Positions 1 to 64,000 of a stretch of DNA of 64,000 bases are shown one piece after another. The DNA comes from Prochlorococcaceae cyanobacterium jk18x22bins.40 (GTDB lineage Bacteria > Cyanobacteriota > Cyanobacteriia > PCC-6307 > Cyanobiaceae), in the NCBI GenBank assembly GCA_022826155.1, contig JAJDVL010000047.1, positions 1-64,000 on the forward strand. Direction: 5' to 3'. Below the pieces are notes generated by a model that saw only the letters and a list, made by a program, of their open reading frames with translations, searched no databases and was not told the origin of the DNA. Position numbers and translations under genes: made by a program. Each line of letters opens with the position of its first letter. Positions within the stretch are counted from its first letter, which is position 1.

Positions 1-1047
<1,047 letters not shown>

Positions 1048-1359
1048 CTATGGTGAACCCATGCCGGGGTCTCCCGGACGTACTGAGGAATCCCACACCA
1101 CCCGCTGGCGCCTGGGCGCAGCCCATTTCCCTGCCCGCTCTCCAGGACGAATCTGGAAAAGACCGTCAAAGGCGCGGCGTGCCACGACAAGGCGCTCCTG
1201 CTGCCGTGCATACTCGGCTTCCAACTCCCGGCTGAGCGCACGGGTGCGATGATGAGCCGTCGCCAGCTTGACGCAACTGATGGAAGCCACCAGGATCACG
1301 CCAAGCTTGATGCTCAGGCTTAACCGGTTCAGGAGGCGCTCATCACGCTTCTGAGGCAT
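1048..1359 (-). CDS. Conserved cyanobacterial hypothetical protein (slr1601-like)
   Basis: A 103-residue protein with a basic N-terminus, one hydrophobic segment (about residues 14-32, LSIKLGVILVASISCVKLA), then a short charged helix that may form a coiled coil (about 40-65) and a tail with APRRQRVVWD. This layout matches my recollection of the small slr1601-type family, in which a membrane anchor is followed by a heptad-like stretch and a conserved tail ending near RVIW. Function is unknown. It lies between por and psaM on the same strand. The last 15 or so residues beyond RVVWD may be a local extension. Family assignment is from memory of the pattern. Confidence 0.7.
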   Translation of the reverse strand: MPQKRDERLLNRLSLSIKLGVILVASISCVKLATAHHRTRALSRELEAEYARQQERLVVARRAFDGLFQIRPGERAGKWAAPRRQRVVWDSSVRPGDPGMGSP

Positions 1360-1425
1360 GGCGTCAGGGAACCGGCCACTTGCCTGAGGATTGACCCGAA
1401 AACTGGTGGGCAGAAGTCAAGAGCT

Positions 1426-1518
1426 TCAGGAGCGATACAACGCAACAGAAAGGCGAACGGCCAGCACAGCCGCGTGAAGAGCCACCACCAGGGCGATGAA
1501 AACCTGCGTTTGGTCCAC
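1426..1518 (-). CDS. psaM: Photosystem I reaction centre subunit XII (PsaM)
   Basis: A 30-residue single-span membrane peptide read from a GTG at 1518 to a TGA at 1426-1428. The sequence begins (M)DQTQVFIALVVALHAAVL and ends with RLSVALYRS. This matches the PsaM pattern (xDTQVxxALVxALxPAxLAxRLSxxLY) over its whole length, with His in place of the usual Pro. PsaM sits at the monomer interface of trimeric photosystem I. A stop codon immediately precedes the GTG in frame, so no longer start is possible. Clustering with por fits picocyanobacterial gene order as I recall it. No strong ribosome binding site is visible. Confidence 0.85.
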   Translation of the reverse strand: MDQTQVFIALVVALHAAVLAVRLSVALYRS

Positions 1519-1595
1519 AGATCAAGATGAGTTGAAATCGTGTTCATTCTCAGGCATGACAACCATGGCTTTTCAGTCCTGTTACAAGGCGTAGG

Positions 1596-2258
1596 ATGAG
1601 ACCTCTTCTTCGTCTGTTGCGGCAGCCGTTCCACGAAGAGCAACGCACCCTGAAGCTTCAGGTGTTGCGCCTTGGCTCCATGGTGGAGGAGTCCCTTTGC
1701 CTGGCCCGTGCGGTGCTGGCGGGTCCCAACCTGGAGTTGGCCCCCCAGGTGCGGCTGGGGGACAACCGCATTGACCGCCTCTATCAGGAGTTGGAAGAGC
1801 GCTGCCTGTTCCTCCTGAGCCGTCATACGTCCAACCAGCGGGAGACGCGCCAGTTGATCATGTATTTGCAAGCCATCCGCGACCTGGAACGCATTGGCGA
1901 CTACTGCAAGGATCTGGCCAGCACCGGTGAACGGCTCCTGCCTTACCAGCCCCTGGCGGTGCGTGACGACTTGCTGATGATGCTGGATCGCGGCCGCTCC
2001 CTGCTGGCCATGGCCCTTGAAGCCCTGAGTCGCAACGATGCCAGTGCCGGGCAACGGCTCATTGCCCTGGACGACCTGGTGGATCAGGACTATGCCACCA
2101 TCTATGAGCAACTCACCAAAGGGCACCTGCTTGCGTCCATGCCACGGGAGGCTCTCGTCTTGACCGCCCTTGCGATTCGCGCCCTGGAACGGTTGGCTGA
2201 CCATGCCGTCAACGTGAGCCGTCGCGTCAGCCACGGCGCTGTCGGCGCCGATCCATGA
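1596..2258 (+). CDS. phoU: PhoU-type phosphate signalling regulator
   Basis: A 220-residue all-helical protein with two PhoU repeats, roughly residues 15-100 and 115-210. Each repeat carries the metal-binding type of motif seen in the family: DLERIGDYCKDLA near residue 95 and ALERLADHAVNVSRR near 195. PhoU proteins link the Pst phosphate ABC transporter to the PhoR/PhoB sensor system and restrain phosphate uptake. No pst or pho genes are adjacent. Its TGA overlaps the ATG of the lipoate-ligase-like gene by 4 bp, implying co-translation. Length is typical. Confidence 0.92.
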   Translation: MRPLLRLLRQPFHEEQRTLKLQVLRLGSMVEESLCLARAVLAGPNLELAPQVRLGDNRIDRLYQELEERCLFLLSRHTSNQRETRQLIMYLQAIRDLERIGDYCKDLASTGERLLPYQPLAVRDDLLMMLDRGRSLLAMALEALSRNDASAGQRLIALDDLVDQDYATIYEQLTKGHLLASMPREALVLTALAIRALERLADHAVNVSRRVSHGAVGADP

Positions 2259-3013
2259 GATCTCCGGCAGAATTGGTGGTGTTGCCGGATATGGTGTTGC
2301 AAGGGGCCTGGCAGATGACCCTTGACCACTGGCTGCTCAAGGCTGTGGACGCCGGGGCGCTGGGGCCTGTGCTGCGGTTTTACCACTGGCCGTGGCCCTG
2401 TCTCTCCCTGGGCCGTCATCAGCGCTCCTATCCAGCGCCATGGGATGTCCTGGCCCGGCATGGGAACCTGGAATTGGTGCGGCGCCCCAGTGGCGGTTCG
2501 GCGGTTCTGCACGGCAGCGGTCTCACCTATGCCCTGGTGTTGCCCATCGCCATGGTGTCGGGCCGCACCGGGGTGGAGCGCTATCGCTTCTGCTGCCGCT
2601 GGTTGCAGCAGACCTTCGCCCAGCTTGGCCATCCCCTGGTGTTTGGCCAGGACCCCGCCAGACTGGCCAGCAGCCATTGCTTTGACCGCGCCACCGCCGC
2701 GGACCTGGTGGGCGTCAAAGACGGCAACAAGCGGATTGGCAGTGCCCAGCGCAGAAGCCGGCGCGCCCTGTTACAGCATGGGGAGATGGTGTTGTGGTCC
2801 ACCCCCCCTGTGCTGTGGCGGCAGGTGTTTGGCCCCGTGGCAGCCCCTGCGGGACTGCCGCTGCACCCCTCCCGGTTGCCCGGCCTCCAACACCTGTTGC
2901 GTCAAGCACTCATGAAGCAACTGGGGCTGCGCCACTGGCGCCGTTGGCAGCCCGGCCCCAAGGTATGGACCGCCATGGCTCAGGGGGAGGGCGCCATGGC
3001 CGCATCCGGCTGA
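2255..3013 (+). CDS. Lipoate/octanoate-protein ligase A family protein
   Basis: A 252-residue member of the biotin/lipoate A/B protein ligase family. Near residues 75-85 it has [12 protein letters not shown], the family's nucleotide-binding RRxSGGxxxxH motif, and a Lys-containing [16 protein letters not shown] segment further on. Such enzymes attach lipoyl or octanoyl groups to 2-oxoacid dehydrogenase or glycine cleavage H proteins. lipA lies 30 kb away. The exact donor (lipoate versus octanoyl-ACP) cannot be told from the sequence. It overlaps phoU by 4 bp upstream and converges on leuA, whose 3' end it overlaps by 34 bp. Confidence 0.85.
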
Positions 3014-4632
3014 GATGCCCCAACCTCGGTGGGCTGGCAACCCCTCTGGGGATGGGTGGAGGGGTTCTGGCTGAGCACCAGGAGCCGGTTGATGGCGGCC
3101 ACGAAGGCCTGGGCCGAGGCCACCACCACGTCGGTGTCCGCGGAATATCCAGAGCAGAGCAGGTCCCCCTGGCGCAGGCGAATGGTGACCACTCCCAGGG
3201 CGTCAATCCCCTCGGTGACCGCCTGAATGCTGAACTCCACCAGTTCGTTGGGCACCTTCACCAACTCGTCAATGGCGCGACACACCGCGTCCACGGGGCC
3301 TGTGCCAATGGCCGCCGTGGTGGCCTGACCCCCCTGGCTGTCTTCCAGGGTGACCGTGGCGGTGGGGCGCAGGTTGGTGCCGCAACTCACTTGCACCAGC
3401 TTGAGCGTGTAGGTGGCGTCCACCTGCTGCGCCTGGTCACTGACGATGGTTTGCAGGTCCAGATCGGTGATGTCCCGCTTGCGGTCCGCCAACTCCTTGA
3501 AGCGGCGGAAGGCCTGGTCGAGATCCTCTGGAGAAAGGGTGTACCCCAACTCCTCCAGGCGGCTGCGGAAGGCATTGCGCCCAGACAGCTTGCCCAGGCT
3601 GATGCGGTTTTGCTTGAGACCGATGGTGCGGGCATCCATGATCTCGTAGGTGATGCGGTTCTTGAGCACACCGTCCTGGTGGATGCCGGACTCATGGGCA
3701 AAGGCGTTCGCCCCCACAACGGCCTTGTTGGGCTGCACCAACATGCCTGTGAGGTTGGAGACCAACCTGGAGGTGCGGTAAATCTCTTCCGTGTTGATGG
3801 CCGTCAGGGGCTCTTCACTGTTGGCGGGGCGACCCAGGAGGGGATTGAAAAACTGGCGGCGCACGTGCATGGCCATGACCAACTCCTCCAGGGCGGCATT
3901 CCCGGCCCGCTCCCCGATGCCGTTGATGGTGCATTCCAATTGGCGGGCACCGGCCCGCACGGCCGCCAGGAAGTTGGCCACCACCAGACCCAGGTCGTTG
4001 TGGCCGTGAACGGAGATCACCGCCTGATCCATGTTGGGCACATGGGCGTCAATGCCGGCAATCAACTGGAAGAACTCTTCCGGCGTGGTGTACCCCACGG
4101 TGTCGGGAATGTTGATGGTGGTGGCCCCTGCCGTAATGGCGGCCTCAATCACTTCGTATAGGAATTCCGGGTCACTGCGGGCGGCGTCTTCGCAGGAGAA
4201 CTCAACGTCGTCACAGAAGGATGCGGCATGGGCAACCATCTCCGGCACGATCTCCAGCACCTCACGGCGGGTTTTGCGCAGCTTGTGCTTGAGATGAATG
4301 TCGCTGGTGGCGATGAAGGTGTGGATGCGCTTGCGGGCAGCGGGAGCAATGGCGCGGGCACAGGCTTCAATGTCCCCTTTGGCGGCACGGGAGAGCCCGC
4401 AGATCACCGGGCCGTTGTCTGTGCCCACCACCTGGGCAATCCGTTGCACCGCCGCAAAGTCCCCTTCGCTGGCGAAGGGGAAACCGGCCTCGATGATATC
4501 CACGTTGAGCCGAGCCAGTTGCTGGGCAATCACCAGCTTTTCTTCCAGATTCAGGCTGGCGCCCGGGGACTGCTCCCCGTCACGGAGAGTGGTGTCGAAA
4601 ACAAGAACGCGGCCGGGATCCTTGGCCCGCAT
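2980..4632 (-). CDS. leuA: 2-isopropylmalate synthase
   Basis: Condenses acetyl-CoA with 2-ketoisovalerate in the first step of leucine synthesis. The N-terminus has the HMGL-like catalytic motif [12 protein letters not shown], and the TIM barrel carries the metal-binding HGHNDLG near residue 205. A C-terminal regulatory LeuA-dimer domain (about 385-520) follows. The ATG at 4632 gives [12 protein letters not shown], which matches the usual family start; an ATG at 4668 and a GTG at 4683 would add 12-17 residues, and none has a clear ribosome binding site. The last 30 residues are a Pro/Ser/Ala-rich tail overlapping the convergent ligase gene. Confidence 0.95.
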
Positions 4633-4753
4633 GGTCCCAAGCGGCGCAGGTGAGCGATGGGAAGACATCCTATGCGGAATCACTGTGAGTTAATGCAGTC
4701 TAAGCCCATCGGGGCCAGTGCAGCGTAATCTTTGAACCAGCGCAGCAAAGCTC

Positions 4754-6334
4754 ATGGCAGCAGGACACCTGGCACTGGTGCTGCACGGCCACTTGCCCTT
4801 TGTGCGCCGTCTGCAGGCGGGAAGTTTGCAGGAGGACTGGTTTCACCAGGCTGTGTTGGAGAGCTATCTTCCCCTGCTCCACCACCTGCAACGCAGCGCC
4901 GAAGATCCACGGCAGGCCCCGGCCCTCAGCCTCAGTCTCTCCCCCACCCTGCTGGCCATGCTGGCGGACCCGTTGCTCTGTGGCCGTTTCCCCGGCTGGG
5001 TCGCCTGCCGTCAGCGGCTTCTGGAGTGGGCGCCCCCCGAGCACCACCATGCCGCTGCCCACCTGAGCCAGCAACTGGAGGCCATGTTGGCGTTCTGGCG
5101 CCAACTGGGGGGGCGGTTGATCCCTGCCTTTCAAGAGTTGCAGCGGCAGGGGGTGCTGGATCTGCTCACCTGTGGCGCCACCCATGGCTATTTGCCGCTC
5201 TTGCGGGAACCCCGCTCCGCTGTGGTGGCCCAGTTGCGGATTGCGGTGGAGCACCACAGGCACCATCTGGGCTGTGCCCCCCTGGGCATCTGGTTGCCGG
5301 AGTGTGCCTACTTCGAGGGGCTTGACCGTCTGATGGCGGCGGAGGGGCTGCGCTACGCCGTTCTGGATGCCCACGGGTTGCTTCAGGCCCTGCCCCGCCC
5401 CCGCTACGGCATCTATGCCCCCATCTGCTCACCGGGGGCAGTGGCCTTTGTGGGGCGAGACAGCACCGCCACGTTGCCGGTGTGGTCGGCCCGGGACGGC
5501 TATCCGGGGCAGGCTTGCTACCGGGAGTTTTACCGGGACCTGGGTTGGGATTTGCCCGTGGAGCAATTGCAGGAGATGGCAATCCCCAATGCCCGCCCCC
5601 TGGGTCTCAAGCTGCACGCAGTTGGGCCGCCATCCTGCCCCTTGGAGCACAAGCCCCCTTACGCCCCCGAGGATGCGGAGGTTCAGGTTCAAGCGGATGC
5701 GGAGGACTACGTCCAAAGGCGAGTCCGGCAGTTGCGGCAGTTGCAACTGGCCATGGGGAGTCAGCCTCCCCTGGTGGTGGCCCCCTTTGATGCGGAGTTG
5801 TTCGGCCACTGGTGGTACGAGGGACCCCGGTTCCTTGCGGCCCTGTGGCGGGAGGCGCCTCGCCATCAGCTCAGATTCACCACCCTGCGCCGTTGCCTGG
5901 AGGATTCCCCCCAACTGCAACTCTGCCGTCCGGCGCCGTCAAGCTGGGGGCAGGGGGGCTACCACAGCTACTGGTTGAACAACACCAACGCCTGGGCCAT
6001 CCCCGTCTGGCATCGCTGCGGGCTACGCATGGAACGGCTGGTGGCCAGGCATGGGCACCACAAGCAGAGGCAACACCTGTTGCACCAGGCGGCTCGGGAA
6101 TTGTTGCTCCTTCAAAGCTCGGATTGGAGCTTCATTCTCCGTTCCGGCACCACAACGGACCTGGCCCGGGACCAGATTCATCGCCACGTGGAACGCTTCC
6201 AAACGCTGGCCGATGGGTTGGATGCCGGCCAGGCCCCCCCGCCCACCTGGTTGAAAGTTGTAGAAGCAGAAGACAACCTGTTCCCGGACCTGAATCTCGA
6301 GCCATGGTTACCAGTACCTTCAACGTCCGCCTAG
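4754..6334 (+). CDS. Glycoside hydrolase family 57 protein, probable 1,4-alpha-glucan branching enzyme
   Basis: A 526-residue GH57 enzyme. It opens with LALVLHGHLPFVR (GH57 motif 1), followed by a GATHGY motif near 140. GIWLPECAYF near 183-192 carries the likely nucleophile Glu, and PFDAELFGHWWYEGP near 350 carries the likely acid/base Asp. A helical C-terminal domain ends with the aromatic VVEAEDNLFPDLN. This architecture resembles the AmyC/TK1436 branch, which forms alpha-1,6 branches in glycogen, although an alpha-amylase-like activity cannot be excluded. Its end overlaps the arsS start by 31 bp in another frame. Confidence 0.88.
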   Translation: MAAGHLALVLHGHLPFVRRLQAGSLQEDWFHQAVLESYLPLLHHLQRSAEDPRQAPALSLSLSPTLLAMLADPLLCGRFPGWVACRQRLLEWAPPEHHHAAAHLSQQLEAMLAFWRQLGGRLIPAFQELQRQGVLDLLTCGATHGYLPLLREPRSAVVAQLRIAVEHHRHHLGCAPLGIWLPECAYFEGLDRLMAAEGLRYAVLDAHGLLQALPRPRYGIYAPICSPGAVAFVGRDSTATLPVWSARDGYPGQACYREFYRDLGWDLPVEQLQEMAIPNARPLGLKLHAVGPPSCPLEHKPPYAPEDAEVQVQADAEDYVQRRVRQLRQLQLAMGSQPPLVVAPFDAELFGHWWYEGPRFLAALWREAPRHQLRFTTLRRCLEDSPQLQLCRPAPSSWGQGGYHSYWLNNTNAWAIPVWHRCGLRMERLVARHGHHKQRQHLLHQAARELLLLQSSDWSFILRSGTTTDLARDQIHRHVERFQTLADGLDAGQAPPPTWLKVVEAEDNLFPDLNLEPWLPVPSTSA

Positions 6335-7266
6335 CCGCCGCGGGTCAGCATCTGGAGCGCGCCCAAACGCTTCGTGTGCTGCAACTCAATCTTGGCCGCC
6401 TCTGCAACATGCGCTGCAGCCATTGCCATGTGGGGGCCGGGCCGGATCAGGGGGCCACCCAGATGCCGGATGCCGTGGTCCGGCAATGCATTGCCGCCAT
6501 GGACCGTCTCCAGCCCCGCTGCGTGGATCTCACCGGCGGCGCACCAGAGATGCATCGTCGTTTTCAGGAACTGGTGCTGGCGGCGCGGGCACGGAACATC
6601 CCGGTGATTGACCGCTGCAACCTCACCATTCTGCTGGTGCCCGCCTACCAGGACTTGCCCCAATGGCTGGCAGACCGCCAGGTGGAGGTGGTGGCCAGCC
6701 TTCCCCACTGGAGTCGGGAGAGTTCTGATCGGCAGCGGGGAGACGGCAGTTGGGAGCAGTCTCTGGAGGGTCTGCGCCGCCTCCGGGCCGTGGGCTACGG
6801 CACTGGCGATCCCCAGCGCCAGCTCACCCTGATGACCAATCCCGACGGGGACCGCCTCCAGCCCCTGTGTGACAAAGTCACCGACCAGTGGCGCCAGGAA
6901 CTGGCCAGGCACGGGGTCACCTTTGACCAACTCATCGGCCTGACCAACATGCCCATTGCCCGTTTTCGGGACTGGCTGGTGGAAAAAGGCCGCCTGGAGG
7001 ACTATCAGCAGGTGTTGGAAAATGCCTTTAACCCCTGCGCCGTCCGAGGGCTGATGTGCCGCGACACCCTGTCGGTTGCCCCCAACGGCCAACTCTATGA
7101 CTGCGACTTCAACCAAATGCTGGACATGCCCTTGTCGGGGCACACCATTGCCGACGTGATGCCGGAAAACCTGGCCGGGCGGAGCATCCATACAGGTGGC
7201 CACTGCTTCGGCTGCACCGCAGGCCAAGGCAGCTCCTGTGGCGGCGCCACCGTGGCCGTGCCTTGA
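6304..7266 (+). CDS. arsS: ArsS-type radical SAM/Cys-rich protein (arsenosugar biosynthesis family)
   Basis: The reading frame is open from 5812, but everything before 6304 lies inside the GH57 gene, so the ATG at 6304 (320 residues) is the likely start. NLGRLCNMRCSHCHVGAGP near residues 30-48 holds the CxxxCxxC radical-SAM cluster. The C-terminal Cys-rich part has CAVRGLMCRDTLSV, LYDCDFNQ and HCFGCTAGQGSSCGG, the signature of the ArsS/DUF3641 family. ArsS is implicated in arsenosugar formation from dimethylarsenite, a detoxification route in marine phytoplankton. No arsM methyltransferase is visible nearby. Overlap with the upstream gene suggests co-transcription. Confidence 0.88.
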   Translation: MVTSTFNVRLAAAGQHLERAQTLRVLQLNLGRLCNMRCSHCHVGAGPDQGATQMPDAVVRQCIAAMDRLQPRCVDLTGGAPEMHRRFQELVLAARARNIPVIDRCNLTILLVPAYQDLPQWLADRQVEVVASLPHWSRESSDRQRGDGSWEQSLEGLRRLRAVGYGTGDPQRQLTLMTNPDGDRLQPLCDKVTDQWRQELARHGVTFDQLIGLTNMPIARFRDWLVEKGRLEDYQQVLENAFNPCAVRGLMCRDTLSVAPNGQLYDCDFNQMLDMPLSGHTIADVMPENLAGRSIHTGGHCFGCTAGQGSSCGGATVAVP

Positions 7267-7279
7267 GTTGGGGCATGGC

Positions 7280-9541
7280 TCAGGCTTGACCTTCCACCTC
7301 AGCAAGTTCAGCAGGAGAGGCTGCCGTCACCACGGCCAGGTCAATCTGGTTGCGCAGCACGTCCACCTTCTGAATTTCCACCGGGATGGTGTCCCCCAGC
7401 ATGAACTGCCGCTGGCTTTTGCGGCCCAGAAGACGATGTTGCCGGGCCCGGAATTCGTACCAGTCGTCCCGCAGGGCACTGATGTGCACCAGGCCCTCCG
7501 CATAGGTGGGGGGCAATTCCACAAACAGGCCGTAACTCTGCACGCCGCTGATCACCCCATCCATGGTTGTCCCCACGCGGGACTCCAAGTGACGCGCCTG
7601 ACAAAGCGCGATCCAATCCGCCTCCACCGCCGCCGCAAAGCGGCTGCGATCCAGCAGATGTTGGCAGAGGCCTTCCGCCAGGGCGTCCTTGAACGGTTTG
7701 CTGTGGTCGGGAGACAGCACGTCCCAGGACACCTGATCCCGGCTCTGGTGGCTGGCCAGCTCCACGGCCTGCGGGTGGCTGCCGTCGCTGCGCTTGCCAT
7801 GGCACAGGAGCGTGGTCAGGAGTTGCTGGTTGAACAACTCCCCGTAGTGCAGCGCAGCGCCAACAAACGGGGCATAGGCCTGACGTTCTCCCGCTGGCAT
7901 GTAGGGACCTGGCTCCGACGCAAAAGTGCAGGGTTTCACCACGTTGCGCAACTGCTTTTGCAGGGCACGGCTCCGCGCCGCCGTTCGTAGCGCCGCTGCC
8001 ATGGTGGCTCCGTCCGGGGCGTTCCCGTCCGGCCCCAACTCCAGGTTGCTCTCCAACCCCAGAGCGGTTCTGGCCACTCCGTTCAGATCGCCGGCCTCCG
8101 CAGGGGCGTTCTGCACGTAAAAGGCAGGCAGTTTCAGGGCCGCACAGTGCTGACCAAAGGCGCGGTTGGCCACAAGGGCCGCCTCCCGCAACCAGGCCAT
8201 GGGCTCATGGTCCTGGGCACGGGGCAGCCAGCCCTGGAGCTTCTCGTCCAGGGCCACGGTTTGCAGATCTCCCACCGCTTTCAGGGCTGGCCAGCGCAGA
8301 TCCAGCTCGATGGAGCCTGCAGCCAGGCGCTGCTGCCGCACCGCATCCAGCACCGTGTGCAGTTGGCTGATGGTGGCCGTGTGGGACTTCAGATGTTGCA
8401 GCGGGGCAGGAAGCTGACCACGAAACTTGAACCCCTGCCGCGCCAACGCCTGAAAGTCTCTGGTGTTCAGCAGCACATGGGGTTTGATGCGGGAGCAACA
8501 GAACCGGTAGCCCTCCAACGTGCCGTCGGGACCCAGATCCAGCGCAACGGATACGGCAGCCTGCTCCTCGTCCACCGCAAACGTGGACGCCTTGACCAGC
8601 TTGGCCGACACCAGGCCTTGCCAACGGCGGCCCGTGCAGATGGCCGTGCCCCGCTCCCGCATCCAGAGGTCCACGTATCCCAGCGACGCAAAACGCTCTG
8701 CCAACGCCGGACTGTGTACCCACAGTCGGCTGCCGGTAGCGGTGGCTTCCAGGGAAAGGGCGGGCAGTTGTGGCGCATCCGAGACGCCATAGCCCTCCAA
8801 CAGCAGGGTGGGCAAGGCGCGCAGATCTTCCCGTTTTTGCAGATCCAGCGGCTGCAACACAGCGCGGCTGCGGGCGCTGCGACCGAAAATACCGTGCTTG
8901 GTCTGGATCAGACGCTGATCCTGGTCCTCACCGCCGCTGGTGGACAGGCTGCGGGTGATGGTCCCCTGGGCCAGGTGTTGGGCGATGGGGAAGCGATCAA
9001 GGCGCACCTCCGCTGCCGCCCCATGGTCGGATGGGTCCAGATGGCGGCTGTCGTCTTCCGGCAGTTGGATGGGGTGCGGCAACCGGTCATCCAGGGGCTG
9101 GGCAACGAGACCGTGGTCACTGCGCTTGGGAATGGCCAGGAGGGTCCCGTGGGCCCGCTCCAACACGCACTGCACGATCCCTTCGGGCGAACGGCGCCGT
9201 CCCCCCTCACGGACGATTTTTACTAGAACGCGATCCCCGTCCCAGGCATGGTTCAAATGCTGGTCGCGGATATAAATATCGCCGCCGCCTTCCCGCACGG
9301 CGAAGCAGAACCCCTTGCTGGAGTTACGCAGACGAGCGGGAACCAGATGATCATGGGGTTGCAGATAGAGTCTGCCATCCTGGTGACGGAGCAAACCCAG
9401 CGCCTTGAGGGCCGTGAGAGCAATGTCCAGTTGGGTTTTCTCTGATGTCCCGCTGAGGGAAAGCTTTTTCTGAAGCTGGGTGATGGTTGTGGGCGTATCG
9501 GGATGAAGCTGACTCAACAGCTTCGCAACCGAGAACTTCAT
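7280..9541 (-). CDS. RNase II/RNB family protein with apparently degenerate active site
   Basis: A 753-residue protein with the architecture of RNase II/R: N-terminal cold-shock-like domains, a central RNB region and a C-terminal S1 domain (about 665-735, GVISGVQSYGLFVELP). The ATG at 9541 gives MKFSVAKLLSQLHPDTP; the frame is open further upstream without similarity. The Asp cluster of active enzymes (DxxxxDxDDA) should fall near residues 255-265, but the sequence there reads SDAPQLPALSLE. The usual FTSPIRRYxD region reads FVGAALHYGEL. It may therefore bind RNA without exonuclease activity. The family is clear from the overall layout; the loss of activity is inference. Confidence 0.8.
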   Translation of the reverse strand: MKFSVAKLLSQLHPDTPTTITQLQKKLSLSGTSEKTQLDIALTALKALGLLRHQDGRLYLQPHDHLVPARLRNSSKGFCFAVREGGGDIYIRDQHLNHAWDGDRVLVKIVREGGRRRSPEGIVQCVLERAHGTLLAIPKRSDHGLVAQPLDDRLPHPIQLPEDDSRHLDPSDHGAAAEVRLDRFPIAQHLAQGTITRSLSTSGGEDQDQRLIQTKHGIFGRSARSRAVLQPLDLQKREDLRALPTLLLEGYGVSDAPQLPALSLEATATGSRLWVHSPALAERFASLGYVDLWMRERGTAICTGRRWQGLVSAKLVKASTFAVDEEQAAVSVALDLGPDGTLEGYRFCCSRIKPHVLLNTRDFQALARQGFKFRGQLPAPLQHLKSHTATISQLHTVLDAVRQQRLAAGSIELDLRWPALKAVGDLQTVALDEKLQGWLPRAQDHEPMAWLREAALVANRAFGQHCAALKLPAFYVQNAPAEAGDLNGVARTALGLESNLELGPDGNAPDGATMAAALRTAARSRALQKQLRNVVKPCTFASEPGPYMPAGERQAYAPFVGAALHYGELFNQQLLTTLLCHGKRSDGSHPQAVELASHQSRDQVSWDVLSPDHSKPFKDALAEGLCQHLLDRSRFAAAVEADWIALCQARHLESRVGTTMDGVISGVQSYGLFVELPPTYAEGLVHISALRDDWYEFRARQHRLLGRKSQRQFMLGDTIPVEIQKVDVLRNQIDLAVVTAASPAELAEVEGQA

Positions 9542-9679
9542 CGCGTGGGCAAATGTCTTGTGGAATAAATAAGCAGCCGGGATGGCGGGTGCTCTGTCGC
9601 AAAGGCTTGCGTCGGCCATGGGCACAGCGATGGCATGGCGCGTGGGGATTGATCCTGTGGGCCGGGGCAATGCCTCTGG

Positions 9680-9979
9680 TCAAGAGGAGGTGCTTGCGGG
9701 GAGATCACCTCTGGCCTCCAACAGAAGGCGCACACCTTGGGCAAGGAAACCGACACCTGCGGCCAAGTGTAGCCATGCAGGTGGCGCCATGGATGCCAGA
9801 GACTCGCCCACCATAACCCCCAACAGGCTGGTCAGGAGCAAAGCCGCCGTGCTGCCGAGGAACACCATGAGTGGCCGCCCGGAGGAACTGCCCAGGGCCA
9901 TGGTAGCCAACTGGGTTTTGTCTCCCAACTCCGCCAGGAGGACGGTCAGAAACGTGGAGGGAACCAGGGCGATATCCAT
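9680..9979 (-). CDS. GDT1/UPF0016 half-transporter (likely manganese exporter subunit)
   Basis: A 99-residue membrane protein with three hydrophobic spans and the family motif AELGDKTQLATMALG (ExGDK[T/S]) near residues 16-30. Classical GDT1/TMEM165 proteins carry this motif twice in one chain; here the two halves are separate adjacent genes. In cyanobacteria members export manganese from the cytosol, and paired half-size versions have been described as heteromeric exchangers. The ATG at 9979 is preferred; a TTG at 9988 is in frame. It lies 42 bp downstream of its partner on the same strand, so the two are probably co-transcribed. Confidence 0.88.
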   Translation of the reverse strand: MDIALVPSTFLTVLLAELGDKTQLATMALGSSSGRPLMVFLGSTAALLLTSLLGVMVGESLASMAPPAWLHLAAGVGFLAQGVRLLLEARGDLPASTSS

Positions 9980-10021
9980 GGAGCGCAACGGTACTCGGAG
10001 AACATTCTGTGGATCCGTCGA

Positions 10022-10321
10022 TCACAGAACCGAGTAAAATTTTACGCAAAAGAAGAGACCCAGGACCACCATCAATGCTCCAGCCCCTTGTTTGACCAGG
10101 TTGGGGGGCAGGACGCGACCCAGCCATTGCCCCAGTAGCACGCCCAACAGGCTGGAGGTCACCAGGGCGGCGCCAGCGCCAAGGAACACCTGCCAGGGGT
10201 GGCCGGACTGGGCTGCCAGCATCAAGGTGACCAGTTGGGTCTTGTCCCCCAACTCCGCCAGAAACACCGTAATAAAGGCGCCGACCAGCACCGCCAAGCG
10301 GCTTTTCTCGGACGAGGTCAT
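10022..10321 (-). CDS. GDT1/UPF0016 half-transporter, second subunit
   Basis: Also 99 residues, with the motif AELGDKTQLVTLMLAAQSG near residues 21-40 and three hydrophobic spans, ending in GLFFCVKFYSVL. It is paralogous to the gene immediately downstream, and the pair presumably forms one functional six-span transporter with two acidic ion-binding motifs. The ATG at 10321 (MTSSEKSRLAVL) is chosen because the longer frame upstream encodes no similarity and contains several Cys and Gly runs untypical of the family. Equal length of the two halves supports these starts. Confidence 0.88.
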   Translation of the reverse strand: MTSSEKSRLAVLVGAFITVFLAELGDKTQLVTLMLAAQSGHPWQVFLGAGAALVTSSLLGVLLGQWLGRVLPPNLVKQGAGALMVVLGLFFCVKFYSVL

Positions 10322-10444
10322 GACCAGGCAGACGAGTCGCCGACACTGTAAAACCGTGTTACACCCCGGCCCGAGACCGATGGACATTCCCATGGGCACC
10401 TAAACTCGTGGCAGTTGTTGCGGCTTTGACGGCGCTTCGCACCC

Positions 10445-10552
10445 ATGGGCATTGATTTCGGTCTCATTGCTGGTTTCGTCTCCCTTGGCCTGATCTTCGT
10501 CGCCGGCCCTGCGGTTGTCTTCATCATCTTTGCCCGTCGCGGCGCCCTTTAG
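10445..10552 (+). CDS. psb30: Photosystem II small subunit Psb30 (Ycf12)-like
   Basis: A 35-residue single-span peptide, [19 protein letters not shown]..., ending in [16 protein letters not shown]. The GP followed by hydrophobic residues and a terminal basic RRG fits the Ycf12/Psb30 pattern, a peripheral photosystem II subunit next to cytochrome b559. Its stop overlaps the convergent nadK 3' end by 4 bp. The start ATG at 10445 is the only reasonable one. Identity rests on pattern memory for a very short protein, so another small thylakoid peptide is possible. Confidence 0.7.
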
Positions 10553-11508
10553 GTGTTCTCGCCCTTGGGCTTGGACACGTGGGGCAGCCCCCAGCCCAGC
10601 TTTTCCCGCAGCACCTGAAAGAACTCGTGCTCCTGGAGTCGCACAAAGCGGGCGCTCTGGGGGCATCGTTGGATGAGCACCCGGTCTTCCGGCCACACGT
10701 AGCAACCCGCACTGCCGTCCACCACCATCATCAAACGCTCCGGTGTGGCGGGAAACACCGTGACCGCTTCCTGGTCACTGAACACCAGAGCTCTGGAGGC
10801 CAGGGAATGGGGCGCCACGGGCGTCAATTGCAAGACGGGAACCTCCGGTGTAATCACGGGGCCCCCCGCGCTGAGGGCATAGGCAGTGGAGCCGGTGGGG
10901 GTGGAGAGAATGATGCCGTCCGCGGCAATGTCCACGGGAGCATGGCGGCCAATGGCCACCTCGAAATGGCACATGCTGGTGAGGGGTTCCCGATGCAGGG
11001 CCATCTCGTTGAGGCAGAGCACCTCCCAGCGCCGCTGATCGCCCCGCAGCAGGGTTACCACCAGCATGGTGCGCTCCTCTACGCTCCACCGACCCGCCAG
11101 CAGTTGGGTGACGACGGTTTCCAGTTCATGGAGATAGGCCTCCGCCAGAAAACCCATGTGGCCAGTGTTGATCGCCAACATGGGAACCCTGATGGGTGCG
11201 GTCTGCCGGGCAGCGGAGAGCACGGTGCCATCCCCGCCCAGCACGATGGCCATGGTGATGCCCGGGTGGAAGTTGCCGGGGACGCAGGAGTCGTAACGGA
11301 TCCCCCGCAGGGGACCCTCAGGGCTGGCAAAGCCCACAAGACCCCCTGCGCTGGCGGTGCGCTCCACCCGCCAGCCCGCCTTGGAAAACCGCTGGGCCAG
11401 CATCTCCGTTGCCGCCAGAGCCTTGGGCTTGCTGTCGTTGACGATCAAGCCCAGAACCGGTGGCGTCCCATCCTCCCGTTCTGCGTGGTTGCCGCCCTTG
11501 CTGGTCAT
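10549..11508 (-). CDS. nadK: NAD kinase
   Basis: Phosphorylates NAD to NADP with ATP. The 319-residue protein carries the hallmark [12 protein letters not shown] near residue 90, [10 protein letters not shown] near 115, [10 protein letters not shown] near 162 and [17 protein letters not shown] near 200, which together form the NAD/ATP site. The ATG at 11508 is preferred to a TTG at 11532. Residues 1-18 are a short polar extension before LGLIVND. It is followed upstream by pheS on the same strand with a 32-bp gap. Cyanobacteria usually have two NAD kinases, and which one this is cannot be told here. Confidence 0.93.
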
Positions 11509-11540
11509 GGCTCGACCTGCTTTTCCCCCCAAGCAAATCC

Positions 11541-12554
11541 TCAGAACTGGCGCAAAAAGCGCAGATCACTGCTGAACAAACGCCGAATGTCGTCAATGCC
11601 ATGGCGCACCATGCAGGCCCGTTCCACGCCCATACCGGCGGCAAACCCACTCCAGCGCTCCGGATCCAGACCCAGGCCCTCCAGCACCGCCGGATCCACC
11701 ATGCCACAGCCCATCACCTCCAGCCAACGGCCCTGCCACTGCACGTCCACCTCCGCGGAGGGTTCGGTAAACGGAAAGTAGCTGGCCCGGAAGCGCACCG
11801 GCAACTCCCCGAAGAAGGCTTGCAAAAACTGAATCACGGTGCCCCGCAGGTGCCCAAAATTCAGTCCTTCATCCACGGCCAGCACCTCCACCTGGTGGAA
11901 GATGGGGGAGTGGGTGGCGTCCACCGCGTCACGGCGATAGACCCGTCCGGGGGCAATAACCCGCACAGGGGGGCTGTGGCGCTCCAGGTGGCGAATCTGG
12001 ACGGGGGAGGTGTGGGTGCGCAGTAACTCTCCGTTGGGTAGATAGAAGGTGTCCTGCATGTCCCGAGCCGGATGGTCCTCGGGAATGTTGAGGGCGGAAA
12101 AATTGTAGTGGTCTGTTTCAATTTCGGGTCCGTCCACCACCCGATACCCCAGGCCACAGAAGATGGTGACGATCTCGTCCAGGGTGCCGAGCAGCGGATG
12201 AGCGTGACCCAGGGGCCTGTACAGGGCCGGGGCGCTCACGTCCACCGCCTCCTCCGCCAGGCGCTGATTGAGGGCCGAGGCTTCCAGTTGTCTGTGCTGT
12301 TCGCTGAGAAGTCCCTGGATCTCCTTCTTGAGCACGTTGGCCCGCTGGCCCAGGAGGGGCCTCTGGGCATGGGGCAGGGAGCCCATGGCCCCCAGCACAC
12401 TGGAGAGCTGTCCCCCTTTCTTGCCCAGCAGGCTGATGCGCAACTGCTCCAGCGCTTGGGGGTCGTCGGCCCTGCGGATCTGGTCACTGGCTTGCGCCTC
12501 AAGGGCCTCCAGTTGACTGGTGAGGGTGTCCAGGTTGACGGGGGTGCTCACCAC
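11541..12554 (-). CDS. pheS: Phenylalanyl-tRNA synthetase alpha subunit
   Basis: Catalytic subunit of the alpha2-beta2 enzyme that charges tRNA-Phe. Residues 1-90 form the N-terminal coiled coil. The class II catalytic core follows, with [13 protein letters not shown] near 180, the motif 2 region [19 protein letters not shown] near 255-275, and the motif 3 region [18 protein letters not shown] near 305. The start is GTG (12554 or the adjacent GTG at 12551). Length (337 residues) is typical. It precedes nadK on the minus strand. pheT is not in the window, as is common in cyanobacteria. Confidence 0.96.
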
Positions 12555-12643
12555 CAGGGTTCTACGGCTGCGGACAGCTTAGATGTCATCCTCCCCCAGG
12601 GTCGGAAAACCGGAAGCCCCTTCTTCTCTGCGATGGGCGGGGA

Positions 12644-13831
12644 TCAGGCCTTGACGGCAGCGCGGCTGATGAGCCGTGCCGCTTCCCGACCTCCGAACAG
12701 GTTGCGCGCTGCCGGGCCCAACCGCAGCGCTGCCAGCCCGCCCATCAGATGCACGTTGGTCCCTGGCCAGCGCAGGTCATCGGAGAGCACAGGCCAGTCA
12801 TCCACCAGTTCGATCTGCTGTTGCTTGTGCAACTGGCGTAGCAGAGGCTGGAGGCTCACGCCCAGCTTGTGGCCGGTGGCGAGCCAGATGCGGTCCGCCA
12901 ACAGGTTTCTGCCTTCTTCGCAGAGGATTCTCCACTGCCCTGCGCTCCATAAAGCCTGCCGGACCTGGCAGTTCTCGTATGTCTGCAGGCTGCCCTGCCG
13001 GTGTTCCCGCTGCAGGGTCATGGTGAGCCAGGGTGTGATCGAACCGCCGTCGCGGGCCGCCAGCACCTGCTGCCGCCGTCGCCGCCAGCAGGGTTCACTC
13101 CGGAACGTCTTGAGATACTTGGGACCCAGCCAGCCCGGGTCGGTGTCAAAGAGTTTGCTGCGCAGCTCACGCCGGCACATCAGGCTCACCCGGGCTCCCC
13201 GTTGGATGGCGCCCAGGGCTAGATGGGCGCTGGTGAGGCCGCCGCCCACGATCAGGACGTGCTGCCCCTGCAGCCCCCGGCAGGCGGCCAGGTCGATCAT
13301 CCGGCTGTGTTGCAGAGCCTCCTTGGGATAGGGACGCACAATCCTCTGAACCCAGTTCGGAAGCACGGGCTCCCCTGCGCCCGTGGCGATCACCAGCCGC
13401 CTGGCCTGGATCAGGGATCCGTCGCTCAGGGTCAGATGCAGGGATCCGGACCGACCGGCCTCCAGGTGAATCCCTTCCAGAGAGACCGCCTGCACCTGGT
13501 GGGCCACCTGAAATTCCTCCACCACGCTCTGGCAGAACTCGCTGAACAGGCCCGTACGCGGCAGGCCGTAGGGCCCCTCCAGTTCCCGGCTGCGGCGACG
13601 TTCCTGAGCATAGGAGCGCAGGGCATTGGGGTTGGGATGGGGATGGTGCGGTGACGGAGAACGCAAACAGGGAATTTCAAAACGCTCCATCTGCCGCTGC
13701 CAGCAGCTCAACCACCTGCCACTGGGGTCGATGATTCGCAAACGGCGCCGCCAGCGCGGCCTCTTCTGCAACAGCAGGCAACACAGGCTGAGGGCCTGGG
13801 GCCCGGCCCCGACGATCACCAGCTCAGTCAC
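12644..13831 (-). CDS. FAD/NAD(P)-binding oxidoreductase, SidA-like type
   Basis: A 395-residue flavoprotein beginning with the dinucleotide-binding motif ELVIVGAGPQALSLCCLLL right after a GTG start at 13831. A second Rossmann motif, VLIVGGGLTSAHLALGAI, sits near residue 195, and a C-terminal LATGHK-type motif near 310 is typical of lysine/ornithine N-monooxygenase-like flavoproteins. The start overlaps the end of zur by 8 bp, so the two are likely one transcript and this gene may be zinc-regulated. The longer open frame to 13981 lies inside zur. Substrate is unknown. Confidence 0.78.
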   Translation of the reverse strand: MTELVIVGAGPQALSLCCLLLQKRPRWRRRLRIIDPSGRWLSCWQRQMERFEIPCLRSPSPHHPHPNPNALRSYAQERRRSRELEGPYGLPRTGLFSEFCQSVVEEFQVAHQVQAVSLEGIHLEAGRSGSLHLTLSDGSLIQARRLVIATGAGEPVLPNWVQRIVRPYPKEALQHSRMIDLAACRGLQGQHVLIVGGGLTSAHLALGAIQRGARVSLMCRRELRSKLFDTDPGWLGPKYLKTFRSEPCWRRRRQQVLAARDGGSITPWLTMTLQREHRQGSLQTYENCQVRQALWSAGQWRILCEEGRNLLADRIWLATGHKLGVSLQPLLRQLHKQQQIELVDDWPVLSDDLRWPGTNVHLMGGLAALRLGPAARNLFGGREAARLISRAAVKA

Positions 13832-14282
13832 GGCTTTCCGCCTCAAGCTGCTGGCAGCGCACACAGAGTCCGTGGATCTCGAAGGTGTGAAACAACGGGC
13901 GAAACCCCTGCAGCAGAGCCTTGGCCAGCTCCTGCGCCCTGGTATCAACGGGACAGATGGGGAGTGGCTCACTGCTGCCACAGTTCACGCAGGTGAGGTG
14001 ATGCTGGTCCCGCTCGACGGGGGAGTAGACCCGTTCTCCATTGCTCAGCATGCGGTGGCGCACCTGCCCCAATTGACTGAACTGCCTGAGTTGCCGGTAG
14101 ATTGTGGCCAGACCCAATCTGGCGCCTTCTCTTCTGAGTTGAGCATGGATCTGCTGGGGACTCAGTTCCTCGGAAGTGGATTCGAGCAGCCGCAGCACCG
14201 GGTTCGGACGCTCGGGCCGCTGTGCTTTGAACCGCCTGGTCTCGGCTGGATCTGCTGCTGGGTGGTGGTGGGATTGGGCCAT
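13824..14282 (-). CDS. zur: Fur-family regulator, probably Zur
   Basis: A 152-residue Fur-family repressor. It has a winged helix (about residues 30-85) with the recognition segment LGLATIYRQLRQFSQLGQVR. The dimerisation domain has the structural zinc motifs CVNCG and CVRCQ. The His-rich start MAQSHHHPAAD and the divergent COG0523 gene favour Zur (zinc) over Fur (iron). The ATG at 14282 is preferred because a Fur-like box at 14314-14334 must lie upstream; the ATG at 14300 is possible, and the frame beyond that enters the COG0523 gene. Likely autoregulated. Confidence 0.88.
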   Translation of the reverse strand: MAQSHHHPAADPAETRRFKAQRPERPNPVLRLLESTSEELSPQQIHAQLRREGARLGLATIYRQLRQFSQLGQVRHRMLSNGERVYSPVERDQHHLTCVNCGSSEPLPICPVDTRAQELAKALLQGFRPLFHTFEIHGLCVRCQQLEAESRD

Positions 14283-14313
14283 GCCCGGATCTCGGAACAT
14301 TCTTTTTAGATTA

Positions 14314-14334
14314 GAATAAGAATCGTTCTCATTC
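14314..14334. promoter_or_regulatory. Zur/Fur-like operator between zur and the COG0523 gene
   Basis: A 21-bp imperfect palindrome with half sites GAATxAGAA and TTCTxATTC around a 3-bp centre. It sits in the 76-bp divergent spacer, 32 bp from the zur start and 25 bp from the COG0523 start, where one bound repressor could control both genes. The surrounding bases are AT-rich in an otherwise GC-rich region. Confidence 0.7.
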
Positions 14335-14358
14335 TTTCGGGTCTCTTGGCCTGCTCCC

Positions 14359-15336
14359 ATGGAATTTGCCTCTTCGGTTGCTGAGCGTCTCCCCGTCACG
14401 GTGCTCACCGGTTACCTGGGCGCCGGTAAGACCACCCTGCTGAACCGCATCCTCACCCACGAGCACGGCCTCAAGGTGGCGGTGATCGTGAATGAGTTCG
14501 GCGAGGTGGGCATCGACAACCAACTGGTGGTGGATGCCGATGAAGAGATCTTCGAGATGAATAACGGCTGCATCTGCTGCACCGTGCGCGGTGACCTGAT
14601 CCGGATCATCGGCAACCTGATGAAACGTCGCGACCACTTTGACCACCTGGTCATTGAAACCACGGGTCTGGCCGATCCGGCTCCGGTGATCCAGACTTTT
14701 TTCGTGGACGAGGATCTGCGCGACGAACTGCGGCTGGATGCAGTGGTGACCCTGGTGGATCTGGTGAACGTGCAGCAGCACTGGGAGGCGGAGGAGGTGC
14801 AGGAGCAACTGGCCTTTGCTGATGTGCTGGTGCTCAACAAGGCCGATCTGGTGGATGAGGCCCAGCGTCTGGTGATCGAGCGGCGGGTGCGGGCCATAAA
14901 TCCTGTGGCCCGGCTGCTCACCAGCGCCAACGCGGATGTACCGATGCAGCAAATCCTCGGGATGGAAGCCTTTGAACTGGAGCGGGTCCTCAGTCTGGAT
15001 CCGGGTTTTCTGGTCGAAGAGCACGACCACGAGCACGACGATGCCGTGGGCTCGGTGGCGTTGGTGGAGGAGCGCCCCATGGATCTGGAGAAGCTCTGCA
15101 GATGGATCTCGGGCCTGGTGAGCCTACGTGGTCCGGACCTGTTTCGCATGAAGGGCATCATTCAACTCACCGGCAAGGACGAGCGCTACGTGCTGCAATC
15201 GGTGCATATGCTGCTCAGTGGCAGTTTTGATCGCCCCTGGAAACCGGCTGAACGGCGCCGCACCGAGTTGGTGATCATCGGCCGTGATCTGGATGCCGCC
15301 GGTCTGCGAGCCGGCTTCGACGCCTGTGTAGCCTGA
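14359..15336 (+). CDS. COG0523 G3E GTPase (zinc metallochaperone type)
   Basis: A 325-residue CobW/YjiA/ZigA family GTPase. Walker A is GYLGAGKTTLLNR near residue 18. The metal-binding CxCC motif is NNGCICCTVRGDL near 68-80, ETTGLADPAPV follows, and LNKADL near 160 is the G4 motif. A His/Asp-rich loop, EEHDHEHDD, near 222 is a probable zinc ligand. The C-terminal CobW domain follows. Such proteins deliver zinc or sustain zinc enzymes when zinc is scarce. Divergence from zur around a Fur-like box strongly supports the zinc role over cobalamin or nitrile hydratase roles. Confidence 0.92.
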   Translation: MEFASSVAERLPVTVLTGYLGAGKTTLLNRILTHEHGLKVAVIVNEFGEVGIDNQLVVDADEEIFEMNNGCICCTVRGDLIRIIGNLMKRRDHFDHLVIETTGLADPAPVIQTFFVDEDLRDELRLDAVVTLVDLVNVQQHWEAEEVQEQLAFADVLVLNKADLVDEAQRLVIERRVRAINPVARLLTSANADVPMQQILGMEAFELERVLSLDPGFLVEEHDHEHDDAVGSVALVEERPMDLEKLCRWISGLVSLRGPDLFRMKGIIQLTGKDERYVLQSVHMLLSGSFDRPWKPAERRRTELVIIGRDLDAAGLRAGFDACVA

Positions 15337-15351
15337 CGGGGGCCAGTACGA

Positions 15352-16418
15352 ATGGCACGGATGGCGCCCCTGGCGAGCAACCGGCTCTGCGGTGAGTTGC
15401 AGCAGGCGATCACCGCACTGGCCTGGTCGCCGGATGGAGAGTTCCTGGCGATCGCCAGCGCCGGTGGTGAGCTGCTGCTGCTCGACTTTCGCGCCGGCTG
15501 CGAGGAGTTGCTGCGCGGCAGCCGTGACAGTAGCCTCGATGTCCTTGATTTTAGCAGCGATGGGCAGTTCCTGGTGGCGGCGGGCCAGAGCGGTGAACTG
15601 CTGTTGTGGGAGCTGGGCGGTACGGGCATCCGGCCGATGGCCATGGACCCCATCCCCCTGGGCTGTGGCTGGATCGATACGGTAGCCTGGCAGCCGCGGG
15701 GGTTGCAACTGGCGGTGGCCGCCAACTCCGCCTCTGGGATGGGGCCAGCCGGCAGTGGCGCGATGACACCCTCGATCTGCCGGGCACAGTTCAGGCGCTG
15801 GCCTGGAGTGCTGACGGGGTGCAGTTGGCAGCCAGTTGCCAGGGCGAAGTCGTGTTGTGGCGACCCTGCTTCAGCAGGACGCCAGCCCGCCTGGTGCGCA
15901 ACGCCATCGCTTCTGCAGGCTTGGCGTTGGCGTTTTCAAGGCCGGGCAACCACTTGGCCTGCGGCCTGATGGATCGTTCCTTGCTGGTTTGGCCCCAGGG
16001 GGGCCATGGACAACCCTGGCAGTTCAGCGGTTTTCCCGCCAAGGTGCGTCACTTGGCCTGGAGTAATCAGCCGGGCCGGTTGGCGCCGCTGTTGGCCAGT
16101 GCCTCGAAAGAGGCGGTGATTCTGTGGACGCAGGTGAGCCAGAGTTCCAATGCCTGGCGGCCGGAGCCGCTGTTCTGGCATGAGCGTCGCGTGAACGACT
16201 TGGCCTTCATGCCCGGGACCAACGTGCTGGTCAGCGCCTCCAGCGATGGCGCCGTGGCGCTCTGGGATGGACATGGCCAGTTGCTGCAGCCCCTTGAGGA
16301 AGGGGGACCGGGCTTCAACGTCCTGACCTGGCGCCCCGATAGCCGACACTTGGCGGCAGGCGATACCCAGGGGCGGTGGTGGCTGTGGCCTGTGGCCACA
16401 CCGGCGCATGAACCGTAG
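15352..16418 (+). pseudogene. WD40-repeat protein disrupted by a frameshift
   Basis: Two overlapping frames together encode one WD40 propeller. The first starts with the ATG at 15352 and reads repeats such as ALAWSPDGEFLAIASAGGEL up to GLQLAVAA near 15720. The match then continues in the frame one base back with RQLRLWDGASRQW and later LVSASSDGAVALWDGHGQL to a stop at 16418. The break fits loss of one base, or gain of two, around 15711-15725, where the sequence is GGTGGCCGCC-like. It follows the COG0523 gene by 15 bp, so it probably belonged to the zinc operon. A sequencing error is an equal possibility. Confidence 0.8.
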
Positions 16419-16451
16419 CCCTCATGACTTTCCCTGGAGGTAACGTCCTTC

Positions 16452-17384
16452 TCACTCCGGAGCCGGAGCAGTATGGCCCTGGTGGACCTCAACGGAGCCA
16501 GCCAGCAACGTCCGGGCCAGCAGCACTCCAAACTCCTGATGCAGCCCCAGGCGGCCGGGGATGAACGTCACCTGATCGGCGTCCTGCGCCAACTGCTCCA
16601 TCGAGCCACGGGAGCGGGGCGGAGCTTCAGATGCCACCACCACGTGCAGCGGGCACTGGAGCATGTGGCTCTGCTGTCGCCACCAGTGGGGATCCGTGGC
16701 GCAGTCCAGACCTCCGCTCACGAAGGCTGCGCTGGCAAAGCGGGCTCGAGGGCGGCGAGCCAGCCGCTGCTGCTGGTGCAGCCGATCCGGTGTCAGCCAA
16801 GCGCTGTTCACCCATACATGGCGGCGCAGCATCAGCCGCAACATTGGCAAGCTGGTGTTGAGCCGGTAGAGCAGCGGACCGATCAACGGCAGCATCACCA
16901 GCTTGCGCAGCCAGCCGAAGCGCTGGGGTGGCCAGCCACTCATGGTGGGCAAGGGGCCGCGCCAAGTGGGCGCCACGGCCACGAACTTCCGCCAACCGGA
17001 CGACCAGGCGGCGGCTTGCCCCAGCGCAATGGGAGTGCTGTGGCCGGCGGCGATCACCGTGATCCGTTGGCCCCGCTCGCGGCCCAGGTGCTCCAGCACT
17101 GCATGCAATGCCGCTCCCATCGACTCTGCGGAGTAGGGAATCGCATCACGATCACTCTCACCAAATCCAGGCCAGTCGAAGCTCAGCAACTGGCGGCGAT
17201 CCCCCACCGCCTCCGCCAGGGGCTGCCATTCACTGCGACTCGATACGGTGCTCAAGGCCGGTAGCAATAGCCACAGCGGCGCTGCCCACGGGCCGCGGCG
17301 TTCGAGCGTGATCCGGTGGCGGCGACCGTTCAACTCGACCGTGAGCGTTTCCAGTTCACCTCCGAACGCTGGAGTCATTGGCAT
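16452..17384 (-). CDS. Alpha/beta fold hydrolase
   Basis: A 310-residue alpha/beta hydrolase. The oxyanion region is LLLPALSTVSSRSEW near 40. LSFDWPGFGESDR near 70 is typical of the fold. The nucleophile elbow reads AAGHSTPIALG near 113, that is G-H-S-T-P rather than the usual GxSxG. A C-terminal HQEFG supplies the probable catalytic His. A cap of hydrophobic helices (about 160-220) suggests a lipid-like or hydrophobic substrate. It lies 9 bp downstream of the DUF3611 gene on the same strand. No specific substrate can be assigned. Confidence 0.8.
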   Translation of the reverse strand: MPMTPAFGGELETLTVELNGRRHRITLERRGPWAAPLWLLLPALSTVSSRSEWQPLAEAVGDRRQLLSFDWPGFGESDRDAIPYSAESMGAALHAVLEHLGRERGQRITVIAAGHSTPIALGQAAAWSSGWRKFVAVAPTWRGPLPTMSGWPPQRFGWLRKLVMLPLIGPLLYRLNTSLPMLRLMLRRHVWVNSAWLTPDRLHQQQRLARRPRARFASAAFVSGGLDCATDPHWWRQQSHMLQCPLHVVVASEAPPRSRGSMEQLAQDADQVTFIPGRLGLHQEFGVLLARTLLAGSVEVHQGHTAPAPE

Positions 17385-17393
17385 CCCCGGGCT

Positions 17394-17957
17394 TTAATGA
17401 ACGCGGCGCAGCAGCCAGAGGCCAATGATCAGCCCCACCAGATGGGCCGTCAACACCTGAGTGTTACTCAGGACGGAGAGCATCTCGATGGAGGTGATGG
17501 GGTAATTGACCAGTCCGCCTCCAGCCACCCCCGTTCCCACCGGCCCCCCGAAAAATCCTGGCGCCTGCAGGGATGCCTGCACAAACAGACTGCCGGCCAA
17601 AGCCTGATAACCCACACTGCCCAGTATCAACCCCAGCAGGGACGCCAGAATCCCGCGGCGCAGGAGACGTGAGGTTTCGCCCCGGGAAGGGCGGGCACCG
17701 GCAGAGTCCAGGGCACGGCCACAGCGCACCACCGACCAGCATTGCCAAAGGCTGAAGAGCAGCACCAGAAACGCCAGGGTGGTGAGCGCCAATCCTGGCC
17801 CCAGGGACCGCTCCGCCGCTGCCACCAGGCCGCCGTTGGAGGTGAGCAGCAGCACCACGAACACCACCACTGCCAGGGACAACTGAATCCAGAATTGCCC
17901 CCAGCCCAGACGGCGTAAGGCCAGGGAAATGCGCTGCAAATCAAGGCGATCAACCAT
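17394..17957 (-). CDS. DUF3611 family membrane protein
   Basis: A 187-residue integral membrane protein with four hydrophobic segments, near residues 25-45, 55-75, 103-125 and 165-185, and a glycine-rich loop (FFGGPVGTGVAGGG) near 140. The N-terminal LQRISLALRRLGWGQFWIQLSL and the NTQVLTAHLVGLIIGLWLL end match the cyanobacterial/plastid DUF3611 family as I recall it. Function is unknown; a thylakoid or envelope location is likely. It is followed by the alpha/beta hydrolase gene on the same strand. Confidence 0.8.
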   Translation of the reverse strand: MVDRLDLQRISLALRRLGWGQFWIQLSLAVVVFVVLLLTSNGGLVAAAERSLGPGLALTTLAFLVLLFSLWQCWSVVRCGRALDSAGARPSRGETSRLLRRGILASLLGLILGSVGYQALAGSLFVQASLQAPGFFGGPVGTGVAGGGLVNYPITSIEMLSVLSNTQVLTAHLVGLIIGLWLLRRVH

Positions 17958-18008
17958 GGCACAGCAAGCTCAACAGGCCCAAAGGGTGTAACAGGAGGCT
18001 AGAAGAGA

Positions 18009-18968
18009 ATGCCTCAGATGATGATCCTGGCTCCTGTGCCCATGATTCCTCTGCGCTCCCCGGATGCCATCCAGACGCCCACTGCGTTGGCTCTGGGCAG
18101 TTTTGACGGACTCCATGCCGGCCACCGACGGGTGATTGCCCAGGCCACGGAAGAGGTGGATGACGCTGTTCCCACCGTGGCCAGCTTCTGGCCCCATCCC
18201 CGGGAGGTGTTGTTCGGCGAGGTGCGCCTGCGCCTGCACCTGCCCCGGGAAAAGCTGCACCTGCTGGCGCCACTGGGCATTCAGCAGTTGGTGCTGCTCC
18301 CCTTTGACCGCAGCTTTGCTCGTCTGAGCCCGGAGGCGTTTGTGGATCAGGTGCTGGTGCAGCAGTTGCGGGCCTCCGTGGTGGCGGTGGGGGAAAACTT
18401 CCGCTTTGGCGCTGGTCGCCGTGGTGACGTGTCTCTACTGCGGAAACTGGGCCATGGCCATGGGATGCAGGTGCGGGTGGCGCCCCTGCTGGGTGACGGT
18501 CACCAACGCATCAGCAGCAGCCGCATCCGCTCCGCACTGGACCAGGGTCGGTTGGAGGAAGCCAGCCGACTGATGCCCCACCCCTACCGGTTGCAGGGGC
18601 GGGTGGTGGCGGGTCGGGGGCTGGGGCGGGAGTTGGGCTGGCCCACGGCCAACCTCCAGGTGAACGGGCGCAAATTCCTTCCCCGGGAAGGGGTCTATGC
18701 CTGTTGGGTGCGGGTGGCGGGGGAAGGCCCGTTCTCCGCCGTGATGAACCTGGGTCCCCAGCCCACCGTGGACCCTGCTGCACCATCGGCGGTGGAGGTG
18801 CATCTTCTGGATCGCACCATGACCCTCAACGGCCTGGAACTGGAGGTGGAACCGGTGCGTTTTCTCCGCAGCCAGCAAACCTTCCAGGATCTGGACCACC
18901 TCAGCGCCCAGATTGGCAAGGATGCCCAGCAAGCCCGCCAGGCGCTGCTCTCTCAGGTGGTGGGGTAG
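18009..18968 (+). CDS. ribF: Bifunctional riboflavin kinase/FAD synthetase
   Basis: Makes FMN and then FAD from riboflavin. The N-terminal nucleotidyltransferase domain has GSFDGLHAGHRRVI near residue 31 and RISSSRIRSAL near 167. The C-terminal kinase domain has GRELGWPTANLQV near 205 and MNLGPQPTV near 245. An AGGAGG element 10 bases upstream supports the ATG at 18009; an in-frame ATG at 18042 also fits family starts. Length is usual. No FMN riboswitch is visible upstream. Its 3' end overlaps a small convergent ORF by 16 bp. Confidence 0.93.
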   Translation: MPQMMILAPVPMIPLRSPDAIQTPTALALGSFDGLHAGHRRVIAQATEEVDDAVPTVASFWPHPREVLFGEVRLRLHLPREKLHLLAPLGIQQLVLLPFDRSFARLSPEAFVDQVLVQQLRASVVAVGENFRFGAGRRGDVSLLRKLGHGHGMQVRVAPLLGDGHQRISSSRIRSALDQGRLEEASRLMPHPYRLQGRVVAGRGLGRELGWPTANLQVNGRKFLPREGVYACWVRVAGEGPFSAVMNLGPQPTVDPAAPSAVEVHLLDRTMTLNGLELEVEPVRFLRSQQTFQDLDHLSAQIGKDAQQARQALLSQVVG

Positions 18969-19069
18969 GCATTGGTCAACCCCCAAATCACCAACGCACA
19001 GATTCCGCCCAGAATCAAGGCGCCGGAGAGGATCACCAGGATGGGGTGGTCTGCTCCGTCAAAGCGCAT
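18953..19069 (-). CDS. Small single-span membrane protein, unknown
   Basis: A 38-residue ORF, MRFDGADHPILVILSGALIL..., with one hydrophobic span (about 9-31) and the C-terminal GLTNAYPTT. It lies between ribF and thiE on the opposite strand, where otherwise 180 bp would be empty. Short N-terminus, one span and a short polar tail are typical of photosystem, cytochrome b6f or NDH-1 accessory peptides, but I do not recognise the family. Overlap with the ribF end is compatible with a real convergent gene. No clear ribosome binding site. Confidence 0.45.
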   Translation of the reverse strand: MRFDGADHPILVILSGALILGGICALVIWGLTNAYPTT

Positions 19070-19149
19070 GATTCCACGGTTAAAGTCGTTCTCGGGCACA
19101 GGTGGCACACAGGGCCATCACAGGCTAGAAACTGCGAACGAGACCGTCC

Positions 19150-20259
19150 ATGGCTGATCCAGCAGCTCGTGTCGTGATTTCCCCACCAGGAGGGGCGCAC
19201 CACGGCATTGCGCGCCTCCTGGATGCCAACTTGAACCGGGCCCGGGAGGGACTGCGGGTGGTGGAGGATTGGTGCCGCCTGGTGCTACAGCGGCCGGAAC
19301 TGGTGGCCCAGCTCAAGGACTACCGCCAGCGCCTGGGCCAATGTCACTCCTCATCCTTGAAACAAGCGCGCCATGCGGCATCCGATCCCGCCACGGGGCT
19401 GACCCACCAGGCCCAGCAGGAGCGCTCCACACCCCAGCAGGTTGTGGCCGCCAACTGTGCCAGGGTGCAGGAAGCCCTGCGGGTGCTGGAGGAGTTCGGT
19501 CGCCATGGGGCAGCGGAGTTGGCGGCCACCGCCGCCATCATCCGCTATGGCCTCTACGACCTGGAAACAGCCCTCCTGGCCAACCAGGAGCGCCACCAGA
19601 CACTTCGCCAAGCCCGCCTGTATCTGGTGACCCAGCCGGTGCCGGAACTGTTGCTGGTGGTGAAGGCCTGTCTGGAGGCGGGCCTGCGGCTGGTGCAGTA
19701 TCGGGAGAAGTCTCCCCGGCCCGATGACCGGCCTGGGGAAGGTGGGGTGACCGATCACCAGCGCTTCCGCACCGCCACGGCGCTACGGCAACTCTGCTGG
19801 GATCACGGCGCCCTGTTCATTGTGAACGACCGCGTGGACCTGGCCCTGTCCGTGGAGGCCGACGGGGTGCATCTGGGGCAAGACGATCTTCCGCCCCTGG
19901 CGGCCCGTCGCCTGTTGGGTCCCGAGCGGCTCATTGGCCGTAGCACCCATTGTCTGGAGCACCTGCGCCAAGCTGTTGCCGACGGCTGCGACTACGTGGG
20001 TGTGGGGCCTGTACACGCCACCCCCACCAAGCCTGGTCGTCCCCCTGTAGGCCTGGATTACGTGCGTCAGGCAACAGCCTGTAGCCCCGTTCCCTGTTTT
20101 GCCATCGGCGGAGTGAACCTGGAGAATGCCCACCAGGCCATGGGGAGCGGCGCCCATGGCGTTGCGGTGGTGCGGGCACTGATGACCGCGTCGGATCCCG
20201 GCGCGGTCACCCGCCAATTGCTGCAGGTGATTGGCACCTCTGCATTGCCTCGCCCATGA
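19150..20259 (+). CDS. thiE: Thiamine phosphate synthase with N-terminal ThiE-associated domain
   Basis: Joins HMP-PP and thiazole phosphate to thiamine phosphate. Residues 1-150 form the extra N-terminal domain of cyanobacterial ThiE (LDANLNRAREGLRVVEDW near 24, NCARVQEALRVLEEFGR near 103). The TIM-barrel synthase follows, with LRLVQYREKSP near 178, FIVNDRVDLALSVEADGVHLG near 223, IGRSTHC near 260 and GVGPVHATPTKPG near 280. Length (369 residues) matches the two-domain form. Its TGA overlaps the thiS ATG by 4 bp, so it is coupled to sulfur-carrier production for the thiazole branch. Confidence 0.94.
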   Translation: MADPAARVVISPPGGAHHGIARLLDANLNRAREGLRVVEDWCRLVLQRPELVAQLKDYRQRLGQCHSSSLKQARHAASDPATGLTHQAQQERSTPQQVVAANCARVQEALRVLEEFGRHGAAELAATAAIIRYGLYDLETALLANQERHQTLRQARLYLVTQPVPELLLVVKACLEAGLRLVQYREKSPRPDDRPGEGGVTDHQRFRTATALRQLCWDHGALFIVNDRVDLALSVEADGVHLGQDDLPPLAARRLLGPERLIGRSTHCLEHLRQAVADGCDYVGVGPVHATPTKPGRPPVGLDYVRQATACSPVPCFAIGGVNLENAHQAMGSGAHGVAVVRALMTASDPGAVTRQLLQVIGTSALPRP

Positions 20260-20540
20260 CCACCCTGATCGCCATTCAGGTCAACGGCCAGACGGTGGCG
20301 GTTCCCCCAGGCCAGACCTTAACCACTTGCCTGGAACAACTGGGTTACGACCTGCGCCTGGTGGCGGTGGAATTCAACGGTGAGATCCTCCATCGGCAGC
20401 ACTGGCTCCGCACCAGCCTTGGGGAGGGGGACGTGCTGGAGGTGGTCACCATCGTCGGTGGCGGCCGCCTCCCTTCACCTCCCTTGCAGTCTCCACCCGG
20501 CTACAGTGGAAGAGCGTCCCTCGGCAACGGATGGAGATGA
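20256..20540 (+). CDS. thiS: ThiS sulfur carrier with C-terminal extension past the di-glycine
   Basis: Ubiquitin-like sulfur carrier for thiazole formation. Residues 1-68 are normal ThiS (IQVNGQTVAVPPG, LVAVEFNGEILHRQ, DVLEVVTIVGGG). In the family the chain ends at or within a residue of GG, which is adenylated and thiocarboxylated. Here the frame continues for about 24 residues (RLPSPPLQSPPGYSGR...) to a TGA. Without trimming, this would block activation, so either the tail is removed or the gene is impaired. It overlaps thiE by 4 bp and the DUF1517 gene by 10 bp. Confidence 0.85.
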   Translation: MTTLIAIQVNGQTVAVPPGQTLTTCLEQLGYDLRLVAVEFNGEILHRQHWLRTSLGEGDVLEVVTIVGGGRLPSPPLQSPPGYSGRASLGNGWR

Positions 20541-21466
20541 AGCTGCCCAGAACCTGGCAACGCCGCCTTGCCACGATGCTCCTTCCGGTGCTGGTGGTGG
20601 GCCTGATGGTGTTTTCACTGCCTCAGCCCGCTGATGCTGCCCGCGGCGGACGGTTGGGTGGCGGCAGTTTTGCGCCCCGCTCCCTGCCTAGAGCCGGGGG
20701 CAGTAGCTTTAGGGGCAATGCTGTCCGTGGCGGCGGCTTTGGGGGCGGCGGTTTCGGTTTCCCCTTCATTATTCCCTTCTTCGGCTTTGGCGGTGGCGGT
20801 CTGTTGGGGATGCTCATGCTGTTCGCTGTGGTGGGCTTGCTGCTCAACGGCTTCCGCAGCGCCATGGGCGGCGCCGGAACCATGGGCTCCGCCAACAACG
20901 CCATGGCCGAGCGGGACGAGAGCGTCACCATCGCCCAGGTGCAAATCGGCCTCCTGGCCAGTGCCCGGCGCCTGCAGCAGGACTTGCGTCAACTGGCCGC
21001 CTCGGCAGACACCGCCACCCCCACCGGCCTCCAGCGCCTGCTCCAGGACGTCACCCTGGCCCTGCTGCGCAATCCCGAGTACTGGGTGTACGGCAACGGA
21101 GAGGTGGGGCAGGTGGGCTTCCCCGTGGCGGAGGCCACCTTCAACCGCCTCTCCATGACGGAGCGCAGCAAGCTGGACGGCGAGACCACCATCAACGTGG
21201 CGGGCCAGCGCAGCCGTGGGGATGCCGGGCAGTATTCCACCGCCAGTGAATACATTGCGGTAACCCTGCTTGTTGCCAGCCGCAGACCCATCCGATTCCC
21301 CAAGCTCGCCACCGCCGAGGATCTGCGCACGGCCCTGCGCCTGTTGGGCTCCATTCCATCCGGAGACTTACTGAGCCTGGAGGTGATCTGGCAACCGGAC
21401 GGCAACGAAGACGTGCTCACCTCCACCGACCTGGTGACCCTCTATCCGGAATTGCAGGCTCTCTAG
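20531..21466 (+). CDS. DUF1517 family membrane protein
   Basis: A 311-residue protein with an N-terminal signal-like hydrophobic segment (about 14-33) ending in PADAARGG. A glycine-rich low-complexity stretch follows (GGFGGGGFGFPFIIPFFGFG, about 70-90), then a membrane span (90-110) and a soluble DUF1517 domain (about 135-310). The layout agrees with cyanobacterial and plastid DUF1517 proteins, which sit in thylakoid or cytoplasmic membranes with unknown role. A second ATG lies two codons in. Converges on a GyrI-like gene. Confidence 0.85.
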   Translation: MEMKLPRTWQRRLATMLLPVLVVGLMVFSLPQPADAARGGRLGGGSFAPRSLPRAGGSSFRGNAVRGGGFGGGGFGFPFIIPFFGFGGGGLLGMLMLFAVVGLLLNGFRSAMGGAGTMGSANNAMAERDESVTIAQVQIGLLASARRLQQDLRQLAASADTATPTGLQRLLQDVTLALLRNPEYWVYGNGEVGQVGFPVAEATFNRLSMTERSKLDGETTINVAGQRSRGDAGQYSTASEYIAVTLLVASRRPIRFPKLATAEDLRTALRLLGSIPSGDLLSLEVIWQPDGNEDVLTSTDLVTLYPELQAL

Positions 21467-21942
21467 GACGCCTCAAATTCCTGCACCGGGATCACGATCT
21501 CCGTGCGCCACTCTGCCGGATCTTTGACCTCACGGGGATCAGTCCGGTAGATCTCCCAGGGTGGCTCCCCCGGCGCCTTGCCGTTGTCCTTTACCCAACG
21601 CTGGAGCGCGGCCCAGGATGCACCCAGGGTTTCATATCGCCCCCGATGAACTGTGGTGACCGCAGCACCGCCAGGAAGTTCACTGGCTTCCACCTGCCCA
21701 GCACCCGTCAACGGCCGGGATACGGGTATCCCGCAGGCAATGTCCCATTCTTCGTCGTTGCCGTTGATGCAAAGGTAGCGGGAAAACGGTGGTCCAGCGG
21801 GTTCCGCGCCGCTGTCCTGCACAAACGCCATCACCACAGGAAACAGCTTGCTCATTACTGATCCCAGTTGATCCGCATGCACCTTGGCGCGGATGACAAC
21901 CGTGGGCTGGGCCACAAGGCGCGTTTCCTTCACCTCCAGCAT
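21463..21942 (-). CDS. GyrI-like effector-binding domain protein
   Basis: A 159-residue stand-alone GyrI-like/AraC effector-binding domain, with VKETRLVAQPTVVIRAKV at the start. Later features are the ACGIPVSRPL region, LPGGAAVTTVHRGRYETLGASW near 100 (typical GG-x-A-x-x-x-H-x-G-x-Y) and WEIYRTDPREVKDPAEWRTEI near 130. The family binds small cationic or hydrophobic ligands and sometimes hydrolyses cyclopropanes. The ATG at 21942 has a GGAGG element 8 bases upstream, so it is preferred to the in-frame ATG at 21999. Partner regulators are not adjacent. Confidence 0.8.
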   Translation of the reverse strand: MLEVKETRLVAQPTVVIRAKVHADQLGSVMSKLFPVVMAFVQDSGAEPAGPPFSRYLCINGNDEEWDIACGIPVSRPLTGAGQVEASELPGGAAVTTVHRGRYETLGASWAALQRWVKDNGKAPGEPPWEIYRTDPREVKDPAEWRTEIVIPVQEFEAS

Positions 21943-22045
21943 CAGGATTTCCTCCGACTCAGACCAAACAATTCCGTTAATATAGCTGCCAACTTCCATT
22001 TTTGGCTTTTCCTATTTTTCGTCGTGCCCTAGTGTTTATGCAGGT

Positions 22046-23572
22046 TTATAGACTGACCGCCTCCACAGCCAGCAGTTGGTCCAGCTTGGACTCCAGATAG
22101 CGGAGGAAGGGGGCAGCGGACAGGGGACGGCCGGTGACCTGTTGCACCAGTTGCTCGGCATTCACCCGGCGGCCCAGCGGGTGGACATGGCGGCGGAGCC
22201 AGCCCAGGAGTCGACTTTCCTCACCAGCAGCCACATGACCCTCGATGGGGCCGATCTCGGCTTCCATGGCCTCCGCCAACTGGGCGGAGATCAGGTGACC
22301 CAGGGCATAGCTGGGGAAATAACCAAACAGACCTTCACTCCAATGCACGTCCTGCAGACAACCCTCCCCCACGTGGGCCGGGGTGACGTGCAGATAGCGA
22401 GCCATATGGGCACACCAGCGCTCCGGCAGCTCGGCCACGGGCAGGTGGCGCTCCAGCAGGTCGGTCTCCAACTCATAGCGCAGGAGTACGTGGAGGCAGT
22501 AGCTCAGCTCACCGGCTTCCACGCGAATCAGGCCGGGGTCCAGGGGATTCATGGCTGTCCAGAGACCATCGGCATCCCCCCAGGGGGTGGCGCCCACGGC
22601 CTCCGCAAAGCGGGGTGACCACATCTGGCTGAAGGCCCGGCCACGCGCCACGCGATTTTCCCAGAACAGGGACTGGCTCTCATGGACCCCCATGGACGTG
22701 GGGGCCGCCAGGGGCAAGCCGAACCAGGGGCCCTCCTGCCCCGGCAGACCCTGGTCGTAGAGGCTATGGCCCCACTCGTGGGCAGCGGCCAGAAATCCAC
22801 TGAGTGGTTGGTGGATCAGGGTGCGGCTGGTGATGCGGAAATCCTCGGGACCCAGATCGGTGGAGAAGGGATGAGGGGAGCTGGCCAGCACACAGCGACG
22901 ATCATCAAATCCCCAGGACTTCAACAACTGATCACAGAGGGAACGCTGTGCTGTCTGGCCCAGGGTCCATTGGGGCGCTGGCGGACGCGATGTGCTGCGG
23001 ACCCGTTCCACCAACTCCGGCAGCCGTTGCCGCAGGGGGGCAAACAACTCCTCCAGCCGTTGATGGCTGATGTCCGGTTCAAACGGCTGGGCCAGGGTTT
23101 CCCAGGGGGAGCGGGGCTCCGCCAACTGGCGCACCTGCTCCAGCCGCAGCCGGATCAACGCCTCCAATGCCGGCGCAAAGGCGGGAAAATCCTGGTTGCG
23201 CTTGGCCTCCTGCCACAGGCTGTAACCCCGGGCCTGGGCTGCCGCCAGGGCATTGACCAGATCAGGATCCAGTCGACACTGGCGCTCCCGCTGCTGCCGC
23301 ATCAAGACCAGATTCCGCTGCCAAGCCGCCTGGTGGTCAGGGGGAAGCTGGCTGAGGCTGGCCTCTGCTCCCGCCAGCAACTCCCCATAGTGGGTACTGG
23401 TTTGACGGCTGTGGAGCTGTCCAGCCACCCAGGCAAGTTGCTCCCCACGCCAGGCCGCCCCGGCCGGGGGCATGGCTGTATTCTGGTCCCAATACAGACA
23501 ACTGCTGATGCTGGCCAGCATGTGGGTCTCCCGCTGATGCTGGTGGAGTTGGTCAAAGATTGCTGTGGACAA
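22046..23572 (-). CDS. M32 family metallocarboxypeptidase (thermostable carboxypeptidase type)
   Basis: Removes C-terminal residues using one metal ion. The 508-residue helical protein has SPHPFSTDLGPEDFRITSR near 235-253 (HPF and DxRxT-like motifs), the zinc site AAHEWGHSLYDQG near 265, GVHESQSLFWEN near 295 and GCLQDVHWSEGLFGYFPSY near 395-415. All family motifs are intact. The first in-frame start is TTG at 23572, whose N-terminus aligns with the family start. No upstream ATG exists in frame, and an internal ATG (residue 18) would remove conserved sequence. Confidence 0.9.
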   Translation of the reverse strand: MSTAIFDQLHQHQRETHMLASISSCLYWDQNTAMPPAGAAWRGEQLAWVAGQLHSRQTSTHYGELLAGAEASLSQLPPDHQAAWQRNLVLMRQQRERQCRLDPDLVNALAAAQARGYSLWQEAKRNQDFPAFAPALEALIRLRLEQVRQLAEPRSPWETLAQPFEPDISHQRLEELFAPLRQRLPELVERVRSTSRPPAPQWTLGQTAQRSLCDQLLKSWGFDDRRCVLASSPHPFSTDLGPEDFRITSRTLIHQPLSGFLAAAHEWGHSLYDQGLPGQEGPWFGLPLAAPTSMGVHESQSLFWENRVARGRAFSQMWSPRFAEAVGATPWGDADGLWTAMNPLDPGLIRVEAGELSYCLHVLLRYELETDLLERHLPVAELPERWCAHMARYLHVTPAHVGEGCLQDVHWSEGLFGYFPSYALGHLISAQLAEAMEAEIGPIEGHVAAGEESRLLGWLRRHVHPLGRRVNAEQLVQQVTGRPLSAAPFLRYLESKLDQLLAVEAVSL

Positions 23573-23697
23573 GAACAGTGGCCGACAAAGGTGAATCTTC
23601 TCTAGCTGAGCGCCGGCTATGACAGCAGTGGATTGAGGGGGTTCCGCCCAAGGGGTGCCTGCCCTTTAGCGTCGGTACTGTTCCCCTGGCGCCTGCC

Positions 23698-24297
23698 GTG
23701 AGCCCGCTCACCCAACCCCTGGCTCGCTTGATCCAACAGTTTGAGCGCCTGCCGGGGATTGGTCCCCGCACCGCCCAACGCCTCTCGTTGCACCTGCTCC
23801 GCCAGCCCCAGGAGCAGCTTGAGGCTTTTGCCGAGGCCTTGCTGACGGCCAAGCGCTGTGTGGGCCAGTGTGAGCAATGTTTCCACCTGGCAACGGCCCC
23901 GCTCTGCGACATTTGCCGGGATCAGCGCCGCCGCCACAACCAGATCTGTGTGGTGGCGGAGTCCAGGGATCTGCTGGCCCTGGAGCGCAGTGGGGAATTT
24001 CACGGGGTCTATCACGTGTTGGGCGGCGTCATCTCCCCCATGGACGGCGTGACACCGGACATGCTCACCGTGCAGGCCCTGGTCAAGCGCATCAGCCGGA
24101 ACCCGATCGAGGAAGTGATCCTGGCCCTCACCCCCAGCGTGGAGGGGGACACCACCAGCCTGTACCTGGCCGGTCTTATTCAGCCCTTCTGCCCCGTCAG
24201 CCGCATCGCCTACGGCCTGCCCATGGGGGGTGAACTGGAATTTGCCGATGCGGTGACCCTGGCCAGGGCTTTGGAAGGTCGCCAGAGGATGAGCTGA
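23698..24297 (+). CDS. recR: Recombination protein RecR
   Basis: RecFOR-pathway protein that helps load RecA at gaps. The 199-residue chain has a helix-hairpin-helix region ([20 protein letters not shown], about 14-33), a four-Cys zinc finger ([20 protein letters not shown], about 57-77) and a Toprim domain beginning [14 protein letters not shown] near 87. The start is GTG at 23698. Length is typical. The nearest neighbours, an M32 peptidase and nfeD, are unrelated. Confidence 0.95.
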
Positions 24298-24331
24298 CCG
24301 CTGGTTCCGGGGCTGCACCCCTGTGTGCCCA

Positions 24332-24766
24332 TCAGTCGCTGGCCAGCAGGCTGCGTTTGGAGATCACCTGCAGACACGTGCCTTGGCGCTCCACCACGAA
24401 CACCTCCTCGTCCACCTGCAAGGGGATGGTGGGGTCGCTGTTCAGTGCGGCCCAGCTTTGACCCCGCCAGCGCACGCGCCACCGCTCCGGCTGGGCCTCA
24501 GCCGAGAGCACCACAGCCGTGCCCAGGTCATGGGCTGTGTCCCCACCGCCTGGTTGGGGTTTACGACCGATGCGCAGTGCGGCGAACAACAGAAGTCCCA
24601 GCACAACAAACAGGAAGATCTGCGCCACCGGAGCCGTGGAGGGAGCAAAACCCGTCAGCACAGCCAGTACGAGCGCCGCAAGCAGGGCCTCCAAAAGACC
24701 GTCCAGATCCACGCCCACCAGGGTGAGCAGGAGGAGAACCAGCACCAGGCCAAGCCAGATCACCAT
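24332..24766 (-). CDS. NfeD-like membrane protein
   Basis: A 144-residue protein with two or three hydrophobic segments (about 1-20, 26-45, 48-67) and a C-terminal OB-fold-like NfeD domain containing DLGTAVVLSAEAQPERWRVR and DEEVFVVERQGTCLQV. NfeD proteins pair with SPFH/slipin proteins in membrane microdomains. Here the slipin gene is divergent, starting 54 bp away, which supports this pairing. The short NfeD1b form lacks the protease domain. Confidence 0.85.
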   Translation of the reverse strand: MVIWLGLVLVLLLLTLVGVDLDGLLEALLAALVLAVLTGFAPSTAPVAQIFLFVVLGLLLFAALRIGRKPQPGGGDTAHDLGTAVVLSAEAQPERWRVRWRGQSWAALNSDPTIPLQVDEEVFVVERQGTCLQVISKRSLLASD

Positions 24767-24819
24767 GGCGGGTCCGCAAGAAACATAGACTTAGCCTGGC
24801 ACCACCGCCACGGGTCACC

Positions 24820-25761
24820 ATGAACGCCTTGTCTTTTGCGCCCCTGCTCCTGGCGGCGCTTCTTGGCTTGCGCAGTCTCCGCATCACCCAGCAGGGCAAC
24901 TCTGTCCTGGTGGAGCGCCTGGGGACCTTTAGCCGGACCCTGAAACCAGGCATCAACGTTGTCGTGCCGTTTCTGGAGAAGGAGGTGTCCAGGCAGTCCC
25001 TCAAGGAGCGGGTGCTGGACGTGCCGCCCCAACCCTGCATTACCAAGGACAACGTATCCATCTCCGTGGATGCGGTGATCTATTGGCAACTGGTTGACCA
25101 CTTCAAGAGCTATTACGCCGTCCTGAACATGGAAGCTGCACTGGTGAACCTGGTGCTCACCCAACTCCGCTCCGAGGTGGGCCTCATGGACCTGGATCAG
25201 ACGTTCAGTGCCCGCCAAGCCATCAACGACCGCCTGTTGCAGGAGTTGGATGCGGCAACAGATCCCTGGGGCATCAAGGTGACCCGGGTGGAACTGCGGG
25301 AGCTTCTTCCCTCCCCCGGCGTGACAGCAGCCATGGAAAAACAGATGACGGCAGAGCGTCGTAAACGGGCCACCATCCTGGATTCCGAAGGAGAGCAGGA
25401 GGCCGCCATCAACGTGGCCCGTGGTCGTGCCGAGGCGCTGGTGCTGGAGAAGGAGGCGGGGAGCAGGGCCGTGGTGATCAACGCGGAAGCCCAGAGCAGG
25501 GCTGTGGTGATTGATGCGGAGGCCACGGCTCAGCAGCAAAAGATGTTGGCCGAAGCCCGAGGGCAGGCCGCCACAACCCTGGCAGACGTGCTCCAGAAGC
25601 ACCCCACGGCAGCGGAGGCGCTGAGGCTCCTGTTGGCCAAGGACTGGATGACCATGGGGGAGCAACTGGCCCAGGCCAAGGCTGGCAGCGTGCTGATGGT
25701 GGATCCCCAGAGCCCCGCTTCCCTGCTGACGGCGCTAAAGGATCTGCAGCAGCAATCCTAG
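24820..25761 (+). CDS. SPFH/band 7 (slipin/stomatin-like) protein
   Basis: A 313-residue slipin. An N-terminal hydrophobic hairpin (about 5-20) is followed by the band 7 domain (VLVERLGTFSRTLKPGINVV near 30, SVDAVIYWQLVDHFKSYY near 85, LVNLVLTQLRSEVGLMDLD near 110). A long Ala/Glu-rich coiled coil (about 180-260, EAINVARGRAEAL and similar) completes it. These proteins oligomerise on membranes as scaffolds and usually partner with NfeD, encoded divergently here. Its TAG is adjacent to the 3' end of a small opposite-strand ORF and the type III restriction operon. Confidence 0.92.
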   Translation: MNALSFAPLLLAALLGLRSLRITQQGNSVLVERLGTFSRTLKPGINVVVPFLEKEVSRQSLKERVLDVPPQPCITKDNVSISVDAVIYWQLVDHFKSYYAVLNMEAALVNLVLTQLRSEVGLMDLDQTFSARQAINDRLLQELDAATDPWGIKVTRVELRELLPSPGVTAAMEKQMTAERRKRATILDSEGEQEAAINVARGRAEALVLEKEAGSRAVVINAEAQSRAVVIDAEATAQQQKMLAEARGQAATTLADVLQKHPTAAEALRLLLAKDWMTMGEQLAQAKAGSVLMVDPQSPASLLTALKDLQQQS

Positions 25762-25856
25762 CGGCGCCAGCGTAGCCGGTCTTGACCAGCCAAGGCTGCC
25801 AACTCAGGACTTGGCTGCCAGGCTTTTTTCAGCACCGGGTCCAGCTTGTGGTTCAT
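25758..25856 (-). CDS. Possible 32-residue protein coupled to res by ATGA
   Basis: A short ORF, MNHKLDPVLKKAWQPSPELA..., ending in GQDRLRWRR. Its ATG shares the sequence ATGA with the TGA of the upstream res gene, and its stop overlaps the slipin stop from the other strand. The basic end and the WQPSPELAAL core look protein-like, and it fills the space between the two genes exactly. It could be a real cyanobacterial small protein, a remnant at the edge of the restriction-system insertion, or chance. Confidence 0.3.
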   Translation of the reverse strand: MNHKLDPVLKKAWQPSPELAALAGQDRLRWRR

Positions 25857-28657
25857 GGTGCTGATGTGGGCTCTGTAACTAGAGACTGAGAATGCTTAAT
25901 AATAATATCTTGAAGATCACCAGGCTCAAACACCACATCCCAGGCCCAGCGCCCAAAACCACCATTTGCATTGATTGCCCTGACCCATTCACCCAAAGCA
26001 TCACGCTTGGCTTTGTTCTGTGGGCTATCGCTCCCCTTAATCTCAAGGGCCAGAAGCGTTTTGTTTGATAACTTCACAATGAAGTCCGGGACATAGCGCC
26101 GCCGAGAGCCATTCCACATGTAGTAGACAGCAAAGCCCAGGTGATCATTCTTGGCATAGGCAACAACTTTGTCTGATTCCTCAAAAACATTTGCAGCATA
26201 TCCTTCCCAGCCTGAATCCCCAACAAGATGGCTAATGTGTGATTTGATTGTAGGGAAGCATGGCCTGGTTGTGTACCAGGTGCGCATTCGGCCAGTGGCG
26301 CCCACGCGATTTTCCTGGTCAAACACTGGCGTGAGTTGCTCAATGTTCTGCTCCCTGACGAATTGAAGAATATGTTGAACAACGATGTCAATATTGAGGG
26401 CAATGAGGATCCGCCGACGCAAGGGCTCGGAATGAAAAGGAGACGAAACTTGCACATGCCGAGATTTCAGGAAGGTCTCAATAATGCGTACCAACTGCGC
26501 TGCCAAGTATGCTTTTTCTCCAGAGAACTGACGGCCCAACTCAGCAAGCCCTTTACTGGCCGCCCGAAAGATGAGCCGCTGTAGGCGAAACTCGTCCGGC
26601 AGCGCCTCAAGATCAATGTCCATAACTTCGCCCATGTGGGTTGCATCCCCAAGGGCGGGTGCCAACTCAGCGCTAATGGGTGTTGTGGCCGGGTCAAGGG
26701 TGAGGGGTTCCACTTTGTGCCAGTCCATGACAAGCTGGGGCTTGAGGACAGCTTCAACCCGCAGAACATTGGGCCATCGGATCTGAAGATGGTCCCGGTC
26801 CGGAACCACCTCAATCTGGGTTGTGGGCTGGGGGGGTGGCGGCGCTTCGCCGTCTTCGACGCTTTCCCAGATGGATAGGGGAACACCGAAGACATTCACA
26901 TATTCGGGCAGAAACAGCCCAGTTTCGTCAGTATCGTAGGAGACGCGGCGCAAGCCCCTGCCCATCACCTGCTCACAGAGCAATTGCGAGGTGAAGGCCC
27001 GCAAGCCCATGATATGGGTTACATTTTTGGCATCCCACCCTTCAGAGAGCATGGCAACCGAGATGACGTTTTGTAAGTCCTGACCAGCAGCCCCCCGCTT
27101 GCCCACAGTGTCCACGATCTCCCGCAATAGCTCTTCTTTCTTCATGCTCAGGAGTTGATGTTGACGTGTTGCGGGAATGTTGGCGGCCTCAATGATGGCT
27201 TTCAGCTTTGCTTCATAGTTTTTATCTGAAGTGGTGGCTTCACCAATTTCCGCCTTGTCAAGGACCTTTGAATCAACCCGTAGAGTTTGCTGGGGAGCGC
27301 ACAACTCCGGCCAGTGGGCATCCCCCTTGTTGAAGTAATGCTCGATGCGCGCCGCAGTTTCCGTGCGGTTGCAAACGGTCAGCATGACCGGCGGTGAAAG
27401 ATGCCCAGCCTCACGCCACTGCCGTTGCGTCTCCCTCCAGTCAGCGCCGAGGAGTGTGTAGGCGTCTTGCACCAGTTTGGGCAAGGCTTCATGGGGCTCA
27501 GCTTTTCTGTTGAGGTCCTGGGATACGGCTGGATCGCGGTAGATGTGGTAGAGCTTGGGGCGCAGTGTTTTTGCGTCAGGTAAAGCGTCATCCCGAACAA
27601 CAACCCGCGGAGTTTTCACCAGTCCCGCCTCAATGGCGTCATTCAAGCCAAAATCCGAGACGATCCAGTTGAACAGCGCCGTATCTGTACTCTTCTTTCC
27701 CGTTGGGGCAAAGGGTGTGGCGGATAAATCAAAGCACCGTTGGATGCCGCGAGTTCTGTGGAGGCGATCAAGGCCCTCAATCCAGCGGGTTGCCTCATCA
27801 AGATCAATGCCCTGTTCAGCGGCCTTCCTCCTGCTGATGTTCACCTCCGGTGGCTGGCGATAGGCGTGGTGTGCTTCGTCGTTGATGACAACAATGTGTT
27901 TATAGGAGCTTAATTTGCCCAGAACCCGGCGCGTGAAGGCCTCGTCCGACTCATCCCCCTTCTTGACCACGGAGCGGTCCGCTTTCTTCAACGGCATGAG
28001 TGTATGCCAATTCTCAATCAGCACCTCAGCTTGATTGAGTTTCTGCCGCAACGCTTCGGAGGGGCAGAGACTGAATTGATCGTAATAGCTGTTCTCACGA
28101 GGCAGCAACACTTGCAGCCGTTCTTTCACTGTCAACCCTGGCGCCACAACAAAGATGGCGCGGCTAAAATCCTTCTGCCGCTGTGGGTAGGTGAGGGCAT
28201 TCAGAACCTGCCAGGTGATGATCATGGCCATCACTGTGGTCTTGCCGGTTCCTGTTGCCATCTTGTTGCAAAGCCGTTCCCAGGGGCCGCCATCACCGTG
28301 GATTGCAATGCCCTGCTGATGGGCTGCTGCCCCCTCAACCCACCAGACGAGGGTCTCGATGGCCTCCAGTTGGCAGAAATAGAAGGGATAGTCCCGCGCT
28401 CCCTGATCGTGCCAGTGCTCCAACAGTTTGCGGGTGAGGATGGTCACGCCAGGCCAACCCGCCTCACGCCACGCCTGGACATGGCTACGAATCCTGTTGA
28501 CCTGATCCAGTGGCTCTGTGCGTCTGGTGTTGTTACGGGGATCAAAGATTTCCGTGCTGGCGGGGCGACGCCCTGGCTTGGTGACCAGTCTGCCGCCTGG
28601 GTCTTCGCTCCAGTGCTGCTCCGGGCAGACAAAGGGGGAATTGATGATCAGAGACAT
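25853..28657 (-). CDS. res: Type III restriction enzyme, Res subunit
   Basis: A 934-residue Res subunit, the translocase/endonuclease of a type III system. The SF2 helicase motifs are KMATGTGKTTVMAM (Walker A, about residue 150), NDEAHHAYR (motif II, about 265), SVAMLSEGWDAKNV (motif V, about 535) and QVMGRGLRRVSY (motif VI, about 565). The C-terminal endonuclease domain shows YVPDFIVKLSNKTLLALEIKG (about 850-875), a PD-(D/E)xK nuclease core with E-x-K. It starts at 28657, 4 bp after the mod stop. An open extension to 28846 lies inside mod. All motifs look intact. Confidence 0.93.
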   Translation of the reverse strand: MSLIINSPFVCPEQHWSEDPGGRLVTKPGRRPASTEIFDPRNNTRRTEPLDQVNRIRSHVQAWREAGWPGVTILTRKLLEHWHDQGARDYPFYFCQLEAIETLVWWVEGAAAHQQGIAIHGDGGPWERLCNKMATGTGKTTVMAMIITWQVLNALTYPQRQKDFSRAIFVVAPGLTVKERLQVLLPRENSYYDQFSLCPSEALRQKLNQAEVLIENWHTLMPLKKADRSVVKKGDESDEAFTRRVLGKLSSYKHIVVINDEAHHAYRQPPEVNISRRKAAEQGIDLDEATRWIEGLDRLHRTRGIQRCFDLSATPFAPTGKKSTDTALFNWIVSDFGLNDAIEAGLVKTPRVVVRDDALPDAKTLRPKLYHIYRDPAVSQDLNRKAEPHEALPKLVQDAYTLLGADWRETQRQWREAGHLSPPVMLTVCNRTETAARIEHYFNKGDAHWPELCAPQQTLRVDSKVLDKAEIGEATTSDKNYEAKLKAIIEAANIPATRQHQLLSMKKEELLREIVDTVGKRGAAGQDLQNVISVAMLSEGWDAKNVTHIMGLRAFTSQLLCEQVMGRGLRRVSYDTDETGLFLPEYVNVFGVPLSIWESVEDGEAPPPPQPTTQIEVVPDRDHLQIRWPNVLRVEAVLKPQLVMDWHKVEPLTLDPATTPISAELAPALGDATHMGEVMDIDLEALPDEFRLQRLIFRAASKGLAELGRQFSGEKAYLAAQLVRIIETFLKSRHVQVSSPFHSEPLRRRILIALNIDIVVQHILQFVREQNIEQLTPVFDQENRVGATGRMRTWYTTRPCFPTIKSHISHLVGDSGWEGYAANVFEESDKVVAYAKNDHLGFAVYYMWNGSRRRYVPDFIVKLSNKTLLALEIKGSDSPQNKAKRDALGEWVRAINANGGFGRWAWDVVFEPGDLQDIIIKHSQSLVTEPTSAP

Positions 28658-28661
28658 GGGT

Positions 28662-31586
28662 TCAATCCTCAAGGGACATGATCCTGAGGGACTCAATCCC
28701 ACGGTCGTCCACAATTTTGACCGCAATCCGCCGATTCTCCCCGGCCGCAAACGGTAGGGAGACGGTGCTGTGGAACTGTTCCAGCAGGTCTTCATCAAGC
28801 TGGGCGCGAATGGTCTTGCGCAGCCGATGCCAGCCGTCCCTGTCACCTGCCATGGGGAAGAACACCTGGTGGGGCATCAGGGAGCGCTGGTCATAGTCGG
28901 TATCCAAGGACCACATGGCGATCTTGTTTTTGCCGCCGGACACCAGATCCCCCGCCCTGGGATCGAAATAGTCAAAGCCGTTGACCTCCACCTGCCACAG
29001 GCCATCCTCCCCCTTGCGCAACTCCACATCCGGCTGACCCATGAGCCAGAAGGATTGATTCGAGGCCCGCTTTTTCTTCAAGTCTTCCGTGAGCAAATCG
29101 GTGTTCATCTGCACCTTGAGAAAGGCCATATCCGACACACTCATCTCATCAATATCCTTGGCGGCCTCCGGATCAAAGGTGAAGGCGCAGAACAGAACAA
29201 ATTGGGGCCGGGGCAGCAGGGTGTAAGCCTCCTGCATGGCCGTTTCCACTTGGCGCTGTTCCAAAGCAGCATGGGCAGGGCCAAAACTGACGACAGCGGG
29301 CTCACCGCTTTGCAGTGAACCGCTGGCATGGATGGTTTTGAGGCTGGGCAGCGTCTCCAACTCAGCGAAACGCAATACCGCGCCGTCCTTGGCCCGAATC
29401 CCCGTTTTGAGCAGCTCATCACGCCACATGGCTTGGCGTGCAGTTTCGCCGCTGCGGGCAATGGTGGCGTCCGCCTCTTGAGGAGGAAGGCTCTCATCAA
29501 GGGACAAGACGGTGGGCGCCGGCACCGCCTCCACCGAGAAAGGGCCGGTGATGCGCAGGCGGGTCTTGTCAATGTGGGGCTTGTCGTAGAGGGTCTCCTG
29601 CTGGGCATGATCGGCAATGGACTGGTCCATGCGCCGCTGCATGGCCTGACGGGCCTCGTGGAAAGCGTCGAAAGCTGGACGGGCGGCTGTGGGCCAATCC
29701 TCAGGCCAGGTGAAGGGCACCTCCCATTCATGGAGCGTTTCCCCATTAGCAAACTTCACCGGCTGCCCCTTGCGCACACCTTGGGTGGGCTCGAGGGGAC
29801 CGGGCGGCGCAGCGGTCAGGGCTGCATTGAGATCGGCAAGGGCCGCGGCGATCTTGGGGTGGTCTTCATCGTAGATTGTATCGATGTCGGGATTATTGGC
29901 GATGCTTTTGAGGGTGATGTGGGGGACGGTTTCGTAGTTGAAACCTCCCTTCAAACCCTCATGGGGATCACGGAGTATGTAGTAATCGAAGGAGGCAGTC
30001 ATCAAACGCTGCTTGGCCAAGGTGATGGCTACGCGGGACGTGTCGCAAGTGATCCAGCGGCGGCCCCATTGTTCGGCAACGTACGCAGTGGTGCCGGAGC
30101 CACAGGTGGGGTCAAGGACAAGATCGCCGGGATCGGTGGTCATCAGTAGGCAGCGTTCAATAATGCTTTCCGATGTTTGAACTACATATAGCTTATTGTT
30201 GGCTGAAAATGTATCTGACCAAATGTCTGAAATTACTTCAGTTGGTGAGTCTTCATAAAAATATTTCCATCTCAAGCTTCCCGATAGCGGTTCTAGCCTA
30301 CCTGACTTTTGCAAGCGGGACATCCCGTCAAGGTGTGTTTTCCAGCTCTTCCTATTCGGATACTTATATTCCTTACCATTACAAATAAAATTGTACATAC
30401 ACGACTCTGTATAGCCAGAAGATCCTAAATTCTGTGCAGTGTAGAAGCGATATTTCTTGAACTCATCCTTATCGATTCTCGAGCGAGACTTTGTCGTTCC
30501 ACTTGAATCCATTCCTAGAGAGAATTCTGGGTGATCTTCAAGTAGTTTTTGCTTTTTTGGTTTCCTAAATTTCAATTTAGATTTATCTTTACAATACCAA
30601 ATTATAAAATCAGTCGTACGAGCAAGATCAGACACTGAAAGGGGGCTCTTCACACGAACAGTTATCTGTGATACAAAATTCTTAGCCAGAAATATCTCGT
30701 CAATTATATTTCTTACAAGATGCACATTCTCATCCCCAATCTGCACGAAGATTGATCCACTTTCACTCAACAATTCCCGCGCCAGCAGCAGCCGGTCCCG
30801 TAAATAGGTGAGATAGGAGTGAATCCCCAGCTCCCAGGTGTCCCGGAAGGCTTTGATTGTTTCCGGTTCCTGGGTGAGATCCTCATCTGAGCGATCTTTC
30901 ACATCCCGCTTGTTCACAAAGGGCTGAAAATTGGAGCCGTATTTGATTCCATAGGGTGGGTCAATATAGATCATTTGCACACAGCCGCCCAGGCTTTCCT
31001 TAGTGAGCAGGGAGTTCATCACCAGCAGGCTATCCCCCGCCACCAATCGGTTGGACCAACCTTTTTCGTGGCGATAGAACTCCAGCACCTGCCGCAAGGG
31101 CAGATTCTCAAACGGCGCTGCGAACAGGTCCGGTTGTCGCCACTGGCGGGCGGCATCGTCGCCCGCCAGCCGCTTGGCCACATGAGCCAGAATGGTTGCC
31201 GGATCCACTCGCTCATGGACATGGAGGGAAACCGTATCCACGGTGAAGCTGGTTTTTTCCGCTTTGCCCGTCCAGGTGAGATAGGGTTGCTGGAGGCGTT
31301 TCAATTCCTCCAGCGCTTCTTTCATGCGTCCGGGATCATTGGAAGCCAGCGCCTCATCAATGAGCGTTTCGATCCCGGCTCGGGCGCTATCGAAGTTGAG
31401 CACCGGATCCAGGTGGGGATCATAGGCCCAGGTCGTTTTGTCCCCGTCCGGGTCCGTTGCGGCATGGACCATCCCCACTTCAGGGTTGTTCACCCGTGTG
31501 TCCCCATGGCGATAACTGAGCACCTGCACCGGCTTGCCCTTGCCCCGTGCGTTCCGCCGCGAATTGGCTGGGTTTTCATCGGACAT
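28662..31586 (-). CDS. mod: Type III DNA-methyltransferase, Mod subunit
   Basis: A 974-residue beta-class N6-adenine methyltransferase. The catalytic motif comes first (MIYIDPPYGIKYG, about residue 210), then a target-recognition region, then the SAM motif VLDPTCGSGTTAYVAEQWG (about 505). Base composition changes sharply at about 30165-30775: this stretch, residues 270-474, is AT-rich and Lys/Ser-rich while both flanks are GC-rich, as expected if the recognition domain was exchanged. The ATG at 31586 (MSDENPANSRR) is preferred; an ATG at 31661 and a GTG at 31664 add about 25 residues. Forms a restriction-modification complex with Res. Confidence 0.93.
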   Translation of the reverse strand: MSDENPANSRRNARGKGKPVQVLSYRHGDTRVNNPEVGMVHAATDPDGDKTTWAYDPHLDPVLNFDSARAGIETLIDEALASNDPGRMKEALEELKRLQQPYLTWTGKAEKTSFTVDTVSLHVHERVDPATILAHVAKRLAGDDAARQWRQPDLFAAPFENLPLRQVLEFYRHEKGWSNRLVAGDSLLVMNSLLTKESLGGCVQMIYIDPPYGIKYGSNFQPFVNKRDVKDRSDEDLTQEPETIKAFRDTWELGIHSYLTYLRDRLLLARELLSESGSIFVQIGDENVHLVRNIIDEIFLAKNFVSQITVRVKSPLSVSDLARTTDFIIWYCKDKSKLKFRKPKKQKLLEDHPEFSLGMDSSGTTKSRSRIDKDEFKKYRFYTAQNLGSSGYTESCMYNFICNGKEYKYPNRKSWKTHLDGMSRLQKSGRLEPLSGSLRWKYFYEDSPTEVISDIWSDTFSANNKLYVVQTSESIIERCLLMTTDPGDLVLDPTCGSGTTAYVAEQWGRRWITCDTSRVAITLAKQRLMTASFDYYILRDPHEGLKGGFNYETVPHITLKSIANNPDIDTIYDEDHPKIAAALADLNAALTAAPPGPLEPTQGVRKGQPVKFANGETLHEWEVPFTWPEDWPTAARPAFDAFHEARQAMQRRMDQSIADHAQQETLYDKPHIDKTRLRITGPFSVEAVPAPTVLSLDESLPPQEADATIARSGETARQAMWRDELLKTGIRAKDGAVLRFAELETLPSLKTIHASGSLQSGEPAVVSFGPAHAALEQRQVETAMQEAYTLLPRPQFVLFCAFTFDPEAAKDIDEMSVSDMAFLKVQMNTDLLTEDLKKKRASNQSFWLMGQPDVELRKGEDGLWQVEVNGFDYFDPRAGDLVSGGKNKIAMWSLDTDYDQRSLMPHQVFFPMAGDRDGWHRLRKTIRAQLDEDLLEQFHSTVSLPFAAGENRRIAVKIVDDRGIESLRIMSLED

Positions 31587-31688
31587 GGCCTGAGGCAGGG
31601 GCTCCACAAGCTTAGGCCAGCGGGGACTGTGCTTTGGGCGGGGCTTGATTGAGGACAGCATCACCCATGGGGGTGAAGGATCACGGGG

Positions 31689-31937
31689 TCATCCGAAGAG
31701 GGCTTCCTTCACAGCCTGGCTGGATAAACCGACATGCTCCGCCACCACATTCACAATTTTATTCAGAGTTCCGACGCGCAGGGAGCAGTGGTCCGGCACG
31801 GTCAAGCTGTGTTCACCAGCCTCTGTGACCCGCGTCACGGTCATGTGACTTCCCCTCTGTCGTGTCACCGTGTAGCGATAGTGGCGTGAGAGCCGCCCAC
31901 AAAGATCCTGGCCGGAAAGATCCCGCGGGAGTCTCAT
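31689..31937 (-). CDS. hicA: HicA-type toxin (mRNA interferase)
   Basis: An 82-residue protein with the HicA dsRNA-binding-like fold. It has an N-terminal SGQDLCGRLSRHYRYTVTRQ, the catalytic GSHMTV (family G-S-H-x-x-[FV/Y]) near residue 31, VPDHCSLRVGTLNKIV near 52 and a C-terminal helix. HicA cleaves mRNA in a ribosome-independent way until bound by HicB. The ATG at 31937 overlaps the end of the HicB-like gene by 4 bp. An open extension to 32009 lies within hicB. It lies about 100 bp upstream of mod on the same strand. Confidence 0.82.
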   Translation of the reverse strand: MRLPRDLSGQDLCGRLSRHYRYTVTRQRGSHMTVTRVTEAGEHSLTVPDHCSLRVGTLNKIVNVVAEHVGLSSQAVKEALFG

Positions 31938-32317
31938 ACAGCAATGGCCTCGTCCTCCACGTAGTGGAGCCTGATCGGGCCGGGAACATGGCCACCAGCA
32001 AAGTGGCAATTCACCGCGTCCCGGACCATGGTTTCCAGATCGTCCCGATCCTCCCCCTGTGTGAAGATGCAGTGGCCAACTGCCTGGGCATCATATCCCC
32101 CTTCGGGGGCTTTGGTCACCTCGAAGAGGATCTCGTTGCGGTTGATCCCCCCTTCGTTCCTATCCGGCTTGGTGGCCCGGGTCAAAACTTCCCCACGGGT
32201 GCCACCTGGAGATAGATTCGCTGGACGCTGGACCTCAAAGCAGCGACTCAAACCCCCATGGACAATTCCCTGAACCTTGGCGCTGATGCGGGTGCGGGTG
32301 CTGTGCATCCATTTCAT
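31934..32317 (-). CDS. hicB: HicB-like antitoxin
   Basis: The C-terminal 70 residues (EILFEVTKAPEGGYDAQAVG, FTQGEDRDDLETMVRDAV, RLHYVEDEAIAV) form the small HicB-like partial RNase H fold. The 127-residue frame has an ATG at 32317, but its first 57 residues are Arg/Gly-rich without family similarity. The true start may be the TTG at 32185 or another weak start; no ATG or GTG lies near the domain edge. It precedes and overlaps hicA by 4 bp, the usual coupling of toxin and antitoxin. It lacks the separate DNA-binding domain of larger HicB proteins. Confidence 0.72.
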   Translation of the reverse strand: MKWMHSTRTRISAKVQGIVHGGLSRCFEVQRPANLSPGGTRGEVLTRATKPDRNEGGINRNEILFEVTKAPEGGYDAQAVGHCIFTQGEDRDDLETMVRDAVNCHFAGGHVPGPIRLHYVEDEAIAV

Positions 32318-32601
32318 AGAAAGGGCCTCTCTAGGGCTCTAATAGCGATCCTCTAGCTCCCTGGGGCTCTGGATCTGTATAAATCATAGTCCATTGAGAT
32401 CGTTGAGAGGCCCCCTGCACCGCCATGCCATGGCCAAATACCGCCATGCCATGGCCAAATAATGTGCCCTACGGACGATCCTTGCCCCGATTCCTAGCGG
32501 GATGGTTTCACCACGCTACATGGTGTGGCCCTTGGCCACCCGGATGGCGGCGCGGTCTGGCTGGCAGCCCGATGGTCCCTGTTGCTTTGCGTGCAAGGGG
32601 G
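32318..32601. other. Intergenic stretch upstream of hicBA
   Basis: About 280 bp without a convincing gene. It holds a locally AT-rich segment near 32375-32395 (on the minus strand, TATGATTTATAC) that could be a -10 region for hicBA. It also holds a perfect 21-bp tandem duplication, described separately. The plus-strand open frame from 32425 to 32976 has no protein-like features. Confidence 0.5.
32420..32461. repeat. Perfect 21-bp tandem duplication
   Basis: The unit CCGCCATGCCATGGCCAAATA occurs twice in direct succession (32420-32440 and 32441-32461). Each unit contains the palindrome GCCATGGC. Perfect identity suggests a recent duplication. Role unknown. Confidence 0.9.
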
Positions 32602-32799
32602 CTATGGCTTGGCCAGCATAAGGGCCACAGGGACCACCACCACGAGCAGCACAATGACGGACGTGGCGTCCCCTGCGAATCTCAAGAGGAACTTGAGGTC
32701 CTGCCTGGCTTCCTTGAGGTCCTGCCTGACGTCACCGAGACTGGCTTTCAAGGCCTCTTGACCAGCTTCCAAGCGCCCCAGACTGACACCAAGGTCCAA
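32602..32799 (-). CDS. Small protein with amphipathic helix and C-terminal membrane anchor
   Basis: A 65-residue ORF with a heptad-like helix (SLGRLEAGQEALKASLGDVR, then RQDLKEARQDLKFLLRF with a 7-residue repeat) and a C-terminal hydrophobic span (VIVLLVVVVPVALMLA). The composition is clearly protein-like. The only start in frame is TTG at 32799, and no ribosome binding site is clear. Similar short coiled-coil, tail-anchored proteins occur near toxin-antitoxin and phage regions, but I cannot name a family. The 245 bp from here to lipA show no other gene. Confidence 0.45.
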   Translation of the reverse strand: MDLGVSLGRLEAGQEALKASLGDVRQDLKEARQDLKFLLRFAGDATSVIVLLVVVVPVALMLAKP

Positions 32800-33044
32800 G
32801 GTGTTGATGGGAAGTGTCTGCCTGTGGTGTGGAGGTCATGGACCGCGCCCCTTGATCTCATCCTATGGCGAGAACAAGGTGGGGGTGACAACGAAAAAGG
32901 GCTGGCGGTAGCGCTGCGTTGGTCTGCTGATGGGATGGAACGTAGTCTTCATGCAGGCCCTCCAGTTGCCGTGTGACCACCAAAAACCAGCGGCAAGGAT
33001 GCACCCCCACCCGCCGCACCCTTCTGCCGCCCAATTGAGCCCCA

Positions 33045-33968
33045 ATGCCCAGCCCCTATCGCACCACCCTTCCCCAACAGCGCCTGCCCCCCTGGCTGCA
33101 ACGTCCCCTCGGCACTGCATCCCAGTTGGCCCAGGTGCAGGAACAGGTTCGGAGCCTTCGCCTCAACACCATCTGTGAGCAAGGCCGCTGCCCCAATCGG
33201 GGGGAGTGTTACGCCGCGGGAACCGCCACGTTCCTTCTGGGTGGATCCATTTGCACCCGCAGTTGTGCATTTTGCCAGGTGCATAAGGGCCAGGCGCCCC
33301 AACCCCTGGACGCCAAGGAAGCGGACCGGGTGGCGGAGGCGGTGGCCAATTTGGGATTGCGCTATGTGGTGCTCACGGCAGTGGCGCGGGATGATCAGCC
33401 GGATCACGGCGCAAGCCTGTTCGTGGAGACCATGGCGGCCATCCGCCGTCATGACGCCACCGTGTCCATTGAGGTGCTGACCCCTGATTTCTGGGGTGGG
33501 CAGCGGGAGCTTGCAGCAGCCCACAGGGCCCAGCGCCAGCGGTTGGCCATGGTGCTGGCGGCCCGTCCGGTGTGCTTCAACCACAATCTGGAAACCGTGG
33601 AACGGCTCCAACGTCAGGTGCGTCGTGGCGCCCAATACGACCGCTCCCTGGGGCTTCTGGCCCTGAGCAAACAACTGGCCCCGGAGATTCCTACAAAATC
33701 CGGCCTGATGCTGGGGCTGGGCGAGAGCGAAGCGGAGGTGCTGGCCACCCTCCGGGATCTGCGCCGTGTGGACTGTGATCGCGTCACCATGGGCCAGTAC
33801 ATGCGCCCTTCCCTGGATCAACTCCCCGTGGAGCGCTACTGGACGCCGGCGGATTTCCAGCGCCTGGGCCAGGCCGCCCGGGCCATGGGCTTTCGTCAGG
33901 TGCGCAGTGGCCCCCTGGTGCGCAGCAGCTACCACGCCCACAGCAGTGAGCCCTTGGTTGAGGCCTGA
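33045..33968 (+). CDS. lipA: Lipoyl synthase
   Basis: Radical SAM enzyme that inserts two sulfurs into octanoyl groups on lipoyl domains. Residues 44-55 read [12 protein letters not shown], ligands of the auxiliary cluster, and residues 70-77 read CTRSCAFC, the radical SAM cluster. Further motifs are [20 protein letters not shown] and the C-terminal VRSSYHAHS, whose Ser coordinates the auxiliary cluster. The 307-residue length fits. The C-terminus abuts bioB tail-to-tail, with a short palindrome spanning the junction. Functionally linked to the ligase-like gene at 2255. Confidence 0.96.
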
Positions 33969-33983
33969 ACCTTAAGAGGCCTC
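33960..33983. terminator. Possible bidirectional hairpin between lipA and bioB
   Basis: GAGGCCT is followed after 10 bases by its complement AGGCCTC, spanning the 3-bp gap between the convergent lipA and bioB stop codons. The 7-bp stem is GC-rich but there is no T run on either side, so termination is only suggested. Confidence 0.3.
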
Positions 33984-34940
33984 CCCATGGGGTTGCCGCC
34001 AGCGCACCCCAGCCGCCTGGAGCAGGTCTTGATCCTTGGAGAGATCGGGGTTGGGGGTGGTGAGCAGGCGATCCCCGTAGAAGATGGAATCCGCCCCCGC
34101 AAGGAGACAGAGCAACTGGGCTTCCCGGCTGAGGCTGGTGCGGCCGGCGCTGAGGCGGACCCGGCTGCGGGGCATGAGAATTCGTGCCGTGGCCACCATG
34201 CGCACCAACTCCAGTGGATCCACTGGCGGCTGCTCCCCCAGGGGTGTACCCTCAATGGGCACCAGGGCATTGATGGGAACACTCTCCGGGTGAGGATTCA
34301 TGCTGGCCAGAACCACCAGCAGCTCTGCCCGATCCTGCACAGTTTCCCCCAGCCCCAGAATCCCGCCGGTGCAGAGAGTGATGCCCGCCTGCCGCACCCG
34401 CTGCAACGTGGCCAGGCGGTCCCCGTAGGTGCGGGTGGTAACCACTTGGTTGTAGTGGGCGGGTCCGGTGTCCAGGTTGTGGTTGTAGGCGGTCAGGCCC
34501 GCTGCAGCCAGCCTTTTGGCCTGGTCGTCCGTCAGCATGCCTGCGGTGACACAGGCCTCCATGCCCAGGGCACGCACCCCCTCCACCATGGCCACCATGG
34601 CCTCGAAGGCTGGACCGTTGCGAATTTCACGCCAGGCCCAACCCATGCAGAAGCGGTGGGCGCCAGCGGCCTTGGCGGCGGCGGCCTTCGCCAACACCTG
34701 CTCCACATCAAGTGTCTGGGGCGGGGTGGGCAAGGCCTGGGGGTGATGGGCAGATTGGGAGCAGTAGGCGCAATCCTCGCTGCAACCACCGGTTTTAACG
34801 CTCAGCAGGGAGGCCAGTTGCACGGTGTAACCGGGATTGGCCTGACGGTGAACGGACTGGGCCTGCCAGAGCAGGTCCACCAGGGGAGCTTGCAGCAGGT
34901 TCAACACCTCCTGCACTGTCCAGTCGTATCTGGGCTTCAT
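33972..34940 (-). CDS. bioB: Biotin synthase
   Basis: Radical SAM enzyme converting dethiobiotin to biotin. The cluster motif is [13 protein letters not shown] near residues 51-62. It has [24 protein letters not shown] (the second-cluster ligand region) and the C-terminal [27 protein letters not shown], which carries the conserved Arg. The 322-residue length is typical. The ATG at 34940 overlaps the uppS stop by 4 bp. No other bio genes are in the window. Confidence 0.96.
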
Positions 34941-35710
34941 GGCCCCACAGTGCCATAGCGGCGCTGACGTTGCTGAAAATCCCTCAGGGCAGTGGCCAGG
35001 GCTGCCTGGTCAAAGTCCGGCCAGAGTACGTCGGTGATATGAATCTCGGCATAGGCCAGTTGCCAGAGCAAAAAATTGCTGATCCGAAACTCCCCACTGG
35101 TGCGAATCAACAGGTCGGGATCAGGATCACCAGCCGTGAGCAACAGGTTGGCAAAACGGGCCTCGTTGATGTCGTCAGGCTCCAGGACGCCTTGTCGCAC
35201 GTCCTGCGCCAGCCGACGGGCCACCTGGACCAGTTCATGGCGCCCCCCATAGTTGGTGCAGACATTCAGATGGACCCTGTCGTTGCGTGCGGTGCGGGCT
35301 GTGGCCTGGGCAATGTGTTCCTGCAGGCCCAAGGGCAGACCATCCAGATCCCCCAGGAAGCGCAGGCGCACCTGGGCCTGATCCAGTTCGTTCAGCTCCT
35401 GCTTGAGCACTTGCTCAAACAAGGCCATGAGAAAACTCACCTCCTCATCGGGGCGCTGCCAATTTTCCGTGGAAAAGGCATAGGTGGTGAGGGCCGGAAT
35501 GCCCCAGTGGCCACAGAGTTGCAGCAGACGCTTCAACGCCTGCACCCCCATCTGGTGGCCCCGTACGCGGGGGAGGCGACGTTGTTGGGCCCAACGACCG
35601 TTGCCGTCCATGATCACCGCCAAATGCCGCGGCAGGCGCGTCGTGTCCAAATCGCCTGGCAGCGCCATCAACGGACTGGTATCCCCAGGGTGGGCTGTGG
35701 CGCGTTGCAT
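34937..35710 (-). CDS. uppS: Isoprenyl (undecaprenyl) diphosphate synthase
   Basis: Cis-prenyltransferase that makes the lipid carrier for peptidoglycan and related polymers. Motifs are [16 protein letters not shown] near 28-43 (the catalytic Asp), [23 protein letters not shown] near 78 and [19 protein letters not shown] near 203-221. The first 25 residues are a variable extension. The ATG immediately follows the cdaA stop (TGAATG), suggesting translational coupling in the order lysA-cdaA-uppS-bioB. Confidence 0.95.
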
Positions 35711-36529
35711 TCAGGAAGCTCTGAGGGAGCGCCGGGCCGCCGTGGATTCACCAGGGTCCTGAACCAGATTCTTCATGGCGGCCTCCAAAAGCTCCTTCAG
35801 GCGGCTGCTGGTGATGGGCCGTTCCAGGTGTCCCAGTTGCGCCAGGGAAATGGTGCCGGTTTCTTCCGAGACCACAACACAGAGGCACTGGTCAAAGCGT
35901 TCAGTCATGCCTACCGCAGCCAAGTGGCGGGTGCCAAAGCGGCTGGTCCTTTGCCGGGCCAGGGGCAGGATGACCCCAGCCGAGACAATCCGCTCACCCC
36001 GCACCAGCACGGCGCCGTCATGGATGGGGGAGTTGACGGAAAAAATGTTGAGCAGCAACTCGATGGAGAGGATTGCATCCATCGGAATGCCAGGGGTGAT
36101 AAAATCATCATCTTGCAGGTCGCTGCCAAGATCCACGAGGACCAAGGCGCCGCGTCGACTTTGAGACATGCGTCCTGCGGCCTCGCCGATCACGTTGACG
36201 GCATCCTTATTGTAAAAGCTCTTGGAGTTTCGTCCCAGAAGTTGGCCCCAGCGGCCGCTGCCCAGTAGATCCAGAAGACGGCGCAGATCGGACTGCAGCA
36301 AGAACGCCAACGCCAGACCGCAAACCAGCACCATGGCCTGAATGAGCCTGTCGGTGAGGGGAAGGGGGGACTGCCGCTGCTGCACCAGCCAGCCCAAGAT
36401 CACCAGGAGCAGGTAGCCCCTGATCAAACCCTGCGTGCGAATTCCACGTCCCCTGGTTCTGTTCAGCACCAGAAAGGCAAGGAGGCATGCCAGCAGAATG
36501 TCAAGGGCCTGCAGGAGCCACAAGACCAT
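35711..36529 (-). CDS. cdaA: Diadenylate cyclase CdaA (c-di-AMP synthase)
   Basis: Makes c-di-AMP, which controls potassium and osmotic balance in cyanobacteria and Gram-positives. The 272-residue protein has three N-terminal membrane spans (about 3-25, 38-52, 62-82) and a DAC domain with INDGA-type HDGAVLVRGERIVSAGVILPL near 170 and FGTRHLAAVGMTER near 200 (family RHRAA). The SEETGTISLA motif near 222 is intact. The ATG at 36529 is chosen because the upstream frame is inside lysA. It overlaps neither neighbour and starts 29 bp after the lysA stop. Confidence 0.93.
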   Translation of the reverse strand: MVLWLLQALDILLACLLAFLVLNRTRGRGIRTQGLIRGYLLLVILGWLVQQRQSPLPLTDRLIQAMVLVCGLALAFLLQSDLRRLLDLLGSGRWGQLLGRNSKSFYNKDAVNVIGEAAGRMSQSRRGALVLVDLGSDLQDDDFITPGIPMDAILSIELLLNIFSVNSPIHDGAVLVRGERIVSAGVILPLARQRTSRFGTRHLAAVGMTERFDQCLCVVVSEETGTISLAQLGHLERPITSSRLKELLEAAMKNLVQDPGESTAARRSLRAS

Positions 36530-36557
36530 GCCGTGCCTGCAATCAACTGGCTCTACC

Positions 36558-37940
36558 TTATTGGGACAGGGCTGGATTGGCGCAGATGTCCGGCAAAATA
36601 TCCCAGCGCAACAGATCCTGATGGGTTTCCCGGCGTTGCACCAGTTGGGCTTGCCCTCCCTGTACCAACACCGCCGCGGGTCGGGGGATGCGGTTGTAGT
36701 TAGAGGCCATGGAGGCGTTGTAGGCCCCCGTGGCCAGTACCGCCAGCAGATCCCCACTGGCCACAGGGGGCAGGGAAATGTTATGCAGCAACACATCCCC
36801 GGATTCGCAGTGCTTGCCCGCCACGGTGACGGTGTCTGTGGCTGCGTCCCGGCAACGCTGGGGCAAGCAGGCCGTATAGCGGGATTGGTAGGTGATGGGC
36901 CGGGGATTGTCGCTCATGCCCCCATCCACGGCAACGTAGGTGCGCACCCCGGGGATCTCCTTGCGGCTGCCCACCTGATACAGGGTCAGCCCCGCTGTGG
37001 CCACAAGGGAGCGGCCCGGTTCACAGAGCAGGCGGGGGAGGGGTTGTTGATGCTGACGACAGGCGGCCACCACAGCGGCACTCACGGCTTGGACCCAGGC
37101 CGCAATGGCGGGGGGATCGTCACTGGCCACGTAACGCACTCCCAGGCCCCCCCCCACGTTCAAATCCTTGGGGTGATGCCCCAGCGCCCGGGCCCGACCC
37201 ATGGCCTTCACCATGACTGCCGCCAGGTCTTCATGGGGCTGCAGCTCAAAAATCTGGGAACCAATGTGGGCATGGAGCCCGGCCACTGCCGCCCATGACG
37301 CCGTGGCCAGTCGCCGTAGCACGGCATCCAGTTCTTCCAGGTCAAAACCGAATTTGCTGTCCAGATGGCCAGTGCGGATGTACTCGTGGGTGTGGCATTC
37401 GATCCCCGGCGTAAAGCGGATCAACAGCCGCACCCGTTGCTCCCGCTGGCTGCAGAGGCTTTCCAGCAGATCCAGCTCCAACCAGTTGTCCAGCACCACG
37501 GTCACGCCGTGCTCCAGCGCCAACCTCAGCTCGTCCCGGGACTTGTTGTTGCCATGGAGGACCATGTTGCGAGGATCCATGCCGCCGCCCAGAGCAGTGA
37601 GAAGCTCCCCAGCCGAGACCGCATCCAATCCCAGCCCCTCGCTGGCCACCAGGGCCGCCATGGCAAGGCTGCTATGGGCCTTGGAGGCGTAAAGCACGAG
37701 AGATTTGCCGGGGTAGTGGCGCACCAGGGCACGGCAATAGGCTTGGCAGCCCGCCCGCAGGGTGGTTTCATCCAGCACGTAAAGAGGTGTGCCATGGTGA
37801 GCCGCCAGATCAGTCAGGCGACACCCACCCACCCACAATTGACCCTCCTGGTCAACCTCTGCGCCCAATGGGGCCAGGTTGCGGTTGGGACTCTGGACAT
37901 CAACGTCCTCTTCGTACGGGCGGAAGTGTGGCGAAGACAT
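36558..37940 (-). CDS. lysA: Diaminopimelate decarboxylase
   Basis: PLP enzyme for the last step of lysine synthesis. Key features are YASKAHSS (the PLP lysine, about residue 86), VDNWLEL-type loops, GLHAHIGSQIFEL near 222, LNVGGGLGV near 265, CEPGRSLVATAG near 310 and HCESGDVL near 385 with the catalytic Cys. Length 460 is usual. A promoter is expected in the 141-bp spacer shared with the divergent clpC. dapF is 17 kb away. Confidence 0.95.
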   Translation of the reverse strand: MSSPHFRPYEEDVDVQSPNRNLAPLGAEVDQEGQLWVGGCRLTDLAAHHGTPLYVLDETTLRAGCQAYCRALVRHYPGKSLVLYASKAHSSLAMAALVASEGLGLDAVSAGELLTALGGGMDPRNMVLHGNNKSRDELRLALEHGVTVVLDNWLELDLLESLCSQREQRVRLLIRFTPGIECHTHEYIRTGHLDSKFGFDLEELDAVLRRLATASWAAVAGLHAHIGSQIFELQPHEDLAAVMVKAMGRARALGHHPKDLNVGGGLGVRYVASDDPPAIAAWVQAVSAAVVAACRQHQQPLPRLLCEPGRSLVATAGLTLYQVGSRKEIPGVRTYVAVDGGMSDNPRPITYQSRYTACLPQRCRDAATDTVTVAGKHCESGDVLLHNISLPPVASGDLLAVLATGAYNASMASNYNRIPRPAAVLVQGGQAQLVQRRETHQDLLRWDILPDICANPALSQ

Positions 37941-38081
37941 GGGGCAACGAAAAACTTGGGTGAAAATCTGAACCGTGCGACAACCAGCAGGGCCGGTTAT
38001 CTGGTCATGGCTTTACTCCTTCGGGTTTCCCCAATGGCTGCCTGGCCCTGGTAGCTTGCAATCACAAGGTCCCTGTGACGG

Positions 38082-40634
38082 ATGTTCGAGCGGTTCACGG
38101 AAAAAGCCATCAAGGTCATCATGGTTGCCCAGGAGGAGGCGCGCCGCCTTGGGCACAACTTCGTTGGCACGGAGCAGATCCTTCTGGGTCTCATTGGGGA
38201 AGCAACAGGCGTGGCGGCCAAGGTTCTCAAGTCCATGGGTGTCACCCTCAAGGATGCACGGGTGGAGGTGGAGAAGGTCATCGGTCGCGGCTCCGGCTTT
38301 GTGGCGGTGGAGATTCCCTTTACCCCCCGTGCCAAACGAGTGTTGGAACTCTCCCTGGAAGAAGCCCGCCAACTGGGCCACAACTACATCGGCACGGAAC
38401 ACCTGCTGCTTGGGCTGATCCGGGAAGGGGAAGGTGTGGCGGCCCGGGTGCTGGAGAACCTGGGGGTGGACCTGGCCAAGGTGCGGACCCAGGTGATCCG
38501 TATGTTGGGAGAAACCGCCGAGGTCACCAGTGGCGGCGGGAAAGGCAGCAACAAGACCCCCACCCTGGATGAATTCGGCAGCAACCTGACCCAATTGGCC
38601 GGCAACGGCAAGCTGGATCCCGTGGTGGGGCGTCAGCAGGAGATTGACAGGGTCATTCAGATTCTGGTGCGCCGCACCAAAAACAACCCCGTCCTGGTGG
38701 GCGAGCCCGGTGTGGGCAAAACAGCCATTGCCGAAGGCTTGGCCCAGCGCATTGCCAGCGGGGAAATTCCCGGCATCCTGGAAGGGAAGCGGGTGCTCAC
38801 GCTGGATATTGGCCTGCTGGTGGCGGGCACCAAGTATCGCGGTGAGTTTGAGGAGCGCCTCAAGAAAATCATGGAGGAAATCCGCAGCGCCGGTAACGTG
38901 ATACTGGTCATTGACGAGGTGCATACCCTCATTGGCGCCGGCGCGGCAGAGGGGGCCATTGACGCCGCCAATATCCTCAAGCCCGCCCTGGCCCGTGGTG
39001 AACTGCAATGTATTGGCGCCACCACCCTGGACGAATATCGCAAGCACATTGAGCGGGACGCCGCCCTGGAGCGCCGCTTCCAGCCGGTCACCGTTGGCGA
39101 GCCCTCCGTAGCGGACACTGTCACCATCCTCTACGGACTGCGGGAGCGCTACGAGCAGCACCATAACCTCAAGATCACCGATGAAGCCCTGACGGCGGCA
39201 GCCAATCTGGGGGACCGCTACATCAGCGACCGCTACCTGCCGGACAAAGCCATTGACCTGATTGACGAAGCCGGCAGTCGGGTGCGTCTGCTGAACTCCA
39301 AGCTGCCCACGGCAGCACGGGAACTGGATCGGCAACTTCGTCAGGTGTTGACCCAAAAAGACGAGGCCGTGCGGGATCAGGATTTTGCCAAGGCTGGTCA
39401 ACTGCGGGATCAGGAGGTGGAGCTGAAACAGCAGATTCGCGACATCATTCAAGGCAGCCGCAACAAGACGGAATCCTCCGCCACGGCGGAGGCCGGCACT
39501 GGGAACGTTGAGCCCAGCTTTGGCGCTGACGGCTCCCCCCTGGTGACGGAAGAGGACATTGCCGCCATCGTGGCCTCATGGACCGGTGTCCCTGTGCAGA
39601 AGCTTACCGAGAAGGAATCGGTCAAACTGCTCAATATCGAAGACACCCTGCATCAACGTCTCATCGGCCAGGACGAGGCGGTAAAAGCGGTGGCAAAAGC
39701 CATCCGCCGGGCTCGGGTCGGTCTCAAAAACCCCAGTCGGCCCATTGCCAGCTTTATCTTTTCCGGCCCCACCGGCGTGGGGAAAACCGAACTCACCAAA
39801 GCACTGGCCGCCTACTTCTTCGGTAGCGAGGAGGCCATGATTCGTATGGACATGTCTGAATATATGGAGCGCCATACGGTCAGCAAACTGATTGGCTCAC
39901 CACCGGGCTATGTGGGCTTCAATGAAGGGGGCCAGTTGACCGAAGCCGTGCGGCGGCGTCCCTACACGGTGATTCTGTTTGACGAGATCGAGAAAGCCCA
40001 TCCGGACATCTTTAATTTGCTGCTCCAGCTCCTGGAAGACGGCCATCTGACAGACTCTAAAGGGCGCAAGGTCAACTTCAAGAACACCTTGGTGATCATG
40101 ACCTCCAACATTGGTTCGAAGGTGATTGAAAAAGGCGGCGGCGGCCTGGGATTTGAGTTCTCCGAAGACAACGAAGAAGAAGCCCGCTACACGCGAATTC
40201 GCTCCCTTGTGAACGAGGAATTCAAAAATTATTTCCGTCCGGAGTTTCTGAACCGTCTTGACGAGGTCATCGTGTTCCGTCAACTCACCAAGGCGGAGGT
40301 GAAGCAGATTGCCTCCATTATGCTCAACGAGGTGTTTGAGCGGATGCAGGAGAAGGAGATTACTCTCTCCGTCACGGAAGCCTTCCAGGATCGTCTGGTG
40401 GAAGAGGGGTATAATCCCTCCTATGGAGCACGCCCCCTGCGCCGGGCCGTGATGCGCCTGCTGGAAGACAGCTTGGCGGAAGAGTTCCTGAATGGCACCA
40501 TCCAGGAAGGTGACCATGCCCTTGTGGACGTGGATGATCAGAAAAAAGTAGTCGTCCGCCGCCAGAGCAGCACAAGCAATACAGACAATACGGCCTTCCC
40601 CGAGGCACAGCCAACCTCGGCGGTCAGCCTCTAG
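38082..40634 (+). CDS. clpC: ATP-dependent Clp protease ATP-binding subunit ClpC
   Basis: An 850-residue HSP100 unfoldase. The Clp N-domain has two repeats (about 3-140, [20 protein letters not shown] and [20 protein letters not shown]). AAA1 has Walker [13 protein letters not shown] near 206. The middle region (about 410-455) carries the ClpC-type M-domain/UVR-like segment [23 protein letters not shown]2 has [13 protein letters not shown] near 563. The VGF ClpP-docking loop occurs as YVGFNEGG in AAA2-like context. It partners ClpP in protein turnover and is the standard essential cyanobacterial paralogue. Confidence 0.97.
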
Positions 40635-40655
40635 CGTCCCGTTCAGGCCCCTGCC

Positions 40656-41813
40656 ATGGCAGATCTCGCCCCATTCATCCCTGCCGTGGCTGGATCTGTT
40701 GACCTGGCGGCTGTCCATGCCATTGCGCCCCAACAAGTGGTGCGTGGCCCCGGCGCACTTCGGGAAGCTCTGCCTCGGTTGCGTGACCTGACGTCACGTC
40801 CGGTGCTGTTGGGGCGCTCCCCGGCCATGGCCCCCCACCGCCGGGCGCTGGCCCGACAGCTCCAGCTTGCCGATGCTCAGCAGTTGCTGCTGCACCACGA
40901 TTGTTGTGATCGCGATCTTCTGCGGCTGGAGACAAACATCCGTCAACTTGAGGCTGACGGCGTGATCGCCCTTGGAGGCGGCAAGGTGTTGGATGCCGGG
41001 AAATTGTTGGCCCACCGCTGCGGGCTGCCTTGCGTCACCATTCCCGCCAGTGCCGCCACCTGTGCCGGATGGACGGCCCTGGCCAACGTCTACAGCGAGA
41101 CTGGGGCGTTTATCCATGACGTGTCTCTGGATCGTTGCCCGGAGTTGATGGTCTTTGACCATCAACTCATTGCCACGGCGCCGATACGCACCATGGTCAG
41201 TGGCATTGCCGATGCCATGGCCAAGTGGTATGAAGCATCCCTCAGCAGTGGCCACAGCCAGGACACCCTGGTGCGCCAAGCAGTGGAGCAGGCCAGGCTG
41301 TTGCGGGACCAGTTGCTGCTGGAGTGTGAAGACGCTCTTGCCCATCCCGGCGGCGCAGCGTGGCGGCGGGTGGTGGAGAATTCTGGCCTCACGGCCGGAC
41401 TCATCGGCGGCCTTGGCGGTGCCCGCTGTCGTACCGCAGCGGCCCACGCGGTTCACAACGGCCTCACCCAGTTGGCCCCCTGCCGCCACTGGCTCCACGG
41501 GGAAAAGGTGGCCGTGGGGATCCTGGTGCAGTTGCGCCTGGAGGAAGCAGTGGGGAATCAACCCTTGGCCGCCGTGGCCCGGGACCAACTCCTCCAGGTG
41601 TACGACAAGCTGGGGCTGCCCACCAGCCTGGCGGAGCTTGGCCTCAGGGAGCTGGACGCCGACCGGTTGGAGGTGGTGTGCCGCTTCACCTGCCGGGAGG
41701 GTTCGGACCTGCACCGCCTTCCCTTTGCGGTGACGCCAACCCAGCTTGAGGAAGCTCTGCGCTTTTGCGCTGAACCCCGGCAGGCGCCCCAGCCGGTGCA
41801 GCCCCGGGGCTAG
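40656..41813 (+). CDS. Iron-containing alcohol dehydrogenase family protein (glycerol dehydrogenase-like)
   Basis: A 385-residue group III dehydrogenase related to GldA and glycerol-1-phosphate dehydrogenases. The NAD-binding GVIALGGGKVLDAGKLLAH lies near 105, PASAATCAGWTALANVY near 130, and the metal ligands Asp (GIADAMAKW near 190) and His (HAVHNGLTQL near 270, HWLHGEKVAVGI near 285) are in place. Substrate is unknown; family members reduce or oxidise small polyols or aldehydes. It follows clpC by 21 bp on the same strand. Confidence 0.85.
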   Translation: MADLAPFIPAVAGSVDLAAVHAIAPQQVVRGPGALREALPRLRDLTSRPVLLGRSPAMAPHRRALARQLQLADAQQLLLHHDCCDRDLLRLETNIRQLEADGVIALGGGKVLDAGKLLAHRCGLPCVTIPASAATCAGWTALANVYSETGAFIHDVSLDRCPELMVFDHQLIATAPIRTMVSGIADAMAKWYEASLSSGHSQDTLVRQAVEQARLLRDQLLLECEDALAHPGGAAWRRVVENSGLTAGLIGGLGGARCRTAAAHAVHNGLTQLAPCRHWLHGEKVAVGILVQLRLEEAVGNQPLAAVARDQLLQVYDKLGLPTSLAELGLRELDADRLEVVCRFTCREGSDLHRLPFAVTPTQLEEALRFCAEPRQAPQPVQPRG

Positions 41814-41826
41814 CACCAGCCAGGCC

Positions 41827-42456
41827 ATGGCCCATCCCGTCCTGAACCTGGTGCGCCATGGCCTTCAACTCTGGCTGCGGGGTCAATGTGATGCTCTGGA
41901 CCACCTGCAGTTGGACCTGGATGGAACACCCAAGGGGCTGCTCAAGGGACGTTTGGACGCAGCCTGCCTCCAGGCCCGAGGCGTTGTCCGGGGAGCGTTG
42001 CGTCTGCGGCGCGCCATCATCACGTGCCGAGACCTGCAACTGGACCTGGGCCGCCTCCGCCCTGGCTTGCCCCTGCCCCTGGCTGCACCCTTGAGCGTCA
42101 CGCTGGATCTGTGGTGGTCTGCCGTGGATCTCCAGCACATGGTGCTGGGTGCTGGAGACGCCGCCATGGGGGTGGCGCTGTTGACCCATTTCCGCGGGCC
42201 GAGCGCCGGGAACTGCCGCGGCTGGCAGCTCCAGATAACAGATGCAGGTCTCCGCCTCCTGCCCCCCACTCGGCAGAACCAAACCCCGCCGCTCCTGTTA
42301 CAACTGGAGGCAGTGGATCATGAAATTGTCGTTCATGGGGAAGAGGCCCCGGATCGACCCACCACCATTCCCGTAGATCCGGCCATTTGCATTCACGAGT
42401 TGCGACTTGACGCCCAGCACCTTCGCCTACGGGGTGAGGCGTTGGTGAGGCCTTGA
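41827..42456 (+). CDS. DUF2993 (LmeA-like) protein
   Basis: A 209-residue protein of the DUF2993 type: an elongated beta-rich fold with repeated leucine-rich strands such as LDLDGTPKGLLKGRLDAACL near 27-47 and ITCRDLQLDLGRL near 66. LmeA relatives bind phospholipids in cell-envelope maintenance, but here no signal peptide is evident. The ATG at 41827 is preferred over the longer frame from 41746, which overlaps the dehydrogenase. Family assignment comes from the strand pattern and position in cyanobacterial genomes, so moderately sure. Confidence 0.7.
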   Translation: MAHPVLNLVRHGLQLWLRGQCDALDHLQLDLDGTPKGLLKGRLDAACLQARGVVRGALRLRRAIITCRDLQLDLGRLRPGLPLPLAAPLSVTLDLWWSAVDLQHMVLGAGDAAMGVALLTHFRGPSAGNCRGWQLQITDAGLRLLPPTRQNQTPPLLLQLEAVDHEIVVHGEEAPDRPTTIPVDPAICIHELRLDAQHLRLRGEALVRP

Positions 42457-42615
42457 GCCAACTCACGGGCGCTGGGTCCGGCAGTCGCTCCGGAAGGTCC
42501 CTTCCCGGAACCATTGCCCTGGTCACATCCCGGGAAATGTTCGGGAACCCGGACTGAAGGTTCAACCAGGCTGAGGACTGCCTAACCTACAGAGGCCAGG
42601 CCCTATTCCGCCGCA

Positions 42616-44244
42616 GTGGAGAGTTTTCCCTATCTGAGCGTCGCCATCCTGTTTCCCATTGCAGCGGCGTTCTTCATCCCCTTCCTCCCGGATCCCGGCG
42701 ACGGCTCCCGCATCCGCTGGTATGCCCTCACCATCTCCCTGGCGGACTTTCTCGTCACGGTGGCGGGCTTTCTCAATGGCTACGACCCCAGTGTGGACGG
42801 TCTGCAACTGGTGGAGCAGGTGCGTTGGCTACCGGAACTGGGGCTGGGTTGGTCCGTGGGCGCAGACGGGCTCTCCATGCCCCTCATCCTGCTGACCACG
42901 TTCATCACCAGCCTGGCCATCCTGGCGGCCTGGCCCGTCACCTTCAAGCCGCGGTTGTTTCACGTGCTCATGCTGGCCATGTGCGGTGGCCAGGTGGCGG
43001 TGTTTGCCGTGCAGGACATGTTGCTCTTCTTCCTGGCCTGGGAGTTGGAATTGATTCCCGTCTATCTGCTCCTGGCCATCTGGGGGGGCAAGAAACGGCA
43101 ATACGCCGCCACCAAGTTCATCCTCTACACTGCGGGCAGCTCATTATTCATCCTGGTGGCGGGGCTGGCCATGGGCTTCCAGGGGGACGGTCCCCCCAGC
43201 TTTGCCTATGGGGACATTGCCGCCAAGCCCCTGGGATTGGCCTTCCAGGTGCTCTGCTACTCCGGCCTGCTCATTGCCTTTGGTGTCAAGCTGCCCGTTG
43301 TGCCGCTGCACACCTGGTTACCGGATGCCCATGGGGAAGCCACCGCCCCGGTTCACATGCTCCTGGCTGGCATTCTTCTCAAGATGGGCGGCTATGCCTT
43401 GCTCCGCTTCAATGCCCAGATGCTGCCCGAGGCCCATGCCCAGTTTGCGCCGCTGCTGGTGGTTCTGGGAGTGGTCAACATCATCTACGCCGCGTTGACC
43501 TCCTTTGCGCAGCGCAACCTGAAACGCAAGATCGCCTACAGTTCCATCAGCCACATGGGCTTTGTGCTCATCGGCGTGGCCAGCTTTTCTCCACTGGCCA
43601 CCAGCGGCGCCATGTTGCAGATGATCAGCCACGGCCTCATCGGCGCCAGCCTCTTCTTCCTGGTGGGGGCCACCTACGACCGCACCCACACCCTGATGCT
43701 GGATGAAATGGGCGGTGTGGGCCAGCAGATGCGCAAGATGTTTGCCCTCTGGACCACCTGTTCCCTTGCCTCCCTGGCCCTGCCCGGCATGAGTGGTTTC
43801 GTGGCGGAGTTGATGGTGTTTGTGGGGTTTGCCACCAGCGATGCCTACAGCCTGGTCTTCCGGGTGGTGATCGTGTCCATGGCGGCTGTGGGGGTGATCC
43901 TGACGCCCATCTATCTTCTGTCCATGCTGCGGGAGATTTTCTTTGGCCAGGAAAACCGGAGTCTCATGGAGTACAACCGTCTTCGCGATGCGGAGCCCCG
44001 GGAGATTTACATCATTTCCTGCCTTCTGGTGCCCATCATCAGCATCGGCCTCTACCCACGTCTCACCACGGAGACCTACCGCGCCACCATAGAAACCCTG
44101 GTCCAGCAAAACCGCAGTGCTCTCGTGTCATCCACAGGGATTCCCCCGAGTCGGACTCCACCGGCCCTGGCCACGGCCGTCCTGCCGGATGGAATTCCTC
44201 TCTTGTCCCCACTGGCTGCCGAGTTAAGACAGGCTTACCATTAA
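42616..44244 (+). CDS. ndhD: NAD(P)H-quinone oxidoreductase chain 4 (NdhD)
   Basis: A proton-pumping subunit of cyanobacterial NDH-1, with about 14 membrane helices. Conserved features include [19 protein letters not shown] near 75-95, the charged helix [15 protein letters not shown] near 137 with the key Glu, and [27 protein letters not shown]-type sequence near 235-260 with its Lys. [17 protein letters not shown] near 300 is also present. The start is GTG at 42616. The length of 542 fits the NdhD1 type used in respiration and cyclic electron flow. About 160 bp upstream is non-coding and should hold its promoter. Confidence 0.96.
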
Positions 44245-44250
44245 GCCAGC

Positions 44251-45174
44251 ATGGCCGCTGTCGTTCCAGGGGCCAGGGGAGTACGCTTGGGCACCACCGA
44301 CGGCAGCAGAGTGGCCATCCGCCTTCTCCAGGAGGCTGTCGAGCGGGGCGACCTGGATCCGTGGGACGTAGACGTGATCGCTGTGGTGGATGGCTTCCTC
44401 GACCAATTGCAAGTGCGTATGGCCCTGCCAAGGCTGGCCAGTGGTCCAGGTGGTAGTTATGAGCAGGACCTGGCGGAGAGTAGCGAGGCTTTTTTGGCGG
44501 CCTCCGTTCTGGTGGCGCTGAAGGCCAGGATTCTGGAGCAGGACATCTTGCCTCTGGATGTGGATGGGGATGAGGAGGACGTCCTTGACGACGAGGATGA
44601 TCCAGAAGCTGGCGGGTCGGAATCGCTGCCGATGTTGCCCCTGCATGCCGAGGAGCACTTGAAACGCCGTCTTGTGGCGGCGCCGCCTCTGCGGCGCACT
44701 GTGACCTTGGGGGAGCTGATCCGGAGTCTTGAGACCATGGCCACCCAACTGGAGCAGCAGGAGGCCACCAGCAGACGCCGGAACCGCACCAGGCCCTTCA
44801 GCCGACGTCATGCCGTGGCCCAGGTGGCGGCCCTGGCCCATCGGGAGAAGCTGCCGGAGACCACGGCCGCACTGGATCGATTCTTGGACCACTGGGCCGA
44901 CGGCGGCGGTGCGTTTGAGGAATTGGTCTGTGCCTGGGACCAAGTGGCACCTGACGACCTGGACCGGGATCGGGTCGGCGTGTTCTGGGCGTTGCTGTTC
45001 CTCTGTAGCCAGGGCAGGGTGGATCTCCGGCAGGAGCAGGGTCTGTATGGCCCCCTCACCATTCGGGTCCTGCCATGCCCCCGGATTGGACGGGAGCCTC
45101 GGATCAGGCAGGAAGCACAGGCGACCCCCAGACGCGTGGCGGCGCTGCGGATGGCTCCACCACGCGCAGCCTGA
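44251..45174 (+). CDS. scpA: Segregation and condensation protein A
   Basis: Kleisin subunit that bridges SMC heads during chromosome condensation. The 307-residue protein has the N-terminal ScpA core (LLQEAVERGDLDPWDVDVIAVVDGFLDQL, shown in parts at about 24-52, then FLAASVLVALKARILEQD near 88). An acidic linker (DGDEEDVLDDEDDPE, about 110-125) follows. The C-terminal winged helix (about 240-285) has VGVFWALLFLCSQGRVDLRQE. It starts 6 bp after ndhD. scpB is not in the window. Confidence 0.88.
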   Translation: MAAVVPGARGVRLGTTDGSRVAIRLLQEAVERGDLDPWDVDVIAVVDGFLDQLQVRMALPRLASGPGGSYEQDLAESSEAFLAASVLVALKARILEQDILPLDVDGDEEDVLDDEDDPEAGGSESLPMLPLHAEEHLKRRLVAAPPLRRTVTLGELIRSLETMATQLEQQEATSRRRNRTRPFSRRHAVAQVAALAHREKLPETTAALDRFLDHWADGGGAFEELVCAWDQVAPDDLDRDRVGVFWALLFLCSQGRVDLRQEQGLYGPLTIRVLPCPRIGREPRIRQEAQATPRRVAALRMAPPRAA

Positions 45175-45215
45175 GCGGGCTTGGTACATTCAAGGCTCTC
45201 AAGACAAGGTCGCTC

Positions 45216-46403
45216 ATGAAGGCGATGATTCTTGCCGCTGGCAAGGGAACCCGTGTGCAGCCCATTACCCATACGATTCCCAAGCCCATGATTCCCATTC
45301 TGCAAAAGCCGGTGATGGAATTTCTGGTGGAGTTGCTCAAAGAGCACGGCTTTACGGAGATCATGGTGAATGTCTCCCACCTGGCGGAACAGATCGAGGG
45401 GTATTTCCGTGACGGCCAGCGCTTTGGCGTGCAACTTGCCTACTCCTTTGAAGGTTATATCGAAGACGGTCAGCTCATCGGTGCAGCACTGGGCTCTGCC
45501 GGTGGCATGAAGAAGGTGCAAAACTTCCAGCCTTTCTTTGACGACACCTTTGTGGTGCTTTGCGGGGATGCTCTGATTGACCTGGACCTGAGCCAGGCCG
45601 TCCGGCGTCATCGCGCTTGCGGTGCCCTGGCTTCCGTGGTCACCAAGTCCGTCCCGTGGGACCAGGTGGGGGGATACGGGGTTGTGGTGAGTGACGAGGA
45701 CGGTCGCGTTCAGGTGTTTCAAGAGAAGCCGCCGCGGGATCAGGCCCTCAGCAACGCCATTAACACAGGTATTTACATCTTTGACCCCAAGATCTTTGAC
45801 CATATCCCCAGTGGCATTCACTATGACATTGGCTCCGACCTCTTCCCGAAACTGGTGGCTGATGAAGCCCCCTTCTATGCCCTGCCCATGGATTTCGAGT
45901 GGGTGGACATTGGCAAGGTGCCGGACTACTGGCAGGCGATTCGTGGCGTTCTTCAGGGGAAGGTGCGCCAAGTTCCCATTCCCGGTCGTCAGGTGCGCCC
46001 CGGCCTCTATGCAGGCCTGAACGTAGCGGCCGACTGGGACAGCGTCACCGTGGAGGGCCCCGTCTTCGTAGGGGGCATGAGCCACATTGAACCAGGGGCG
46101 CGGCTGATTGGACCCACCATGATTGGCCCCAACTGCCACATTTGTAGCGGCGCCACCATCAACAATTCCATCGTTTTCCACCACTCCCGCATTGGCCCCA
46201 ACGTGGCCCTCGTTGACAAGCTGGTGTTTGGCCGCTACTGCGTGGAGAAGAACGGCGCCCATATTGACGTGCAGGAAGCGTCCCTGGATTGGCTCATCAC
46301 CGACGCCCGCCGCAAGGATCTGGTGGAGCCCTCCCCTGAGCAAAAGGCCATGGCCGCCCTCCTGGGTGCGGAACTCAACGTAGTTCCGCCGCCAATGAAC
46401 TGA
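45216..46403 (+). CDS. NDP-sugar pyrophosphorylase family nucleotidyltransferase
   Basis: A 395-residue sugar-nucleotide transferase. MKAMILAAGKGTRVQPIT at the start is the classic G-x-G-T-R signature, followed by KPMIPILQKPVMEFLVELL and GDALIDLDLS (metal-binding Asp, about 110). WVDIGKVPDYWQA ends the catalytic domain near 235, and a left-handed beta-helix (about 270-340, hexapeptides such as IGPTMIGPNCHICSGATINN) forms the tail. The donor (GTP, dTTP or UTP) and sugar are not determinable; mannose-1-phosphate guanylyltransferase or glucose-1-phosphate thymidylyltransferase are candidates. It converges on metF with a 29-bp overlap. Confidence 0.88.
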   Translation: MKAMILAAGKGTRVQPITHTIPKPMIPILQKPVMEFLVELLKEHGFTEIMVNVSHLAEQIEGYFRDGQRFGVQLAYSFEGYIEDGQLIGAALGSAGGMKKVQNFQPFFDDTFVVLCGDALIDLDLSQAVRRHRACGALASVVTKSVPWDQVGGYGVVVSDEDGRVQVFQEKPPRDQALSNAINTGIYIFDPKIFDHIPSGIHYDIGSDLFPKLVADEAPFYALPMDFEWVDIGKVPDYWQAIRGVLQGKVRQVPIPGRQVRPGLYAGLNVAADWDSVTVEGPVFVGGMSHIEPGARLIGPTMIGPNCHICSGATINNSIVFHHSRIGPNVALVDKLVFGRYCVEKNGAHIDVQEASLDWLITDARRKDLVEPSPEQKAMAALLGAELNVVPPPMN

Positions 46404-47331
46404 ACTCCACGCCACTTGCCGCTGGTGGCGCCAGGGGCGGCACACCGGCCAGATCCAGGATTTGTGGAATCACGGATTCGGCCTTGATGGCCATGAGATG
46501 GACGCCTTGGGCAACTTCCAGGGCGGCGGCCACCTGTTCGGCAGCGATCCGCAGCCCTTCCGTCCGTGGCGTTCTGGCCCCGTCCAGCCGCGCAATGACC
46601 TCGTCCGGGATAGATGCTCCCGGCACCATCCGGTTGATAAAACGGGCGTTCTTGCCGGACTTCAGCAGAAACACCCCCGCTAGAACGGGGAGGCCAAGGG
46701 GAGCGGCCAACTCTCGACAGAAACGGCGCAGGGCGGCCAGGTCCGTGACCATCTGGGTTTGAATAAACCGGGCTCCGGCCTCCTTTTTGCGCTGTAGACG
46801 GATCTTGAGACCACTCCAGCTCGGCGACTGGGGATCAGCCGCGCAGCCGGGGAACAGGGCGGTGGATCCGTCAGGGAGAGGTTGCTCCAAAGCATCCAGG
46901 CCCCTGTTCAGGTTCTTCACATCCTGCAACAGTCGCACCGCTTCATAATCGAAGACGGGTCGCGCCTTGGGCTGATCTCCTGCTTTGACGGGATCACCGG
47001 TGAGGCAGAGCACGTTGTGCAAGCCCAGGGCATGGGCCCCCAGCAGATCCGCCTGCAGGGCAATGCGGTTGCGGTCACGGCAACCCACCTGCAGCACCGG
47101 CTCCAGGTTGCGCTCCAGCAACAGGCGACAGACCGCCACACTGCTCATGCCCATCACAGCTCGGCTGCCGTCAGTCACGTTCAGGGCATGCACACGGCCC
47201 CGCAACTGCTCTGCCGTGGCCAGCACATGGTCCACGGATCCCCCACGGGGCGGGCTGATCTCGGCGGTCACGACGGGTTGACCGCTGGCAAGGGCCTGTT
47301 GGAAGGCCGAGGGGCTGACCTGGGATTTCAT
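46375..47331 (-). CDS. metF: Methylenetetrahydrofolate reductase
   Basis: FAD enzyme that makes 5-methyl-THF for methionine synthesis. The 318-residue TIM barrel begins VVTAEISPPRGGSVDHVLA (Glu in the active site), followed by ALNVTDGSRAVMGMSS, LCLTGDPVKAGD near 112 and RFIQTQMVTDLAALRRF near 190. The ATG at 47331 is chosen; an upstream in-frame start at 47352 is possible. It is divergent from the pedR-like gene with only a few bases between starts, so the promoters must overlap the coding regions. Confidence 0.93.
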   Translation of the reverse strand: MKSQVSPSAFQQALASGQPVVTAEISPPRGGSVDHVLATAEQLRGRVHALNVTDGSRAVMGMSSVAVCRLLLERNLEPVLQVGCRDRNRIALQADLLGAHALGLHNVLCLTGDPVKAGDQPKARPVFDYEAVRLLQDVKNLNRGLDALEQPLPDGSTALFPGCAADPQSPSWSGLKIRLQRKKEAGARFIQTQMVTDLAALRRFCRELAAPLGLPVLAGVFLLKSGKNARFINRMVPGASIPDEVIARLDGARTPRTEGLRIAAEQVAAALEVAQGVHLMAIKAESVIPQILDLAGVPPLAPPAASGVEFSSLAAELR

Positions 47332-47340
47332 CACCCCATT

Positions 47341-47679
47341 GTGCCCAGCCAAAAGGCTGTACAGCCTAAGCTGGTGTCAGATTACGGGAACCCAGTGGCG
47401 CTTCCTCGGGATGTTGGTGTTGGCCTCTCGGAGCGAGAGATCGAAATCATCGAGCACTTGGCCCGGGGGCTGACCAACCAGGAAATTGCCCAGGTGCTCT
47501 CCATCAGCAAGCGCACCGTGGACAACCACGTGAGCAATATTTTCACCAAGACCGGCACCAGGAACCGCGTGGTGCTCATCAATTGGGCTATGGATCACGG
47601 CAAGGTCTGTCGCGATGGCTTTAACTGCTGCAGCCTGCCGGAACCAGGTGGCGAGCCCTTCTCTAGGTCTCACCCCTGA
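47341..47679 (+). CDS. pedR: LuxR-type HTH regulator, PedR-like redox-responsive factor
   Basis: A short stand-alone LuxR-type regulator. The HTH reads LSEREIEIIEHLARGLTNQE, IAQVLSISKRTVDNHVSNIF. The segment after it, INWAMDHGKVCRDGFNCCSLP, carries the Cys cluster (C..CC) that in PedR of Synechocystis responds to thioredoxin and photosynthetic electron flow. The start is uncertain: GTG at 47341 (112 residues) or GTG at 47374 (101 residues). The last 15 residues overlap the phrB 3' end. Likely controls photosynthesis or chlorophyll genes; targets cannot be told. Confidence 0.8.
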   Translation: MPSQKAVQPKLVSDYGNPVALPRDVGVGLSEREIEIIEHLARGLTNQEIAQVLSISKRTVDNHVSNIFTKTGTRNRVVLINWAMDHGKVCRDGFNCCSLPEPGGEPFSRSHP

Positions 47680-49108
47680 TGTGGATGGCATACAACTGGC
47701 GGAAACGGGCCTGCTGCTGCCGATGGTCCACCAGGGGCTCCGGATAGCCCCGGCGCTCTAGGGGTGCAATCTGCCCTGAGAGAAGATCTGCTGTGGTGCA
47801 GTGGGCCAACTCAGGTAACCAACGGCGAATGTAGTCCCCATCCTCGTCAAACCTGGCGGCCTGGGTGGAGGGATTGAAGATGCGCAGGGGACGGGGATCC
47901 ATGCCGCTGCTGGCGCTCCACTGCCAGCCGCCGTTGTTGGCCGCCAGATCGCCATCTACCAGATGTTGCATGAAAAAGGCTTCCCCCCAGCGCCAGTCGC
48001 AGATCAGATCCTTGGTGAGAAAAGACGCCACGATCATGCGGCAACGGTTGTGCATCCAGCCGGTCTCCAGGAGCTGGGTCATGGCGGCATCCACAATGGG
48101 ATAGCCCGTACGGGCCTCACACCAGGCGGCAAAACTCTCCGGCTGATTGCGCCAGGGGAACTGGCGCCAGCGGGGCCGAAACGCCCCCTCCGCCAACCCG
48201 GGAAAGTGGAACAGGGCCTGCTGGTAGAACTCCCGCCAGGCCAGCTCCTGCTGCCAGACCGTGATGGCTTGCTGCGTCTCCACGCACTCCTGCCCCCGGC
48301 TGGCCATGGCCTCTTGTGAGGCCTGCCACACCGTCCTCGGGCCAACGGTGCCAAAGCGCAGGGCTGCACTGAGGCAGGATGTTCCCTCGCGTCCGGGGTA
48401 GTTCCGCTCCGGTTCGTAGCGGTCCAGCGCCCCATGGACGAAGGCGTCCAACTGTTTCCGGGCCGCCTGTTCTCCGGGATGGCAGGGAGAGCACCCTTTC
48501 CAGGGACAGCCCAGTTCCGCCGGGGTGGGGAGTTGCTGCAAGAGGGGCAGGGTCCTCCGAGCCGCTGCGCTCAGGCGCCCATGGTCGGGACCTGTCAGGC
48601 CCTGGGGCGCCGCCACCGGCTCTCCCTTGGCCTGGTTAAACCAGGCGCGGCGGTAGGGACCATAGACCTTGTAGGGCTCTCCTGAGCCGGTCACCACCTG
48701 CTCCGGCGGCACCAGCATCTGGTCCCAGCAGCGTTGCACCTCAACGCCTTGATGCAGCAAGGCCTGCTGCAGTTGCCCATCCCGCTGACGGAGACCGGGC
48801 TCCACGTCCTCGTTAAAGGCCAGCCCCGCCACCCCCAATCGGGCCGCCAACGGGGGGACGTGCTGCAGGGGATCACCCTGGAGCACCAGCAGTTGGCTGC
48901 CGGCGCGCCGCCAGGCCTGCTGCAACTCCGCCACGCTGGCAAGCAGGAACCAGAGTCGTGACGGCGCCGCCTTCGGCCCCTGCCAGAGGCCCGGCTCCAA
49001 CACAACCAGGCCCGTGATAGCGGTGGTGCGCGCCGCCAACTGCGCCAAGCCCAGATTATCGGCCAGGCGCAAATCCCGACGGTGCCAGAACAGCCAGGGG
49101 GCATTCAT
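47663..49108 (-). CDS. phrB: Deoxyribodipyrimidine photolyase
   Basis: Light-driven repair of cyclobutane pyrimidine dimers. The 481-residue protein begins WLFWHRRDLRLADNLGLAQL (antenna domain). The FAD domain has YEPERNYPGREGTSCLSAAL near 232-251, WREFYQQALFHFPGL near 297, WMHNRCRMIVASFLTKDL near 358-375 and GWQWSASSGMDPRP near 400, including the Trp and Asn contacts of CPD photolyases. Starts with an ATG that overlaps the end of the NUDIX gene by 4 bp. Confidence 0.95.
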   Translation of the reverse strand: MNAPWLFWHRRDLRLADNLGLAQLAARTTAITGLVVLEPGLWQGPKAAPSRLWFLLASVAELQQAWRRAGSQLLVLQGDPLQHVPPLAARLGVAGLAFNEDVEPGLRQRDGQLQQALLHQGVEVQRCWDQMLVPPEQVVTGSGEPYKVYGPYRRAWFNQAKGEPVAAPQGLTGPDHGRLSAAARRTLPLLQQLPTPAELGCPWKGCSPCHPGEQAARKQLDAFVHGALDRYEPERNYPGREGTSCLSAALRFGTVGPRTVWQASQEAMASRGQECVETQQAITVWQQELAWREFYQQALFHFPGLAEGAFRPRWRQFPWRNQPESFAAWCEARTGYPIVDAAMTQLLETGWMHNRCRMIVASFLTKDLICDWRWGEAFFMQHLVDGDLAANNGGWQWSASSGMDPRPLRIFNPSTQAARFDEDGDYIRRWLPELAHCTTADLLSGQIAPLERRGYPEPLVDHRQQQARFRQLYAIHIRGET

Positions 49109-49674
49109 GGCCGTGATTCTCCCGCCAGAAAGGCCCGGGCCTGAAACCAGGCGGTGACCGTCTTGGCGTCAAGGGATTCCTCGCCACTGGTCAAGCGTTC
49201 CTCCAACTGGGCGGGTGTCAGGGTGATCACCTGCAGGTCTTCATCCGCGTCACTGCCTGGTGGCTCCGGCAAGGGTGTGAGTTGCCGCGCCAGGAAGAGA
49301 TGGATGACCTCGTCGGAGTAGCCCGGGCAAGGCAGCAGGTGCCCCAAGCTGTCCCAGCGGGCAGCGGCAAAGCCTGTCTCCTCCCCCAGCTCCCGCTGAA
49401 TGGAGGCCAGGGGCTGCTCTCCCGCCTCCAGAGTACCGGCGGGAAACTCCAAAAGGCGTCGCGCAACGGCAAAGCGGTATTGACGCAAGATAACCACACG
49501 GCCGTCCTCCAGAACGGGCACCGCCAGGCACGCGCCAGGGTGGCGAATGCAGCCGTACACCCCTTCGGCACCAATGGGCAGCCGCCAGCGGGCCAACTCA
49601 AAGGACACCTTGCGCACCTGTAAGGTGGCCAGGGTGTCCAGTAACCGGGCGGGCTCGGAGGGGGAAGAGGCCAT
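49105..49674 (-). CDS. NUDIX hydrolase, ADP-ribose pyrophosphatase type
   Basis: A 189-residue NUDIX enzyme. After an N-terminal strand region (VRKVSFELARWRLPIGAEGV) and VVILRQYRFAVARRLLEFPAG, it has the Nudix box G-x5-E-x7-REUxEExGU as EAGEQPLASIQRELGEETGF at about 88-107. The preceding QYR and EFPAG motifs are typical of ADP-ribose pyrophosphatases. The ATG at 49674 gives MASSPSEPARLL. It overlaps the phrB start by 4 bp, so both are likely one transcript. Confidence 0.88.
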   Translation of the reverse strand: MASSPSEPARLLDTLATLQVRKVSFELARWRLPIGAEGVYGCIRHPGACLAVPVLEDGRVVILRQYRFAVARRLLEFPAGTLEAGEQPLASIQRELGEETGFAAARWDSLGHLLPCPGYSDEVIHLFLARQLTPLPEPPGSDADEDLQVITLTPAQLEERLTSGEESLDAKTVTAWFQARAFLAGESRP

Positions 49675-49746
49675 GGGTGGATCCAGGATCGCAACTGCCC
49701 GTTGCACGCCGTTGTCATGGGATCCGGCGTGCTGGAGCAAACTGTA

Positions 49747-50301
49747 TTAGAGCAGTTGGGGGTAAGGGAGGCGTTGGGGTAAGGGAGGCGCACAATTCCA
49801 CAGGAGTTCCTGGCAACTGCAGGGGGCGTGGGGAGCCACCAACCCGGGATTCAGCGCCACCAGCGGGGCCAGCACGAAACTGCGCTGCTGCCAGCGGGGA
49901 TGGGGGAGCAGGAGTTCCGGCATGGCGCTGCGCCGCTGGCCGAACCAGAGCAGATCCAGATCCAGAACACGGGGTCCCCAACGGGGTCCCGGCTGGCGGC
50001 CCGCCTGCCGCTCCAGTGCCTGGAGGCGCTGCAGCAGCACCATGGGGGACCCGGAACAGTGCAGTAGCACTACGCCGTTGATGTAATCCGGCTGGTTGGG
50101 GGGACCCCCCATCGCTGCAGAACGAAACCAGGGGGAACAGCGCAGCCCACCCCCTTCCGCCATGGGCTTGAGGGCTGACACAGCCCAGGTCAAGGTGGCC
50201 AGGGAATTCCCCAGATTGCTGCCCAGGGCAACGGCGACGGGTTCAGGGCGAAGTGTCACACCAGCAGGTATTTTGCTCGGCAAGACCATAGCCAGCCCCA
50301 T
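49747..50301 (-). CDS. folK: 6-hydroxymethyl-7,8-dihydropterin pyrophosphokinase
   Basis: Folate pathway kinase. The 184-residue protein has VAVALGSNLGNSLATLTWAV near 23-42, the substrate-binding PDYINGVVLL near 70, RWGPRVLDLDLLWFGQ near 105 with the metal-binding Asp pair, and LPHPRWQQRSFVLAPLV near 127. The ATG at 50301 is used; a GTG at 50307 and an ATG at 50289 are also in frame. About 100 bp beyond its 5' end the GC-rich repeat and AT-rich insert begin, so its promoter is close to the insertion. Confidence 0.93.
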   Translation of the reverse strand: MGLAMVLPSKIPAGVTLRPEPVAVALGSNLGNSLATLTWAVSALKPMAEGGGLRCSPWFRSAAMGGPPNQPDYINGVVLLHCSGSPMVLLQRLQALERQAGRQPGPRWGPRVLDLDLLWFGQRRSAMPELLLPHPRWQQRSFVLAPLVALNPGLVAPHAPCSCQELLWNCAPPLPQRLPYPQLL

Positions 50302-50406
50302 GGACACAGGGAAGGCTGAGCGCTTCTGCTAATTTTTAGCCGTTTCAGTTGAAGGTCCTCAAGTCCCTCCATGGACAAGATTTTTCTCTCCAGGTGAGGC
50401 CAACCA

Positions 50407-50445
50407 GGGGAAGCTAACCAGGGGCCGTCCAGGGAACGTCCGGGG
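50407..50445. repeat. Left arm of imperfect inverted repeat
   Basis: A 39-bp GC-rich sequence starting GGGGAAGCTAACCAGGGGCC. Its reverse complement is found at 53408-53447 with about four mismatches and one single-base gap. The two arms enclose about 3 kb containing both AT-rich islands. A partial direct repeat of AACCAGGGG lies at its outer edge (50402). Confidence 0.85.
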
Positions 50446-50458
50446 ATGCCGATGGCGA

Positions 50459-51043
50459 TATTGTAAATATAGTATTTCAGATATGAATAATAATGAATTT
50501 TATGATTATTTAGATAATGGTAAAGATATTTATAGATATGATCCGGCTGAAGAAGGGATGGGGTCCAATAGTATAGCATCAATAGCCGGTTTTATTACAG
50601 CTATGGCAAGATCTGTTTTATGGTGGGCTATGAGATACTTAAGAGAAAATGATCATGGAATTTATATGGTAGATACTGATTCTTTAATTACTGATGGAGA
50701 ATTACCATCTAATCTTGTTGGTAAAGATATAGGGAATTGGAATTTAGAGGAAGTTTCTGATCCTAAGTTATGCGAATTTAGGGCTCCTAAACATTATTCT
50801 TTTGCGGATATTATGAAAATAAAAGGTATTAGGGAAGCTAAAAGAGGGCAAAGTATTTATAGACAAGCACAGTTTAGTAAATGGTCAACTAACTTAGGTA
50901 GTAAAAGTAAAAAAATGAGAGATAGACTTGAAAGAGGAGCATTAGTTAAAGATATTGATAAAATAGTAACAGGAGAGAATAAAAAAAGAATTGTTATTGG
51001 TGAAAATATGTTTAATTTACCGTTGGAGTTATATGAGAAATAA
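50459..51043 (+). pseudogene. 3' fragment of a family B (protein-primed type) DNA polymerase
   Basis: Strongly AT-rich, unlike everything around it. The frame is open from the junction with GC-rich repeat DNA at about 50457; the first ATG is at 50483. SNSIASIAGFITAMARSVLW and IYMVDTDSLITDG correspond to the region before motif C and the DTDS metal-binding motif C of family B polymerases. FRAPKHYSFADIMKIKGI matches the thumb-side LAPKxY...KGI of the DNA_pol_B_2 group (phi29, linear plasmids, adenovirus-like). The N-terminal exonuclease and motifs A and B are absent, so it is a truncated remnant of a virus or plasmid gene. It cannot be an active polymerase alone. Confidence 0.78.
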
Positions 51044-51082
51044 TTATAAAATTGTCGGTTAAGGAGATAGAAAAGAATGCTT

Positions 51083-51230
51083 CCCGTTCCCCTGTCTGGC
51101 GTCCTATCAGGCTGCCCGCGCCCCCGCCCGTTCCCTGCCTGGTGTCCTATCAGGCTGCCCGCGCCCCCCCCGCCCGTTCCCCAGGCCTGGCGTCCTATCA
51201 GGCCGCCCGTGGGCTGTCCACGTGGGTCAT
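51083..51230. repeat. GC-rich tandem-like repeats between the two AT-rich islands
   Basis: Three copies of a unit of roughly 43-48 bp containing GGCGTCCTATCAGG (or GGTGTCCTATCAGG), then C/G-TGCCCGCGCCCC and GCCCGTTCC. The shared word GTCCTATCAGG starts at 51101, 51144 and 51192. A fourth copy lies at 53269, beyond the lipoprotein gene. Palindromic CCACGTGG-like words (51218, and 53318-53370) recur. Copies diverge and spacing is irregular, so this is a dispersed intergenic repeat and not a CRISPR. Confidence 0.8.
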
Positions 51231-51276
51231 GGACGATTCCTGGAACGTCTCCCTGGTAGGTAATCTCGTCCATTTA

Positions 51277-53161
51277 TTATCTAAATCTATTATCTTTCTC
51301 TGTTACAAATACCCCATCAACAGATAATGATTCTGTCTTATCCCTATACCATACTTCACCTGCCACAAAATTGGGAAAAACATTATAACTATTACTATTA
51401 GTTAAAAAAGAACCTTCTACTTGTAATTCACTTCCATTTATAGTATCATCCGGACTAATATATCTAAAAAATCTGCCATTACTTCTAATATCTGTATCTC
51501 TAATAGGAATTACTGTATCCCTAAGTAATATACCTGGAAGATTAGATGTATCCGAAACATTCTCCACATATATCGTCATATGTGACGGTTCCAGGATATG
51601 TTCATCGTGATTAACAGCAAATCTTGCCAAAACTCTAATATCAGAGGTTATTTCTCCTTTATCATTATTATGATTATAATACCATTTCGCCCCATTTTCA
51701 TTTTTATATTCAACTTGAAGATTAAAAAGATGTGGACATACGCTATGAGCGCAATCAACTGCGTGATAACTATTATATGATTCATAAGGATCAATATAAG
51801 AATAATCTCTTTGTCTGTAAATAGAACGTGAAGTATTTACAAGAGGACCTCTTTCTAACCAGTAATCAAATCCATTTATTGAACCACCGTAACCTGTCGT
51901 ACCTGGCACATCCATTGGCGGTGTTACCCCTGGACTCGGCGCTGTGGTTGGCGGCGTTATCCCTGGACCTGGTTCTGTGATTGGCGTCGTTTCCCTTGGA
52001 CCTGGTTGTAACCCGATTTTAGGATTATTTTCTTGGGGCGGTTTAAAGTGAATAGGAAGTAATAACGTTGATATTTCACTATTTGAAATAAACCATGGCG
52101 CTATTATGTTAAAGTTTCCTGAGGAAGCGGCTAATGTTCCAGCTATATTTGTAGGGTGAGTATAATTAGCGTCGTAACTATAAAATTGTCCTCCCCATTT
52201 TCCATTATATCTTCTACTGTTTATATATCCATTTAGATCCCCATCAAAGAAACCATTATGGGTAGAACCTATAGATAGCCTATCAAGATTTAACTTACCG
52301 GGTAAATTAACCGTATCAAAAGTAAGTGCATAATTAGGGTTATTAGACGTTCCTATACTTTCATAGGATACTATTTGTTTATCCTTAAAGTTATTTATTT
52401 CTCCTGAAACATAACCTAGTGAATTAGTGTCTTCAAAATCGGCTTTTAGGATCATATTACCCTCTAAAGTATTTCCTATGGCAAAACCGTCATTATACCT
52501 TTTATGAATATCAATAAGTCTTTTAGCTTCTGTTTCAGTTGTTGCTTCATATAATGAAAATCCTTCGCAGGAAGTGCCGCATAATGACCGATAATAATTG
52601 GAATTAGTATTATATTTAGTAAATTTTACATTATCCTCGTAAGTTGCTGTTCCTGTTAATTGTGAAATAGAGCCTTTATATTCGGTACTATCTACAAATA
52701 CTCCAACATCTCCTACAAACAGATTATCAATAGATAATGAACCATTAGGCTTTCTTTCAGACCATGTTCCGTGTAGCATATAGCTACCATCAGGATATTT
52801 ATATAAATTAGACACTAAATTAGTTGTAGATGTTTCTAAATAATTGTTTGTTCCTTCTGTTACTTTACCAAAGTCATTACCATTTTTAATTACATTGTAA
52901 CTACCGTCTTCATTAGAAACAACTTGTATTTTATCACTAGTTAATATACCATTAGTATTAGATGAATGGGTTACACTGCCAGGAACTGGGCGCGCTTTTG
53001 AAATTTTAGCGGGGGCGGGTAATCTTGGGTCAATAGGATCCCGATTCCCCGAAAAAGATTCATTACTTCCCCCCCCCCCCCCCGCCTCCGCAAGAAGCCA
53101 AGACGAAGAGAAGCGGAAAATAAATCCGAGGATTTTTAACATTAGGAAGGAGCTGATTCAT
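51277..53161 (-). CDS. TbpB-like two-lobed surface lipoprotein, phase-variable by a G tract (frame currently off)
   Basis: AT-rich gene. From the ATG at 53161 the start reads MNQLLPNVKNPRIYFPLLFV followed by LASC, a lipoprotein signal with lipobox. It then enters a 15-base G tract and meets TAA two codons later. With 14 or 17 G it joins the main 600-residue frame (SNESFSGNRDP...). At 15 G that frame is instead entered from an ATG at 53142 without a lipobox. The body has beta-barrel motifs of TbpB/Slam-dependent lipoproteins (YNGKWGGQFYSYD, NIAGTLAASSGNF; later VAGEVWYRDK, VDGVFVTEK). A Pro-rich linker (PGPGITPPTTAPSPG) divides the two lobes. A surface receptor or adhesin is likely; the ligand is unknown. 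Probably horizontally acquired. Confidence 0.7.
53069..53083. repeat. 15-bp homopolymer (C on plus, G on coding strand)
   Basis: A run of exactly 15 C on the plus strand, which is the codon tract for the glycines right after the lipobox Cys in the lipoprotein gene. Tracts this long are hypermutable by slipped-strand mispairing, and each one-base change shifts the frame. Assembly error in the count is possible. Confidence 0.95.
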
Positions 53162-53214
53162 GGGAGCCAGACCATGGGAAAGGAAAATCATACACTATCA
53201 GGGAACCTTGGCAG

Positions 53215-53447
53215 GTGATTTTGGCGGGCGGCCCTATCTGGTGGTCATGGCAGGCGATCCCGCCAGGCGTCCTATCAGGTGAACCGTCAGGATGCCCGCG
53301 CCCGCCCGTTCCCCGCCAGGCCGTCCACGTGGTTTCCCTTCCGGATGCCCTGGCGGGCTGCCCACGTGGTTCCCCTGGCGGGTTCCCTAATACGGTTCCC
53401 TGGACGCCCCCTGGACGATCTCTGGACGGCCCCTGATTGGCTTCCCC
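53215..53447. repeat. Right GC-rich repeat block with inverted-repeat arm
   Basis: Contains another GGCGTCCTATCAGG (53267), several CCACGTGG-type palindromes (near 53318 and 53363) and, at 53408-53447, the right arm complementary to 50407-50445. On the plus strand the arm ends GATTGGCTTCCCC directly before the conserved part of the NYN gene. No transposase is encoded. Confidence 0.75.
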
Positions 53448-54040
53448 ATTGGGACAACTCGAACATTTTTATCAGCGCCCAGGACGTGGCCGCAGAGCGG
53501 GAAGGATGGGGCGCCCGTAGCCGGGTACGCATCCATTTCCCCGCCATGAAAGAGCTGGCTTGCCGACAAAGGCCCATCGGGCGAGCTCTGGCGGTGGGAT
53601 CAGTCCCCCCGGAGTTGCGTGGCGTCTGGAACAGGCTTGAAGCTGAAGGGATTCAGGTGCAGCTTTTTGAACGGGGCCAACTGGGGGGGCGGGAGCAGGG
53701 CGTGGATCAGGCGTTGCAGACCGCCATGCTGCGTGATCTCAGCGACAACAATGGTGACCCTGGCATTGCCGTGCTCCTCAGTGGGGATGGGGCTGGCTTC
53801 GCCGATGGCTGCGGATTTCACGCTGATCTGGAGCGGATGCACAGGAAAGGGTGGCGGATTGAAATCCTGTCGTGGCGCCACAGTTGCAACCACCGCATGC
53901 AGCAGTGGGCTGGGGAGAAGGGCCGCTTCATTGCTCTGGATGATTTTTATCCTTGTGTCACCTACTTGAAGGAGCCCCGACCCGGCCAGCCCTGGGCAGA
54001 GCCCCGAGCGCCGCAGCCATTGCCTGCGCTGGAATCGTGA
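53279..54040 (+). CDS. NYN-domain (LabA/DUF88-like) protein with repeat-derived N-terminus
   Basis: The conserved domain begins HWDNSNIFISAQDVAAER near 53447, with the NYN acidic core completed by DQALQTAMLRDLSDNNGD, VLLSGDGAGFADGCGFHADLE and CNHRMQQWAGEKGRFIALDDF. NYN proteins are PIN-like metal-dependent nucleases, probably acting on RNA. Relatives start only a few residues before DNSN. Here the preceding 57 codons lie entirely in the GC-rich repeat block, starting from a GTG at 53279. The native start seems to have been displaced by the insertion; whether it is translated is uncertain. Confidence 0.72.
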   Translation: MNRQDARARPFPARPSTWFPFRMPWRAAHVVPLAGSLIRFPGRPLDDLWTAPDWLPHWDNSNIFISAQDVAAEREGWGARSRVRIHFPAMKELACRQRPIGRALAVGSVPPELRGVWNRLEAEGIQVQLFERGQLGGREQGVDQALQTAMLRDLSDNNGDPGIAVLLSGDGAGFADGCGFHADLERMHRKGWRIEILSWRHSCNHRMQQWAGEKGRFIALDDFYPCVTYLKEPRPGQPWAEPRAPQPLPALES

Positions 54041-54050
54041 TCCGCACCCA

Positions 54051-54419
54051 TCAGTAGTGCCCCAGGACCCCGGCCAGAAAACGACCTGGCGCCAGGGCTG
54101 CCGTCCCTGCTGCGATGGCGCCAACCATGACGCCCTTCATCAAATTGGCATGGCGTTTCACGTTGCCCTGCCGAATGGCCAAGATGCTCCAGCCCATGCA
54201 GATCAAGGTCCAGAGGCTAAGCCCATGGAGCCAACTCCATCCCCCTGGGGGGTGAACGCTGTGAATCAGGAAGGAGGACAGGGTGGCACACAGCATCAGC
54301 CCAACCCATACCCGACCCATCAACTGGTGCAACTGTGTGCCCTTCGCCAACAGCAGGCTCGCCAGACCTAGCCCGATTGCCACCAAGGCCGTGATGAGGT
54401 GAAACCAGATGACGGCCAT
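54051..54419 (-). CDS. DUF2306-type membrane protein
   Basis: A 122-residue protein with four hydrophobic segments (about 3-24, 33-52, 65-83, 95-115) and the conserved LAKGTQLHQLMGRVWVGLML near 24-43 (His in HxxxGR) and VKRHANLMKGVMVGAIAAG near 88 (RHxxxM). These paired His motifs match the DUF2306 family of predicted membrane proteins. Function is unknown. Tail-to-tail with the NYN gene. Confidence 0.72.
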   Translation of the reverse strand: MAVIWFHLITALVAIGLGLASLLLAKGTQLHQLMGRVWVGLMLCATLSSFLIHSVHPPGGWSWLHGLSLWTLICMGWSILAIRQGNVKRHANLMKGVMVGAIAAGTAALAPGRFLAGVLGHY

Positions 54420-54562
54420 AGATGCCTGAAAGAACGAAGTATTACTAATTTAGAGTAGCACCATGGCAATGTCCGCATCCCTGACCCTAGGCAGAGCATC
54501 CCAAGCACCTCCTGAACTTATTCCAGAACTCGGGTTAGGATCATGTCAAAGCAGAAGCACTC

Positions 54563-55606
54563 GTGGAGTTTGCCAAATACCAGGGTCTCGGCAACGACTT
54601 CGTGATCGTGGATGGACGCTCCGGGTCGCCCATTGAGCCCAATGGGGCTCAGGTGAGACAGCTCTGTGATCGACGCTTGGGCATTGGCGCCGATGGGGTC
54701 ATCCTGGCGCTCCCCCCCCGGCAGGGGGGCGATCTGCGCATGCGCATTTTTAACGGAGACGGCAGCGAGCCGGAGATGTGCGGCAACGGCATCCGCTGTC
54801 TGGCCCGCTTTGTGGCGGACCAGCATCAGGGGGTCTGCCCGGACACCCTCACCATCGAAACCATGGCGGGTCCCATGGGCGCCAGGCTGCAGGACCAGGG
54901 ACAGGTGACGGTGGACATGGGGGAGCCCCGCCTGGAGCCGGCAGCCATTCCCACCACCCTGGGGGTTGATGCCCGGCAAGTTGTGGCTGAACGACTCCTG
55001 GTGATTGGCCAGGTGTTGGAGGTGACCGCCGTGAGCATGGGCAATCCCCATGTGGTGATCCCCGTGGCGGACGTGGCCCAGGTGGATCTGGAGCAACTGG
55101 GGCCTGCACTGGAAACCCATCCCGCCTTCCCCAATCGCACCAACGTGCATTTTCTCCAGGTGCTCAGTGATCAGCACCACCGCCTGAGGACGTGGGAGCG
55201 GGGGGTGGGTCCCACCATGGCCTGTGGAACCGGGGCCTGTGCCGCAGTGGTGGCTGCCCGTCTGCTGGGGCTGGGGCAACGCAAGGCTCGGGTGACCCTC
55301 CCCGGCGGCACCCTGACCGTCCACTGGCGCGACGACAACCACGTCTTCATGACGGGTCCTGCGCAGCGCACCTTTGTCGGCCAGGTGGTGTTGGACGCAC
55401 TGGGAGCTGAGGCGGAAAACGAAGCCACCGGGGACACTGAAGCGGTGGCCCAAGCCAAGGCCATGGCGTTTCTGGCCAACACCTCCCTGGACGAGATGCT
55501 GGAACTGGCAGCCAACTCCTTAGCCCAGCGCACCCAGCGCCGCGGCGGACCTCCCGTCAACCCTCCCGGTGAACCCGTGCCGGACTGGGACCACCGTGGC
55601 CACTGA
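54563..55606 (+). CDS. dapF: Diaminopimelate epimerase with C-terminal extension
   Basis: Interconverts LL- and meso-diaminopimelate for lysine and peptidoglycan. Both catalytic Cys are visible: EMCGNGIRCLARF near 73 and MACGTGACAAVVAARLLGLG near 220. FAKYQGLGNDFVIVDG marks the start (GTG at 54563). Normal DapF proteins end shortly after GQVVLDA near 280; here about 62 further residues follow (an Ala/Glu-rich helix, then GGPPVNPPGEPVPDWDHRGH). The tail overlaps the start of the cysteine desulfurase gene by 11 bp. Confidence 0.93.
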   Translation: MEFAKYQGLGNDFVIVDGRSGSPIEPNGAQVRQLCDRRLGIGADGVILALPPRQGGDLRMRIFNGDGSEPEMCGNGIRCLARFVADQHQGVCPDTLTIETMAGPMGARLQDQGQVTVDMGEPRLEPAAIPTTLGVDARQVVAERLLVIGQVLEVTAVSMGNPHVVIPVADVAQVDLEQLGPALETHPAFPNRTNVHFLQVLSDQHHRLRTWERGVGPTMACGTGACAAVVAARLLGLGQRKARVTLPGGTLTVHWRDDNHVFMTGPAQRTFVGQVVLDALGAEAENEATGDTEAVAQAKAMAFLANTSLDEMLELAANSLAQRTQRRGGPPVNPPGEPVPDWDHRGH

Positions 55607-56810
55607 GCCGCGCCTCTATCTGGATGGTTGCGCCACCACGCCCCCCAGCGCCGGGGTACGGGCCGCGGTGGCCGCTGCCCAGGAGGCCCTATGGGGCAAC
55701 CCCTCCAGCCGCCACCAGGAGGGTCGTCAGGCGTGTCTCGCGTTGGAACGCTCGCGAGAGCAGGTGGCCCAACTGCTGGACGTGCCGCCGGACTGGGTGG
55801 TGTTCACCAGTGGGGGCACCGAGGCCAATCACTTGGCCATCCACGGGGTGCTGGGTGCTGCGGGGGGAGCCGCCATCTGCTCGATGGTGGAACATCCCGC
55901 AGTGGGCAAACTTCTGCACAATCGTCAACAGACGGCAACACGGCTGGGGTTGCTCCGACCTGACGGCCATGGTCGTCTTACCGGCCCGAGCCTGCTGGAG
56001 CGTCTCCATGACGGACTGGTGGACCTGGTGTCGGTCATTGCGGCCCAGAGCGAGGTTGGCAGCCTCCAACCCCTGGCCACCATGGGCGCCGTCTGCAGCA
56101 GCCGTGGCATTCCCCTGCATAGCGACGGAGTTCAACTCTGTGGCAAGGCACCCTTATACCCCCGCCAGCTTGGGGTGGACCTGCTCACCGTCTCCGCCCA
56201 TAAATTCTGCGGTCCCAAGGGAATTGGCGCCTTGATCAGTAACCCGCGCCTCACCTTGACACCCCTGCATCGGGGGGGTGGCCAGGAGTCGGGGCTGCGC
56301 TCCGGCACGCCGGCGGTGCCGCTGGCGGTGGGCTTTGGCGTGGCGGCCCAGGAGGCGAGGCGGGCGCTGGAGCAGTCGTCGGAGCCCCTCTGGCAACGCT
56401 GGACACGCCAGTTGCGGGAGCAGCTCTGGAGTGTGCCGGGGATTGAACCAACCGGCCATCCCGAGGATCGCCTCCCTGGTCACGTCAGTTGCCTGGTGGG
56501 CACGCCGGGGGGTGAACCACTGGAGGGTAGCCATGTGGTGCGGGCCCTGGATGACTGTGGCTATGCCGTGAGCAGTGGTTCCGCTTGCCGCTCCGGTTCG
56601 GCCCAGCCCAGCACGGTCCTGCTGGCCATGGGAATCGACCCGGCCCGGGCCCGCAGTGGACTGAGGCTGTGCCTCGGCCCTTGGCTCTGTGGAGGAGATA
56701 CTGCCGTGGTGGAAGACCGCCTCCGGGAGTTGCCCCAGGTGGTGCATCAGCTCTGTTGCCGCCTCACCCCCCTGAGCAAGCCCGAATCGGCTCGGCAGAG
56801 TGGTGGATGA
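55596..56810 (+). CDS. Cysteine desulfurase (IscS/NifS family)
   Basis: PLP enzyme releasing sulfur from cysteine for Fe-S clusters, thiamine or tRNA thiolation. The 404-residue protein begins LYLDGCATTPPSAGVRAAV. It has TSGGTEANHLAIHG near 72, SDGVQL near 175, SAHKFCGPKGIGAL (the PLP lysine) near 198 and SSGSACRSGSAQPSTVLLAM with the catalytic Cys near 325-345. The start is GTG at 55596, overlapping the dapF end. The compact active-site loop fits the IscS/NifS-like class. Confidence 0.93.
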   Translation: MATEPRLYLDGCATTPPSAGVRAAVAAAQEALWGNPSSRHQEGRQACLALERSREQVAQLLDVPPDWVVFTSGGTEANHLAIHGVLGAAGGAAICSMVEHPAVGKLLHNRQQTATRLGLLRPDGHGRLTGPSLLERLHDGLVDLVSVIAAQSEVGSLQPLATMGAVCSSRGIPLHSDGVQLCGKAPLYPRQLGVDLLTVSAHKFCGPKGIGALISNPRLTLTPLHRGGGQESGLRSGTPAVPLAVGFGVAAQEARRALEQSSEPLWQRWTRQLREQLWSVPGIEPTGHPEDRLPGHVSCLVGTPGGEPLEGSHVVRALDDCGYAVSSGSACRSGSAQPSTVLLAMGIDPARARSGLRLCLGPWLCGGDTAVVEDRLRELPQVVHQLCCRLTPLSKPESARQSGG

Positions 56811-56842
56811 TGCTGCAAGCTTGTCTTCGGCATCCTTAGCCC

Positions 56843-57469
56843 ATGGATCTCCCCAGTGACCTCAGCGCTGCCCGCCGCCAATGTACCGCCGCGCTGGAGG
56901 CGGCCTTGGCTGATGGCCTGACCCGCCTGCAAGTGGATTTGCGGTTTGAAGGGCTGCGTTGGCCTACCGTTGCCCATGGGCTGTGCCAGGCGTTGCAGCA
57001 GCGGGAAAGCCGGGAGATCGTTGTGTTGGCCTTTGCCGACATGGGGGCAGCAGCCTTGGCCAGGCGGGATTTTGATCGTTCTGCGGCCGAAGCCGTCACC
57101 TTTGCTGATCTCGCCATTGGCCGCTGCCCGGCCAATGGCGCCCTGTACATGGCTGTGACACCCACGGCACCGGATTTCACTGTCTTTGAAGCTGCCTGCA
57201 CAACCCTTGGGGAGCGTCCCGTCATTGCCTTGAATCCAAGGCTGGAGGATGCTGCGGTGGGCATCGGCAGCGTTGCTCGCGCACGGCGGCGCGGCTTCCT
57301 GGCCCGTTGGCGCGTAGTGTACGGGCTCTATCCCCTGGAGCAAGCCGCCCTGGCCTATAGCCACCCTGGCCCTTGGCGGCTGTTCCGGGAAGACCCCAAT
57401 GGTTTCCGCCTTGTGGCATCTCTCCCCCACCGACCGGATGGGAGCGCCATCGACCAACTTCTGGGGTAG
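56843..57469 (+). CDS. DUF1995 family protein
   Basis: A 208-residue soluble protein typical of the cyanobacterial and plastid DUF1995 family. It starts LPSDLSAARRQCTAALEAAL, continues LTRLQVDLRFEGLRWPTVAH, and has VALNPRLEDAAVGIGSVARA near 132 and RRRGFLARWRVVYGLYPLEQ near 150-170. Members are proposed to act in photosystem or chloroplast maintenance, without an established biochemical role. Starts 32 bp after the desulfurase and is followed by DUF4330 after 71 bp. Confidence 0.85.
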   Translation: MDLPSDLSAARRQCTAALEAALADGLTRLQVDLRFEGLRWPTVAHGLCQALQQRESREIVVLAFADMGAAALARRDFDRSAAEAVTFADLAIGRCPANGALYMAVTPTAPDFTVFEAACTTLGERPVIALNPRLEDAAVGIGSVARARRRGFLARWRVVYGLYPLEQAALAYSHPGPWRLFREDPNGFRLVASLPHRPDGSAIDQLLG

Positions 57470-57540
57470 GGCCGCAACCAGGTCTGGCAGAGGCTCCGGA
57501 GCATCGGTACCATCCGGTCCAGCACGTCTTCCGTCGCGCC

Positions 57541-58041
57541 ATGAAATTTTGGCTGCGTCTCCATCCGGTGGATCTGGGGGCCCTTGTAGCCATGGCCCTG
57601 GCCGCCGCCGGCCTGCTCTGGAGCCCCAAGCTGGTGACCGGTTTGGCCGCCGCTGGTGGCTATCTTGAACCCATTGACGTGATTGTGGACATTAAGCACA
57701 TCCCCGTAGCAGACCCGGATGCCCTTCTGGCCAGCATCAAGGAGGAAGGGGAAACACGGCTTGTGGTACGCAACCAGCCCTCCGGAACCCTTCAGGTGCT
57801 GGATGGGCACCTGCGGCACCGCCTGGTGGCCCTGGCGGATGGCACCACAATCCCGGATCCCAATAACCAGGAGTTCGCCACGTTTGATGCCCAGTTGGTT
57901 CTCCAAGGGCAGGGGCAGGAAACCAAAACCGGGTTTGCTCTGGGGGACACCAACCTCAAAATTGGCGTTCCCATTGAAGTGGAGGGAAGGCTGTACCGCC
58001 TGAGGGGCGTGGTCAGCGGGCTGGCCAAAGGGAACGACTAA
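57541..58041 (+). CDS. DUF4330 family membrane-anchored protein
   Basis: A 166-residue protein with one N-terminal membrane anchor (FWLRLHPVDLGALVAMALAA, about 3-35) and an outer domain containing PIDVIVDIKHIPVADPDALL, FDAQLVLQGQGQETKTGFAL and IGVPIEVEGRLYRLRGVVSG. The pattern matches DUF4330 of cyanobacteria. The ATG at 57541 is used because the frame upstream runs through the end of the DUF1995 gene. Its TAA overlaps the dacB ATG by one base, indicating an operon. Confidence 0.8.
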   Translation: MKFWLRLHPVDLGALVAMALAAAGLLWSPKLVTGLAAAGGYLEPIDVIVDIKHIPVADPDALLASIKEEGETRLVVRNQPSGTLQVLDGHLRHRLVALADGTTIPDPNNQEFATFDAQLVLQGQGQETKTGFALGDTNLKIGVPIEVEGRLYRLRGVVSGLAKGND

Positions 58042-59471
58042 TGGGGAATCAACGCAAGCGCGCAGTGCTGCTGGGGTTGATGCTGCCCCTCTTGTCAGCG
58101 CCTGCAAGTTATGGCCAGGGCCTGCTGGACCTCCTGGATCAGGTGGCCAGCGGTGAACCCGTTACGGTGGTGTCCCATGACTACCCTGGACATGGGGCTG
58201 CCACAGAAACCGCTGCCCCGAAGACCGTGGTGGCGGCCACGCCTCCGGGGCAGATTCCTTCTCTGCCAACACCCTCTACGGCATCGCAAGAGCCCGCCAC
58301 CCCATGGCTTGCTCCGCTCCCCCCATTGGCGGCCCTCATCCGTCTGGAATCCCATGTGAGCTGCGCTCCGCTGCAGAGGGAGGTGTTGGCCATCCTGGGC
58401 AGCGAACACGCTGCCTGGAGTGTGACGGTTGCCGACTCCGTCGGTCGCCTGATGGCGGATGTCAACGGCCATGTGCCCCGTATTCCTGCCTCCAACCAGA
58501 AACTCATCAGTACTGCCCTGGCCGTTGACCGCCTGGGTGTGAACCACCGCCTCAAAACCTCCCTCTGGCGCCTGCCCAACGGCACTCTTCGATTGGAAGG
58601 AGAGGGAGATCCCGGCTTTGGCCCCCAGCAGGTGGCGCGTATGGCGGCTGCCCTCTCCGGCCACGGTGTACACACAGGCACCGTCAGCATGGAATTTGAA
58701 GAGTTGGTTCCCCGACACTGGTGGCCTGCCGATTGGCACAGTGCTGACCGCAACTGGTATTACGGCGCTCCAGTAACGCGGCTGGCGGTGAGCGCCAACA
58801 GCAGTGGAGATTACGCGGTCTACGACCCTCCCAAGCGGCTGGCAGGGATTTGGAGCCAAGCGCTGAATCGGCAGGGGTACGGGTTTGAGTGGGCGGAGGT
58901 GCCTGCGGACTCACCCAACCCACAGGGAAGTCAGTTGATCCATGAAGAGCTGTCCCAGCCGCTGCAATCCCTCATGTCCCGCGCCAACAGGGACAGCCAC
59001 AACAACACCGCAGAGGTGCTGCTCAGAGTAGGCAGTGGAACTTGGAACCTGGCGCAAGCCAGCCAGGTCACCCTGCAATGGCTCAAGGACAAGAATCTTC
59101 CCGTGGACGGGGTCACCATTGCCGACGGCAGCGGCCTGAGCCGCTCTAACCGCAGCACCACCCGCCTCTACACCAGTCTGCTGCTCACCATGCAGTACCA
59201 CGCCAACGGGAGCAAATGGTATGAAACCATGGCCGTGGCCAACCGCACGGGAACCTTGGAGCGCTTTTCCAGTTCACCGTCCCTGACGGGGAAGTTTGTG
59301 GGCAAAACAGGCACCATTCGTGGTGTGAAGGCCCTCTCCGGCCGGATGAGAACCCCCCATGGGTATCGGTTTTTCAGCGTGCTGGCCAATGGTTCGGCGG
59401 AACCGCGCTCCCGCATGGTGGGCATCCTGGAGGCGGTGCTCAAGCACTCCTCCTGTCCTCGTTTGCTCTGA
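58041..59471 (+). CDS. dacB: D-alanyl-D-alanine carboxypeptidase/endopeptidase (PBP4, DacB type)
   Basis: Class C penicillin-binding protein trimming peptidoglycan peptides in the periplasm. A signal peptide (RAVLLGLMLPLLSAPASYG, about 7-25) is followed by a Pro/Ala-rich linker (about 50-95) and the peptidase domain. The catalytic SxxK is PASNQKLISTALAVDRLG near 152. The SxN motif lies in DSHNNTAEVLLR near 320. The KTG motif is in KFVGKTGTIRGVKALSGRM near 420. All three active-site motifs are present. Its 3' end overlaps the convergent coiled-coil gene by 32 bp. Confidence 0.92.
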   Translation: MGNQRKRAVLLGLMLPLLSAPASYGQGLLDLLDQVASGEPVTVVSHDYPGHGAATETAAPKTVVAATPPGQIPSLPTPSTASQEPATPWLAPLPPLAALIRLESHVSCAPLQREVLAILGSEHAAWSVTVADSVGRLMADVNGHVPRIPASNQKLISTALAVDRLGVNHRLKTSLWRLPNGTLRLEGEGDPGFGPQQVARMAAALSGHGVHTGTVSMEFEELVPRHWWPADWHSADRNWYYGAPVTRLAVSANSSGDYAVYDPPKRLAGIWSQALNRQGYGFEWAEVPADSPNPQGSQLIHEELSQPLQSLMSRANRDSHNNTAEVLLRVGSGTWNLAQASQVTLQWLKDKNLPVDGVTIADGSGLSRSNRSTTRLYTSLLLTMQYHANGSKWYETMAVANRTGTLERFSSSPSLTGKFVGKTGTIRGVKALSGRMRTPHGYRFFSVLANGSAEPRSRMVGILEAVLKHSSCPRLL

Positions 59472-60333
59472 GTTGGGTGGCGGCGAAAGTTCCCTGGGGA
59501 GCGGTCCGCTGCCGGGGTGTGGCCATTGGGCGGCCATGGGCATGGACGGTTGCCTGCTCCTGGCGCGTGGCGCACACCACCTGCTGAAGGTCTCGCAGCT
59601 TATTGCCGAGATCGTCCAACACCTGCTGGGCGTAGTGGTCAGCCTCCTGTCTGGTGGCCGTAGCTTGCCGCGTCAACTCTTCACAGTGGGCATGGGCCTT
59701 CTGGCATAACGTCCGCATGTCCTGCCGCATGTCATCAACTTCCCGCTGGGTAAGTTCCTTGCGTCTGACCTTCTCTTGGTTGATGCGCTCCAACTCTTGC
59801 AGCGCCTGGAGGCGCCGCTGCTCCAACTGTTGATTCTGCTCCTCCTTGCGGGTGACGTACTCCTGCTCCAACTGGCTGCGACGGGCTGCGAACTGCTGCT
59901 CGGTTTGCTCGATCTTCTTCTGCAACGCTTGCTCCTGCTGGGCGACGGCCTGCCGCGCCTTGTCCAGCATCGTGTCCCGTTGTGCCGCCGCCTCGGCCAT
60001 CACCTGCTTGGCGCGGTTTTCACCCTCCTGGACGGACTGCTGGATCAACTGTTCCCGCTTGTCCTTGGCCTGCTGAATGAGGGATACCCCCTGGCTATGC
60101 ATCTGCTTCAGGTAGTCCTGCCGCTGGTTGATCAAGGCCTGGGCCTGCTGAAAGGCTGGGGAGAGGCTTTCGCGAATCCGGTTCAGAGCCTCGATGACTT
60201 CATCCTCGTCCACCAGCAACATCCCGGTCAGCGGCAGGCGGAGGCCCTGCAGGATGCTCTCCTCCAGTTGATCCAGTTGGTCCAGCATGACGCCAGGTTC
60301 TTTGCTGGAAGACGACACAGGGGACGGACCCAT
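59440..60333 (-). CDS. Coiled-coil protein conserved next to coaD
   Basis: A 297-residue, strongly helical, Gln/Glu/Arg-rich protein. A folded N-terminal part (LDQLEESILQGLRLPLTGML and VDEDEVIEALNRIRESL) is followed by a continuous coiled coil of about 190 residues (for example QLEQEYVTRKEEQNQQLEQR) and a disordered basic tail. It resembles cyanobacterial DivIVA-like or membrane-associated filament proteins encoded beside coaD, but I cannot name it. An internal ATG at 60288 would start just before the conserved part. Confidence 0.75.
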   Translation of the reverse strand: MGPSPVSSSSKEPGVMLDQLDQLEESILQGLRLPLTGMLLVDEDEVIEALNRIRESLSPAFQQAQALINQRQDYLKQMHSQGVSLIQQAKDKREQLIQQSVQEGENRAKQVMAEAAAQRDTMLDKARQAVAQQEQALQKKIEQTEQQFAARRSQLEQEYVTRKEEQNQQLEQRRLQALQELERINQEKVRRKELTQREVDDMRQDMRTLCQKAHAHCEELTRQATATRQEADHYAQQVLDDLGNKLRDLQQVVCATRQEQATVHAHGRPMATPRQRTAPQGTFAATQLRANEDRRSA

Positions 60334-60350
60334 GGCACAAGGGGAATCGG

Positions 60351-60839
60351 CTAACCCGAATTAAAGTGCCTGTCCAGGTCTTCCGCCACCGCTGTAGGGA
60401 CCATATGGGACACATCACCACCAAAGCGGGCCACTTCCTTGACCACGGAACTGCTCAGGAAGCTGTGGCGGGCCGCCGTGGCCAGAAACAGGGTCTCCAC
60501 CGTGTCACACAGGGAGGAGTTGGTGTGCGCCAACTGCAGTTCGAATTCGAAGTCGCTCAAGGCCCGCAAGCCCCGCAAAATCACGGTGCAGCCCTGCTGG
60601 CGGGCAAAGTTGGCTGTCAGGCCGTCGAAGCTTTTGACGGAGACGTTGGTCAGATCCGCCGTGGCCAACTCCAACTGCTGCTTCCGTTGCTGGAGAGAAA
60701 ACGCCGGGGTCTTGCCGGGATTGCGCAACACGGCCACAAGCACCTCGTCAAAGAGGCGGCTGGCCCGCTGAATCAGATCCAGGTGGCCGAGGGTGACAGG
60801 GTCAAAGCTTCCGGGGTAGAGGGCACGCACGATTGGCAC
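60351..60839 (-). CDS. coaD: Phosphopantetheine adenylyltransferase
   Basis: Penultimate enzyme of coenzyme A synthesis. The 162-residue protein has the nucleotidyltransferase motif [20 protein letters not shown] near 8 (TxGH), [20 protein letters not shown] near 86 (the RGLR motif) and [20 protein letters not shown] near 122 (the ISSTxVRE-like motif). The start is GTG at 60839. Length is typical. Co-oriented with the coiled-coil gene downstream, separated by 17 bp. Confidence 0.95.
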
Positions 60840-60900
60840 TGGTGAGACCCCAAACGGGGGATGGCTGCCACACTAAATTGGTCACAATGCGGTAAACCCC

Positions 60901-61383
60901 ATGGATCTTGATGTTGCAGCCAAAACAGCTCTGTTGAAGAAAATCCCCCATGGCCTGTTCATCTGTGGGGTTGCGGAAGGTGACGTGGTCAACGGCTTTA
61001 CGGCAAGCTGGGTGACCCAGGGCTCATTCTCCCCTCCCCTGGTGGTGACAGGCGTGCGGTCCGATTCCGCCAGCCACGGCATGATTCAGCGTACGGGCCG
61101 TTTCAGCTTGAACGTGATGGAGGTGGGGCAACAGGAGTTGGTGGCCAAGTTCTTTCGCCCGCAAGCGGCGGTCGGGGGACGCCTCGCCGAGGTTTCCTAT
61201 CGCTTGGGCGCCTTGGGGCTGCCCCTGCTGGAGAATTGCCTGGGGGGGCTGGAATGTCAACTGGTGGGCCATGTGGCCGCTGGTGACCACACCGTGTTCG
61301 TGGGTAAGGTGAAGACGGCGGTGCTGCACCGGGAGGGGGAGGCTCTCACCCTGTCCCACACCCGCTGGACCTATGGGGGCTGA
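60901..61383 (+). CDS. Flavin reductase-like domain protein
   Basis: A 160-residue protein of the flavin reductase split-barrel family. It reads KKIPHGLFICGVAEGDVVNG, FTASWVTQGSFSPPLVVTGV (FMN-binding region near 33-52), FSLNVMEVGQQELVAKFF near 68 and CLGGLECQLVGHVAAGDHTV near 113. Cyanobacterial relatives include the C-terminal domains of flavodiiron proteins, but here it stands alone without the diiron and flavodoxin parts. The substrate is unknown. Its end overlaps uvrC by 11 bp. Confidence 0.85.
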   Translation: MDLDVAAKTALLKKIPHGLFICGVAEGDVVNGFTASWVTQGSFSPPLVVTGVRSDSASHGMIQRTGRFSLNVMEVGQQELVAKFFRPQAAVGGRLAEVSYRLGALGLPLLENCLGGLECQLVGHVAAGDHTVFVGKVKTAVLHREGEALTLSHTRWTYGG

Positions 61384-63334
61384 GGCCACGGAAACCCGTG
61401 CCCGTGCGTTGCGCAACGCCATGGCTGGTGGCTTGTTGCAACATCCGGATGACCTGGAAACCCGGCTGCGGGAAATTCCCCTGGAGCCGGGTTGTTATCT
61501 GATGCGGGACCAGAACTCTCGTATCCTCTATATCGGCAAAGCCAAAAAGCTCCGCAGTCGTGTGCGGAGCTATTTTCGCGGCCATGAACTGCTGAGTCCC
61601 AGAATTCAGCTCATGGTGCGGCAGATTCACGACATTGACTTCATCGTGACAGATAGCGAAGTCGAGGCGCTTGTGCTGGAATCCAATCTGATTAAGGAAC
61701 ATCAGCCTTACTACAATGTGCTCCTCAAAGATGACTCCAGCTATCCCTATCTTTGTATCACCTGGAGTGAAGACTATCCCCGCATTTTTATCACGCGCCG
61801 GCGCCGTCTTCGCTCTCCTCAGGATCGCTTCTACGGTCCCTATGTAGATGTGGGTCTGCTGCGCAACACCCTGGCCCTGGTGAAGCGTGCCTTCCCCCTG
61901 CGCCAACGCCCCCAGCCCCTGTACCGGGATCGAACCTGTCTCAACTTCGACATCGGACGTTGCCCCGGCGTATGCCAGCAACGCGTCAGCCCCGAGGACT
62001 ATCACGCCACCCTCCGGAACGTGGCCATGGTGTTTCAGGGGCGCAATGAAGAATTGCGTGTACTCCTGCAGGAGCAGATGATTCGCGATGCCGAACGCCT
62101 GGACTTCGAGAAAGCCGCCCGGATTCGGGATCAGTTGCAAGGTCTGGATCAACTGACCGCCCATCAAAAGATGTCCTTACCGGACGACCGGCTCAGCCGG
62201 GACGCCATTGCCATGGCCGCCAACGATCAACTGGCTTGCGTGCAGTTGTTTCAAGTGCGGGCCGGCAAGCTGGTGGGGCACCTGGGGTTTCATCTGGACC
62301 CCCAGGCGGCGCCGCCGAGTCATCTGCTCCAGCGGGTGTTGGAGGAGCACTACAGGGATGTTGAGCCCAGTGAAATCCCCCAGGAAATTTGTGTCCAACA
62401 TCCGTTGCCGGAAGCAGACATGCTGGCTGCCTGGCTGAGTCAAAAGCGGCAGCGGAAGGTTCACGTCCTCACGCCGCAGCGACAGCAGAAGGCCGAGTTG
62501 GTGGAGTTGGTGGAGCGCAACGCCGGCTTCGCCCTGCAGCGGGCACAGCGCAGTTCCCAGGAGCAACAGCTCGCTCTGGAGGATCTGGCCCAACTCCTGA
62601 ACCTGGATCACCCCCCTCGGCGCATTGAGGGCTATGACATCAGCCACATTCAGGGCAGTGACGCCGTGGCCAGCCAGGTGGTGTTTGTCCAGGGTCTGGC
62701 CGCACGACAGCACTACCGTCGCTACAAGCTGAAGTCCAGCAGCATCGCCCCCGGCCACAGCGATGATTTCATGGCCATAGCGGAGGTGATGAGGCGTCGT
62801 TTTCGGCGCTGGTCCCAAGCCAAGGCAGCGGGAGAACCCATGGGTCACCACCGCCGCCAGGGTTCTCACCCGCTGGATCCCGTCGGCCTCAGTGATTGGC
62901 CCGACCTGGTGATGATTGACGGGGGCAAGGGCCAACTCTCCGCTGCCATGCGTGCCCTGCACCAGTTGGGGCTGGCGGAAGATCTCCATGTCTGTGCCCT
63001 GGCCAAACGGCAGGAACAGGTGTTTCTACCCAATGCCCAGGACCCCTTGGCCAGCGAGCCCGATCAACTGGGCATCCTGTTGTTGCGTCGTCTGCGGGAC
63101 GAGGCCCATCGCTTTGCCGTCAGCTACCACCGTCAGCAGCGTCGGGATCGCATGAAGCGTTCCCGTCTCAGCGAAGTGCCGGGCTTGGGACCCAAGCGGA
63201 GCCGTGAACTACTGAGCCATTTCCGCTCCCTGGACGCCATTCAATTGGCCTCGGCAGAGCAAATTGCCCAGGTGGAGGGGATTGGCCCCGGTGTGGCCCG
63301 TCAGGTGTGGGAGTTTTTCCATCCCCAGGGCTAA
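61373..63334 (+). CDS. uvrC: Excinuclease ABC subunit C
   Basis: Makes both incisions in nucleotide excision repair. The 653-residue protein has the GIY-YIG nuclease (PGCYLMRDQNSRILYIGKAK, about 40-60) and a Cys-rich segment (CLNFDIGRCPGVC near 188). The UVR domain (ERLDFEKAARIRDQLQGL near 243) binds UvrB. The C-terminal RNase H-like endonuclease has YDISHIQGSD near 418 and VMIDGGKGQLSAAM near 515, followed by two helix-hairpin-helix motifs (VPGLGPKRSRELL, VEGIGPGVARQVW). All domains are present. Confidence 0.96.
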   Translation: MGAEATETRARALRNAMAGGLLQHPDDLETRLREIPLEPGCYLMRDQNSRILYIGKAKKLRSRVRSYFRGHELLSPRIQLMVRQIHDIDFIVTDSEVEALVLESNLIKEHQPYYNVLLKDDSSYPYLCITWSEDYPRIFITRRRRLRSPQDRFYGPYVDVGLLRNTLALVKRAFPLRQRPQPLYRDRTCLNFDIGRCPGVCQQRVSPEDYHATLRNVAMVFQGRNEELRVLLQEQMIRDAERLDFEKAARIRDQLQGLDQLTAHQKMSLPDDRLSRDAIAMAANDQLACVQLFQVRAGKLVGHLGFHLDPQAAPPSHLLQRVLEEHYRDVEPSEIPQEICVQHPLPEADMLAAWLSQKRQRKVHVLTPQRQQKAELVELVERNAGFALQRAQRSSQEQQLALEDLAQLLNLDHPPRRIEGYDISHIQGSDAVASQVVFVQGLAARQHYRRYKLKSSSIAPGHSDDFMAIAEVMRRRFRRWSQAKAAGEPMGHHRRQGSHPLDPVGLSDWPDLVMIDGGKGQLSAAMRALHQLGLAEDLHVCALAKRQEQVFLPNAQDPLASEPDQLGILLLRRLRDEAHRFAVSYHRQQRRDRMKRSRLSEVPGLGPKRSRELLSHFRSLDAIQLASAEQIAQVEGIGPGVARQVWEFFHPQG

Positions 63335-63376
63335 ACTTGTGATACATGTGATAAAATGACCTTTCCAGCAGAATCC
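63335..63376 (+). promoter_or_regulatory. Possible promoter/operator upstream of murD
   Basis: The 42-bp spacer contains a direct repeat TGTGATA-CA-TGTGATA followed by AAATG, AT-rich against the local background. TGTGATAAAAT could include a -10 element. No factor can be assigned. Confidence 0.3.
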
Positions 63377-64000
63377 ATGGTGCGCCCTACTGCCGTGATC
63401 GGCTTGGGACGATCCGGTATCAGCGCTGCCCGGCTCCTCCACGCCCAGGGGCACAGGGTGTGGCTCCTGGAACAACGGCAGACCCCTCAACTGCACAGCA
63501 CCGCTGCGGCCTTGCGTCACGAGGGCTTGCAGGTGCGGCTCAACTGCCCTTTGACGCACCTGGAGCAACTGGATCCCCAAGCCGTGGTGCTCAGTCCTGG
63601 GGTGTGCTGGACGGAGCCCGTTCTGGTGCAGTTGCGCCGTCGTGGCGTGCAGGTCCATGGAGAGACGGAATTGGCCTGGCAGAGCATGACCTGTGCCCCC
63701 TGGATTGGCGTCACCGGCACCAACGGCAAGACCACCGTCACCGCCATGGTGGGCCATCTGCTGCAGCAGGCCGGCCGGGATGCTCCCATCTGCGGCAACA
63801 GCGGGGCAACCGCCACGGAACTGGCCCTGGACTGCCACGGGGGGCGGCGCCCTGACTGGGTGGTGGCGGAGTTGAGCAGCTTCCAGATCGAGGCCTCCCC
63901 CACCCTGGCGCCCCGCATCAGCATCTGGAGCACCCTGACCCCGGACCACCTGGACCGTCACGGCAGCCTGGCCGCCTATGGCGCCATCAAGGCCGCCCTG
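63377..64000 (+). CDS. murD: UDP-N-acetylmuramoylalanine-D-glutamate ligase (partial, 3' end beyond window)
   Basis: Adds D-glutamate to UDP-MurNAc-L-Ala in peptidoglycan synthesis. The first 208 codons are visible. The N-terminal Rossmann domain starts PTAVIGLGRSGISAARLL, with VVLSPGVCWTEPVL near 75. The central ATPase has WIGVTGTNGKTTVTAMVGH near 112, CGNSGATATELAL, and VAELSSFQIEASPTLAPRIS with the conserved SSFQ near 168. TPDHLDRHGSLAAYGAIKA follows. Starts 43 bp after uvrC at the first ATG. Confidence 0.96.
   Translation, partial: MVRPTAVIGLGRSGISAARLLHAQGHRVWLLEQRQTPQLHSTAAALRHEGLQVRLNCPLTHLEQLDPQAVVLSPGVCWTEPVLVQLRRRGVQVHGETELAWQSMTCAPWIGVTGTNGKTTVTAMVGHLLQQAGRDAPICGNSGATATELALDCHGGRRPDWVVAELSSFQIEASPTLAPRISIWSTLTPDHLDRHGSLAAYGAIKAAL

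Follow-up and report, generated by a model that had tools for sequence, protein, structure and literature searches.

A lipoprotein leader out of phase with a long reading frame

The window, that is, the whole stretch of 64,000 nucleotides analysed here, carries on its minus strand a lipoprotein signal peptide, a homopolymeric G-tract and a long open reading frame, in that order (Table 1). The 15 C residues on the plus strand are exactly 15 G on the minus strand, and from the ATG at 53160 the codons run MNQLLPNVKNPRIYFPLLFVLASC, GGA GGC, five GGG, AAG and TAA. The motif LASC, which follows a hydrophobic stretch, conforms to the bacterial lipobox [LVI][ASTVI][GAS]C. A sequence-only reading of this DNA had described a lipoprotein signal ending in LASC followed by a Gly run of 15 G, a TAA two codons past the tract, and a main frame of about 600 residues joined at 14 or 17 G. 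All of this was borne out by the sequence, the frames and a simulation of tract length, which shows in addition that 8 and 11 G join the frames. At each of these four lengths the leader is fused to the main frame (about 625–628 aa); at 9, 12, 15 and 18 G translation stops after about 32 aa, and at 10, 13 and 16 G after about 62 aa. Because the contigs are draft assemblies, the count of 15 could be out by one base.

Table 1. Features of the locus (positions in the window).
Feature	Position	Strand	Remark
Lipoprotein signal peptide MNQLLPNVKNPRIYFPLLFVLASC, lipobox LASC	53090–53160	minus	start ATG 53160; Cys codon TGC 53092–53090
15-G homopolymer	53069–53083	minus	encodes the Gly linker behind the lipobox Cys; putative site of slippage
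TAA closing the leader frame at n = 15	53063–53065	minus	one Lys codon past the tract
Main frame, lipoprotein body	51277–53068	minus	596 codons plus stop; joins the leader at n = 8, 11, 14, 17
Alternative ATG 53142, in the main frame at n = 15	53068–53142	minus	MLKILGFIFRFSSSWLLAEA-GGGGG, without lipobox
N-terminal half of body	52063–52995	minus	homologues in two congeneric species, 33–34% identical; related by profile to TbpB-like lipoproteins adjacent to Slam
Pro/Gly-rich linker	51915–52013	minus	three degenerate 33-nt repeats
C-terminal half of body	51280–51914	minus	without Pfam match; unlike the C-terminal region of homologues
Fragment related to phage-type DNA polymerase	50483–51043	plus	30% GC; phrog_1907, E 4.8e-11; YMVDTDS motif
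Inverted repeat, 39 nt, 87%	50407–50445 and 53409–53447		flanks low-GC island with polymerase fragment and lipoprotein gene

No other run in the window reaches 10 nt, the runner-up being 9. Of 100 shuffles of the window that preserved dinucleotides, two gave a 15-G run (0.02 expected). The tract is thus unusual by itself; its position behind a lipobox is the stronger argument. Beyond the tract lie 596 codons without a stop, compared with a longest open frame of 148 codons in 500 shuffles of the same DNA, and the main frame is therefore not a product of chance. Its GC content by codon position (43/42/20%) is as expected for a coding frame. The locus shows one mark of a contingency gene of the reading-frame type, a long homopolymer in the start of the coding sequence with an intact frame past it.

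The sequence-only reading had placed the gene in the OFF frame. This holds for the leader frame, which stops at n = 15, but not without qualification for the main frame, which at this length has an upstream ATG of its own (53142). Because of that ATG, OFF strictly means that no lipoprotein is made, and the term is used here in this sense.

The lipoprotein body and its surroundings

The gene has a GC content of 35% on a contig of 62% GC, and is present in single copy in the genome (2.0 Mb, 51 contigs). Among 60 genomes searched, relatives were confined to three further species of the genus, at about 25–35% identity (27–35% over the main matches); one of these loci belongs to 'Cyanobacteria bacterium MAG CAR3_bin_5'. 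The homologues in these three species carry the same kind of leader, and the N-terminal half of the relatives is AT-rich too.

Searches with the window protein gave no hits in Pfam and NCBIfam, including TbpB_B_D (PF01298), nothing relevant in PDB profile searches and nothing in a plasmid search. Among its relatives, TbpB_B_D matches at L199 (E 1.5e-5), L093 (E 3e-5) and L097 (E 0.0013) all fall short of the cut-off, the first two only just. Profile–profile alignment (hhalign) of the window N-lobe family to TbpB-like lipoproteins of the genus gave probabilities of 85–94%. AlphaFold models, of the whole protein alone and of the N-terminal half together with one relative, reached a pLDDT of 33. 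Its length, its AT-richness, its relatives within the genus and its profile relationship to TbpB-like, Slam-adjacent lipoproteins mark the main frame as a real gene.

The polymerase fragment is convergent with the lipoprotein gene and found no match in phage or viral collections. The 39-nt inverted repeat may mark a mobile insertion.

The same architecture recurs in the genus

A scan of ten genomes of the genus for LxxC-GGGG found many lipoproteins, mostly with mixed Gly codons and several with G-tracts. Every G-tract of at least 10 nt in these genomes (141 distinct tracts) was then checked for a preceding lipobox. At least six lie directly behind one, against about 0.09 predicted by random placement. 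One of the six is ON and five are OFF, four of them ahead of a long frame and the fifth at the end of a contig (Table 2, which also includes an 8-G relative). A further lipobox followed by 15 G (L198) was left out of the ON/OFF count, its contig ending too soon. Three other candidates (L046, L165 and L173) were rejected as not being lipoproteins, and so was G211/L200.

Table 2. G-tracts directly behind a lipobox, with the phase of each gene as assembled.
Gene	Tract length (G)	Phase	Remark
Window gene	15	OFF	
L031	12	OFF, ON at 13	subtilase body, PF00082 E 1.7e-32
L178	10	OFF, ON at 9	
L199	11	OFF, ON at 12	TbpB_B_D match just short of cut-off; ends in GAFGAKR
L087	10	OFF	contig end
L032	11	ON	
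L096	8	ON	8-G relative

Both phases thus occur among paralogues and relatives across the genus (OFF at 15, 12, 11 and 10 G; ON at 11 and 8 G), the two phases coming from different genes. Searched as a pattern of fixed geometry with at least 8 G, the arrangement occurs in five of ten genomes of the genus, compared with none or one of 290 other Cyanobiaceae (Fisher p about 1e-8 to 1e-7). Among those 290 we found no convincing case, the eight hits being non-lipoproteins or 5-G runs.

The lipoproteins appear to form a genus-wide set, comprising TbpB-like proteins, TbpB-like proteins with autotransporter-like tails and subtilisin-like proteins, several of which carry a tract at the same place. The C-terminus of the subtilase-type L031 reads as autotransporter-like from its sequence. 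On the same kind of reading, L101, L103, L090 and L178 join a TbpB-like or similar passenger to a C-terminal autotransporter-like region shared with the subtilase lipoproteins of the genus, an unusual combination of domains. Two intact subtilase lipoproteins of the window's own genome (L099 and L100; C46 and C22) lack long tracts and are tract-free members of the set.

A second kind of tract, of 9–16 C, lies shortly upstream of many lipoprotein genes of the genus; in L092, L101, L102, L089, L097, L094 and L142 it is found 47–110 nt before the lipobox Cys. Three of these C-tracts directly follow an ATG or GTG in a conserved context (TTGTAACGTG or TTCGTTACATG), and such starts are in the lipoprotein frame only at n+1 or n-2. 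L092 has two tracts, C14 upstream and G12 after the lipobox. The upstream C-tract may serve in regulation or act as another switch.

G-tracts in general and mismatch repair

Long G-tracts are not confined to lipoprotein genes. The genome contains eight further tracts of at least 10 G, most of them not behind lipoproteins. The genus is rich in G-tracts (up to 36 per genome), and some other Cyanobiaceae are equally rich. Long tracts as such are for both reasons not proof of selection, and since other Cyanobiaceae have as many, our argument rests on the position of tracts and not on their number.

Loss of MutS as the cause of long tracts was rejected, MutS being found in all ten genomes of the genus. 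Given its presence, mismatch repair could damp slippage; in other phase-variable bacteria slippage happens despite mismatch repair.

Some tracts belong to a repeat element, GCCAGC(GCTGC)-[G12-16]-(A)TAGTA..AGTTACTGGC. Three copies in the window's own genome (L002, L005 and L006) have tracts of 16, 12 and 12 G, and one in a sister species (L061, genome G003) has 14. These unequal lengths fit length instability of G-tracts in the lineage. Elsewhere in the same genome (L003:5006-5020, L004:4917-4931 and L009:4236-4245) and in genome G004 (L059), G-tracts lie beside the near-palindromic GTAAAGAATTGTTAC or close variants of it, in either orientation.

A possible Slam export route in the lineage

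Of the ten genomes of the genus, seven, the window's own among them, have a match above cut-off to SlipAM, the Slam barrel domain (PF04575). The 290 other Cyanobiaceae searched gave no such match, and a sample of 385 other genomes of the phylum gave one weak hit. The own copy (L023) has a SlipAM barrel at E 1.3e-20 and a weak TPR_Slam N-terminus at E 0.0011, below the cut-off of that profile. L023 thus supplies the Slam expected in the genome of a Slam-dependent lipoprotein; it lies on a different contig from the window gene. In two sister species (genomes G005 and G009) Slam adjoins a lipoprotein with LAACGGGG. The neighbour in G009 has a near-threshold TbpB_B_D match and that in G005 is 69% identical to it. 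Surface display of the window lipoprotein would then depend on Slam. A separate in-frame run of 10 G lies within the coding sequence of a Slam barrel (L088:3901-3910, G005).

A candidate phase-variable gene and the alternatives

The best explanation of the locus, and one we consider probable, is phase variation of a contingency gene whose product is a TbpB-like lipoprotein exposed on the surface. By slipped-strand mispairing, the G-tract that encodes the Gly linker behind the lipidated Cys would gain or lose at least one base. At 14 or 17 G (also at 8 and 11) the signal peptide would be fused to the 596-codon body, and the lipoprotein made, lipidated and probably exported through the outer membrane by the Slam homologue that the genome encodes on another contig. 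With the 15 G of the assembly, a ribosome beginning at the lipoprotein ATG would reach a stop after about 32 codons. The sequence and frames, their recurrence over genes and species, and the presence of Slam are observed; from them we infer slippage within populations, lipidation, a surface location, dependence on Slam and a role toward host, grazers or phages. The contingency-type surface lipoprotein proposed by the sequence-only reading thus gains support from the recurrence, in other genes of the genus, of lipobox, G-tract and out-of-phase frame at both ON and OFF lengths, from the near-absence of this architecture in 290 other Cyanobiaceae and from Slam in the lineage.

Were the true tract 14 (or 17), the gene would always be ON, and the tract a neutral by-product of Gly-rich coding. 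The genome is a draft, a run of 15 G is as hard to sequence as homopolymers get, and such tracts mark the ends of some contigs in the genus (L050/L102, L087, L198). Nevertheless, we judge this reading unlikely. Even at 14, a G-tract of 14–15 nt in the start of a coding sequence is intrinsically unstable, and other genes are out of frame with shorter tracts too (10, 11 and 12), for which short reads are more reliable. Furthermore, tract-free lipoproteins of the genus spell the same Gly linker with mixed GGT, GGC and GGA codons, so that a G-run is not needed for it.

If the ATG at 53142 were used at n = 15, the same body would be made with a non-lipidated signal peptide, and the tract would switch between lipid-anchored and soluble forms. 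This ATG is in frame and precedes the end of the leader region by 75 nt, and its peptide is hydrophobic and ends in A-E-A (LLAEA-GGGG, AXA-like). However, two other OFF genes (L031 and L199) have no start in the main frame, and L178 has just a GTG at most 10 codons from the tract end. In the absence of a comparable start in these genes we treat the ATG as a chance occurrence, which probably comes of a hydrophobic leader being read in a different frame, and regard a switch of localisation as very unlikely.

A frameshift that is simply a one-way loss, in a decaying pseudogene, might be suspected from the position of the gene in an AT-rich island beside a polymerase fragment, and from the homologue in genome G006, which is ON at the tract yet broken further downstream by frameshifts or stops. 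The window gene shows no other lesion across its 596 codons, its codon-position GC is that of a coding frame, and the other OFF genes are equally intact past the tract, all of which makes decay highly improbable. We give just as little credence to programmed slippage, by which a fixed 15-G template would still yield some full-length protein: polymerase and ribosome are known in general to slip on long homopolymers, but tract length is not conserved across genes and species (8 to 15) and ON examples exist, which length variation fits better.

Significance and comparison with known systems

The phase-variable arrangement had been called unexpected in a cyanobacterium, which is half right. The nearest named relative is a metagenome-assembled genome, MAG CAR3_bin_5, whose name suggests a sponge host, and this picocyanobacterium may therefore well be host-associated; a sponge as host of that MAG is our reading of its name. 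The switching mechanism itself is already known. What is new is the host lineage, the sharing of one tract position by lipoprotein bodies that are unrelated, and the presence of Slam alongside them. We consider it evenly balanced whether a host-associated cyanobacterial lineage acquired Slam, TbpB-like and subtilase-type lipoproteins as a package and operates a phasome in which one switchable leader, a lipobox with a G-tract, is common to unrelated bodies. If so, the lineage would provide the first example of Neisseria-like surface switching in a photosynthetic symbiont, and would extend both poly-G phase variation and Slam export to the Cyanobacteria. A cyanobacterium with symbiont-like relatives would be randomising its surface as animal pathogens and commensals do, possibly in evasion of host phagocytes, grazers or phages, and the tolerance of such symbionts, their recognition and predation on them would become open to direct test.

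Most known cases of tract-based switching of surface proteins come from bacteria that live with animals, Neisseria among them. The open-access literature yielded nothing relevant on phase variation in cyanobacteria or sponge symbionts, which is no proof of absence. NalP, a subtilisin-like autotransporter lipoprotein, resembles L031, the subtilase-type gene of a sister species. In Neisseria meningitidis, NalP and MspA are phase-variable autotransporters with poly-C tracts of 6–15 in the coding sequence, and nalP is expressed only at 7, 10 or 13 C (PMC3723659). The window gene resembles nalP in having a homopolymer within the coding sequence of a surface protein, in the same range of lengths, with one length in three ON. 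It differs in that the body is TbpB-like and not a subtilase, the tract is a Gly linker directly behind the lipobox Cys, and it belongs to a cyanobacterium; isolates have been shown to differ in the tract length of NalP, whereas the window gene is known from one assembled length.

Slam with TbpB-like partners has been described throughout the Proteobacteria (PMC5449769), and cyanobacteria are mentioned neither there nor in PMC8406197. The window protein has the lipobox and linker of the Slam-dependent TbpB/HpuA/fHbp group (PMC5449769) and may share the eight-stranded beta-barrel fold of TbpB-like proteins. The genome holds a Slam homologue with TPR and SlipAM, and in sister species Slam stands beside TbpB-like lipoproteins; here, in contrast, Slam is on a separate contig and the protein has no Pfam hit. 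The ON/OFF switching of an open reading frame by poly-G recalls the poly-G/C contingency genes of Campylobacter and Helicobacter. The gene families are different, and the genus described here stands out by the common position of its tracts behind lipoboxes.
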